Below the pieces are notes generated by a model. That model saw nothing but the letters and a program-made list of their open reading frames with translations. It ran no database searches and had not been told where the DNA came from. A stretch of DNA of 49,612 nucleotides, from the NCBI GenBank assembly GCA_009786985.1, contig WRGW01000109.1:1-49612 (forward strand). Reading direction: 5' to 3'. A program made the translations under genes and the position numbers. Below, piece after piece: positions 1 through 49,612 of the stretch. Position 1 is the stretch's first letter, and every line of letters starts with the position of its first letter. The stretch is from Oscillospiraceae bacterium (GTDB taxonomy: Bacteria > Bacillota > Clostridia > Oscillospirales > Ruminococcaceae).

Positions 1-113
1 TTTGTACGAATATTCGCTAATATTCAAACAAAAATTAACGTAGTATGGTGTCAAAAAGACCGAAAAAACTTATAGGTTTTTATGTTAATCGACTATATAA
101 CCTATGAGGGGAT

Positions 114-743
114 TCATTTGTAGAATGCTTTGCGAAACAAATCGAAATATTCTTGAATTTCGCTCAAAAATCTTTCGTATTCTTTTTGATAGTCTTCTAA
201 ATTTGTGGATTTGATTGTGTTTAATTGCGTGTTAGAATAGCCGAGCTGTGTCCAGTAAATGACATTGACAGCTTTTTGAGGCTCAACTCCATCTTTGAAT
301 AGGCTTTCATCGATGTTTGCAAAGAATTTAGACATAATTTCTTTGAATGTGTTGCTATATGCGTTTAAGAATCCGTCGCACGTCTTTTCTTGATGTGCTG
401 TTGTGAGAAAATCGAATACCATCGGATATTTGTACGACAAATCGATTTTTAGAAGAATAGTTTGCCACAATCGCTCAAGAATGTCTCTTTGCTCAAAGTT
501 GATTAGCTCAAAATATTCCTTCTTCACAATATCTGTTGCATACGCTAACAAGAACTCAAACAGCTTTTTTTTACTCTCAAAATAATGAAATAACAGCCCT
601 TTTGAAATCCCAGCTTTTTTAACGATGTTTTCGGTATTTGCGACTTTGTAACCTTTGTTGAACTCAACAAGTGCCGCATTTATGATTCTGTCACGTTTTT
701 CTACGTCCATTGACATAATTTTATGTCCTGATAAGTCCTGCAT
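114..743 (-). CDS. TetR/AcrR family transcriptional regulator
   Basis: N-terminal HTH typical of TetR (RIINAALVEFNKGYKVANTENIVKKAGISKGLLFHYFESKKKLFEFLL); start trimmed to ATG at 743, preceded by AAAGGAG. Confidence 0.9.
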   Translation of the reverse strand: MQDLSGHKIMSMDVEKRDRIINAALVEFNKGYKVANTENIVKKAGISKGLLFHYFESKKKLFEFLLAYATDIVKKEYFELINFEQRDILERLWQTILLKIDLSYKYPMVFDFLTTAHQEKTCDGFLNAYSNTFKEIMSKFFANIDESLFKDGVEPQKAVNVIYWTQLGYSNTQLNTIKSTNLEDYQKEYERFLSEIQEYFDLFRKAFYK

Positions 744-868
744 TTTATGTTCACTCCTTTCCGCCACCAACGCGGCATAAATAAAACTTGGCAAATTTCG
801 GGTCGGCAAAGCCACCCCTGCAATTTTTATTCAACTTTTATCAACCACCTCGCTTTTATGGAATTGTA

Positions 869-918
869 TTGACTTAACCAGTCAATCATATTATAACATA
901 GTTGACTGGTTGAGTCAA
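869..918 (-). promoter_or_regulatory. TetR promoter with two overlapping dyad operators
   Basis: TTGACTtaaccAGTCAA (869-885) and TTGACTggttgAGTCAA (902-918); on the minus strand TTGACT(918-913)-N17-TATAAT(895-890). Confidence 0.75.
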
Positions 919-1055
919 TAGGTTTTTCAAAAAAAACTCGAAAAATTTGAAAATTTTCAAACTTTTCGAGTTTTGCCAAATAAGAGTTGCGGTGTCAGTG
1001 GCTCTGCTGGTGAGCAGGCAACTTGAAGCTTTGCAAAACAAGAGCATAAGGGGGG

Positions 1056-3257
1056 TCAATCTGCTGTTAGAGTTTGTTTTTTCAACATAGTCAACAATGG
1101 CGATTTAGATAAGTCCGCTTTTTGAGCGTTCATAGCAGAATCGGTGAGTTTTGCCATACCAGTAGCTGCGTTAAATTCGATTATGCAGACCTCTTCGAAT
1201 ATATCGAGGATTACACGGAGCATACAGTAATTAAATCCAGCCTGATTTGCTTGCAGAATACGCTGAATAATCTCACTTATAAAAAGCGTATGTGTGGGCG
1301 AATTGGGAGTGCTTTTTTGCAAAAACATCTGCTTGATTGATTTATACACCGACTTCAAAGCCATATCATCTGGAGTTATACGCGGATAGAGTTTTGGGTC
1401 GATTGCTTCACCACGTTTGAGCCTTTCATATGTGTCCTTAGCTGCGAACAACCGCTCTTGTGAAGATTTGTTACTTGCAAATCCAGATAACCTGATGTCT
1501 TTTACTTTTATGCTGAGTGATTCTACATCGTTATATTCGTTAATGTCGATATTAACCATAATATCGACTGTGTCGCCGATATTAAACCAGGATTGTTCAA
1601 AGCTACTCGAAAAGTCAAGAATTTTTAGAATCATCCCTAAATATTCGATGTTAAAAGAGGTGTATTTGCCATCTTTGAGTGGGCGTTTGCTAACAATCCT
1701 ACAATCTGGTAGGTAGAAAATTGGCACGGGATTTCCCGCACCAAAAGGGGATAATACGTCTAAACTTTTGATGTTTTGAACTGTTAAATGTTTTGCTTTA
1801 GGTCTAAGAGCGGCTACGATTTCAGCGGTAGGCATACTTCCGATTGCTGAATATTTTTGCTTGGCGTATTTGTAAAGTTTTTCTCTAAAAGCCAGAAGAT
1901 TCTCGTTGTCTTCGCCGCATTCCAGCGAGAACCCGCCTGCTCCGATATGTCCGCCGAATTTGAAGAGCAGGTCTTCACAATAAGTAAGGGCTTCAATTGC
2001 AGAAAATCCAGTGACGTTACGAAAGCTCCCTTTTGCGAATCCGCTTTTATCGATTGTGGTTACTACACACGGTTTTCCGAATTTTGTTACCATACGTGAT
2101 GCGATAATCCCGATTACTCCGTGATGCCAAACTTCACCGTGTAGGAATAAAATTCGTTCGTCTAATAGATTTGGGTCGGTTTCTAAAACAGATTCTATTT
2201 CAGATAAAATCCTACGTTCTTCTTCGACACGCTTAATATTAAGGGTGTTGAGTTCGCTTGCTTTGGTTGAAGCTAGTTCATAGTTTTCACACAACAAAAG
2301 CTCGACAGCATTTCCAGCGTGAGCAAATCTACCAGCCGCATTGATTCGTGGACAGAGTATAAAAGCAACAGTCATCGCATCAAATCCAGATTCGAGGTAG
2401 TCAGATAACCCTGCAACTCTCAAGAGGCAACGCAATCCGATGTTTTCAGAACACTGCATATTTTTAAGCCCCAGCGTCACAAAATTACGATTTTCATCAA
2501 CAAGCTCGACTACATCACCAATCGTTCCAATAGCAATCAAATCGCCGTATTGTTCGATTACTTCAAGTTGAACGTATGGTTCATACTGCGATGCTGTATC
2601 ACACTCCAGCGCGGTAATTAGTTTCAAAACTACGCCACACCCTGCTAATTCTTTGAAAGGGTATCCACAATCTGACTGTTTAGGGTTGATGATTGCCCCT
2701 GCTTCTGGAAGTATCGATGGTACTGTATGATGGTCAGTTATAATCAGTGTCATCTCGTTTTGAGCGATGAGTTTAGCTTCTTCAACTGCCGAAATTCCGT
2801 TATCAACTGTGATTAGAAGTTTCGTTTTGTTTTTAGCGATTTTGTTAATTGCAACATCATTTAGACCATACCCCTCGTCACGAGATGGGATATACCAGTC
2901 AACCTCACCTCCACTAGCTTCAAGGTAGCTGTAAAGAATTACGGTTGACGTTATTCCGTCACAATCATAATCGCCGTAAACAGTGATTTTGTCACCATTT
3001 TCGAGTGCGGTTTTGATTAAAGAAACCGCCTCATCCATTCCTTTAAGCAAAAAAGGATTGTGAAATTTTTCGTGTTCAAAGAAAGACTTTGCCATAGCTT
3101 CCATAACGTCTAATTCCGAGAAACGTGCCTCAAAAATCGCACGTGGAAACGCTCCGAAATTTTCAAGAACCGCAAAAGATTGCGTGTTTTCAGAATTTTC
3201 GGAGCTTTGATTTATTTGTGGTTTTTTTGAACCCATAACATCCCATTTTTTGAACAT
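1056..3257 (-). CDS. recJ: single-stranded-DNA-specific exonuclease RecJ
   Basis: DHH motifs YGDYDCDGITST, ITDHH, HxGAGGFS. Confidence 0.95.
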   Translation of the reverse strand: MFKKWDVMGSKKPQINQSSENSENTQSFAVLENFGAFPRAIFEARFSELDVMEAMAKSFFEHEKFHNPFLLKGMDEAVSLIKTALENGDKITVYGDYDCDGITSTVILYSYLEASGGEVDWYIPSRDEGYGLNDVAINKIAKNKTKLLITVDNGISAVEEAKLIAQNEMTLIITDHHTVPSILPEAGAIINPKQSDCGYPFKELAGCGVVLKLITALECDTASQYEPYVQLEVIEQYGDLIAIGTIGDVVELVDENRNFVTLGLKNMQCSENIGLRCLLRVAGLSDYLESGFDAMTVAFILCPRINAAGRFAHAGNAVELLLCENYELASTKASELNTLNIKRVEEERRILSEIESVLETDPNLLDERILFLHGEVWHHGVIGIIASRMVTKFGKPCVVTTIDKSGFAKGSFRNVTGFSAIEALTYCEDLLFKFGGHIGAGGFSLECGEDNENLLAFREKLYKYAKQKYSAIGSMPTAEIVAALRPKAKHLTVQNIKSLDVLSPFGAGNPVPIFYLPDCRIVSKRPLKDGKYTSFNIEYLGMILKILDFSSSFEQSWFNIGDTVDIMVNIDINEYNDVESLSIKVKDIRLSGFASNKSSQERLFAAKDTYERLKRGEAIDPKLYPRITPDDMALKSVYKSIKQMFLQKSTPNSPTHTLFISEIIQRILQANQAGFNYCMLRVILDIFEEVCIIEFNAATGMAKLTDSAMNAQKADLSKSPLLTMLKKQTLTAD

Positions 3258-3273
3258 TTGGTCTAATAATTCC

Positions 3274-5607
3274 TCACTTAGTCTTACGTTTTACGTTAAT
3301 CACGCTTTCGATTTTTTCGAGTTTTTTTATAAGTTTGCCCAGCTGTTCCATGCTCAAAATATCGAAAGTAAAGTGTAAAACTGCGTTTCCATTAGGAAGA
3401 ATGCGTGAATTGTTATTGAGAATATTAACCTTGCTTTCCGCAACAAATTCAACTGCATCTTTTAACAACAAATCGCGATTAGTCGCAAGAATTTCGAGGG
3501 TAACTTTATAAGATGTTGTTTTAGATATAGCATCTTCCAACCATGTTGCTTTTACAATTTTTTCTTTGTTTTCTTCGAGTTTGTCTGGGGTTAAGCGTGA
3601 TTTAATGTTCACACAATCAGATATATGAACTGATACACCGTGTCCTTTTGTAATAAATCCGACAATCTCATCATTCGGTAATGGATTACAGCAGTTTGCG
3701 AATTTAACTAGACAATTGTCAAAACCTTCAATTTCGACATTTATTGCTTGTTTTGATTTTTGAATCTTGTCTATATATTTGTCGGTGGCGACATTACCAC
3801 CTGTGTTGTTGGAGGTGGTCGCTCCACCAAGTTCGGTTTTGAGCCATATAGACACATTATTAGTCGAAATTTCTCCGTAACCGATTGCCGCATAAAAATC
3901 ATCAAGGTTGTTGTAGTTATGTTTTTGAGCGAGTTTTAGTAAAGAGTGTTCGAGTTCGGATTGCTCAGAATTGTTGATTACAGTAGCCCCTTCTCGTTTA
4001 AGTATACTTTCTACAAAAGTTTTGCCTGATTTTACGTTATCGTCACGCCGTTCGTTTTTGAGCCAATGGCGAATTTTGCTTTTCGCTAAAGATGTTTTAG
4101 CATAATCCAACCATGAGCGATTTGGTCCTGGTGCAGGATTAGAAACGATGATTTCTATTACGTCACCAGTGTTAAGTTCTTGGCTGAGTGATACTGTTTT
4201 TCCGTGTATTTTAGCCCCAGTCATATTATTACCTATGTTTGTGTGGACAGCGTAAGCAAAGTCAATCACGGTTGAGCCTTTGCGTAAACTTTTATGGTCG
4301 CCTTTAGGGGTAACTACATGGACTTCGTCAGATGTAAAGTCGCGTTTAATCGCTTCGGCGATGTTGTCGACATCTGAAGAAGTGCTTTGCAATTCAATCA
4401 TTTCGCGGATATGGTCAAAGCGTGTGTTTACACCCTCTTTAATTCCAGCTTCGCCGATTTTATATCGCCAGTGAGCCGCAACTCCAAATTGTGCGATTTC
4501 GTGCATTGCACGGGTACGAATCTGAACCTCAAACGGTTGACCCTCGCGCCCTAAAAGAATTGTGTGGATTGATTGGTAGCCGTTATCCTTTTTGTTGGCA
4601 ATATAGTCCTTGAACATCTCGGAGCCTGTAAGTGGGGTGAACATATCATGTAGTATGCCGAGGACGCTATAACAATCACCATTAGTTTCGGTGATTACAC
4701 GAATGGCGTATACATCATAGATTTGTTCAATATTTTTCCGTGTCAGATAATATTTTTGACATAGGCTGTATATGCTTTTTACACGACCTTCCAACAAAGG
4801 TACAGGGTTAATATCAGAAAGTCGGGATTCGATTTTTTTCATAATCGCTTCAATACAATCGAATCGGTTTTGGGTATAGAACTCCAAATCGCTTACAACG
4901 GCGTTATAAGCGTATCTGTCGTAATAAAAAAGTGCGTAGTTCTCAAGCTGATTTTTAAGATAAGTCATACCAACTCTATGAGCGATTGGTGCATGAAATT
5001 CGATTGTTTCAAGTGCGATTCTGATTTGTTTGTCACGCCTAAAAACGCCCAAAGTTTGCATATTATGAAGCCTGTCTGCTAGTTTGATAACAATCACTCG
5101 ATTATCATTAGACATATCAATTAGCATTTTACGGATATTCTCTGAGTTCTCTTCGTCTTTGGTGAGCTGTTTCATAGCTCTATGTCCAGTACCTTCGACA
5201 CCTAAGTTTACTTTGCTGACTTTTGTTGCACCGTCTACTAATTTTGCGACATCTTCACCATATCGGCGTTCTAATTCTTCAAATGTTACGTCACAATCTT
5301 CCACCACATCGTGTAGAAGGGCGGCAATAATCGTATCTGAGTCCATCTTGATTTCGAGAAGAATTTCTGCAACAGAAATAGGGTGAGAAATGTACGGTTC
5401 ACCTGATTTACGCATTTGCCCCTTATGAGAAGTTTGCATAAAATCATACGCATCTTCAATTTTATTGAGGTTGTAGTTAGCTTTAACTTTGCGAACTTTT
5501 CCCATGAATATATGCTTATAGTTGTTATAATCGATTGTCGCTAACTTGTGTTCATGTTCGCGTTCGAGCGTTTCGCGGTCGAGAATATGTGCGTATTCGA
5601 TTTTCAT
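3274..5607 (-). CDS. relA: bifunctional (p)ppGpp synthetase/hydrolase, RelA/SpoT family
   Basis: HD domain (AALLHDVVEDCDVT), synthetase (DYIANKKDNGYQSIHT), TGS and ACT regions. Confidence 0.95.
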   Translation of the reverse strand: MKIEYAHILDRETLEREHEHKLATIDYNNYKHIFMGKVRKVKANYNLNKIEDAYDFMQTSHKGQMRKSGEPYISHPISVAEILLEIKMDSDTIIAALLHDVVEDCDVTFEELERRYGEDVAKLVDGATKVSKVNLGVEGTGHRAMKQLTKDEENSENIRKMLIDMSNDNRVIVIKLADRLHNMQTLGVFRRDKQIRIALETIEFHAPIAHRVGMTYLKNQLENYALFYYDRYAYNAVVSDLEFYTQNRFDCIEAIMKKIESRLSDINPVPLLEGRVKSIYSLCQKYYLTRKNIEQIYDVYAIRVITETNGDCYSVLGILHDMFTPLTGSEMFKDYIANKKDNGYQSIHTILLGREGQPFEVQIRTRAMHEIAQFGVAAHWRYKIGEAGIKEGVNTRFDHIREMIELQSTSSDVDNIAEAIKRDFTSDEVHVVTPKGDHKSLRKGSTVIDFAYAVHTNIGNNMTGAKIHGKTVSLSQELNTGDVIEIIVSNPAPGPNRSWLDYAKTSLAKSKIRHWLKNERRDDNVKSGKTFVESILKREGATVINNSEQSELEHSLLKLAQKHNYNNLDDFYAAIGYGEISTNNVSIWLKTELGGATTSNNTGGNVATDKYIDKIQKSKQAINVEIEGFDNCLVKFANCCNPLPNDEIVGFITKGHGVSVHISDCVNIKSRLTPDKLEENKEKIVKATWLEDAISKTTSYKVTLEILATNRDLLLKDAVEFVAESKVNILNNNSRILPNGNAVLHFTFDILSMEQLGKLIKKLEKIESVINVKRKTK

Positions 5608-5680
5608 GACATTTCTTCCTTTGCATTTGAGTTTTTATCAGCACTATCAGCACAAAGTTAAGTGTATAGCGAGTTAAAAA

Positions 5681-5824
5681 TAAAATGCTCCGCATTTTAT
5701 TCGGCAAGCATTGCTTGCCGCCGTGCCAACGGCACGGGATAATCGCTATGAAATTAAGTCAGGGTCGCCTGAGGCGGACTCCACAGCGAACGCTGCAGAT
5801 TGAAAATGCAAAGCATTTTCAATC
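5681..5824. repeat. array of consecutive short hairpins between relA and tmcAL
   Basis: TAAAATGC-TCC-GCATTTTA, CGGCAAGC-ATT-GCTTGCCG, CCGTGCC-AAC-GGCACGG, CGCC-TGA-GGCG, AGCGAACGCT, GATTGAAAATGC-AAA-GCATTTTCAATC. Confidence 0.9.
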
Positions 5825-5889
5825 TAACTGATTATAACACATATTTGATTTTTTGTCAATAGGCATTCTTAGTTTCTATAAAGGTCTAA

Positions 5890-7158
5890 TTACAATTTAA
5901 TCGGCGAAACACTAAAATCCAGACCGCATTCTCTTTTTTTCTTGAACGCCAATCCGTATATATTGGTACAGCGTTCTTCAAGTAATACTTGTTTTTTCGC
6001 TCCATCGCTTTTTTTCATAAGTGCTGCGAGTGAGGTATTTATAGGCAATTCACAGTTAGAATTAGCTAGAATTTCACGACCTTTTTCATTCATTCCAAGA
6101 ACACGTACATATTGCACACCGTGCTTTATATCGCCTTGAGTAATTCCTAAAAAGCAACACAATACTGCACGCCGAATTCGTGCTAATGTGTACCGTTTAG
6201 TCTTAGTCAGAAAGTATAGCTCGGATAAGTTGCGTGCCATTCGTGCTGCCTTAAAAATACGATTTTCAAGCCCACTCTGAACATTTGGGGCTTTTTTGAT
6301 TTCTTTAGGCGAAAGCATTCGGAGTTTTGCAAGAATCGCCGTTTCAAGTTTACGAATGTCAGCATAATCAGCCGAATCGCCATCTCTCTCATCAAAATCC
6401 ATCGGAGTGACACCGCTAACCATCTTACCTTCAATCAACATCTGGCGAATTTGCGACGCAGACACAATCGAGTCATATTCATCTTTATATTCGTCGTGAG
6501 CTGCCCCCACTCTCTCAATTGTGAACGGTTTAATGTTTGAACCAGATTCGTTCAACGCCTTGATATATTCTACGGCGAGAGTATTGTTCGGGTGAGCAAA
6601 AACTTCTACTACATCATCGGTATAGAACTCTTCCATAGCTGATTGTAATGCGGCTGGGTATGACTTTCCACGTCTCATAGCACTGTGAAATTCTTCGCTT
6701 TCGAGTGTGTAATGCACCGCACCCGCCGCTTCTTCTAAGAGTTCTATGTTGCCGCATTCACTCCCGAAGCTAAGAACATCTATACAGCCCAAGGCGTTTA
6801 GGATTGACACTGCACCAGTCGCAAACTGTTCTGCACTCGATAATACAAACGCACATGGAAGTTCGATGACTAAATCCACACCGTTTTCGAGTGCTGCTTT
6901 AGTCCGCACATGCTTATCCACGATTGCAACATCTCCTCTTTGAGTGAAGTTGCCACTCATCACCGCAACTATGTGAGTGGCTCCAGTTTCAGCACGTGTT
7001 TTTTCGATTTGCAACTTGTGCCCGTTATGAAAAGGGTTATATTCTGCAATTATTCCAGCTGTCACGTGTGTTTCACCACCCCTCAGAGGTGATTCTCCAA
7101 CACTTTTTCCTGCGGTGTTATCAAACATTTGTTTTGAATTGGATGTAGTTTTACTCAT
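5890..7158 (-). CDS. tmcAL: nucleotidyltransferase TmcAL-like (tRNA(Met) cytidine acetate ligase) with N-terminal extension
   Basis: GIIAEYNPFHNGHKLQIEKTR...MSGNFTQRGDVAIVDKHVRTKAAL...DLVIELP; start chosen at MSKTTS with upstream GAGG, but a GTG nearer the core is possible. Confidence 0.85.
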   Translation of the reverse strand: MSKTTSNSKQMFDNTAGKSVGESPLRGGETHVTAGIIAEYNPFHNGHKLQIEKTRAETGATHIVAVMSGNFTQRGDVAIVDKHVRTKAALENGVDLVIELPCAFVLSSAEQFATGAVSILNALGCIDVLSFGSECGNIELLEEAAGAVHYTLESEEFHSAMRRGKSYPAALQSAMEEFYTDDVVEVFAHPNNTLAVEYIKALNESGSNIKPFTIERVGAAHDEYKDEYDSIVSASQIRQMLIEGKMVSGVTPMDFDERDGDSADYADIRKLETAILAKLRMLSPKEIKKAPNVQSGLENRIFKAARMARNLSELYFLTKTKRYTLARIRRAVLCCFLGITQGDIKHGVQYVRVLGMNEKGREILANSNCELPINTSLAALMKKSDGAKKQVLLEERCTNIYGLAFKKKRECGLDFSVSPIKL

Positions 7159-7354
7159 TTTTGGCCTCGACTTTCTATTATTACTCAACTGACACAGTGA
7201 ATTAAATTGACTTTTTTCTTTTAAATACGGCGAAATTCCGTTAAAACAATCGTATTTTTTCAAAAATCGCTTGATTTTTTTCTAAAATTATGATATAATT
7301 TATTGTATTGTTTTCGTTTCAGTGACCAAATTAAAATCAAAGGAGTTAAAACTG

Positions 7355-8557
7355 ATGAATATACTTGTTATTAACGCGGGGAGTTCGTCCCTTAAATATC
7401 AACTAATCAATATGCAAAACGAAACTGTAATCGCAAAAGGGCTTTGCGAAAGAATTGGAATTGACGGCAAATTTATACACACAACCCACGATTCACGTAA
7501 AGTTTCGGAAGATTGTTCTTTCCCTACTCACAAAGAAGCGTTTGAAAAAGTTGTAAAAACACTCACAACTGGTGACGCTTCTGTAATTAAAAGTATGGAC
7601 GAAATTAACGCAGTAGGACATCGAGTAGTCCACGGTGGTGAGGTTTATAGCGAAACTGTAAAAATTGACGAAAACGTTGTTTCAAAAATCGAAGAGTTAA
7701 AAGCGTTCGCACCTTTGCACAATCCAGCTAACGCACTCGCTATTCGTGCGTGCCAAGCGGTGTTTCCAGAAAGCACTCCACAAGCGGCTGTTTTTGACAC
7801 TGCGTTCCATCAAACCATTCCAGATTTTGCATACATGTATGGTCTCCCTTATGAATGTTATGAAAAGCACGGAATACGCAAATATGGTTTTCATGGCTCG
7901 TCTCATAGATTTGTTAGCGGATTCCTCGCTGAAAAAACTGGGCGTAAGTTAAAAAACCTAAAAGTCATTTCATGTCACTTAGGAAACGGGTCTTCAATCG
8001 CTGCGATTTGTAACGGTGAGTCAATTGATACTTCTATGGGTTTCACCCCGTTAGATGGACTTCTTATGGGGACACGATGTGGTGCACTTGACCCATCGGT
8101 AGTAACTCATCTTCAAAAAGAATTAGGTTTCACACCAGACCAAATGAATGATTATATGAACAAAAAATCTGGTCTTTTGGGAATCGGTGGTTATTCTGAC
8201 AACCGCGAAATTAGCGATAATGCATACCGTGGTGACGAAAAAGCAATTCTCGCAACTGCGATTTTGCGTTATGGAATCAAAAAATATATCGGTGCATACG
8301 CCGCTGCAATGGGCGGGCTTGATGTAGTAATTTTCACTGGTGGAATCGGCGAAAATGCTGCAGATATTCGCCGTGATGTTTGTTTTGATATGGAGTTCTT
8401 GGGAATCGAATTTGATGAGCCTAAAAACTCACTCCCTGAAACTCGTGGACAATTTGTCAAAGTTTCAAAAGAAAACAGCAAAACCGAAGTCTGGATTGTT
8501 CCAACTAATGAAGAACTTATGATTGCTAAAGATACTAAAGAACTATTCGGGCTGTAA
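7355..8557 (+). CDS. ackA: acetate kinase
   Basis: MNILVINAGSSSLKYQLI, GHRVVHGG, KYGFHGSSH, CHLGNGSS, MGFTPLDGLLMGTRCG. Confidence 0.97.
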   Translation: MNILVINAGSSSLKYQLINMQNETVIAKGLCERIGIDGKFIHTTHDSRKVSEDCSFPTHKEAFEKVVKTLTTGDASVIKSMDEINAVGHRVVHGGEVYSETVKIDENVVSKIEELKAFAPLHNPANALAIRACQAVFPESTPQAAVFDTAFHQTIPDFAYMYGLPYECYEKHGIRKYGFHGSSHRFVSGFLAEKTGRKLKNLKVISCHLGNGSSIAAICNGESIDTSMGFTPLDGLLMGTRCGALDPSVVTHLQKELGFTPDQMNDYMNKKSGLLGIGGYSDNREISDNAYRGDEKAILATAILRYGIKKYIGAYAAAMGGLDVVIFTGGIGENAADIRRDVCFDMEFLGIEFDEPKNSLPETRGQFVKVSKENSKTEVWIVPTNEELMIAKDTKELFGL

Positions 8558-8589
8558 GAGCCAGTACAGTATCGTAAAAGCCAGTTCAA

Positions 8590-8700
8590 TAAACCTCCAC
8601 GGAAGCCAAACAAGATGTCCGCAAGCGGAGCTTTGCTTCGCTATAGGACATTGCCGATGGGAAAACTAACCATCACACGTTAGCTTCCGTGGAGGTTTGT
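8590..8700. repeat. large inverted repeat enclosing an inner palindrome; right arm encodes the C-terminus of the beta-propeller protein
   Basis: AAACCTCCACGGAAGC ... GCTTCCGTGGAGGTTT, with inner ATGTCC...GCGGAGC-TTT-GCTTCGC...GGACAT. Confidence 0.85.
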
Positions 8701-11118
8701 TTCATAAACGGCAATCGCCGTAGCGTCCATAGCGGCTGAGCGGATTATTCCGTCGCTGACCACGTATACATACCCACCTCGAATAAAGGCAGTATGAATG
8801 TCGGCGTTTATGCCAACACCCTCCGCTAAATCGAGGAAGATTTGACCGATTACCACGAATCCATATTCTTTAGAATAGCTAAGCACAAACGAACTTTCCA
8901 ACCACGAAACGCCGTTAAAATATCTGACTGGCACCACAATCGCCCCCAGACCAGTTGTCGAGTCATGACTTACTGCTACTGCTGCACGATTATACTCTGA
9001 AACAACAGTTGTAAATTCTTCCCAACCACGGTTTGGGACTGGCAGTGTAAATGTATGTTCGATTATACCAGTGCCAGAATTGTACATAATCAGCTGGATT
9101 CCTGAACGAACCCTTGAATGCCCTTCGGATTCGCTTTCTTCGTTGGTATTGAAGAGGTCACCATCATCATACATCACCCTGATTTCAAAATAACGCTCTT
9201 CTCCCCAAAAATAAAAGCTCCTCCCAGTATTATTTTGATTGGGTGGTGATACGTCAGCGATTAATCTGCTGATTTCGTTAAGAAAATTCGGATTATGAGG
9301 CATTGTTGTGTCGATTGCGTAAATCTGTTCGGCGATTACATAAACTTCGCTATTCGTAAAAGCCGTACCTACGATTTCGCCAGAGCCATCAGCAATATTA
9401 TTGATAGTTGGTGCTACAATTTGTAATTCAGTGTCGAAATTATACAGAGAGACTCCGTTTCTTGTAACCGAAACCGTTCGGATTAACCCAGCACGTTCGT
9501 CTAAAAATCCAAGTTCTACTCTACCGCGGACGTTTGTCCATGAAGTGGTTGTTATTTGAGAGAGTCCGCCACCGCTCATAAGCCCCATACGCAGGAGTTG
9601 GGTTTGATTTTGGCGTTCGTTATAGAATCCCATAATGATTGAGTTTTGGAAAGTTTCGAGCCAACACGGGCGTTCGCCCGAAACAGCGTTAATAGTAAAA
9701 TCACCGTCACCGTCGAATGTACCAATCACAGTCATATTCGCGTATTCTGAACCACGCATAAACTCTATGTTTCTAAGCGGAACGTAACGCATTTCATTGC
9801 CGTTTTCGCTGTAACTTGGGATAAAACCGTCATACTCGTTAGGATTGATGTTATTTCGTGGCATATAGTCGGCAAAAATCAAGAATCCGCCACGATGTTC
9901 ATTTAGAGCAAGTTCTCTGAACATACCGTCAAACATATATATGTGGAGGGGTTCGCCAGTAAATTCGAGTGCACAAAATTCATATACCACAGTTTGTGGC
10001 TGTGTGAATATAAAGGTTTCCCCGTTATTTTGATTGTTAGAGTCGGTTTCAGGGAAATATAGATTGGTCTGCCTAAGTTCGCTATAGATTGCGTATAATT
10101 TATGTTCGTTTACAAAAATGCCTAGCAGTTCACCGCCTGTGCGTGAAAATGTTGGTGCAGTTTCAAATAAACCAGCGTTAATCGCAATTGCTTGAATAAT
10201 TGCGTTTTCATTATTCGTGTTTGCTTTGAATACGTACACTTCACTCGCAACGGTAATAAACGCTGTTTCTGAACTCAGATTTTGTGCGAGCGGATTTTGT
10301 ATTCGGTTGAAACGTTCCGCTCTAAAAAGCGGTTTTGTTGACGTTCGAGCTGTGTTTTGTTCATACGTGCCGCCAAAATAGTACAATCGTTGCGTACTCT
10401 GGAGTTCAAATACTTCAGCATAACTCTGAGGTATCCAGTTTTGAAGCCCTTGCAATCCCCATTCTCCAGTCGAGATATAACGCAGAAAAAAGCTCAAAAA
10501 AATTACAGTAACCGCCATTGAGCTACAAAAAATCACACGTGGAAGATTTTCGTAAGCAGCGTTATTATCAAAATCGTCGCTTTCGCCATATTCGTCAGAA
10601 TCGCTGGATATACTGTTTTTAGTGAATTTCGGAGTGAGGTTGGTGTCGTGTTCTTCAGAAACTTCAGTAATGGCGATTTCGGCAAGTGCTAATTCGCTAT
10701 CGACTTGCGTTATTTCTTCGAGTGGCAGTACTGGAGATAATATTTCTTCGGCGACGTTTTCGGCAGGCGTACCCGGGGAAACATTTCCAGTAACGATTGA
10801 GTTTAGTTGGTTTTCGAGGCGTTCTTCGAGTTCGTGGCGACGGTTTTTAAGTAGCTTTTGGCTTTGGCGTGTGCGTGCGGTGTTCAACAAGCTAACATAA
10901 TCTCCAGTGGAAATGGGCGAATTTTCGAGAATACTTACAAGTTGTTCAAAACTTAAATCAGGGTTATTTTTGATTTCGAGATAACTCACATTATTCATCG
11001 CTGTGCGACCGATTAGTGCGAGAAACTCTTTCCTTGTAAGCTCTAAATCTTTTAGTTCTTGCAAAAATTGTGTAGCAGTCAAGTAGTTTTCCTCGCTTTC
11101 TGCGTCAATTTGTAACAC
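8680..11118 (-). CDS. membrane-anchored beta-propeller domain protein
   Basis: central TM segment (VIFCSSMAVTVIFLSFFLRYIS) followed by an extended extracytoplasmic repeat-type domain reminiscent of COG4880-type proteins. Confidence 0.6.
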   Translation of the reverse strand: MLQIDAESEENYLTATQFLQELKDLELTRKEFLALIGRTAMNNVSYLEIKNNPDLSFEQLVSILENSPISTGDYVSLLNTARTRQSQKLLKNRRHELEERLENQLNSIVTGNVSPGTPAENVAEEILSPVLPLEEITQVDSELALAEIAITEVSEEHDTNLTPKFTKNSISSDSDEYGESDDFDNNAAYENLPRVIFCSSMAVTVIFLSFFLRYISTGEWGLQGLQNWIPQSYAEVFELQSTQRLYYFGGTYEQNTARTSTKPLFRAERFNRIQNPLAQNLSSETAFITVASEVYVFKANTNNENAIIQAIAINAGLFETAPTFSRTGGELLGIFVNEHKLYAIYSELRQTNLYFPETDSNNQNNGETFIFTQPQTVVYEFCALEFTGEPLHIYMFDGMFRELALNEHRGGFLIFADYMPRNNINPNEYDGFIPSYSENGNEMRYVPLRNIEFMRGSEYANMTVIGTFDGDGDFTINAVSGERPCWLETFQNSIIMGFYNERQNQTQLLRMGLMSGGGLSQITTTSWTNVRGRVELGFLDERAGLIRTVSVTRNGVSLYNFDTELQIVAPTINNIADGSGEIVGTAFTNSEVYVIAEQIYAIDTTMPHNPNFLNEISRLIADVSPPNQNNTGRSFYFWGEERYFEIRVMYDDGDLFNTNEESESEGHSRVRSGIQLIMYNSGTGIIEHTFTLPVPNRGWEEFTTVVSEYNRAAVAVSHDSTTGLGAIVVPVRYFNGVSWLESSFVLSYSKEYGFVVIGQIFLDLAEGVGINADIHTAFIRGGYVYVVSDGIIRSAAMDATAIAVYETNLHGS

Positions 11119-11189
11119 TTACAGTAATTCTTGCATATGATTAGTCATAACGTGTCGAAATACGACAATTGACATTTTTGGAGGTAACA

Positions 11190-11738
11190 ATGGCTATTTT
11201 ATCTGGATTGATTGTATCAATAGACGCATTTTTTATCGGAATTTCGTTGGGATTACAGAAAAAGTTCAAATTCAGCTACCTTGTGTTCATTAACGCATTT
11301 CTACTTATTCTATGTATGGCTGGTTTTTTTATAGCTGGCAGGATTTATGAACACATTCCTTTTTCGCCAGATTTGATTGTGGGAGTGACTTTTATAACCC
11401 TCGGAATTTGGTATATTGCGAGCTATTTTGCAAAAAGTGCGTTTAAGAAACAAACAGCAGAAAAATCAAAAGAAATCACAAGTTCCGCTAAAACATTTGT
11501 GTTAATTGGGCTGGTGATGAGCTTTGAAGCTATGCTGATTACCACTGGTGTAACACTCACTTTTGGCGAAAGCTCGACAATTGCAATTCCGCTCACGATT
11601 GGATTAGCACATTTTGCATATTCGGCATTATCATTCTATCTATCAAGAATACGACGTGTTAGGCGTATTCCAGCGGTCTGGAGTAACGTTGTTTCAGGTC
11701 TATCTCTTATAGTTTATGGGAGCTTGGCGCTGTTATGA
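11190..11738 (+). CDS. MntP/YtaF-like membrane protein
   Basis: LSGLIVSIDAFFIGISLGLQ plus six hydrophobic segments; RBS GGAGG before ATG 11190. Confidence 0.75.
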   Translation: MAILSGLIVSIDAFFIGISLGLQKKFKFSYLVFINAFLLILCMAGFFIAGRIYEHIPFSPDLIVGVTFITLGIWYIASYFAKSAFKKQTAEKSKEITSSAKTFVLIGLVMSFEAMLITTGVTLTFGESSTIAIPLTIGLAHFAYSALSFYLSRIRRVRRIPAVWSNVVSGLSLIVYGSLALL

Positions 11739-12706
11739 TTCCTCGCCAAACAAACAAACGGATATTCGCCTGATTTTTCGAGTTTTGTGACAGCCGCTTT
11801 CGCAAGTTTTTCACAAGTGAAGGTACCAAAAACAGCACTCCCACTACCAGTCAGCGATGCGATGTCCGCACCTAAATCTTGGAGCTTGTAGCAGAGGTTT
11901 TCTATACGTTCATCAGCGTATAAAGCCTGAAACTCATTAGCGTAAAATTCGCAATTTACAGGCTTTTCCACGTAAGGCATAAAAAGCTCGGCACAGCCGA
12001 CTTTTGTTATGCCCTTGTTTGGCTTTCCGATTTTGTCATACAAAGAAAACGCAGTCTTGGTATCGCAAACAAAATTTGGTTGAACAATCACATAAAACGT
12101 GGGTGGTAAATCTGGCAGTGGCGTGATTTTCTCGCCGATTCCTTCGCACAAAGCATGTCCCCCTACGATTCCGAAAGGCACATCAGCACCAAGTTGTACT
12201 CCCATTTGAATAAGCTGGTCTTGACTAAAAAAATCATGACAAATTTCATTTAATCCTTTTAGAACAGTCGCTGCATTTGTGCTTGAACCACCTAATCCCG
12301 CCATAAGCGGGATTTGTTTTTTTATATGAATTGTTATAAGCGTGATATTGTCAAACAACGGCGATTCGCGTGCTTCGTGTAAGAAAAGTAATGCCGCACG
12401 ATGAGCAATGTTGTTAGAATCAGGGATTTTCCCTGCAATTTGCGAACAGTCACAGCTTACCTTAACTTTAGGTAGTAATCGAGTTCTATGAATAGTTATT
12501 AAGTCATCAATAGAGCGGGGATTTTGTCTACTGAGTAAAAAAACTTCTTTAGTTTTTTTTAAGCGTTTATATAGCATGATTTCGACTGTATCGCAAAGGT
12601 CGATTTCTTGCATTGTGGTACATAATAGGTGGTAGCCGTCTTCTCTGATACCGCAAATTTTTAAATCGAGATTTAATTTAGCGTAAGAGTAGAATTTGTT
12701 CATCAT
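11714..12706 (-). CDS. ispE: 4-diphosphocytidyl-2-C-methyl-D-erythritol kinase
   Basis: KFYSYAKLNLDLKI, PLMAGLGGSSTNAATVL, LTGSGSAVFG; contains an in-frame palindromic insert (11975-12025). Confidence 0.9.
   Translation of the reverse strand: MMNKFYSYAKLNLDLKICGIREDGYHLLCTTMQEIDLCDTVEIMLYKRLKKTKEVFLLSRQNPRSIDDLITIHRTRLLPKVKVSCDCSQIAGKIPDSNNIAHRAALLFLHEARESPLFDNITLITIHIKKQIPLMAGLGGSSTNAATVLKGLNEICHDFFSQDQLIQMGVQLGADVPFGIVGGHALCEGIGEKITPLPDLPPTFYVIVQPNFVCDTKTAFSLYDKIGKPNKGITKVGCAELFMPYVEKPVNCEFYANEFQALYADERIENLCYKLQDLGADIASLTGSGSAVFGTFTCEKLAKAAVTKLEKSGEYPFVCLARNHNSAKLP
11975..12025. repeat. 51-bp palindromic element, copy 1 (inside ispE)
   Basis: aggcataaaaagctcggcacagccgacttttgttatgcccttgtttggctt; one mismatch to 17201-17251. 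Confidence 0.95.
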
Positions 12707-12707
12707 T

Positions 12708-13964
12708 CTATCTTGCAATAATAAGCGGAACAATTGGGAGGTTGGCAATCGGCACAGTGAGGTTGTGGATATTACCGCCAATGCTATGCTCAAACCAGTT
12801 TAGGTCTAAAATCTCCCTCGAAGTCAGTGTTACGCCATTTGGAACTTGAACTTCACCATGATTATCCATAATTTCGCCTGCAAAAATTGCCGCAGTTCCT
12901 TCTGAAACTCTCTCGTGAATAAGACCAGCTAGGTCGTGAGTTTCAGGCTCAACAACCATAGGGTCAGCGTTTATTGCTGATAAGCGTACGTGACCAGTCG
13001 ATAAAGCTCCACGTGTTACTGACGGTACAAACGTTTCATTTTGGATTATGCGAACTTGTTCTACAAGGTATGAGTTTACATTAAAGTAAAGTCCAGCGAT
13101 ATGATTGTTCGGTGCTAACTGTGGGACGTTGTTGGCAAAACCCACCACGTTCACACCACGTTGTTCGGCGTACGTAATCGCATACTCAGTGTCGATGTAT
13201 GCAAAAATAGTGTCGTTACCTTCAGCAATCAGTTGGTCTACAGCTTGTCTTACTTCTTCAACACTGCGTGAGTTTACTAAACGAACATGAATAGTAACGC
13301 CTGCCAAGAAGTTGAATTTAGCACCTTGAATGAATGAGTTGACCACTCCGTGTGCGTTGTGCATACGAGAATCAAGAATTATTCCCATAGAATCAACACC
13401 TACAGCAGTGTTATGAGCTGCCGCAAAACCCGCTACGTGTGCTGGTTGGTATAGGTGTGATACAAAAGCAATCAAGTTCGGTGAAACGGTTTCACCACCA
13501 AAGCTGATGAAAACGATGTTTCTGTGATTAACTGATTCAATTTCAACAGCGTTTGCGAAGAAATGACTCGTTGATATGATTACATCAACTCCATAAGTTA
13601 CGAGCAAATCTACCGCTTCAGCGAAGTTTGAGATAAACACGTTTTCTACATAGAAAGTATCAGCATCAAGTTGCATTTCAAGGTTAGCACGAGCATCTTC
13701 CCACATTTTATTGTGGCTTGAACCCTCAATCTGACCCGAATAGATGAAACCCACTCTCTGCGGTGTCAGCTCGGCAGGTTGTTCGTCTTCATTACTTAGG
13801 TCAGTGCCGTTATCTTCACTGCCTTCATCAGTCGTAGTTCCGTTGTTTTCTTCATCGTCACACGCTGTAAATGATATTGTCACGAGCATAATTAGTGCAA
13901 CAGCAAGTAAAATAGATGTCAACTTTTTTATGTAACCTTTAGCTTCAGCCGTTTTGAAAATCAT
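12708..13964 (-). CDS. BMP family (Med-like) substrate-binding lipoprotein
   Basis: signal peptide with lipobox (VTISFTAC), RVGFIYSGQIEGSSHNKMWEDAR, DVIISTSHFF; RBS GGGAGG. Confidence 0.85.
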   Translation of the reverse strand: MIFKTAEAKGYIKKLTSILLAVALIMLVTISFTACDDEENNGTTTDEGSEDNGTDLSNEDEQPAELTPQRVGFIYSGQIEGSSHNKMWEDARANLEMQLDADTFYVENVFISNFAEAVDLLVTYGVDVIISTSHFFANAVEIESVNHRNIVFISFGGETVSPNLIAFVSHLYQPAHVAGFAAAHNTAVGVDSMGIILDSRMHNAHGVVNSFIQGAKFNFLAGVTIHVRLVNSRSVEEVRQAVDQLIAEGNDTIFAYIDTEYAITYAEQRGVNVVGFANNVPQLAPNNHIAGLYFNVNSYLVEQVRIIQNETFVPSVTRGALSTGHVRLSAINADPMVVEPETHDLAGLIHERVSEGTAAIFAGEIMDNHGEVQVPNGVTLTSREILDLNWFEHSIGGNIHNLTVPIANLPIVPLIIAR

Positions 13965-14281
13965 GGAAATTTCCTCCCTAAAAACCTTTACGGTAACAAT
14001 AATTCTAATCATTATAACATACTAATTTTGATTTGTCAATATATTTTTCAAAATTTCGACTTTTGTATTTTGTATTGTTAAAAGTCAAGACGATAGATAA
14101 CACATTCACCTAAAAAAATGATATATTGCTAACAGCCATTCTCGGGGTCAAGCGTCCGCGCGCTCAGCGTCGGTTCTCACTAGCGACTCAATGAGGGGTG
14201 CAGGAAAGAAGTATATTTTTGATTTTCGTTGCGGAGCAATGCAACACTACCCAGTCAAGCAAATGTTTGATATTGTAAGTC

Positions 14282-14336
14282 AACACATTTACACTTTGTT
14301 TAATTGTTGTATAATTCGACAAAGTGTAAATGTGTT
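14282..14336. repeat. perfect 18-bp inverted repeat with 19-nt spacer containing a promoter-like -10
   Basis: AACACATTTACACTTTGT-TTAATTGTTGTATAATTCG-ACAAAGTGTAAATGTGTT. Confidence 0.95.
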
Positions 14337-14391
14337 TGGGCTATAAAATTTCAAAAAAAATAAAATTTACGAAAAAACTCATAATATGGGG

Positions 14392-14419
14392 TTGACATAA
14401 TATAAAAAAGTGGTATAAT
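14392..14419 (+). promoter_or_regulatory. sigma-A-type promoter upstream of pgi
   Basis: TTGACA-N16-TATAAT. Confidence 0.75.
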
Positions 14420-14543
14420 GTTATGGTGTATGTTTACATATGAATAATAGTTAAAAACCTATTGTCCTACTTGTTGAATGTTGAGGTAGTTGAAATTAAA
14501 GGTTTTCGTGTCTAAGTTTTGGACAAGGGTTGTGGAGGTTGAA

Positions 14544-15920
14544 ATGGCTGTTAAAGTAAATTCTGCTTTTTTAGATGGGTTTGTCCGTGAGGACGAGCTT
14601 ACGAACATCGCACCACAATGTGCACTCGCACATGAAGCACTTCATTCAGGAACTGGTGCTGGTAATGATTTTTTAGGTTGGCTTAACTTGCCGAGTGATT
14701 ATGTCACTGGTGCTGGCGATTTTAAGGGAGAGCTTGCACGTGTCAAGGCGGCTGCCCAAAAAATCCGCAAAGATAGCGAAGTTGTAATTGTGCTTGGAAT
14801 CGGCGGTAGTTATTTAGGTGCTCGTGCCGTAATTGAAGCACTTAAAGGGACTTTGTATAACTCAACTGCAAAAAAAGAGGGCAGACCAGAACTCTACTTT
14901 GCGGGGAGTAGCCTTTCGCCAGCATACATGAATGAAATCTTGTCTTTAGTTGACGGGAGAGATTTTTCAGTAATTGTTGTCTCAAAATCTGGCACAACTA
15001 CTGAAACTGCTTTGGCTTTCCGCGTATTCAAGAAGTTGGTTGAAGAAAAATACGGCGACAAAGCGAATGAACGCATTTACGCTGTCACTGATAAAGCACG
15101 TGGAACTCTCAAAGGTCTATCTGATGCAAAAGGTTATGAAACTTTTGTAATCCCTGACAATGTTGGCGGGCGATTCTCGGTTTTGACTGCTGTAGGTTTA
15201 TTGCCAATCGCAGTCTGCGGTTGCGATATTGACGCACTCTTAAAGGGTGCAAATGTTGCAATGAAAGATTCAAGTGTCCCAGACATAGCTAAGAATGAAT
15301 GTTACAAATATGCGGCGTTACGAAATATTCTACACCGCAAAGGTTTTGCAATCGAAATGCTTGTAAGTTATGAAAACTCTTTTATGATGATGAATGAGTG
15401 GTTCAAGCAATTATACGGTGAGAGCGAGGGTAAAGACGGTAAAGGGATTTTTCCAGCGTCAGCCGTTTTCTCGACTGATTTACACTCACTCGGTCAATAT
15501 GTGCAAGACGGTTCTAACATAATCTTTGAAACGGTTGTGTGGTTTGGCAAAACTGATAAAGATTTCTTTTTAGAAGATGAGCCTGATAACGCTGATGGGC
15601 TTAACTTCCTTTCAGGGCAGAATATGTCTAATGTCAATGAAAAAGCGTTCCAAGGGACTTTGTTGGCACATACTCCTAAAGGTGGTGACGGTGGTAAAAC
15701 CCCGAATGTGATTCTTGAAATCCCAAAACTTGATGAGTTTGAGCTGGGTTATCTGTTGTATTTCTTTGAAAAAGCGTGTGCGATTTCTGGTTATATGCTC
15801 GGTGTGAACCCGTTCGACCAACCAGGGGTTGAGTCTTACAAAAAGAATATGTTTGCACTACTTGGCAAATCTGGATTTGAAAAAGAAAAAGAAATATTGT
15901 TGGCTAAATTAAAAGGTTAA
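14544..15920 (+). CDS. pgi: glucose-6-phosphate isomerase
   Basis: [58 protein letters not shown]. Confidence 0.95.
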
Positions 15921-15956
15921 TGTCACTTATTAAGTGACAGAAAGGTATGGACTAAA

Positions 15957-16373
15957 ATGGTTAAACTTATTCCTGGAAAAAAAGGTGCTGGTAAAACAAA
16001 AATCTTGATTGAGGCGATTCGTGTTGCAAAAGCTGAAAGCAAAGGTAACATTGTGACAATTCAAACAAAACGTTCGCTTAATTCTGAAATCAGACACGGC
16101 GTTCGTTTGATTGATATCGAAGATTATAATATCGCTAATTGCGACGGAATGCGGGGATTTGTATCTGGAATCATGGCATCTGACTATGACTGTACTCACA
16201 TTTTCGTTGACGGAATCCTTAGAATCGTCGGAGAAGATGAAAGACGTGATATGACTAAAGTTGTAGAAATGCTCGAAAAAATGGACGAAGTTTCAGGCAA
16301 ATTTACAGAAATAACGTTGACTTTCTCGGCTGATGTTTCTGAAATTCCTGAAGCACTCAAAAAATATCTTTAA
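15957..16373 (+). CDS. small P-loop ATP-binding protein (often labelled PilT-like)
   Basis: LIPGKKGAGKTKILIEAI Walker A; no other domain recognised. Confidence 0.6.
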   Translation: MVKLIPGKKGAGKTKILIEAIRVAKAESKGNIVTIQTKRSLNSEIRHGVRLIDIEDYNIANCDGMRGFVSGIMASDYDCTHIFVDGILRIVGEDERRDMTKVVEMLEKMDEVSGKFTEITLTFSADVSEIPEALKKYL

Positions 16374-16414
16374 AGGCTGTCGACCGAAAGTTCACTGAAA
16401 ATTTTGTATTTCTG

Positions 16415-16443
16415 TTGACAAATCTTAAAATTTATGATATAAT
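16415..16443 (+). promoter_or_regulatory. promoter of rpmF
   Basis: TTGACA-N17-TATAAT with TG extended -10. Confidence 0.8.
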
Positions 16444-16481
16444 AGCGTTTGTGTCAATTTATTGAAAGGTGGTTAAAAACG

Positions 16482-16664
16482 ATGGCAGTTCCAAAGAGAA
16501 AACATTCACGTGCAAGACGTGATACAAGACGTTCAGCGGTAACAAAGCTGACTCCGCCAGCATTCTCAAGTTGCGATAATTGCAATGAACTAAAACTCCC
16601 TCATAGAGTTTGTACAGCTTGCGGATTCTACAAAGGCAAAGAAGTGCTTGTCCTACAAGATTAG
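16482..16664 (+). CDS. rpmF: 50S ribosomal protein L32 (bL32)
   Basis: MAVPKRKHSRARRDTRRS; CxxC...CxxC zinc ribbon. Confidence 0.95.
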   Translation: MAVPKRKHSRARRDTRRSAVTKLTPPAFSSCDNCNELKLPHRVCTACGFYKGKEVLVLQD

Positions 16665-16669
16665 TAAAA

Positions 16670-16845
16670 CCAGAGTATGCCTTAGAGGGGGGAATTCACT
16701 TCCCACTATAAGGGTTATTTCGGTGAGGCAAGGTTCTTCAAGCTGTTTGTCGACTATGTGAAGTCGTCACCCCGAAGCTCTTGATGGCGAGTAGCTTGAA
16801 CGCATAAATTACAACACCGCTTCGTGTTAGAGCGGTGCTGTTTTG
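16670..16845 (+). ncRNA. candidate structured RNA downstream of rpmF (possibly 6S-like), ending in a terminator-type hairpin
   Basis: no ORF; long-range complementarities TATGC/GCATA, TTCAAGCT/AGCTTGAA, TTCGGTGA/TCACCCCGAA; terminal ACACCGCTtcgtgttagAGCGGTGCT followed by GTTTTGTTG. Confidence 0.35.
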
Positions 16846-16862
16846 TTGTCAGAGGAGGTCTA

Positions 16863-19250
16863 ATGAAACATTTTTTTGAACGCTTGAACCCTAAGCAAAA
16901 AGAAGCAGTCTTTCATACAGAAGGTGCACTCTTAATTATTGCAGGGGCTGGTAGCGGCAAAACTTCGGTTCTTTGTTGTCGAATCGCAAATATAATCAAT
17001 GAGGGGCTTGCTCTCCCATGGCAGATTTTAGCGGTGACATTCACTAACAAGGCAGCAGGTGAACTTAGAGAACGCCTGTCATCAATGAAAATAGAAAACG
17101 CTAAGGACATCCACGCTGGAACTTTTCATTCAACCTGTGTAAGGATTCTTAGAAACGGAATTGAGGGGCTTAATACACCAGAAGATTTATTTCAGACGTC
17201 AGGCATAAAAAGCTCGGCACAGCCGACCTTTGTTATGCCCTTGTTTGGCTTACCAATTGCGAGTGAAACTCTCCCAGTCGAGAATTTGCTTAACGATGGT
17301 TCTACTACTGTAGTGAGTGGCGGGTATCGCAAAGGGTTCACTATTTATGATACTGATGATTCGTTAAGATTGATTAAATCATGTATGAAAGACTTAAATA
17401 TTTCCGAAAAAGTGTATGCTCCCAAATCGGTGTTTCATAGTATATCGAGAGCGAAAGATTTTCTTGTTACTCCTAAATTTTTTGAGATTACTAATGAAAA
17501 TGGATTACGTGACTCTCATCTTGAAACGGCACAGAGGGTGTATTCGCTATATCAACAACGCTTAAAATCCGCCAATGCACTTGATTTTAATGACTTGATT
17601 ATGAAAACGGTTGAGCTTTTTGAGAAAAATCCAGACATACTTTCACAGTGGCAAAAAAAATTCAGATATATCATGGTTGATGAGTATCAGGATACTAACT
17701 ATGCACAATATCGTTTGGTATCGCTTCTTGCGGGAAAGAACGGTAATCTTTGTGTTGTGGGGGATGAAGACCAGAGCATCTACCGATTTAGAGGGGCAAC
17801 AATCGAAAACATCCTCTCGTTTGAAGAAGAGTTTAAGGCACACACAATCAAACTTGAGCAGAATTATCGCTCTACCCAGAACATACTTGGTGCTGCTAAT
17901 GGTGTGATTTGCAAGAACACACAACGTAAACCTAAAAAGCTCTACAGTACGATAGATGCTGGCGAGAAAGTCCAGCTACATATCTTGGCGAACGAACATG
18001 AAGAGGCTATGTTTATCTCGCGCGAAATCGAAAAAGGTAAAGGTAATGGCATTTCTTTCGGGAAAAATGCGGTGTTGTATCGAACTAATGCACAATCGAG
18101 AACGGTTGAATTAGGGCTGGCACGGGCATCGATTCCGTACAGAATAATCGGTGGCGTTCGATTTTATGAGCGTAAGGAAATCAAAGATGTAATTGCTTAT
18201 ATGAGCGTTCTTGACAATCCGTTTGATTTTATACGTTTTCGCCGAATAGTAAACGAGCCTAAACGCACAATTGGCGATGTTACGCAAATTGAAATCGAAA
18301 ATGCGTCAAACGAACTTGGGATTAGCCCTTTTGATGTGATGGCGACTGCTGACCAGTTTCCGTCCTTATGTAAAAAAGTTGGTGTTTTAAAAGAATTTGC
18401 TTCGGTATTCGGTGAATTGACTGAAATCTCAAACGATAAAAGCAAGAACCTGCCAGATTTAATTGACTCTGTTGTGAATCTGACGGGGTATAAAGCTATG
18501 CTTCAAAAGCAGGGCGAGGAAGGGGCTGAGCGCCTCCAAAATATCGATGAGCTAAAGTCCGCAGCGCTAAAGTTTGCAGAAGAAAACCCTGAATCGGGTT
18601 TGTCTGACTTTTTGGGTCAAGTAGCCTTAGCGTCTGATATGGACGATTATGAGCAGGGTGAAGATAGAGTTTCTCTGATGACAATTCATTCAGCTAAAGG
18701 GCTTGAGTTTGAACGTGTTTTTCTAATCGGGGCAGAGGAGAATCTGTTTCCGTCATTCAGGAGCGTTGCAAACCCTATGGATTTAGAAGAAGAACGCCGA
18801 TTGATGTATGTTGCAATTACGCGTGCTAAAACAATTTTACACATCATAACTGCAAAAGAACGGTTGTTATTTGGAATGACACAACGTAACGGCATTTCGA
18901 GATTTATAAAAGAAATTCCAGCCGACCACATTCAAATAAATGACCGTACCAGACGAGTTATTGCAACTTCTTCTAATAACACCAGTAGCAGCGATTTGCG
19001 AACACTCGAAAAATCGAGTACCCATTCGTCACACTCAAGACCACGCACAAGAATTGAAAGTACAAGAAGTACGCCCTCACAATTAGGTCTTACATTTACC
19101 GAAGGTGAGTGTGTTAATCACAAAGTTTTCGGTAAAGGAACGGTTTTGAGCGTTTCGGATATGGGTAATGATTCGTTATTAGAAATTGCGTTCGATAAAG
19201 TCGGTACTAAAAAAATCATGGCTAATTTTGCAAAAATCACAAAAGTTTAA
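16863..19250 (+). CDS. pcrA: UvrD/PcrA-type DNA helicase with about 50-aa insertion
   Basis: LNPKQKEAVFHTEGALLIIAGAGSGKTSVL, VDEYQDTNYAQYRL, GDEDQSIYRFRGA, VSLMTIHSAKGLEF, YVAITRA. Confidence 0.95.
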   Translation: MKHFFERLNPKQKEAVFHTEGALLIIAGAGSGKTSVLCCRIANIINEGLALPWQILAVTFTNKAAGELRERLSSMKIENAKDIHAGTFHSTCVRILRNGIEGLNTPEDLFQTSGIKSSAQPTFVMPLFGLPIASETLPVENLLNDGSTTVVSGGYRKGFTIYDTDDSLRLIKSCMKDLNISEKVYAPKSVFHSISRAKDFLVTPKFFEITNENGLRDSHLETAQRVYSLYQQRLKSANALDFNDLIMKTVELFEKNPDILSQWQKKFRYIMVDEYQDTNYAQYRLVSLLAGKNGNLCVVGDEDQSIYRFRGATIENILSFEEEFKAHTIKLEQNYRSTQNILGAANGVICKNTQRKPKKLYSTIDAGEKVQLHILANEHEEAMFISREIEKGKGNGISFGKNAVLYRTNAQSRTVELGLARASIPYRIIGGVRFYERKEIKDVIAYMSVLDNPFDFIRFRRIVNEPKRTIGDVTQIEIENASNELGISPFDVMATADQFPSLCKKVGVLKEFASVFGELTEISNDKSKNLPDLIDSVVNLTGYKAMLQKQGEEGAERLQNIDELKSAALKFAEENPESGLSDFLGQVALASDMDDYEQGEDRVSLMTIHSAKGLEFERVFLIGAEENLFPSFRSVANPMDLEEERRLMYVAITRAKTILHIITAKERLLFGMTQRNGISRFIKEIPADHIQINDRTRRVIATSSNNTSSSDLRTLEKSSTHSSHSRPRTRIESTRSTPSQLGLTFTEGECVNHKVFGKGTVLSVSDMGNDSLLEIAFDKVGTKKIMANFAKITKV
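17201..17251. repeat. 51-bp palindromic element, copy 2 (inside pcrA, opposite reading strand to copy 1)
   Basis: aggcataaaaagctcggcacagccgacctttgttatgcccttgtttggctt. Confidence 0.95.
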
Positions 19251-19282
19251 GATTGCCCTCTGAAAGTTTGACAATCTTTGTA

Positions 19283-19345
19283 TCTCTATCTTCGCTCGAG
19301 AGAATCGTCCCAAATGGGGCAGGGTATTACACCCAAACTTCAAAA
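19283..19345 (+). repeat. family-1 dispersed repeat, copy D
   Basis: CTTCGCTCGAGAGAATCG...GGGTATTACACCCAAACTT. Confidence 0.7.
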
Positions 19346-19346
19346 C

Positions 19347-19377
19347 AAAAGTGCGTGTTAATCAAACACGCACTTTT
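19347..19377. terminator. bidirectional terminator between pcrA and secA-like gene
   Basis: AAAAGTGCGTGTT-aatca-AACACGCACTTTT. Confidence 0.85.
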
Positions 19378-19423
19378 AAGTTTCTGAGATTGAACAGGTT
19401 TTAGATACCGAACAGGCTCTTAG

Positions 19424-21829
19424 CTACGAACTCTCCACAGAAGCGGAATTTGGATTTTCCTCTTCTTCGTCTGTGAAAGATTCATCTCCTAAAATTCCCA
19501 TCATGATTGGACGGCGGACGAGTTCGTCGCCACTTTCGTCCATAAGGAAAGTGCGTGCGTTCTTAGGTCTAAACAGCTTTGAATCATTAAAACTATTTAT
19601 AGAATCACTTTCTGGGAGTGTCAAGATTTCTTCTAAAATCTCTAAAACTTTTTCAATTAAGCGAGATTCTAACCCCTCGAAATATCGTTCGCAATCTATA
19701 TTATATTCTTCGGCGGGGTTACGTCCAGCGACTGCTCTCAAATGAATACCAGTTCTAAGTTCTGATGTGTATTCGAGGTAATCGCACCAAATTTCGTTAA
19801 TTGATGATAGAATGACCTTGCGCTCTAATTCGATAATTTTGCTTTCACCGTATTGAATTATTGCTTTGTTATAATCGTCTTCAGCGTGTTCGAGCCAAAT
19901 ACTTGACACATCTTTGTCGAGTGTGCCGTCAAGATATTGCAAGCGTTTTTGAAAAATCGCATCGCGGTGTTTTTCGCCAATCATAGTAAATCTAAGCAGG
20001 CGTTTGCGTTCAGCGAGTAACGCACCTTGTGCAATTCGTTGAATTCGCTTAACCTCTTTAAGAATAGTTCGTTTTTCAATCGAATGGGGAGTAGGTTTAG
20101 GGTAGTTCCATTTTCCGACTAATTTTTTGAGTTCATACTTCACCATGATTTCGTCATCAAGCGCTATGAAAAGTACCGTTTCACCGATATCCCCTTGTCT
20201 TCCAGCACGTCCATTTAGCTGTTCATTCATACGTGCATTTTCATACAAAGTTGTTCCGATTATAAAAAGCCCACCAGCTTCTACGACACGTTTGTATTCC
20301 GCACAGTTCGTAGTAGCATCCGCACCGCCGAGCTTGATGTCGATTCCCCGTCCAGCCATATTAGTTGAAACGGTAATTGTACCAGAGACACCAGCGTTTT
20401 TGATGATTTCAGCTTCCATCTCATCGTTTTTAGCATTCAAGACAGCGACTGGTATTTCTAGTCGTCCCCCTAAATGCTCAGTGATTTTTTGGGCGAGCAT
20501 TTCGCTTTCATCAATCGACGTTGTTCCGATTAACACCGGTTGACCTTTAGCGTGGACACGTGCTACTTCTTCGACAATTGCGTTCCATTTAGACTCTGAA
20601 TCATAATAAACTTTAGGCGGATTATCAACACGTTTTGATGGTGTGTGAGGAGGTATGACCTTTACCTCAAGTCCGTACAAAAGTTCAAACTCTTCTTCGG
20701 CTAATTTTGCAGTACCAGTCATCGCAGCAATTTGACTATACTGTCGTGCAAAAAACTGAATAGGAATAGTCCCAGTAACTACTCCGCGTTCGGTAACTTT
20801 TAAGTCATGTTTAGCTTCGACCGCCGCTTGCAATGCACCAGGGAACAGTCGGTGACGTGCAATCCGACCAGACAAAGTGTCAATCAGCTGAATCCGACCG
20901 CCTTTGACTACATAGTCTTTGTCTTCGCTAAGATAAAACAACGCTTTCATAGCCGTTTCGATGTTGCAACGAACCTCAATGTTCTCATCATCATAGAGGT
21001 TATCCATCTCAAAATATTTCTCGACTTTTGCTATACCAGCATTAGTCAAAAATGCCGATAAAATCTCGTGGTTAATACCATAATCATCTTCGTTGAGTGT
21101 TTTCGCAAATTCAAATGCCTTCATAAACTCATCGCTAATCGTAGCATCAACATCACCCGCAATTGTGAGCGGAATGCGTGCCTCGTCAATCAAAACACTA
21201 TCAGCTTCATCAAAAATTGCGATATCAAAATTAAATTCTCCCTGTTCAAGGCTGTGAGGGTGTAGTTTTTGTGAACTGTCAAAAACCATAAAGTCTCTAA
21301 GGAAATCAAATCCACATTCCTTAACTGTCGAGTAGACTACATTAGCTTCATTATAAGCTAATTGACGTTCTTTAAAAGTTGACTTTTCGGTGACAAGTGC
21401 GATTTTTACCCCGAGCAGGTCATACACTGGTTTCATCCAGTGATAATCACGCTTTGCGAGATAATCATTAAAAGTAAAAATGTGTAGTTTATGATTAGAT
21501 TTAACGTATAAAAACGCAGCAAAGACCGCCGAAAGCGTTTTACCTTCGCCAGTTTTCATCTCTATTGCTTTGCCTTCATATAGTGCTAATGCTGCCATCA
21601 ATTGTTCGTCAAAAGGAGTTAACCCTAAAGCCTTTTCAGACGCAACGCAACAAGCTGCTAAGCATTTTGTATACATTTCGTTGGCAACATTAGAAGCAGA
21701 TTTTAGTTTTTGTTTGGAAGTTTTCCCTTTAACATTAACATCTGTAAATGACAACAATTCTGACAAATCATGCTTGGCGTATTCTCTAACTTTATCAAAT
21801 GAAATTTTATAATATTTATTCATCATCAT
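19424..21829 (-). CDS. SecA family translocase ATPase, divergent (SecA2-like)
   Basis: MKTGEGKTLSAVFAAFLY, FNDYLAKRDYHWM, IFDEADSVLIDEARIPL, TNMAGRGIDIKLGG, NGRAGRQGD; no C-terminal Cys-rich zinc-binding tail. Confidence 0.85.
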   Translation of the reverse strand: MMMNKYYKISFDKVREYAKHDLSELLSFTDVNVKGKTSKQKLKSASNVANEMYTKCLAACCVASEKALGLTPFDEQLMAALALYEGKAIEMKTGEGKTLSAVFAAFLYVKSNHKLHIFTFNDYLAKRDYHWMKPVYDLLGVKIALVTEKSTFKERQLAYNEANVVYSTVKECGFDFLRDFMVFDSSQKLHPHSLEQGEFNFDIAIFDEADSVLIDEARIPLTIAGDVDATISDEFMKAFEFAKTLNEDDYGINHEILSAFLTNAGIAKVEKYFEMDNLYDDENIEVRCNIETAMKALFYLSEDKDYVVKGGRIQLIDTLSGRIARHRLFPGALQAAVEAKHDLKVTERGVVTGTIPIQFFARQYSQIAAMTGTAKLAEEEFELLYGLEVKVIPPHTPSKRVDNPPKVYYDSESKWNAIVEEVARVHAKGQPVLIGTTSIDESEMLAQKITEHLGGRLEIPVAVLNAKNDEMEAEIIKNAGVSGTITVSTNMAGRGIDIKLGGADATTNCAEYKRVVEAGGLFIIGTTLYENARMNEQLNGRAGRQGDIGETVLFIALDDEIMVKYELKKLVGKWNYPKPTPHSIEKRTILKEVKRIQRIAQGALLAERKRLLRFTMIGEKHRDAIFQKRLQYLDGTLDKDVSSIWLEHAEDDYNKAIIQYGESKIIELERKVILSSINEIWCDYLEYTSELRTGIHLRAVAGRNPAEEYNIDCERYFEGLESRLIEKVLEILEEILTLPESDSINSFNDSKLFRPKNARTFLMDESGDELVRRPIMMGILGDESFTDEEEENPNSASVESS

Positions 21830-22232
21830 TAGATTCAGAGCTTTCGTCGCTCAAAAAGTCAATATCGAACTCAATCTTTCCGCCACAATTCGGGCATTTG
21901 ACTGAACCGCTATCAAGCACACTCATATCAACCGAAATAGAATTGTCACAGTTGCGACACGTAATTTCGTATAGATTATTTTCAAACTCACAATCGTAAC
22001 TGCTGTCTATACTGCCGTATAGTTCTTCTTCTAATTCTTCTACTTGTTCTTCGAGTTCGGAAACAACTTCCGCCATATCATCAAGCGTTTCGTCGATTTC
22101 TTCGAGTTCGAGTGAAATTTCTTTCAATACATCAAGAACTGCAAGAGTGATTTTACCCTCATTAGTGCTATCATCAATTTTCATGCCTTCGGCCATACCA
22201 GTGATGTATGCCACTTTTTCTGAAATATTCAT
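21816..22232 (-). CDS. CD1247-like protein with acidic coiled coil and C-terminal zinc-ribbon-like Cys pairs
   Basis: MNISEKVAYITGMAEGMKID, ITCRNCD...VKCPNCGG; start corrected to 22232 with upstream AAAGGAGG. Confidence 0.7.
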   Translation of the reverse strand: MNISEKVAYITGMAEGMKIDDSTNEGKITLAVLDVLKEISLELEEIDETLDDMAEVVSELEEQVEELEEELYGSIDSSYDCEFENNLYEITCRNCDNSISVDMSVLDSGSVKCPNCGGKIEFDIDFLSDESSESNDDE

Positions 22233-22242
22233 TAGACCTCCT

Positions 22243-22803
22243 TTAATTAGCACGCTCCATATATTCACCAGTGCGAGTGTCAACACGGATTCTTTCGCCA
22301 GGTTCGATGAATAGAGGAACTTTAATTTCTGCACCAGTTTCAAGAATAGCTGGTTTAAAAGTATTAGTCGCAGTATCGCCTTTGAACCCAGGGTCAGTTT
22401 CGGTGATTTCAAGCTCAACAAAGTTAGGAGGTTCGACCCCAAATACCTTACCCTTGTGAGAAAGCACCATACAGCTCATACCTTCTTTTACGAATCTGAA
22501 CGCATCAGTTAAATCACTTTTATTAATCGGTTCTTGCTCATACGTTTCGCTATCCATAAAGTAGTATAAGTCACCGTCAGCGTAACTATACTCCATATTG
22601 CGACGTTCGATAAACGCTGGTGGGAATTTTGACGAAGGATTGTATGTTTTTTCTACAACTGAACCGCTTATTACGTTTTTGACTTTTGTACGTACAAAAG
22701 CCGAACCTTTTCCAGGTTTAACGTGCTGAAATTCGACCACTTGCATAACATTTCCGTCTTCTTCAAAAGTAATTCCGTTTCTAAAATCACCTGCTGAAAT
22801 CAT
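22243..22803 (-). CDS. efp: elongation factor P
   Basis: [40 protein letters not shown]; ...[18 protein letters not shown]. Confidence 0.97.
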
Positions 22804-22830
22804 TGGTTTGAACCTCCGTTTATATTAAAT

Positions 22831-22894
22831 TTTATTGAAAGTTGGGTGTAATACCCCGACACTCTGCGTCGTTTCTCACGAGCGAAGCGAGAGG
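22831..22894 (-). repeat. family-1 dispersed repeat, copy A (upstream of efp)
   Basis: tttattgaaagttgggtgtaataccccgacactctgcgtcgtttctcacgagcgaagcgagagg. Confidence 0.8.
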
Positions 22895-22950
22895 TCTAAT
22901 TTATACTTACTCTACTATTATCATACACTATTTTACTGAATTTGTCAAGT

Positions 22951-24099
22951 CTAAATATGAATTAATTTTTTAGGTGTCTTAGTCAGATTTTTGCAACCGT
23001 TCTTGGTGACGACTGCTAAATCTTCAATCCGAACCCCGAATTTGCCCGGTATATACACACCTGGTTCAACTGTGATTACCATATTTTCTCTTAATGAAAT
23101 TCCGTTCTTGGCTTTAATCGAGAGCTGTGGTTTCTCATGAACTTCCAGCCCGACACCATGACCTAAGCTGTGTGTGAAGTAAGACTCATAACCCCATGCT
23201 TCCAAAGTTGAGCGTGCTACGTTATCGAGCAGTTTACCAGTGATATCTGTGCGAATAGCTTTTAACGCATCAATATTTGCTGCCCACACTGCATCATACA
23301 CTCGTTTCATTGAGTCGGTGACGTTTCCTACCGCAACCGTGCGTGTCATATCGGAGTGATAACCGTCTACCACTGCACCAAAGTCTAAAATCAGAAATTC
23401 GCCGTCCTCAAGCGGTTTGTTGGTAGGGGTTGCATGAGGGATTGACGAGTTCTTGCCTGAGGCAGCGATAATGTCAAACGCAAGGCTGTCCGCTCCGAGT
23501 TCAAGCATATAGTATCCTAACACAGCTGCGATTTTCTTTTCGGTGATTCCCGGTTTTAACTTGCTTAAAAGTTTCCCGAATGCACGTTCAGCAATTCGTT
23601 GTGCTTCTTCAATTTTTTGGATTTCCCACTTGGTCTTAACCGCACGTTTGCGTGTGAGTAACTCTGACAATCTTGATGACGTATCAAATTCAAGAAAAGG
23701 GAACATCTTTTTATAACTCTCAAGCCCAGAAATGGTCATCGCTGTGTTTTCGACCAATAGTGAATCAATCGAATGTTTTAGAAAAATATGCTCAAGCCGT
23801 GATTTTAATCCTTGATTATTTTCCCTGCTGACTTCATTTATAAGCACAACTTTGTAGCCCGAAAAGCTCTGTGTCGCCTTTTCGTAATATCGTCCGTCGG
23901 TGAGGAGATATTTTATACTCTTTGTAATCACCACCACACCATAAGATGACTTAAAGCCAGTCACATACTGGCGATTAACAGGTGATGTGATGAGAGCCGC
24001 CTGCGACGAATCCACCAGTGTATCTTTGATAAATTCCGCACAAAATCCCGCAACAGGAAAAGTGCCAGTATTGTTTATGGTCTTAGTATTGCTATTCAC
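22951..24099 (-). CDS. Xaa-Pro aminopeptidase/dipeptidase, M24 family
   Basis: LDFGAVVDGYHSDMTRT, HSLGHGVGLEVHEKP, VITVEPGVYIPGKFGVRIEDL; adjacent to efp. Confidence 0.92.
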   Translation of the reverse strand: MNSNTKTINNTGTFPVAGFCAEFIKDTLVDSSQAALITSPVNRQYVTGFKSSYGVVVITKSIKYLLTDGRYYEKATQSFSGYKVVLINEVSRENNQGLKSRLEHIFLKHSIDSLLVENTAMTISGLESYKKMFPFLEFDTSSRLSELLTRKRAVKTKWEIQKIEEAQRIAERAFGKLLSKLKPGITEKKIAAVLGYYMLELGADSLAFDIIAASGKNSSIPHATPTNKPLEDGEFLILDFGAVVDGYHSDMTRTVAVGNVTDSMKRVYDAVWAANIDALKAIRTDITGKLLDNVARSTLEAWGYESYFTHSLGHGVGLEVHEKPQLSIKAKNGISLRENMVITVEPGVYIPGKFGVRIEDLAVVTKNGCKNLTKTPKKLIHI

Positions 24100-24132
24100 A
24101 GCTTACGCCTTCTTTCTGGGATATTTTATTTA

Positions 24133-25002
24133 TTAGACCTGAGCTTGCCAATATTTTTTCATAACCGCACAATCTTCAGCTTGAGTTCCGTTTGATTCGC
24201 AGACTATAAACGGCTGTAATTGTCGTTTTGCGACTTCTTCTAAAAACGGTTCATAATCGGGACCAAATTCACCACAATCATCAAAAGTTAGATGCTTTTT
24301 TTCGCCACCGCCAGTGCTTTTAGAACCGATTTTGGGAACAGTATATTCGATTTTGCTAAAATGAACATGGATTTGTTTAAGTCGTTCGCTACCGAGCTTG
24401 TCTTGAATTGCCTCAAAAATTGTTGCGTAATCGCCACGCCCTTTGAGTCCTCCAAAAGTTCGTGCGTTTAGGTGACCGAAGTCAATACATGGAAGCATCC
24501 GTTCATCGAAAGAGCATAGTTCGATGACTTCTTCAAGTGTTCCGAGTTGATTGACTTTTCCCATAGTTTCAGGGCAAATCATAATTTGTGAAAGACCTTC
24601 TTCATCAAGAATAGCACGAGCTTTTTTGAGCGTTTTGAGTGAATATCCCAGGGCAACTTCTCTACTAATTTTCGCGCATGAGCCTGAGTGTACAACAATC
24701 CGCTTAGCTCCGATTCGTTTAGCAATTCTCGCACTTTCGAGTATATAACCAATGCTTTTTTCACGGGTGTCGAGTTCAACACTCGAAAGTGAGATAAAGT
24801 AGGGTGCATGAAGGCTCAAATGCAATCTGTCAGCGTTTGTGAGTTCGGTGAATAAATCGCAAACTTCATCAGAGACATTTACGCCTCTACCACACTGAAC
24901 TTCAAACCCATTAAGTCCATAGCTTTCGAGATGTTCGGGCAAATCATGTGGATATTTGCCTTTGAAACTATTTGATTTTCCAGCGGTTGCGAAAACAATC
25001 AT
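24133..25002 (-). CDS. nfo: AP endonuclease family 2 / deoxyribonuclease IV-like TIM barrel
   Basis: LSLHAPYFISLSS, IVVHSGSCAK, MICPETMGK, CIDFGHLNAR, HVHFSKI. Confidence 0.8.
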   Translation of the reverse strand: MIVFATAGKSNSFKGKYPHDLPEHLESYGLNGFEVQCGRGVNVSDEVCDLFTELTNADRLHLSLHAPYFISLSSVELDTREKSIGYILESARIAKRIGAKRIVVHSGSCAKISREVALGYSLKTLKKARAILDEEGLSQIMICPETMGKVNQLGTLEEVIELCSFDERMLPCIDFGHLNARTFGGLKGRGDYATIFEAIQDKLGSERLKQIHVHFSKIEYTVPKIGSKSTGGGEKKHLTFDDCGEFGPDYEPFLEEVAKRQLQPFIVCESNGTQAEDCAVMKKYWQAQV

Positions 25003-25041
25003 GTAACCCTCCTCGAAAAGTAATATAACTTTCTCGTTGCT

Positions 25042-25545
25042 CTAATTCAGTTTACTAAAATCACGTTTGAATACTAAATCTTCAATCTTGCGTTTTGCTT
25101 TGAATGAAAAATATTCTTCCGTTTCAAAAGGTTCGACTAAAATGCTTTTGATTCCATATAGATTTCCGCCCATTATATCAGTGAAAATTTGGTCGCCAAC
25201 AATCGCAACCTGCGATTTAGGGATTCCGTGTTTATTTAATGCACGAACCCCTTTTCTTATTCCGAAAGGTAGCGGTTTAAGACCAAATGAGATAAATCCA
25301 AGATTTAGATTTTTAGCAAGCGGTGCAACACGCTCCTCATAATTATTTGATACGATGTACATTTTTACACCGAGTTGACGCAAACATTCCAACCACTCTG
25401 GAACGCCAGGTTCGGCATTCGGGTTTCCATGGGTAGACAGAGTGTTATCAAGGTCAAGAATCAAGCCTCTTACCCCGAGTTTGTAAAGTAGCTTTTTGTC
25501 AATTTGAAAAACATTTTTTATCCATATCGTGGGTTTGAATAGCAT
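25042..25545 (-). CDS. yqeG: YqeG family HAD IIIA-type phosphatase
   Basis: GLILDLDNTLSTHGNPNAEPGVPEWLECLRQLG, IVGDQIFTDIMGGNLYG. Confidence 0.92.
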   Translation of the reverse strand: MLFKPTIWIKNVFQIDKKLLYKLGVRGLILDLDNTLSTHGNPNAEPGVPEWLECLRQLGVKMYIVSNNYEERVAPLAKNLNLGFISFGLKPLPFGIRKGVRALNKHGIPKSQVAIVGDQIFTDIMGGNLYGIKSILVEPFETEEYFSFKAKRKIEDLVFKRDFSKLN

Positions 25546-25566
25546 ACGTTATATACTCTCCTATTA

Positions 25567-25600
25567 AAATGACGTGATGTATTTCAACACCACGTCATTT
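25567..25600 (-). terminator. terminator hairpin downstream of rpsU
   Basis: AAATGACGTG...CACGTCATTT. Confidence 0.75.
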
Positions 25601-25607
25601 CCGTTAA

Positions 25608-25784
25608 TTACTTAAATTTGCGTTTACGAGCAGCTTCAGATTTTTTTTTGCGTTTAACCGAAGGTTTTTCGTAATGCTCTCTCCTGCGAACTTCAGCTAG
25701 AACGCCATCTCTTGCACATGAACGCTTGAAACGTTTTAATGCGGTTTCGAGAGATTCATTCTTCCCGATACGGATTTCAGCCAA
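25608..25784 (-). CDS. rpsU: 30S ribosomal protein S21 (bS21), TTG start, missing from supplied ORF track
   Basis: own translation: (M)[57 protein letters not shown]; upstream GGGAGGGG. Confidence 0.93.
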
Positions 25785-25934
25785 CCTTTTCCCCTCCCTT
25801 GTAAAAGCCCAGTTCAGAACTCAATAATATTAAATCATACATAGTACATTTATCATTATATCATAAAAGTACCCTAAAGTCAACACATATTAATGAAAAA
25901 TTTTCAAAAAATGCTGAAAAACGCCTAAAATTAC

Positions 25935-26945
25935 TTAAAATGATATGGTGGACTGCATCATACCGTCATAAACAGCAATTGCGGCGGCGGCTTCTACACA
26001 CACAGTCACACGTGGAACTATACAAGGGTCATGTCTGCCTTTGATTTGTAGTGTCGTATTTTCGATACGTGATAAGCTCACGCTTTGTTGTTCGATATCA
26101 ATTGATGGAGTGGGCTTTACTGCGACACGGAACACAATTGGCATACCATTTGTGATTCCACCAAGAATCCCCCCAGAATTATTAGTCTTGATTTTAATTA
26201 CACCGTTTTCACACTCAAAGCTGTCGTTATTTTCGCTACCTCTTAGAGTGGCTCCAGCAAATCCGCTCCCGAATTCAATACCTTTGATTGCGGGGATTCC
26301 GAAAATCGCTTTTGAAATACAGTTTTCGATTCCGTCAAACATAGGTTCGCCTATTCCAGCGGGAAGACCAGTGACAGTACATTCAACTACTCCACCTACT
26401 GAGTCGCCCTCTTCTTTTGCTTTTAAGATTTCTTCGCGGAACAAATCAGGGTCAGTAACACTCCCAATTTGTAGAATACGAGATGTTACAGTTACACCCA
26501 TATCACGCAGGATTTGAACGCAAATTCCGCCAGCTGCACATAAAGGAGCAGTCAATCTCCCTGAAAAATGCCCACCACCAGCAATATCATGAAATTCACC
26601 GTATTTGACAAACGCAGTATAATCGGCGTGACCAGGGCGTGGAATATCACGAAGCTCTTCATAATCGCCAGAACGTATGTTTGTATTTTTAATCAGAAGC
26701 GATAAAGGGGCACCGCAAGTAGTATTATCATCGATAAGACCAGATAAAAATTCTGGTTCATCAACCTCTTTCCTTGGAGTAGAAATCTCACTTTGACCAG
26801 GTGCACGTCGCTTGAGAAAAGCTCTCAGCTTGTCCATATCGATTTTGATTCCAGCAGGAAGCCCATCGATTACTGCACCAATCGCTGTTGAATGAGATTG
26901 CCCAAAAATCTGTACCTTTAAACGTCCACCATAAACTGAAGCCAT
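25935..26945 (-). CDS. aroC: chorismate synthase
   Basis: FGQSHSTAIGAVIDGLPAG, RRAPGQS, GRHDPCIVPR. Confidence 0.96.
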   Translation of the reverse strand: MASVYGGRLKVQIFGQSHSTAIGAVIDGLPAGIKIDMDKLRAFLKRRAPGQSEISTPRKEVDEPEFLSGLIDDNTTCGAPLSLLIKNTNIRSGDYEELRDIPRPGHADYTAFVKYGEFHDIAGGGHFSGRLTAPLCAAGGICVQILRDMGVTVTSRILQIGSVTDPDLFREEILKAKEEGDSVGGVVECTVTGLPAGIGEPMFDGIENCISKAIFGIPAIKGIEFGSGFAGATLRGSENNDSFECENGVIKIKTNNSGGILGGITNGMPIVFRVAVKPTPSIDIEQQSVSLSRIENTTLQIKGRHDPCIVPRVTVCVEAAAAIAVYDGMMQSTISF

Positions 26946-26969
26946 AACTATAACCCCCGTTATTAATTT

Positions 26970-28304
26970 CTATATTGCGACTTCATCGCAAATTCCGCCT
27001 AATGCCCGCAAGTCTTCAAAGAAATGCGGGTAAGATTTTTCTACCGCTGCCGCATCTTCGATTATTACATTACCATCACACATAGTCGCCGCAATCGCTG
27101 CCGACATTGCGATTCTGTGGTCATTGTGGCTCGAAAGCGTTCCGCCAGTTAATTCTTTTCTGCCCTCAATTTCAAGCCCATCATCTGTTTCTTTTACAGT
27201 CGCACCTAAGGTTGTCAGAACTTCAGTCATAGCTGCAAGTCTGTCAGATTCTTTGATTCGCAAACGCCCTGCGTTATAAATCATAGTTGTGCCTTTTGAA
27301 TAAGCTGCCACGACTGATAAAATTGGAACTAAATCTGGAATATCGGAAGCATCGATTTCAATGCCTTTCAGACCATCAGCGGTTTTTGAAACTGTTATAG
27401 AACTCTTAGAATTTTGTGAGCTTTTAGCATCAAAAATGTCGATTTTAGCACCAAAGGCTTCAAGAATATTCAGAATTGCCCTGTCACCTTGACAAGAATC
27501 CAAGTCTAATCCTATAACAGTCACTGGGTTATTGGAAATCGCCCCCGCACTCAACCAGAACGCTCCGTTTGACCAATCACCCTCGATTGTTACTGGTAAA
27601 ATCGCACCTTCGCTTTCTTCAACGGATGGTGCAGTATATATTTGATTACCGTGCATTATAAAACACGCACCATCGAAATGTACTTTGATTCCAAACCGCT
27701 CAATCATAGCGGTTGTGAGGTCGATATAAGATGCCGATTCAGTTTTGCCGTAAAGCCTAATCGTGCTTATTCCGTCAAGCAAAGGAAGTGCGAACAGTAG
27801 CCCTGAAATAAATTGTGACGATACACCAGCGTCAATAATATAATGCCCCGATTTCAGCTGCCCTTTGCATTTGAACAGCTTGCTACCTTGTGGTGAAAGT
27901 GTACATCCATGCTTTACCATCTCTTCGTATAATGGCGATAGAGGGCGTTCAGGTAGTCGCCCTTCGAGCTTGAACTCTGCATTCAACCCCAACGCACCTA
28001 TGATTGGTAGAAGAAATCTAAAAGTACTCCCGCTTTCGCCACAATGGAGAGTGACGTTCTTTTTCCGCTTTTTGAGTGCCGCCTCAATTGCTTGCATACA
28101 CAAAGTGGTGACTTCGATGTCTTTTGATGTTACTTCACAATCGATTTGTGCGATGCTCTCAAAACTGGTTGCGATATTAGAAAGTGTTGCACAAATCAAA
28201 GCTCTATGTGCTACTGATTTTGAGGGAATAGCTTTGACACGCCCACTAAGTCCACCCTGTTCACAAGGCGACACTTTCATAGTCACAGTTGGTTTTGAAC
28301 TCAT
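26970..28304 (-). CDS. aroA: 3-phosphoshikimate 1-carboxyvinyltransferase (EPSP synthase)
   Basis: IPSKSVAHRALI, ESGSTFRFLLPI, RIKESDRLAAM, NDHRIAMS. Confidence 0.95.
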   Translation of the reverse strand: MSSKPTVTMKVSPCEQGGLSGRVKAIPSKSVAHRALICATLSNIATSFESIAQIDCEVTSKDIEVTTLCMQAIEAALKKRKKNVTLHCGESGSTFRFLLPIIGALGLNAEFKLEGRLPERPLSPLYEEMVKHGCTLSPQGSKLFKCKGQLKSGHYIIDAGVSSQFISGLLFALPLLDGISTIRLYGKTESASYIDLTTAMIERFGIKVHFDGACFIMHGNQIYTAPSVEESEGAILPVTIEGDWSNGAFWLSAGAISNNPVTVIGLDLDSCQGDRAILNILEAFGAKIDIFDAKSSQNSKSSITVSKTADGLKGIEIDASDIPDLVPILSVVAAYSKGTTMIYNAGRLRIKESDRLAAMTEVLTTLGATVKETDDGLEIEGRKELTGGTLSSHNDHRIAMSAAIAATMCDGNVIIEDAAAVEKSYPHFFEDLRALGGICDEVAI

Positions 28305-28368
28305 GCTTATTACTCCATTAACACTAAATTATTTGAAATGTCGATTTTCTCCAACACCTCGCTACGGC

Positions 28369-28501
28369 AGGCAACTTGAAGTCTCGTCTCGTCGAGATAC
28401 CCCGACGGGGAAATGAGCTTCAAGTCACATCCCGACTGGCAGAGCCAGTCGCACTGTGGCTCTCGTTTTGCGAATTCCCCCTCTGGGGGTATTCTTGTTT
28501 A
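28369..28501. repeat. family-2 dispersed element, copy 2, abutting the aroB stop codon
   Basis: GGCAACTTGAAG...CGTCGAGATACCCC-GAC-GGGG...CGACTGGC-AGA-GCCAGTCG...CCCCCTCTGGGGGTATTCTTGTTT. Confidence 0.75.
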
Positions 28502-29599
28502 GCTTTCCTCGCCCATTCCTATTCTAATAAATCTTGCCATTTCATTCATGCTAAAAGTTTTGAGGTAACAGTGTCCGATTTTCTCTGGCACTACTAAAGC
28601 AATACTGTCGCCAATACGTTTTTTGTCCGAAAAAGCGGCGGAAATTAGCTGTTCTGAAGTGAAATCACACTTACTCGGAAGGTTGTATCTTTTCACCATA
28701 TCGAGAACTTGTTTATAACAATCTTCGCTACAAAGATTCATACCAAACGCACCACGGCTGGCAATCACCATTCCGATTGCGACAGCACTTCCGTGAGAAA
28801 TGCTATAATTAGAACATTTTTCAATTCCATGGGCTTCGGTATGACCAAAATTCAAAAGCTGTCGGATTCCAGTGTCGCGTTCATCCTCGGCGACAATATC
28901 ACGCTTGATTATGACATTGCGTTTGATTACATCTTCGATTTTGTCACAAGTCGCTGTGATTTTGTTCTCGTGCAAAATCTGGAACAAATCCTCACTTCGG
29001 ATTATAGCGTGTTTGATTACTTCCGCCATACCATCAGCAAAAATGTAGTCTGAAAGTGTTTTTAGCGTATCATAATCGCAGATGACTATATCTGGTTGAT
29101 AAAAAGTTCCGACCTGGTTTTTACCGCCGTGGGTTCTGCTATCACCAATATTAATTGCTGTCTTACCGCCCACAGACGAATCCACCATAGAAAGTAAAGT
29201 TGTTGGGATTTGTACAAACTTAATACCACGTAAATAAGTAGACGCTGCAAACCCTGTCAAGTCACCAACTACCCCACCACCAAGTGCTACCGCAATATCG
29301 CTACGAATCAGGTTTTTTTCAGTGAATCGCTTTAAGCATTCGTGATAATTCTTAAAATTTTTAGAACGTTCACCCGCTTCTAATGTTTTTACTGAACTCG
29401 AAAAATCATTAAGTTTGAGCGATGAATTAACCGTTTTATGATACAACTTTGCAACATTATCATCAGTGATAATATAGGCTTTACTCTGACTGCTAACTCC
29501 ACAAACTTCAGCTATTTTGTCGCCACAAGTGTTTAGAAGCCCTTTTCCGATTACAACATCATAACTCTTAGAAGGTGCGTTTATTGACACAGTTGTCAT
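28499..29599 (-). CDS. aroB: 3-dehydroquinate synthase
   Basis: ALGGGVVGDLTGFAASTYLRGIKFVQIPTTLLSMVDSSVGGKTAIN. Confidence 0.96.
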   Translation of the reverse strand: MTTVSINAPSKSYDVVIGKGLLNTCGDKIAEVCGVSSQSKAYIITDDNVAKLYHKTVNSSLKLNDFSSSVKTLEAGERSKNFKNYHECLKRFTEKNLIRSDIAVALGGGVVGDLTGFAASTYLRGIKFVQIPTTLLSMVDSSVGGKTAINIGDSRTHGGKNQVGTFYQPDIVICDYDTLKTLSDYIFADGMAEVIKHAIIRSEDLFQILHENKITATCDKIEDVIKRNVIIKRDIVAEDERDTGIRQLLNFGHTEAHGIEKCSNYSISHGSAVAIGMVIASRGAFGMNLCSEDCYKQVLDMVKRYNLPSKCDFTSEQLISAAFSDKKRIGDSIALVVPEKIGHCYLKTFSMNEMARFIRIGMGEES

Positions 29600-30459
29600 G
29601 AGTTTTCACCGCCACTGTTTCTACGGTCAACCTGTTCTTTTAAGAGCTTGCCTTCTGCCAACAAATCTTGTAATTTACCGTGACTACCAGACATAATTGC
29701 AGTTCTATATTCACGCAAAGAAGTTATAAATAAATCAAGCTCGTGTAGAAGATTGTCTTTGTTCTCCATAAAAAGTTCAGTCCACATCTCTTCATTAAGC
29801 CACGCCACACGAGTTAAGTCATTATAGCTACCAGCTGAAAAGCCTTTATGTCCAGACACAACTGGGCTTTTTATGAACGAGTTTGATACCAAGTGTGCCA
29901 TCTGTGAAGTAAAAGCTATGATTTTATCATGTTCTTCCGCGTTAGAAACAGTCATTCGACCGAATTTTGCAGGGGCTAACAGTGTCTTGATGCCGTTTAA
30001 GAACTCAATGTCATTCACTTTATCTTCTGGAGGGATGATAATCATGCTTGCACCTTCGAATAATTCAGCATCACTAAATTTGAAACCAGATTGTTCCGTT
30101 CCAGCCATCGGATGCCCTCCAACGAAAGTGAACCCATATTGTTTCGCCGCTTCAAACCCTGCAATGCAGATATTTTTCTTTGTACCGCAACAGTCAATCA
30201 CAGTTGTTTTTGGATTGGTCATAAACTTTGCAGAAAGTTCCAAAAACTTGATTGCAACAGTCGGGTACAGTGCTATTAAAATCAAGTCACACTCTTTAAA
30301 TTTATCATTCTCTAATTTGCCATCTACCACGTTTGACATGATTGCAAATTCTAAAATACTATCATCAGTGTCGAGGGCTAAAACTGTATGCCCCGCATTC
30401 TTGTATGATTTGGCGAACGAGCCACCGATTAGCCCAAGCCCTACTATTCCTACAGTCAT
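29596..30459 (-). CDS. tyrA: prephenate dehydrogenase
   Basis: VGIVGLGLIGGSFAKSYKNAGHTV, GGHPMAGTEQSGF. Confidence 0.92.
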   Translation of the reverse strand: MTVGIVGLGLIGGSFAKSYKNAGHTVLALDTDDSILEFAIMSNVVDGKLENDKFKECDLILIALYPTVAIKFLELSAKFMTNPKTTVIDCCGTKKNICIAGFEAAKQYGFTFVGGHPMAGTEQSGFKFSDAELFEGASMIIIPPEDKVNDIEFLNGIKTLLAPAKFGRMTVSNAEEHDKIIAFTSQMAHLVSNSFIKSPVVSGHKGFSAGSYNDLTRVAWLNEEMWTELFMENKDNLLHELDLFITSLREYRTAIMSGSHGKLQDLLAEGKLLKEQVDRRNSGGENS

Positions 30460-30477
30460 TGTTTCAACTATTCTCCT

Positions 30478-31482
30478 TTATATAATCGCTTTTCTGATTT
30501 TGGCCACTTTTTTGGTGAGCCTGTCAAATTGTTCTGGTGTGAGCGATTGTGCACCATCGCAGAGTGCTTCTGCTGGATTGTTGTGAACTTCTATCATAAG
30601 CCCATCAGCACCACAAGCCGCAGCCGCCATTGCCATAGGTTCAACCAAGTTGCGTTTACCAGTAGCGTGAGAAGGGTCAACCACAACTGGCAAATGCGAA
30701 AGTTCTTTTAGAACTGACACCGCCGATAAGTCAAGCGTGTTACGGGTAGCAGTTTCAAAAGTACGGATTCCGCGTTCGCAGAGAATGACGTTTTCATTAC
30801 CCTCAGACATGATGTATTCCGCACTCATCAGTAGCTCTTGCAAAGTGTTCGCAAGACCGCGTTTGAGTAAAATCGCTTTACCACGAACTTTGCCTAGTTC
30901 TTTAAGAAGCTCAAAGTTTTGCATATTACGAGCACCTACTTGAATGACATCAACGTGTTCAAACATAGGTAGATGTAGCCCGTTCATGATTTCAGTGACA
31001 ATTGGCATACCAGTCTTCGCTTTAGCTTCGAGTAACAGCTCAATTCCATCAGCTTTCATGCCCTGGAAGTCATAAGGAGAAGTACGTGGTTTAAACGCAC
31101 CCCCTCTTAGCAAAGCCGCTCCAGATTTCTGAACACTTTCAGCTACCGACAAAATCTGCTCTGATGATTCCACCGAACAAGGCCCTGCAATAATTTGAAA
31201 TTCTCCTCCGCCGATTTTGTGACCACCAATATCTACAACCGTATCATTGGGATGAAATTTGCGGTTTGCACGTTTATAAGGGTCGCTAATTCGTTTGACA
31301 GAATCTACGATTTCAAGCCCCTCTACTAAATCGATATCAACCTTAGTGACATCGCCGATTAGCCCGATAATCGTCTGCTCTTCTCCTTCAGAGATATTGG
31401 TTTTTAACCCTCTCGCTTCAAACCACGTAATTAGGTTTTGGATTTGTGGTTCGGTCGCACCTGGTTTAATCACTGTAATCAT
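30478..31482 (-). CDS. aroF: 3-deoxy-7-phosphoheptulonate synthase
   Basis: IAGPCSVES, GAFKPRTSPYDFQG, VDPSHATGKR. Confidence 0.95.
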   Translation of the reverse strand: MITVIKPGATEPQIQNLITWFEARGLKTNISEGEEQTIIGLIGDVTKVDIDLVEGLEIVDSVKRISDPYKRANRKFHPNDTVVDIGGHKIGGGEFQIIAGPCSVESSEQILSVAESVQKSGAALLRGGAFKPRTSPYDFQGMKADGIELLLEAKAKTGMPIVTEIMNGLHLPMFEHVDVIQVGARNMQNFELLKELGKVRGKAILLKRGLANTLQELLMSAEYIMSEGNENVILCERGIRTFETATRNTLDLSAVSVLKELSHLPVVVDPSHATGKRNLVEPMAMAAAACGADGLMIEVHNNPAEALCDGAQSLTPEQFDRLTKKVAKIRKAII

Positions 31483-31506
31483 TGTTTTGCCCTTTCAAAA
31501 TTTAAT

Positions 31507-32109
31507 TTATGTGGTTGCTTTTCGATATTCGCGTAAGTATTTTGACAACATATAAACCGTCGTACAAGATTGCCAGTCGGATGGGTTATTATTATTTTTT
31601 TCATTCTCCTCGTGGATAATTTTTGCACGATTTTCCGCAGTATCGGTCTTACTTGAGATTTTTTGGTAAACAAATTCTATAAAATCTTTATCCTTTTTGT
31701 ATTCACAATCAAGACAATCTTTTTTACCAAGTTCGGTTTTAAGTTTTTGTTCATTCATTGCTCTTGAAATATTTTTGTAGTGCAATAAAAACCAATATTC
31801 AAACGCTAAGTTTGAATACGCACATTTTATTCCTTGGTCTTCAGCTTTTTCGATTGCTTCATTAAATTTTTTATCATTATCGTAATCAAAAACCGCCCAA
31901 ATTTCTTTGTAATTTAATTTTTCTTTAACGGCTTTTTGAACTACACCCATAGGGTCGCAGTTTGGATGAGTATTCACAGTTTTAACTGATACATTTTTAA
32001 GTTTTTTTGCAAACAAATCGAAATAAATTTTTTCGGTTTGACCACCACAGACAATTAAAATTTGATTTATTTCTTTTGTTGGTTTTTTTGCTCGATTTTT
32101 TCTTAGCAT
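31507..32109 (-). CDS. RloB-like (TOPRIM-type) protein
   Basis: ILIVCGGQTEKIYFDLFAKKL, AVFDYDND, SNLAFEYWFLLHY; resembles RloB/AbiLii-type proteins; partner ATPase upstream in the same orientation. Confidence 0.75.
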   Translation of the reverse strand: MLRKNRAKKPTKEINQILIVCGGQTEKIYFDLFAKKLKNVSVKTVNTHPNCDPMGVVQKAVKEKLNYKEIWAVFDYDNDKKFNEAIEKAEDQGIKCAYSNLAFEYWFLLHYKNISRAMNEQKLKTELGKKDCLDCEYKKDKDFIEFVYQKISSKTDTAENRAKIIHEENEKNNNNPSDWQSCTTVYMLSKYLREYRKATT

Positions 32110-32120
32110 TATTCAACCTC

Positions 32121-33422
32121 CTAATCAAGTAACGATGGTTGCAGAACAGGTTCTTTCAATGGTAGAAATCTTCGTGTTTTGGGGGTAGCACCATACAATC
32201 CAATGAGGTATTGTTCCATAAGTTGATTGTTTTTAGTAGCACCCTTAAACTCATCAAGAGAGTACATACTACTAGCCCCACGTTCATCTTTTTCAACAAA
32301 GTAGATTTGGTCAATGCGAATAGCCTCTTCAAGTAACAGGGCATTGTGTGTATTACAAATCAATTGTGCATTATTAGCATTTTGACTGATTGAGTTGAAC
32401 AATTCTACAACATATCGAACTAAATTAGGGTGCAAATTAGAATCAATTTCATCTAGAAAAATAACATTACCATTTTCGAGGGTGCTTAAAACAGCTCCAG
32501 CCAATGAAAACAATTTTAGCGTTCCTAATGACTCCATGTGAGACTGACATTCAACAACAGCAATTTTTTCTTTGCTTTCGTTATATAAAGCCCTTTGGGT
32601 GGTAAACTCTAATTTTTTGGTAACAGCGGTATTTTCAAAAATATTCTTTCTGGCGATTTTTTTCAGAAGCTTGATGTTTTGTTCATCTTCAATTTCCTTG
32701 AAATCAAAATCCACAATATCAAAATCAGCTTTTTGTATGAATTCTAATACTTTTGATTTTGCGTGTTCATTTTTTTTAATATAATCATAAGTTATATTTA
32801 CAAGCGAATTTGAATTTGTTGCATCGAAAATTTGTAGATTTCCAAACCATTCAAATACATTTCGAGCGAATTTATTGTTACCAGCATTTCCCCAATAAAG
32901 AAAAAGTGTATCAGGGCGTGTGTTTTTTTTGAAAATCTCAACATCTTTCATTTGTTCAGAAAGAGTAATATCTTCAAAATTTGAACTCTTGCGTGAAAAA
33001 AGCACAACTGGTTTTTTCCCTTTGGACTTATATTCCAAATTTTCGCTCACAATTTCACCTTTTTGAAACTCAAAACCATATTTATACATTTTATCATCTT
33101 TTGCAACAAAAATCATTTCAAAACCACGTGGCATATTGATTGATTCTGTGTTGAAGAGAAAAAAGTTATTGTCTTCTAACAAGCGCCCTTGCAAAATCAA
33201 ATCTGACACTATAATTGAACGCATATACAATGCTGATTTAACAAAGTTAGATTTACCACTTCCGTTAGCACCGAAAACAAATGCACTTTTGAGCAAACGC
33301 CCAAAACCATTAGAAGAGAAAGTATTAAACTTTTTCAAAACTTCGCTATTATTAGCCTGCATTGAAAAAGTGGTTTCTTCAAAAAATGACGTATAGTTTT
33401 TTAGTGTAAATTCGATTAACAT
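32121..33422 (-). CDS. AAA15/ABC-type ATPase (RloA/AbiLi-like partner of RloB)
   Basis: FTLKNYTSFFEE, FVFGANGSGKSNFVKS Walker A, VIFLDEIDSNLHPNL Walker B, LICNTHNALLLE. Confidence 0.85.
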   Translation of the reverse strand: MLIEFTLKNYTSFFEETTFSMQANNSEVLKKFNTFSSNGFGRLLKSAFVFGANGSGKSNFVKSALYMRSIIVSDLILQGRLLEDNNFFLFNTESINMPRGFEMIFVAKDDKMYKYGFEFQKGEIVSENLEYKSKGKKPVVLFSRKSSNFEDITLSEQMKDVEIFKKNTRPDTLFLYWGNAGNNKFARNVFEWFGNLQIFDATNSNSLVNITYDYIKKNEHAKSKVLEFIQKADFDIVDFDFKEIEDEQNIKLLKKIARKNIFENTAVTKKLEFTTQRALYNESKEKIAVVECQSHMESLGTLKLFSLAGAVLSTLENGNVIFLDEIDSNLHPNLVRYVVELFNSISQNANNAQLICNTHNALLLEEAIRIDQIYFVEKDERGASSMYSLDEFKGATKNNQLMEQYLIGLYGATPKTRRFLPLKEPVLQPSLLD

Positions 33423-33437
33423 TAAGTCACTACCCTT

Positions 33438-34094
33438 CTAAATCTCATTCCTATTCTCTAAAGCCCGTGTAAGCGTAACATCGTCAGCGAATTCTAAAGC
33501 AGCACCTGCTGGAAGTCCATAAGCCAGTCGTGTCACTTTGATTTCGCCAGCACCTACTGTTTTCACAAGTCGACCGATATATGTCGCAGTGGCTTCACCC
33601 TCTACAGTAGGGTTAGTTGCCATAATAATCTCATCTACATTTTCAGTTAGCCGTTCCATTAGCTCGCGAATGCGAAGGTCTTCGGGGTGAGTGCCGTCAA
33701 TAGGCGACAACAATCCGTGCAGAACATGATACACTCCATTAAATCCGCCAGTGCGTTCAAACACAGAAACATCTTTGGGCGATTCGACCACACAAATCAC
33801 TTTATGATTTCGATTATGTTCATCTTGACAAATCACGCACAAACAAACCTGATTTTGAAGATTTTCTGTTTCTAAATCTGATTCCAAATTAGAACTCGTG
33901 AAATTTTGGCACTTAACACAGAATCGAACTGACTCACGTGCCATAAGAACGCCCGCTGCAAATTCTTTCGCAGAATCAATCGGGAGTGTTAAAATATGAT
34001 AAGCCAATCTTTGTGCTGTTTTCATACCGATTCCTGGTAGTTTCGCAAACTGCTCCGCCGCCATAAGTAGCGGAACAGGGGTGTATTCTGCCAT
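33438..34094 (-). CDS. recR: recombination protein RecR
   Basis: QFAKLPGIGMKTAQRLAYHIL, Cys4 zinc finger, VVESPKDVSVFERT, ATNPTVEGEATATYI; start corrected to MAEYTPV with upstream AAAGGAA. Confidence 0.95.
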   Translation of the reverse strand: MAEYTPVPLLMAAEQFAKLPGIGMKTAQRLAYHILTLPIDSAKEFAAGVLMARESVRFCVKCQNFTSSNLESDLETENLQNQVCLCVICQDEHNRNHKVICVVESPKDVSVFERTGGFNGVYHVLHGLLSPIDGTHPEDLRIRELMERLTENVDEIIMATNPTVEGEATATYIGRLVKTVGAGEIKVTRLAYGLPAGAALEFADDVTLTRALENRNEI

Positions 34095-34096
34095 AT

Positions 34097-34190
34097 TATG
34101 ACCATTCCTTTCTGCCACCAACGTGTTATAAAACATACCGTCTACCGCAGAAGTGGCAAAGCCACTTCTTGACGGTTTTGTTTTAACCTT
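34097..34190 (-). repeat. family-5 element carrying the recR RBS (related to 745-812 upstream of tetR)
   Basis: minus strand: GTGGCTTTGCC...TTTTATAACACGTTGGTGGCAGAAAGGAATGG versus tetR GTGGCTTTGCC...TTTTATTTATGCCGCGTTGGTGGCGGAAAGGAGTG. Confidence 0.75.
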
Positions 34191-34203
34191 AAACCTCTGC
34201 AAA

Positions 34204-34282
34204 TTTTATTGAAAGTTCGGGTGTAATACCTCGCTCCTTCGGGGCGGTTCTCTCGAGCTTTGCTCGGAGTAGTGTAGGGGGT
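34204..34282 (-). repeat. family-1 dispersed repeat, copy B
   Basis: ttttattgaaagttcgggtgtaatacctcgctccttcggggcggttctctcgagctttgctcgg... Confidence 0.8.
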
Positions 34283-34324
34283 GGCTCGGTCAAGTAGTCA
34301 AAGCCTGCTTTTCGAGAATTTTGC

Positions 34325-34672
34325 CTAAAACATCCCTGGAATATTAAGCCCACCAGTGAGTTTTTCCATAGCTTCGGTGTGTTCCACTTCGATTTTGGTT
34401 ATAACTGCGTTTACACCAGCTACGATTACATCTTCTAAATCTTCGATACTATCTTTGTCGACAACATCAGGATTTAGTTTAACGCTTTTTAGTTCTTTAT
34501 CGCCAAGCATTGTTAGTTCAATCAATCCGCCACCAGCTGTCGCTGTATACTCACGTTGGTTTAAGTCTTCTTGTAGCACCTGCATATCTTCTTGCATTTT
34601 TTGTGCCTGTTTAATCATTGAATTCATGCCACCATTTCCTTTGCCGTATCCTTGTGGTAATCTTGCTTTCAT
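34325..34672 (-). CDS. ybaB: YbaB/EbfC family nucleoid-associated protein
   Basis: MNSMIKQAQKMQEDMQVLQEDL; between dnaX and recR. Confidence 0.93.
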   Translation of the reverse strand: MKARLPQGYGKGNGGMNSMIKQAQKMQEDMQVLQEDLNQREYTATAGGGLIELTMLGDKELKSVKLNPDVVDKDSIEDLEDVIVAGVNAVITKIEVEHTEAMEKLTGGLNIPGMF

Positions 34673-34869
34673 GGTTTGAGTTCTCCTTATAATTTCTTTG
34701 ATTTCTTATAAGAAGCTGTATTCATAGCCTAAGCCGTTCGTATTTTGGCAAATTTTCCGCCATACTGCGTTGAATTTTCTTGAAAGGCACAAAGCCTACT
34801 GCGAAAATTCGCCTTATCTGGCGAAAAATTCACTCAAAATCCAAACAACTCAGTCTATGAATACAGCTT

Positions 34870-36585
34870 CTAATTTATTTCTATTCCCGCTGTTTTTACT
34901 TCAGCTAAAAATAATTCTATTTTTCTGACTGCTGGTGATTGTGCTTTCGCTGGTGGTGGAGCCGGTGATGTTGATACCACCGTTATTGTCTCTTCAACTT
35001 TTGAAAATTCATTATTAAATCCGCCACTTTCGATATTATCGAATACAACCTTATAGTCTTGATTTGTAGTTTCGCGAACCGTTCTTTCAATTACCGCAAT
35101 GTTATCTTGGTTATCGAAAAAGTGTTGTAAAACTTCACCGCCTGTTATTACAAGTGTTCTTCCGCTAAGTCCAGCACTTGTTTCTTCGAGCATGGAAGCT
35201 CTATATGGGTCGAGCTTTTCGAGAACAACATTCCAGTCAGCCCATTTAGCGAGCTGCGATGTATTTCTTCCAGTGATTTTAGGCTGTTCAGGTTGCGGTT
35301 TTGGTGTTTCTTCAGGCGACTGTGTGACTGGTGTTAGTTCTGTCACAGCTAATGGCGTTGGTGTAGGCTCGACATTCGGTGCAGTTGCTACAACAGAAGG
35401 TGTCACCACTGGGGTTGGAGTGGGTGTCGCAACGGTCATAGTCGGAAAGCTAACAGTTGTATTCTCAGACTTTCCAGCACCTCCAGATGTTCTTTCGTCA
35501 ACGCACATTCGCATGATACAGATTTCCGATTCAACTTTACGCCCTTTGATTTGCAAACAACGCTCGAGTTTGTCGAGTCCGTCTAAAATGCTTTCGAGTG
35601 TGAACAGGTTGGCTTGATTTTTGTAATCGTCGTACTCTTCAGGCAAAGCGGTGAGTAGCGAAAAATCATCTGGCATAAGTTTTGCGAGCATTAAATTTCT
35701 GAAATGTTGCAACAATTCGTCAATAAGTCGTGATGGGTCTTTTGACTTTGCGTACAGACCTGAAATGATTGTTAATGCACTTTTACCATCTTTTTTTGCA
35801 ATTGCGTCAGTAATCGCAAACACGTGTTCTTTACCAGCGATTCCTGCACAGTTTCTCACAACTTCTTGTGTTATAGAACTGCCTTTAATAGCCGCTTCTG
35901 ATGCCGCTACATCGAGTAGTGAGAGCGCGTCACGCATTCCACCATCAGATAATCTTGAAATTAGACCAGCCGCATCTTGTTCAAGTGTGAACCCCTCTTT
36001 TTCAGCAATTGCAATGAGTGCCTTGGCTGAATCATCAGCGTTAATTCGATTAAACTCATATCGCTGACACCTTGATAAAATCGTCGCAGGGACTTTGTGG
36101 ATTTCTGTAGTCGCCAAGATAAAAACCACATGAGGTGGAGGTTCTTCGAGTGTTTTCAACAGTGCATTAAAAGCACTAATCGAAAGCATATGAACCTCAT
36201 CTATAATATAAACCTTATACTTTAGTTCAGCAGGGAGATAGCTCGATTCTTCGAGCAAAGAACGCATTTCTTCAACCCTGCTATTAGAAGCAGCGTCAAT
36301 TTCGTGAACATCGGTAGAAGTATTTGCGATTTTGCAGGCCTCACAAGTCAAACAAGGGTCACCATTAGCTGAATTAGTGCAGTTAATAGCTTTCGCTAAG
36401 ATTTTAGCACAACTCGTCTTACCAGTCCCTCTTGAACCCATAAACAAATAAGCATGAGCGATTCTTTGAACTCCATCGTCAGATTTTTTGATTTGATTCT
36501 GCAAAGTCACCGTTATATGTGGTTGCGATATAACTTGTGAAAACGTCTGCGGACGATATTTTCGATATAATGCGAGATGTTGCAT
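34870..36585 (-). CDS. dnaX: DNA polymerase III subunit gamma/tau
   Basis: ALYRKYRPQTFSQVISQ, FMGSRGTGKTSCAKILAKAINC, zinc Cys cluster, P/T-rich linker; start corrected to 36585 (GGAGGG RBS). Confidence 0.95.
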   Translation of the reverse strand: MQHLALYRKYRPQTFSQVISQPHITVTLQNQIKKSDDGVQRIAHAYLFMGSRGTGKTSCAKILAKAINCTNSANGDPCLTCEACKIANTSTDVHEIDAASNSRVEEMRSLLEESSYLPAELKYKVYIIDEVHMLSISAFNALLKTLEEPPPHVVFILATTEIHKVPATILSRCQRYEFNRINADDSAKALIAIAEKEGFTLEQDAAGLISRLSDGGMRDALSLLDVAASEAAIKGSSITQEVVRNCAGIAGKEHVFAITDAIAKKDGKSALTIISGLYAKSKDPSRLIDELLQHFRNLMLAKLMPDDFSLLTALPEEYDDYKNQANLFTLESILDGLDKLERCLQIKGRKVESEICIMRMCVDERTSGGAGKSENTTVSFPTMTVATPTPTPVVTPSVVATAPNVEPTPTPLAVTELTPVTQSPEETPKPQPEQPKITGRNTSQLAKWADWNVVLEKLDPYRASMLEETSAGLSGRTLVITGGEVLQHFFDNQDNIAVIERTVRETTNQDYKVVFDNIESGGFNNEFSKVEETITVVSTSPAPPPAKAQSPAVRKIELFLAEVKTAGIEIN

Positions 36586-36600
36586 GAACCCTCCTACTAT

Positions 36601-36697
36601 ATGCTCCGCATCGAAACTCTTGTGCCTTACGGTAAGTCGCAAGGCGAGTTTCGATACTCAAAATGCACCTGTTCTCGTCTGCCAGTGGCAGACAATC
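36601..36697 (-). repeat. family-3 element, copy 1 (between guaB and dnaX)
   Basis: minus strand: GTCTGCC-ACT-GGCAGACGAGAACAGGTGCATTTTGAG...CGAAACTC...GAGTTTCGATGCGGAGCAT. Confidence 0.8.
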
Positions 36698-36704
36698 TTT
36701 AAAA

Positions 36705-38213
36705 TCACTCAACGCTACCAGCACGTCCCTCTTTCAAAATAACGTCATGAGCTCCACCCTCAACTATACTCGTCGGTGAAACAAGAGTAAGTTTTGCGTT
36801 TTTGTGAAGTTCTGGTATAGTCATACAACCACAGTTGCACATAGTTGAACGCACTTTAGAGAGCGAACGTTCTACATTGTCTTTTAGTGAGCCTGCATAA
36901 GGAACATAACTATCTACGCCCTCTTCAAAAGTCAGTTTCTTGTCGCCACCCATATCATACCTTTCCCAGTTACGAGCACGATTTGAACCCTCGCCCCAGT
37001 ATTCCTTGACATACGTACCGTTAATCATGAGCTTATTGGTAGGGCTTTCATCGAATCTTGAGAAATATCGCCCTAACATGATAAAATCAGCTCCCATCGC
37101 AAGTGCAAGGGTCATATGATAATCGTTGACTATTCCACCGTCAGAACAAATTGGAATATAAATTCCTGTTTCTTCAAAATATCGATTGCGCTCGTCACAC
37201 ACCTCTATTATAGCGGTAGCTTGTCCACGCCCGATTCCTTTTTGCTCACGAGTAATACAAATCGAGCCGCCACCTATTCCTACTTTAATGAAGTCAGCCC
37301 CCTGTTCTGCTAAGAACCTAAACCCCTCTCGGTCTACCACATTACCAGCACCGATTTTGACGCTGTCTCCATATTTCGATTTAACCCAGTTTAAAGTGAG
37401 TTTTTGCCATTCCGAAAACCCCTCTGAACTGTCTATACAGAGTAAATCTGCACCAGCTTCAACTAAAGCTGGAACACGTTCTTCATAGTCACGTGTGTTT
37501 ATTCCTGCACCGACTATGTAGCTTTTTTTGGAATCAATCAAAGCATTTGTGTCGATTTTATTACGTTCATAGTCTTTCCTGAAAACGAAATATTTAAGGT
37601 TTTGTTTTTCATCAATAATAGGAAGAGCGTTGATTTTGTTATACCAGATGATGTCATTAGCTTCAGAAAGAGTAATACCGTCTGGTGCAGTGACGAGTTT
37701 TTCAAAAGGTGTCATAAATTCACTTACTGGAGTATCTAGGGTTGTTCTTGATACACGATAATCTTTACTCGTAATCAAACCGAGTAGTTTTGAAGTTTCA
37801 GTACCGTCTTCAGTAACAGCCATAACCGAATGCCCAGTTTTTTCTTTGAGTGCAAGCACGTCAGACAAAAGGGCATCAGGGCGTAGATTAGAATCACTAA
37901 CCACATACCCTGCTTTATAGTTCTTGACACGTGAAACCATCGCTGCTTCAGACTCAATCGATTGTGAAGCATATATAAAAGAAACGCCCCCCTCACGTGC
38001 TAACGCTACTGCCATGTTATGGTCAGATACCGATTGCATAATCGCAGATACAAGCGGAATATTCAGGCTTATTGCAGGCTCTTCCCCTCTTTTGAACTTC
38101 ACGGCTGGGGTTTTGAGCGAAACCTTCGTTGCAATACATTCTTTAGATGAGTAGCCTGGGATTATAAGATATTCTCCAAAAGTGTGTGACGGTTCTGTAC
38201 AAATAATAGCCAT
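36705..38213 (-). CDS. guaB: inosine-5'-monophosphate dehydrogenase
   Basis: [50 protein letters not shown] domains. Confidence 0.95.
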
Positions 38214-38400
38214 AATATACCACCTCTCTTAACTAAATAATCTCTCATTAACTCTCATTAAAATATAAAAACTCTTTTAATTATACATTATAAATTCCAA
38301 AAAGTCAAGTTTTTTTATGAATTTTGAAAAAATAAAAACAAAAATATAAGAATACGGTTTTAATTTATACTTAAAATCGCAAAAAGTTCACAAAAAACTA

Positions 38401-38429
38401 TTGACAAGGCTATAAAAATATGATATAAT
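38401..38429 (+). promoter_or_regulatory. strong promoter with extended -10 and no direct gene
   Basis: TTGACA-N17-TATAAT followed by AGCAAAACAAGAGT. Confidence 0.75.
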
Positions 38430-38515
38430 AGCAAAACAAGAGTACCCCCCCGAAAGGCGGGCTTTGCCCGTCTGGAGTGGGGTATCTCGACGAAGCACTA
38501 TTTCAAGTTGCTTGA
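38430..38515 (+). repeat. family-2 dispersed element, copy 3 (possible short structured transcript)
   Basis: AGCAAAACAAGAGTACCCCCCC...CGGGCTTTGCCCG...GGGGTATCTCGACGAAGC...TTCAAGTTGC. Confidence 0.7.
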
Positions 38516-38540
38516 CGAATCTTAAAATTTATGATATAAA
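38512..38540 (+). promoter_or_regulatory. promoter of tRNA-Arg
   Basis: TTGACG-AATCTTAAAATTTATGA-TATAAA; spacer identical to that of the rpmF promoter. Confidence 0.7.
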
Positions 38541-38560
38541 TGTTACACGGTTGTGAAAAT

Positions 38561-38634
<74 letters not shown>

Positions 38635-38788
38635 GAATAAATCTTAAACTTGAACTGTTTTATAAAATAAACGTGGTTCGTTTTTTTGATTTTCATGGAA
38701 ATGTTGTGCATTTTGAGATGAGATAACCCTCGTATCGGGAGTTAGTTGAAAAATATCGAAAACTTTTAATATTTTGTGATAAAAAGGG

Positions 38789-38817
38789 TTGACAAGTCCT
38801 AAAAGATGTGATATAAT
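38789..38817 (+). promoter_or_regulatory. promoter of candidate sRNA
   Basis: TTGACA-N17-TATAAT with TGA extension. Confidence 0.75.
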
Positions 38818-38823
38818 TACATT

Positions 38824-38920
38824 AGCACCAATCACTTGTTGTTGATAAAAAAGCTGTACGATTATAAATAATAGAAGTTTTAGCAAGCTGTCTTGAATAG
38901 ATGGCTTGCTTTCTTGTTTT
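38824..38920 (+). ncRNA. candidate small RNA (about 95 nt) with intrinsic terminator
   Basis: promoter directly upstream; AGCAAGC-tgTCTtgaatAGAtg-GCTTGCT followed by TTCTTGTTTT; no ATG-initiated ORF. Confidence 0.5.
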
Positions 38921-39060
38921 CGATGTTTGTGTTTTTGAAGCACGGTTTTTAGAGCCAGTTCAGTATCTCTAACGAAGCAAAAAAATATTTACAAATTCAA
39001 CCAATAAAAGTTTTTTTTTGAACTTTTTTCAAAAAAAACGAAAAAAGTTTCAAAAAACAC

Positions 39061-39089
39061 TTGACAATACAAAAATGATGTGATATAAT
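39061..39089 (+). promoter_or_regulatory. promoter upstream of tRNA-Cys region
   Basis: TTGACA-N17-TATAAT. Confidence 0.75.
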
Positions 39090-39133
39090 TATAGACGGTT
39101 AATTGATTATTGCAATTGTAATGTTCGGTTGTA

Positions 39134-39233
39134 ATGTTCGGTAACACCGCAGAGCTACCCTGCCCCCTCTCGCTTCGTTCGAGAGAACCGATGCAGTGCG
39201 TCTGGGGTATTACACCCGAACTTTCAATAAGTA
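39134..39233 (+). repeat. family-1 dispersed repeat, copy C
   Basis: AATGTTCGGTAACACCGCAGAGC...CTCTCGCTTCGTTCGAGAGAACCG...GGGGTATTACACCCGAACTTTCAATAA. Confidence 0.85.
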
Positions 39234-39283
39234 AATCATAAAGCATCAAGAAGAATCATAAAATGATTAGAGAACTGTTTGAC

Positions 39284-39354
39284 GGCGTCATGGCCAAGTG
39301 GTAAGGCATGGGTCTGCAACACCCTGATCCCCGGTTCAAATCCGGGTGACGCCT
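39284..39354 (+). tRNA. tRNA-Cys(GCA)
   Basis: GGCGTCA...CTGCAAC...GGTTCAAATCC...TGACGCC. Confidence 0.93.
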
Positions 39355-39423
39355 TGTCTATTTTCTATTTTTGAGTTCTTACAAATTATTTCATTGTCTT
39401 CTTATTAGTTGCAAATCAGATAA

Positions 39424-39496
39424 TCCTCAATAGCTCAGTTGGTAGAGCATGCGGCTGTTAACCGCAGGGTCGTTGGTTCGAGTCCAACTTGGGGAG
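39424..39496 (+). tRNA. tRNA-Asn(GTT)
   Basis: TCCTCAA...CTGTTAA...GGTTCGAGTCC...TTGGGGA. Confidence 0.93.
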
Positions 39497-39515
39497 TAAA
39501 AAATAACGTAATAAT

Positions 39516-39545
39516 AAAAACGGTTGACGAGAGTCAACCGTTTTT
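39516..39545. terminator. bidirectional terminator between tRNA-Asn and comM
   Basis: AAAAACGGTTGAC-GAGA-GTCAACCGTTTTT. Confidence 0.9.
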
Positions 39546-39573
39546 GATTTAACTTATTGGAAATATTAAAAGT

Positions 39574-41114
39574 TCATCCGCTCCAATATTTTCTATCAAG
39601 GCTTCTATAGCTAATCGCCATTGACACGTGTTTTTTGGTGATGACTTCATTTTTGTCTAAATCAGCTGCTGTTCGTGCTACTTTGAGGATTCGGTCATAT
39701 GCACGTGCAGACATTCCGAGTTTATCAAACACGTTCTTGAGCAGACTTTTTGCTACATCATCCATAACGCAAATTTCAGCCATCATCGATGACGGGAGTT
39801 CAGAGTTAGATTTGATTTTAGTGCCTTTATATCGCTCATTCTGAATAGCACGTGCGAGTTCGACTTTTTCGCGCATCATAGCTGAAGTTTCGCCCTTTGG
39901 CTTTGATGAATCACCATCGCCTGAAATTTCCTTATAAGTACTGGATTAACCTCGATTTGAATGTCGATTCTATCCAAAACAGGCTGGCTGATTTTTCCTA
40001 AGTATTTGCTCACAGCAAGAGGGGAGCAGGTGCATTTCTTGGCGGGGTGTCCAAAATTTCCGCAAGGGCAGGGGTTCATAGCGGCGACTAACATGAAGTT
40101 ACATGGATATGTCGCCGAGCCGCTCGCTCTTGAAATAACGATTTCACGATTTTCTACAGGTTGTCGAAGCGTTTCGAGGGTTCGACGGTCGAACTCTGGA
40201 AGCTCGTCTAAAAACAAAACTCCATTATGTGCTAATGAAATTTCTCCCGGTTTAGGAACGCTCCCTCCACCACAAAGCCCTGAGGAAGATGCTGTGTGAC
40301 TTACTGGTCGAAATGGGCGTTCTGTTATTAAAGGTGCGTTTTTGTCAAGCGTTCCAGCCACTGAGTATACCCCGGTTGTTTCGATACTTTCCTCAAAAGT
40401 CATAGCTGGTAGAATCGAAGGTAGTCGTTTTGCTAACATTGATTTTCCAGTTCCGGGTGGACCTAACATAATCACATTGTGGAATCCAGCCGCCGCAATT
40501 GTGAGAGCTTGCTTGACGTTTTCTTGTCCTTTAACGTCGGCGAAATCAGCAAAATCGCGTTCGAGGTTTGGGTTCGGTTGATACGTTTGATGAACTGGTA
40601 GAGTTTGTCCGTCTTTCAAATGCCAGTATAAATCAGCAATGTGTTTTACTCCGTAGACTTTTAGTCCCTTAACCACACTCGCTTCATCGGCGTTTTCGTA
40701 GGGTAGAAATAGGTGTTCAATGCCGTTTTTGTGCGCTTCAATTGCCATAGGCAAAGCTCCAAGTACGGGGTTCACTCCGCCTCCTAAGCTGACCTCGCCG
40801 AAAAAAGCAGATTTGCTTAAATCAATCGCAATTTCTTCCTGCGTTGCGAGGATTGCTGTTAAAATAGCTAAATCATACGAAGACCCCGCTTTCTTAATAG
40901 AAGCAGGTGTAAGGCTGATTATAAGTGACTTGTTTGCTAACTTGATTTGTGTGTTAGATAACGCAGACAAAATTCTTTGCTTGCTTTCTTGAACAGAAGC
41001 GTCAGCTAATCCTACTATATAGAACTCTGACATTCCTTTTTGGGCATTGATTTCGGTGACAACTGGAAAAGCATTCATCCCGAATAGCCCTACTGAATTG
41101 ATTTGTATAAACAT
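39574..41114 (-). pseudogene. comM: YifB/ComM family Mg-chelatase-like ATPase, split by a frameshift (two ORFs 39876-41114 and 39574-39879)
   Basis: MFIQINSVGLFGMNAFPVVTEINAQKGMSEFYIVGLADASVQESKQR, GPPGTGKSMLAKRLPSILP; continuity resumes as YKEISGDGDSSKPKGETSAMMREKVELARAIQ in the next frame. Confidence 0.85.
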
Positions 41115-41133
41115 ATAAGTTCCTGATATAGTC

Positions 41134-41331
41134 GGTCAGTTTAATAATGCTCGAGTATTATTAAATCGCAATAAAAGTCTTGACTTTTTGCGGTTTAATA
41201 CTGCCCAACAGTTTCGGTTGTCTGCCACAGGCAGACGAGAAACAGGGGCATCTTGAGCAACGAAAGTCCTAATCGGGCTTCGCACGATTAGACAAGACTT
41301 TCGTTGCGGAGTATTATTAAACTGATTGACC
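41134..41331. mobile_element. MITE-like composite palindromic element with terminal inverted repeats
   Basis: GGTCAGTTTAATAATGCTC ... GGAGTATTATTAAACTGATTGACC; two long internal hairpins and a GTCTGCC-ACA-GGCAGAC triloop; contains family-3 copy 2. Confidence 0.6.
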
Positions 41332-41357
41332 ATAGAATTTTTGTATGAATAAGTAGA

Positions 41358-41384
41358 CAACCACCGTAAATAATACGGTGGTTG
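41358..41384 (-). terminator. terminator-type hairpin downstream of tRNA-Ser
   Basis: CAACCACCGTA-AATAA-TACGGTGGTTG. Confidence 0.7.
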
Positions 41385-41395
41385 TTAAAAATTAC

Positions 41396-41481
41396 CGCAG
41401 GCGAAGGGATTCGAACCCCTGTGGGCTTTCGCCCTAACGGTTTTCAAGACCGCCCCGTTATGACCACTTCGGTACGCCTGC
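41396..41481 (-). tRNA. tRNA-Ser(TGA)
   Basis: class II cloverleaf on minus strand; anticodon loop CTTGAAA, long variable arm, GGTTCGAATCC. Confidence 0.93.
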
Positions 41482-41645
41482 TTCTATATGTCATAAGCAC
41501 TAAAACTCACAACATACAATAGTATATCATATTTTTTACAGCTTGTCAACCCCTTTTTGACACTTTTTTTGATTTTTTATGAATTATTAAACCGCAAAAC
41601 TCTTGTCAAGAGTTTCGTTGCGGAGCAATATTTAAAAGACACATA

Positions 41646-42443
41646 TCAGATATTTGTATACACAATTCGAGCAACACCACTTAAATCTTTGCGAACTTTC
41701 GAGGACATTCCTATTTCTTTGAGTATTTGCACGACGTTTTCTGCCTGATTATCGCCTACTTCACAAGCGAATAAGCGTGTCTTTTTTATAATATCACTCC
41801 ATTTTGCAAAGAATCGGTGATAAAAATTAAGTCCGTCTTCACTACCACCATATAATGCTGATTCAGGCTCGTGTGTGACTTCTTTTTGCAATGTCAACAT
41901 TTCGTTTTTTGTCAGGTATGGCGGATTGATTAGTATACAATCAGCTTTTTGATTGAACTGCATTTCCAAAACATCTGCTTGTATTGCTTGTATTTGGTTT
42001 TCTAAGCCGTTTAGTTGGATATTAGCTTTTAGATACTGGAATGCCTGTGGTGATTTTTCGACTGAAATCACGTTACAACCAAGCGCTTTAATTTTCTCCA
42101 TTTCATGGGCAATTGCGATTCCGACACAGCCCGAACCCGCACACAAGTCTAATACTGTATACTTTTCGGAATAAGGCGTGAGTGCTTCTTTCGCTAAATC
42201 CACAAGCAGTTCGGTTTCAGGGCGTGGAATTAAAACGCCCTCTCCTACTTTGATGGGATAGCCATAAAACTCCCACTCACCGAGTAGGTATTGTAGAGGT
42301 TCGCCACTCGCACGCCTATTAGCGAGTTTCAGCAAATCGCCCTTACCGTATTCGCAAATCCAGCGTGCTTCTTGTGTAGCGTTTTCGATTCCTGCATTTG
42401 TTAAGATTTCTTGGATTTTTTCGTTTTTTCGAATAAATTCCAT
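41646..42443 (-). CDS. prmC: release factor glutamine methyltransferase
   Basis: RRASGEPLQYLLGEWEFYG, PRPETELLVD, VLDLCAGSGCVGIAIA, NPPYL. Confidence 0.93.
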   Translation of the reverse strand: MEFIRKNEKIQEILTNAGIENATQEARWICEYGKGDLLKLANRRASGEPLQYLLGEWEFYGYPIKVGEGVLIPRPETELLVDLAKEALTPYSEKYTVLDLCAGSGCVGIAIAHEMEKIKALGCNVISVEKSPQAFQYLKANIQLNGLENQIQAIQADVLEMQFNQKADCILINPPYLTKNEMLTLQKEVTHEPESALYGGSEDGLNFYHRFFAKWSDIIKKTRLFACEVGDNQAENVVQILKEIGMSSKVRKDLSGVARIVYTNI

Positions 42444-42466
42444 ATATATTTATACCCCCAAAAACC

Positions 42467-42505
42467 CCTGCAAACAACGCCAAGCTGTTTGCAGGGGGGT
42501 AATAT
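42467..42505 (-). terminator. terminator-type hairpin downstream of alkaline phosphatase
   Basis: ACCCCTGCAAACA...TGTTTGCAGGGG. Confidence 0.65.
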
Positions 42506-42529
42506 ATCAGTTTGTGTATTTAGAGCCTT

Positions 42530-44074
42530 TTAGTCTAACCGAACATTTAATATTTCAGCGAACTTAAAGAATACTTCTGTGTTGTCATAAACACCAGTAA
42601 AAATGTTAGAGCCTATACCTTTTGCGAAGATTGGCACATGTTCGCCTGTGTGCATCGAAGAAGTCCACCCGAATCCTGCTTTTGTGTTTAGAATTCTTAC
42701 TGTTTCAGTCGCAAACGGGGTTAGTAGCATACTATAAATTGCTTGTTGTTCTTCGGTAAATTCTAAGAACGACGTTCCAGATACCGTTAAGTCAAAAGCG
42801 GCTTCGAGTGCGTTCAGTTCCCTTGCAGTGAGCTGCATAATCGGGTCTATTCCCGCAGGTGGTACGTCTACCGTTAATCCAAAATACGTTTGGATTAGTT
42901 GTAACCCCTCTTCAAAAGTGACATCTTCGTTACCCACAAAATCAGAGCGAATCATGGCATTTAATGCACGTGCTGAAATTTGTTGATAGTCAAGCACATG
43001 AATGTTCGTTTCAAAATAAATTCCATCTGCTCCGAGTGGTGCGGTAGAATTTAAGGCGTTGTTCCCGATTGAAAATCCGCCAGTTTCGTGGTCGCTCGTA
43101 ACTACGATTAACGTGTCATTTGGATGTTGTGCATAAAAATCCAGTGCTACATCAATTGCTTCAATCATAGCGATTGTTTCGTAAATAGTGGCTTTTGCAT
43201 CGTTTTCGTGAGCCGTATGGTCGATTTTACCAGCTTCAACCATTAAGAAAAAACCATCGTCATTGTTTTCTGTGAGGACGTTGATTGCCATTGAGGTGAA
43301 ATTCGCAATTGAAAAACAAGTGCTATCTCTATCAATTACATGATACAATCCTTGGCTGCTATCCAACCTTGGATTTGTTGCGATTACACGTTCATTACCG
43401 TCAGCACTTTGCGTGAGAGCGTTTAGGGCATCACTCGTGTTAATATGAGCGAAACCAAGTTCGCCAGCTATTTCAAAGATGTTGTCTTCGTCACCTTCGC
43501 GCCCAGCATAATGCTCGAATCCGCCACCACCCAAGAAATGAAATCCACTTGTTACACTTTCATAAGCTATGCCGTAAGTTGCAAAACGGTCATCTTGATT
43601 GGCAAAAAATGAAGCAGGGGTTGCGTGATTTAGCTGAACATCAGCGATAATTCCAATTCGATACTGATGTTGTTCGTAAAGCAAATCTGCTATTGAAGGT
43701 ACTGGATTTCTGTTGCGGTCTACTCCAACCCAGCTGGTATAAGTTTTGACACCAGAAGCAAGGGCAGTTCCAGCTGATGCTGAGTCTGTGATAAACGAAC
43801 CCGCATCATAAGTAGCGATAAGCCCTACCGAAGGAAATTCCATAAAATTAAGTTTTTCGCTCCTAATTTCGCCTCTATGTTCTTTTTGTCCTAAATAAAA
43901 TGATGTTGCAGTCATGTGAGATACACCAAATCCGTCACCGATGATAAAAAATACGTACTTCGGGCTATTGTTGGCATCCGTACTGGTGCTTTCGCAAGCT
44001 GTAAATGATATCAATACCGAAACCGAGATAAAGTAAATTGCTAATAGTGCTACTGTTGTTTTCCATTTTTTCAT
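42530..44074 (-). CDS. alkaline phosphatase, predicted lipoprotein
   Basis: lipobox ISFTAC; FFIIGDGFGVSHMTA, FITDSASAGTALASGVKTY, HTAHENDA, VTSDHETGGF. Confidence 0.92.
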   Translation of the reverse strand: MKKWKTTVALLAIYFISVSVLISFTACESTSTDANNSPKYVFFIIGDGFGVSHMTATSFYLGQKEHRGEIRSEKLNFMEFPSVGLIATYDAGSFITDSASAGTALASGVKTYTSWVGVDRNRNPVPSIADLLYEQHQYRIGIIADVQLNHATPASFFANQDDRFATYGIAYESVTSGFHFLGGGGFEHYAGREGDEDNIFEIAGELGFAHINTSDALNALTQSADGNERVIATNPRLDSSQGLYHVIDRDSTCFSIANFTSMAINVLTENNDDGFFLMVEAGKIDHTAHENDAKATIYETIAMIEAIDVALDFYAQHPNDTLIVVTSDHETGGFSIGNNALNSTAPLGADGIYFETNIHVLDYQQISARALNAMIRSDFVGNEDVTFEEGLQLIQTYFGLTVDVPPAGIDPIMQLTARELNALEAAFDLTVSGTSFLEFTEEQQAIYSMLLTPFATETVRILNTKAGFGWTSSMHTGEHVPIFAKGIGSNIFTGVYDNTEVFFKFAEILNVRLD

Positions 44075-44286
44075 ACTATTCAACTCCTTTGATGGACATT
44101 TTCATAATGATGTCCATTTGTTATAATTGTTCAGTTTGATTGCTCTTTGTGAGCTTCGCCCTGCGGTGTTACCGAACATTTCACCTCTCTTTAGGTATGA
44201 ATACAGTATAACAAATCAAAGTAAAATCAAAAAGTAGTTTGGTGTAAAACATCTGTAAATTTTTTAGATGTTGCGTTTTCACAAAT

Positions 44287-46143
44287 TCATGCAATAGCGG
44301 TAACCTGTTGTTGTGCGGTATATAAAGCGTAATAATCGCCCCGTTTTTCTATGAGTTCGTCATGAGTTCCAGCTTCGGTAATGCCTTGATTGCTGACGTA
44401 CATAATTTTATCACATTCACGAATAGTCGATAGTCTATGAGCGATTATAAACGATGTTCTGCCTTTTAACAGATAGTTTAGGCTTTTTTGCATATTACGT
44501 TCAGTTTTAGCGTCGATTGAGCTGGTTGCTTCGTCGAGAACTAAAATTCGTGGGTCTGCTAGAATTGTTCTGGCGAATGCTATTAGCTGCTTTTGACCTG
44601 CCGATAATCCTGCACCACGCTCTTTGATTACAGTGTCGTATCCATGTTCTAAGTCACGAATAAACTCATCAATTCCGACTATTTTGCAAGCTGTGTAGAC
44701 CTCTTCATCAGTAGCATCACGCTTGCCGTATTTGATGTTGAACATAACAGTTCCAGAAAAAATAAAACTATCTTGCAACATAATTCCCATCTGTTTTCGC
44801 AAAGATGGAATTTTTACATCAGAGATATTAGTTCCGTCAATCAAAATTTCACCTTCATTTATGTCATAGAACCTTGAGATTAAATTTACAATTGTAGTTT
44901 TACCAGCACCAGTAGGTCCTACTAATGCAACACTTTCCCCTGGTTTGATTGTGAATGAAAGGTTTTGTAAGATATTTTCGCTTTTGTTAGTTTCGTATGA
45001 AAAAGTAACATTTTTAAATTGAACTTCGCCTTTAATTTGTGGCAATTCAACTGCATCTGGTTTGTCGGTGATTTTTAGAGGCTCGTCTAACACCTCAAAC
45101 ACACGTTCGAGATAAGCTACTGCGGTTATGAACGTGTTCATAAGGTTTGATAGGTTGATGAGCGGTTGCCAGAATCGCCATGAATATTGGCTCATCGCCG
45201 CAACTGTTCCTAGAGTGGCTGCACCAGTCACTCCGCTTCCTACCACGAATACAAGACCTACTATAAAGATTGCACCACGGACTAAGTTTGCGACATTGTC
45301 GATTACTGGCCAAACGAGTAGAGAATAAGTAACAGCCTTCATCCAGTCTTTCTTATACGATTTAGAAAGTTTGTCGAAAGTTTCGGCGTTTTCATCTTCA
45401 CGTGAGAACATCTGTGTGATTTTTACGCCTACTATGCTTTCATGTAGATATGCGTTCATATTAGAAGTCTTATTAGAAACACCTTGCCATGCTTTTCGTT
45501 GGCGGCTTTTCAAGAATAGCAGGAATCCTACAAATAGCGGAAGCCCACCTAAAATCACCAACGCCAGCTGCCATGACACAAAGAACATAATCACCGCTAT
45601 GAACAAAAGGTTTAGCATTTCCATGACAAAATTTATAATCCCGTTAGTCATAAGCTCCGACACTGAATTAATGTGATTGACGAGTCGCACCAAGATTTTT
45701 CCATGAGGGCGAGTGTCATAATACTCAAACGAGAGATTTTGTAGATGTGCGAACAAATCTTCACGAATATCGTGGATAATATCCTGCCCGACTTTGGTCA
45801 TAACAATCGAGCGACGTTGTGCGAAGAAAACTCCAGTCAAAGTAGCGAGGAGCATTCCACCTGCTAATTTGAACAATAATGGAACATCGCCGTTCGGAAT
45901 AGCGTTATCGATTGCATTTAGTGCAAGCAAAGGTCCTGCTAATCCTGCTAAAATCGAAATCAAGCTCAGGAAAATCCCGAACGCAATCCGCCCCTTGTAT
46001 CGAGAGGCGTAAACTAATGCTCGCTTAAAATGGCGTATATCGAAAGGTGATTCCAGCTCCTCATCTATATCGAACTTGTTCCTTAGTGGTGGAGTGGAAT
46101 CGCGGTTATTATCTTTTTCACGGTTAAGATTTTTTATGGACAT
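44287..46143 (-). CDS. ABC transporter, fused permease and ATP-binding domains
   Basis: GPTGAGKTTIVNLISRFYD, LSAGQKQLIAFARTIL, ILVLDEATSSID; six-TM N-terminal domain. Confidence 0.93.
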   Translation of the reverse strand: MSIKNLNREKDNNRDSTPPLRNKFDIDEELESPFDIRHFKRALVYASRYKGRIAFGIFLSLISILAGLAGPLLALNAIDNAIPNGDVPLLFKLAGGMLLATLTGVFFAQRRSIVMTKVGQDIIHDIREDLFAHLQNLSFEYYDTRPHGKILVRLVNHINSVSELMTNGIINFVMEMLNLLFIAVIMFFVSWQLALVILGGLPLFVGFLLFLKSRQRKAWQGVSNKTSNMNAYLHESIVGVKITQMFSREDENAETFDKLSKSYKKDWMKAVTYSLLVWPVIDNVANLVRGAIFIVGLVFVVGSGVTGAATLGTVAAMSQYSWRFWQPLINLSNLMNTFITAVAYLERVFEVLDEPLKITDKPDAVELPQIKGEVQFKNVTFSYETNKSENILQNLSFTIKPGESVALVGPTGAGKTTIVNLISRFYDINEGEILIDGTNISDVKIPSLRKQMGIMLQDSFIFSGTVMFNIKYGKRDATDEEVYTACKIVGIDEFIRDLEHGYDTVIKERGAGLSAGQKQLIAFARTILADPRILVLDEATSSIDAKTERNMQKSLNYLLKGRTSFIIAHRLSTIRECDKIMYVSNQGITEAGTHDELIEKRGDYYALYTAQQQVTAIA

Positions 46144-46194
46144 GATTGATTTGATTACTCCTAATTTAGTTATATAGTACAATATGTATGTGGT

Positions 46195-46277
46195 CTATCT
46201 CGTTAAGCTTCGGGGAAGCCAAGCTCCCCCTTGAACTCTTGTTTTGCTATTATATCATAAAAATGTTTGTAAGTCAA
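46195..46277 (-). promoter_or_regulatory. ABC transporter promoter joined to family-2 element copy 4
   Basis: minus strand TTGACT-N17-TATAATAGCAAAACAAGAGTTCAAGGGGGAGC-TTG-GCTTCCCC. Confidence 0.7.
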
Positions 46278-46453
46278 GCAAAACAAAAAGAGTCAAGCAT
46301 TTTCGCAAAATATTCAAAAATTGCTTGATGTTTTGGAATTTTCGTCAAATTACACAAAGCATAAAACCGCATTTTTACAAGCGATTTGGTGAAAGTGTTC
46401 AAAAAAAAGCCAAATATGCCAAATTTTTTGTAGAATATTTTTATCCAAAACAC

Positions 46454-46482
46454 TTGACAAGTTTTCAGCTACATGATACAAT
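46454..46482 (+). promoter_or_regulatory. candidate promoter of the Cys-rich protein gene, giving a long 5' UTR
   Basis: TTGACA-N17-TACAAT with TGA extension. Confidence 0.5.
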
Positions 46483-46743
46483 ATACAGTAATCTGTTGCT
46501 TTTGATTGTAATCTATTTACTTTCATGATTGATTCAGTGTGCTTTGCTTATTTGTTTAATAGTATGTTAAGGTATAGCATTTTTTTAGTGTACCACATCG
46601 TGACAAAAGGACAAAAGCTTGTTGTATTGATTGTGTTGATTAAATTGGTTGAGTAAGTTCAAACTGTACTCAACGTTATTCCAATCAAATTTGATTGCAG
46701 AAGAAAACTAAAACAAATTGAAAACGAAAGAGAGGTTTTTTGA

Positions 46744-49612
46744 ATGAAACATTCAACAAAACAACGCATTCTTTCACTGCTCGTCTCCATCGCAATGGTA
46801 CTTACTTTTGTGCCTACGTTGATGATTACGACAGTGGCCGACCCTGATGCTTCCAACCCGAATTTTTGGAATTTCCGGGCTGAGTTAGACGACCCTGCTT
46901 GTGATGACCCTTGTGAAATCCCTGACCCTGCTTGTGAATTGACAGGTGGAACGCCTGATTCTTGCCCAGGTGATGATACTTGTGTCAATTATGATGCTGG
47001 GACTAGTTTTTGTGGCGACCCTGATGACTGTGACGGCGGTCCTTGCCCAGGTGATGATACTTGTCCAGATTTTACAGTTGGAACTGGTGCTTGTAATGAT
47101 GGCTGTGTAGCTGGCACACCTGGTACTTGGACTTGTGGTAATGCGGACGATTGTACTCAAGCTGACCCTTGTATGATTGAAGACCCTGATTGTGGCGAGC
47201 CTTGCACTATTACTGGTCTTGGTGATAATGTAGAGCTTGTTGTTATCAATACTGATAATGCAAATAACAGATATTTAACTCTTGAAGGTCTTGAAATTCC
47301 TGATAATTTCGCTGATGCTGATACCATCCAACTTGTTTTTGCACTTGATGGTTCGCAAGCGTCAACAAACCGTGGCGTGACGGTTTGGACTGATTTGATG
47401 GATGGAGCAACGATTGGTCTTGCTGCTGATGCAGACCAAGGCGATGCAATTTACGCTCAAAGCACTGGTGGTACATCTATTGTTGTTGAACTCCCGGTGA
47501 CAGCGTTAGTTGATGGTGCTGATGAAGCGACTGAAATCAACGTAGCTTTTAGCTATAACAATAACGCAAGTGGTTTTGATGCTAATGGAAGAGTGGGTGT
47601 TAGTCCGGTAAGACCGCTTCATGTTGCATTTATGAATTCGGCAATTAGTGCAACCCTTACTTTTGCTTTTGAATTCACGTGCGATAGCGACATCTGCTGT
47701 GTAGTGTGCTGTGATTATGACGGCATCGAGTGTACAGTTACAGCTTGTGAATGTTGCCTCGTTTGTGAAGAAACAATTTGCGAATGTTGTGCAATTTGCT
47801 TGATTCCATGTGCTGGTGATAACACTTCACTTTGCTATGAAGTATGTGAGTTTGACCGTGTTGGTGGAACAGTTGCTAATCCTCACCCGACTGCAGAACG
47901 TGGTGGTGGTAGCATAATCCATGGTTTCACTAATGCAAACGTTGTTAATGTTGACGAAGACCACCCTCACAGAGGAGGAGTCAGATTCAACATCAACGAA
48001 CTTGTGGCAGGTACTAATGTATGTGTATCTGATGTAGCAGGCTTTACTTTCGGTGCTACTGCTGATAATAGTGCTACTGATACTTTACAAATTGTACCTT
48101 TAATTCAAACACGTGATGCTGATGACGAGATTGTAACAGTAAACCCAGGTGTAACTTACTGCACATCGGGTTCACTTAATGTAGGTCGTATCTGGATGGG
48201 TCGTCCAGCTGGTTTTGGTGCTGGTACTGCATCAGCGTTTGGAACGTTCTTTAATGGAACGACTTTAGATGAAACTCCTGGATTTACTGAACCTGGTTCT
48301 AACGCAAATCACCCTGATGACCCTGCAACTTTTGTAAATGGTGCTGATGATTATCTTACAATTACATTCAGAGCTAACCAACCTCGGTATAACAGACATA
48401 AAGTTACTTCTTTAACGCTTCTTGATAGCGAAGGCGAAGAATTAGGTACAGTTGTATGGCGTTCTTCTGACAATTACGGTGGCTGGTCTGCATTCTTCTC
48501 ATCTGTAGATTGTGAAGTTTGTGATGACTGTGACTTCGGTTGTTTGGCTAATGATGTTGACCAACACTTCCGTTCAATCTGTGGCGATGGCACTTGTAAT
48601 TCTCCATGCTGTTCAGATTGTTCTGAGTGTCCTTCATGTGGAGATGGTGGTGACCTTGAAACTCGTGAAGTTACAGTAATATACCCAACGTGTTCACAAT
48701 ATGGTGTTGCAAACGTTGAATGTGCTTTCTGCTTTACTGTAACAACTGATGACGATGGTGATGATGTTACTGTTGTAATTCCTGCACTCGGTCCAAATGT
48801 TCCAGAATATCCTGGCGCTGAATGGACTACTGTAGCTCCTACTTGCTTAGAAGATGGTTACAGATGGGCACTTTGCCTCGGCTACAATGATAATGGCGAC
48901 TGTGACTGTTGTGTAGGTGATGCTACTAACGGCGGTAACGGAACTACTAACGGTGGTAACGGAACTACTAACGGTGGTAACGGAACTACTAATGGTGGTA
49001 ACGGAACTACTAACGGTGGTAACGGCGGAACTGACGCTGGTATAGCTCCAACTAATTCTCTAATCACTGACACTGATGACCTTGTAGAACTCGGTTATTA
49101 CTGGACTGTTGATACCTTCACTCAAGTTGAAGGCGAAGGAAGAAGAGACCTTCAATCTTACTTTGATGGTATAGTCCCAGTTGCTCACGAAATCGTAATT
49201 GCTGACGGTCGCTCAAGCGTTACCGCTGTAAGAGTTACTTGGGAAGTTCCAGCTACTGTGACTGACCCAGTTGTAGGTGTAAACTTTGTTACTAATGACA
49301 ATGTTAATGGCTGGGCACAAACTACAATGACTTACGATGCAATTGTTGACGATGCTGAATTTGTATTTGAAGTTGAAGTTGACGAATATCCAGTAATGGA
49401 ATTCTTCCAAATCATGCTTTACTCTGGCACTGCAGTAATGCCAACAGGTGTAACTGCACTTGTAGAACTTCTCGGCGATGACGATGATGCTAACGGTTCT
49501 AACGGCGGAACTGACAACGGTGGTAACGGAACTGACAACGGTGGTAACGGAACTACTAACGGTGGTAACGGAACTGACAACGGTGGTAACGGAACTACTA
49601 ACGGTGGTAACG
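46744..49612 (+). CDS. large secreted, highly cysteine-rich repeat protein (3' end outside window); absent from supplied ORF track
   Basis: own translation from ATG 46744 is open to the window end; signal peptide MKHSTKQRILSLLVSIAMVLTFVPTLMITTVADP; Cys clusters; NGGNGTT linkers; RBS AGAGAGG. Confidence 0.9.
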   Translation, partial: MKHSTKQRILSLLVSIAMVLTFVPTLMITTVADPDASNPNFWNFRAELDDPACDDPCEIPDPACELTGGTPDSCPGDDTCVNYDAGTSFCGDPDDCDGGPCPGDDTCPDFTVGTGACNDGCVAGTPGTWTCGNADDCTQADPCMIEDPDCGEPCTITGLGDNVELVVINTDNANNRYLTLEGLEIPDNFADADTIQLVFALDGSQASTNRGVTVWTDLMDGATIGLAADADQGDAIYAQSTGGTSIVVELPVTALVDGADEATEINVAFSYNNNASGFDANGRVGVSPVRPLHVAFMNSAISATLTFAFEFTCDSDICCVVCCDYDGIECTVTACECCLVCEETICECCAICLIPCAGDNTSLCYEVCEFDRVGGTVANPHPTAERGGGSIIHGFTNANVVNVDEDHPHRGGVRFNINELVAGTNVCVSDVAGFTFGATADNSATDTLQIVPLIQTRDADDEIVTVNPGVTYCTSGSLNVGRIWMGRPAGFGAGTASAFGTFFNGTTLDETPGFTEPGSNANHPDDPATFVNGADDYLTITFRANQPRYNRHKVTSLTLLDSEGEELGTVVWRSSDNYGGWSAFFSSVDCEVCDDCDFGCLANDVDQHFRSICGDGTCNSPCCSDCSECPSCGDGGDLETREVTVIYPTCSQYGVANVECAFCFTVTTDDDGDDVTVVIPALGPNVPEYPGAEWTTVAPTCLEDGYRWALCLGYNDNGDCDCCVGDATNGGNGTTNGGNGTTNGGNGTTNGGNGTTNGGNGGTDAGIAPTNSLITDTDDLVELGYYWTVDTFTQVEGEGRRDLQSYFDGIVPVAHEIVIADGRSSVTAVRVTWEVPATVTDPVVGVNFVTNDNVNGWAQTTMTYDAIVDDAEFVFEVEVDEYPVMEFFQIMLYSGTAVMPTGVTALVELLGDDDDANGSNGGTDNGGNGTDNGGNGTTNGGNGTDNGGNGTTNGGN
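48926..49030 (+). repeat. 21-bp tandem repeat encoding NGGNGTT (linker 1)
   Basis: four full units AAYGGYGGTAACGGAACTACT plus a partial unit. Confidence 0.95.
49497..49612 (+). repeat. 21-bp tandem repeat encoding NGGNGTD/NGGNGTT (linker 2, continues past window)
   Basis: AACGGTGGTAACGGAACTGAC and ...ACTACT units. Confidence 0.95.

Follow-up and report, generated by a model that had tools for sequence, protein, structure and literature searches.

How can nearly the same palindrome lie inside two unrelated housekeeping genes, be read from opposite strands and leave both reading frames open? This question is raised by the stretch of DNA analysed here (the window, 49,612 nucleotides), which is contig C109 of genome G000 (1,812,795 bases, 1.81 Mb). 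A sequence-only reading of the window had described a selfish 51-bp palindrome tolerated in ispE and pcrA, and had likened it to the Rickettsia palindromic elements (RPEs).

Two Copies of a Hairpin Element in ispE and pcrA

The 51-mer was found at both positions given for it, 11975-12025 and 17201-17251, with a T/C difference as the one mismatch, and its proposed palindromic fold is borne out by both copies, which fold as ssDNA with z-scores of -3.2 and -3.6 against shuffles. The repeat itself thus stands, but its 51-bp limits are slightly off, as aligned copies show a wider element that starts with the tag CG(T/G)C(A/G), at 11971 and 17197, and finishes with CTTGTTTGGC, at 12023 and 17249. 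Copy 1 (11971..12023, + strand) lies antisense inside ispE and has its tag mutated to CGTA, while copy 2 (17197..17249, + strand) lies in the sense direction inside pcrA and carries the tag CGTC; the stem GGCATAA..TTATGCC and the tail CTTGTTTGGC are common to both. The view that both strands are coding was also confirmed, since the ispE frame runs on the minus strand (KPNKGITKVGCAELFMP) and that of pcrA on the plus strand (SGIKSSAQPTFVMPLFGL), and both frames are open.

Both genes were examined for the possibility that the repeat residues are simply conserved among orthologues. The ispE gene (11714..12706, - strand, likely ATG start at 12706) encodes 4-(cytidine 5'-diphospho)-2-C-methyl-D-erythritol kinase, with a TIGR00154 match above the cut-off. 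The repeat residues of IspE are absent from the closest relatives, the sister genomes G003 and G006, in which about 22 amino acids (IGKPNKGITKVGCAELFMPYVEKP; 11966..12031, - strand, boundaries approximate) are without counterpart. Loop length varies naturally at this site, and other relatives have native loops about as long there, so that the argument from length depends on the two nearest relatives. A further insertion in IspE, of about 30-33 aa (KRLKKTKEVFLLSRQNPRSIDDLITIHRTRLLPK; 12458-12560, - strand), is missing from the 13 aligned relatives covering the region; it contains an A/T-rich palindrome (AAAAAAACT..AGTTTTTTT) and has no match in other sampled DNA of the genome.

The pcrA/uvrD-type DNA helicase gene (16824..19250, + strand) matches PF00580 and PF13361 above the cut-off, and its best NCBIfam match, TIGR01073, reaches 801 bits, under the 911-bit cut-off of that model. 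The repeat belongs to an in-frame insertion of about 50 aa (17169..17318, + strand; about 150 bp, residues ~116-165). In a comparison over 59 relatives, with no orthologue from G006 and G025, the relatives' matches end at residue ~116 and restart at ~164-167; a residue-level alignment of 15 relatives shows that all of them lack the block, and in the solved PcrA 1pjr a single residue takes its place. Within the 150 bp, only the middle third (17196-17251) is repetitive and the remainder is unique in the sampled DNA. With two thirds of the insert non-repetitive, its history must be more complex.

Common Ends and Variable Stems

The genome-wide search that the sequence-only reading had proposed was carried out with an 81-base query, which matched 17 places in the genome, 13 of them near full-length with 82-100% identity, so that the repeat recurs far beyond chance. 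The last 19 bases of the 51-mer were found again beside entirely different hairpins, and the 3' end CTTGTTTGGCTT, with at most one mismatch, occurred 213 times compared with 25 for the reversed control. The architecture that emerges is a 5' tag CG(T/G)C(A/G), followed by a variable hairpin and a 3' tail CTTGTTT(T/G)GC. In the sampled DNA, the stems enclosed by the same tag and tail begin with GGCATAA, ATGTCC, GATACCCC, AGCTTCGGGG, AGCAAAACAAAG, AGCTAATCCC, AGTTCTAAATGAG and others. Among 23 representatives with distinct left arms, 6.39 of 8 positions pair between the arms, as opposed to 5.29 after shuffling of the right arms (highest value among 500 shuffles, 5.78); the number of stem types is given as about 20, some of the 23 representatives being probably chance matches. 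Some 20 unrelated stems are therefore common to one set of ends: the sequence of the hairpin varies, while its self-complementarity stays.

The units measure about 27-64 nt and are arranged as singles, as head-to-tail arrays with a spacing of ~30-65 nt, as neighbours of opposite orientation and as nested composites. The minimal form, of about 27 nt (CGTCAAGCTAAAGCCCTTGTTTGGCT), occurs in the sister G003 in 29-nt tandem arrays. Within the window, three further elements were found, namely an intergenic one with a different stem (CGGCAATGTCC..GGACATCTTGTTTGGC; 8605..8656, - strand), one of the ATACCCC stem family (CGTCGAGATACCCC..CTCTTGTTTTGC; 38431..38492, - strand) between ORFs, and a composite in which one element is nested in another between long ORFs (28400..28503, + strand; tails at 28460-28471 and 28492-28503). 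Three + strand tRNA genes (38561-39496) adjoin the element at 38431-38492. An element has on average 3.49 of its six frames open, compared with 2.99 in dinucleotide shuffles (sd 0.10), although the copies are related and the difference is hence overstated. One stem family, AGCAAAACAAAGCCGAAGCACAGCTCCGTCTTTATTCTGCT (stretch L137 on contig C110, with several copies elsewhere), usually has TATTATAYCATA downstream, which resembles a -10 box, and copies of this family may serve as portable promoters.

Distribution of the Elements

The exact two-ended pattern occurs 74 times in G000 (control 1), 34 times in the sister G003 (1) and 13 times in the sister G006 (0), whereas in 57 other genomes of the genus and order there was no clear excess over background; the expansion is limited to the three sister genomes. 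The copies of this short DNA element, which forms hairpins and is apparently mobile, number well over a hundred in G000. An exact search of GTDB r220 with a 19-base piece of the tail gave one Polaromonas match, compatible with chance, in a collection that has one genome per species and may lack G000 itself and near-identical genomes. Spread by phages or plasmids was considered and rejected, as the phage and plasmid record collections contained no match to the element, the sole genuine viral-contig match is a contig of this genome, and two further viral-contig matches are due to chance, the hairpin being absent. The viral record IMGVR_UViG_2820387566_000001 (10,842 bp) has the same extent and left end as contig C54 of G000 and is very likely the prophage contig of G000 itself.

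Many short contigs start or finish inside elements, repeats being prone to break assemblies, and this speaks for an assembly or binning artefact in which a repeat was wrongly joined into genes, a concern already raised by the sequence-only reading. However, the two copies in ispE and pcrA are situated in the middle of the contig, between unique flanks, and preserve the reading frame, many other copies on many contigs likewise have unique flanks, the assembly is 98% complete with an estimated contamination of 0.02%, and the same architecture recurs in the genomes of two other species, the sisters G003 and G006. An artefact is thus hardly credible.

A strict catalogue lists 158 elements in about 1.04 Mb of sampled DNA, a non-random sample because its stretches, some of which overlap, were chosen towards elements, and 22 of the 158 lie within ORFs of at least 150 aa. 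This count comes from a strict ORF scan, used in place of a relaxed one that gave an excess of false positives; on visual inspection, a few ORFs were dropped because they looked spurious or like ordinary protein, including L146:2581-3594 and L286:13241-13984. The location of most copies outside long ORFs would suit host RNA signals, such as terminators or mRNA stabilisers, that were spread by selection and whose intragenic copies are rare accidents, and REPs elsewhere are often found near the 3' ends of genes (PMC3733652). However, the stem is not followed by a U-run, the expansion is confined to three sister genomes, and the arrays, the nesting, the asymmetric conserved ends and the invasion of a phage gene and an IS-like gene fit mobile DNA better, so that an origin as host signals appears unlikely.

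In-Frame Insertions in Further Genes

At least eight genes, among them some for DNA repair and protein synthesis, contain hairpins in frame, which would be read as extra amino acids; they are pcrA, ispE and at least six more. In threonyl-tRNA synthetase (ThrRS; contig C52), an in-frame insertion of 76 aa (residues ~318-393), made up of about four elements in two orientations, lies in the catalytic core directly before the FALRPMTCP motif and is missing in relatives and in solved ThrRS. RecF (contig C46) contains an in-frame array of three elements, which solved RecF lacks. In-frame elements are also present in an RluD-type pseudouridine synthase (contig C70) and a HAAS-domain protein (contig C112), and two in-frame copies each in a WbsX glycosyltransferase (contig C80) and a protein of 1150 aa (contig C49), while a YqbQ-like phage tail protein on a prophage contig (C54; stretches L245 and L294) carries SSSEQSPLSGAL as three tandem in-frame copies. 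Most host genes read the element antisense, and PcrA, which reads it in sense, is the clear exception. The earlier picture of two unrelated housekeeping genes tolerating a selfish palindrome is therefore supported and was understated, given a genome-wide family with about 20 stems and at least six further genes, with "selfish" being an interpretation. The description of the genome as Bacillota-like is plausible, because for PcrA, RecF and ThrRS the best homologues of solved structure are Bacillota proteins.

In the RecF array (stretch L233:3608-4879, contig C46), all three elements have the identical altered tail CTTGTATTGC, which suggests local duplication or conversion. A small gene next to recF (L233:3274-3621, contig C46), which has no Pfam match, starts with MENLVKQEYISEGESSC ahead of a RemB-like FALHLG start and has an element-like hairpin in this N-terminus.

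Translation through the inserts would follow from their open frames. Mobile hairpins within essential genes, and even within the catalytic core of ThrRS, could also be tolerated if the inserts were missing from the final protein, being either cut out of the RNA or passed over by the ribosome, and some fungal mitochondria contain hairpin bypassing elements that are left out in this way. A bypassed or spliced segment needs no open frame, however, and it counts against such removal or skipping that all genuine gene insertions are open and in frame, including the 76-codon composite of ThrRS and the three-element array of RecF. Open frames were in part a criterion of the search for gene insertions. 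The family to which the two window copies belong was, however, found by DNA alone, without such selection, and is open and in frame in 3 of 3 housekeeping genes (ispE, pcrA and the RluD type). In addition, no Rfam match, to an intron or otherwise, overlaps the copies. Removal or skipping is accordingly very improbable, and the inserts are best regarded as putative extra residues of the proteins.

Relation to Known Palindromic Repeats

RPEs are palindromic and dispersed, form several families and lie in frame in unrelated conserved protein genes (Ogata et al., 2000, as reviewed; PMC2229807, PMC10969869), and an RPE-bearing guanylate kinase was reported to be translated and active (PMC2229807). 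The elements described here share the in-frame insertion into unrelated conserved genes, here those for PcrA, IspE, ThrRS, RecF, an RluD-like enzyme and WbsX. RPEs of Rickettsia are, however, about 105-150 bp long with 12-bp terminal inverted repeats (PMC2229807, PMC10969869), in contrast to the present units of ~27-64 bp, whose tag and tail are asymmetric, which form head-to-tail arrays and in which the same ends enclose some 20 stem types. The proposed resemblance to RPEs consequently holds for behaviour and fails for membership, as unit size and ends differ. An exact-pattern scan over one genome per species gave no Rickettsia match, which is weak evidence against sequence similarity to an RPE family.

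CGTC-tagged REPs, which include RPE-4, RPE-6 and the Neisseria dRS3 (Di Nocera et al., 2013; PMC3733652), have a CGTC tag at one end, a hairpin, an unpaired 3' tail and no associated transposase, and comprise intragenic in-frame units (PMC3733652). Their host genes include those for UvrD/Rep helicases, tRNA synthetases and pseudouridine synthases (PMC3733652), classes that match the PcrA, ThrRS and RluD type found here, and most of the present copies carry CGTC or CGGC as tag (CGTA in the ispE copy). The stems of CGTC REPs are 8-9 bp and their loops 4-5 nt, with a 3-nt tail that is mostly CCA (PMC3733652), whereas our units span 27 to more than 60 nt with widely differing stems, and the tail is CTTGTTT(T/G)GC. 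Likewise, clusters of CGTC REPs are rare, head-to-head dimers predominate and head-tail dimers are negligible (PMC3733652), while head-to-tail arrays are frequent here. Since stem size, CCA tail and rarity of head-to-tail arrangements all differ, and since the five phyla that host CGTC REPs do not include Bacillota/Firmicutes (PMC3733652), our elements are a related variant rather than a member of this group.

GTAG REPs and REPINs are tagged single hairpins that also form dimers and clusters and have known intragenic copies (PMC3733652), all of which is seen here as well; the tag is different, and so is the complement of genes, as RAYT is absent. A search with PF01797 (Y1/HUH; RAYT, IS200/605), positive in E. 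coli and four other controls, found no match in G000, G003 and G006. MITEs of DDE transposons differ from the present elements, the ends of which are asymmetric and without terminal inverted repeats. TTNCC or TTAC seems to flank some copies, yet comparison with shuffles left no clear excess of matched flanking k-mers among 38 single copies, so that the search for a target-site duplication was negative. Integron attC sites, considered for their variable hairpin with a bulged arm, were rejected because the ends have no paired attC-type boxes and there is no integrase expansion.

By analogy, the elements can be taken to work like RPEs and intragenic REPs; what is new here is the lineage, the some 20 stem types on common ends and how deep within essential enzymes the insertions lie. 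Protein-coding palindromes were at first presented as peculiar to Rickettsia and were then found in REPs of several phyla. The present case is a compact one in a different lineage, with one set of ends for about 20 stem families, a 27-nt minimal form in a sister species and a clear boundary between species, as three genomes have the element and 57 lack it. Two questions become accessible to tests with it, namely what moves palindromes that have no transposase, and how much random peptide can be absorbed by essential enzymes such as ThrRS or RecF.

Mobility and Persistence in Genes

Very probably, the copies represent a short, non-autonomous mobile palindrome of the REP/MITE type, which persists in genes only where it is open and in frame. 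We infer its mobility from dispersal, nesting and absence in relatives, and its selfish character likewise; no sign of a benefit to the host was seen. The common ends, probably presented by a folded single strand, would be recognised by an enzyme acting in trans, which would insert copies at many sites. As to this mobiliser, no gene is repeatedly flanked by elements, which led us to reject a mobiliser gene located between them, and an expansion of tyrosine recombinases was rejected too, with just two hits in the genome, fewer than in most relatives. IS110 (PF01548) is absent from G000. We consider it possible, at somewhat less than even chances, that the mobiliser needs the common ends alone and the hairpin between them is interchangeable, that stem replacement or nesting still gives rise to new palindromes in this lineage, and that the enzyme is unrelated to RAYT, IS200/605 and IS110.

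Insertions would then be lost through selection if they shift the frame, carry a stop codon or lie elsewhere than in tolerant loops, and stop-free multiples of three would persist and be translated as extra residues. The persistence of copies in genes is best explained by such selection against frame-breaking and stop-bearing insertions. In contrast to the open insertions, two copies in an IS-like transposase lead to a stop near the C-terminus, by which the protein is truncated.
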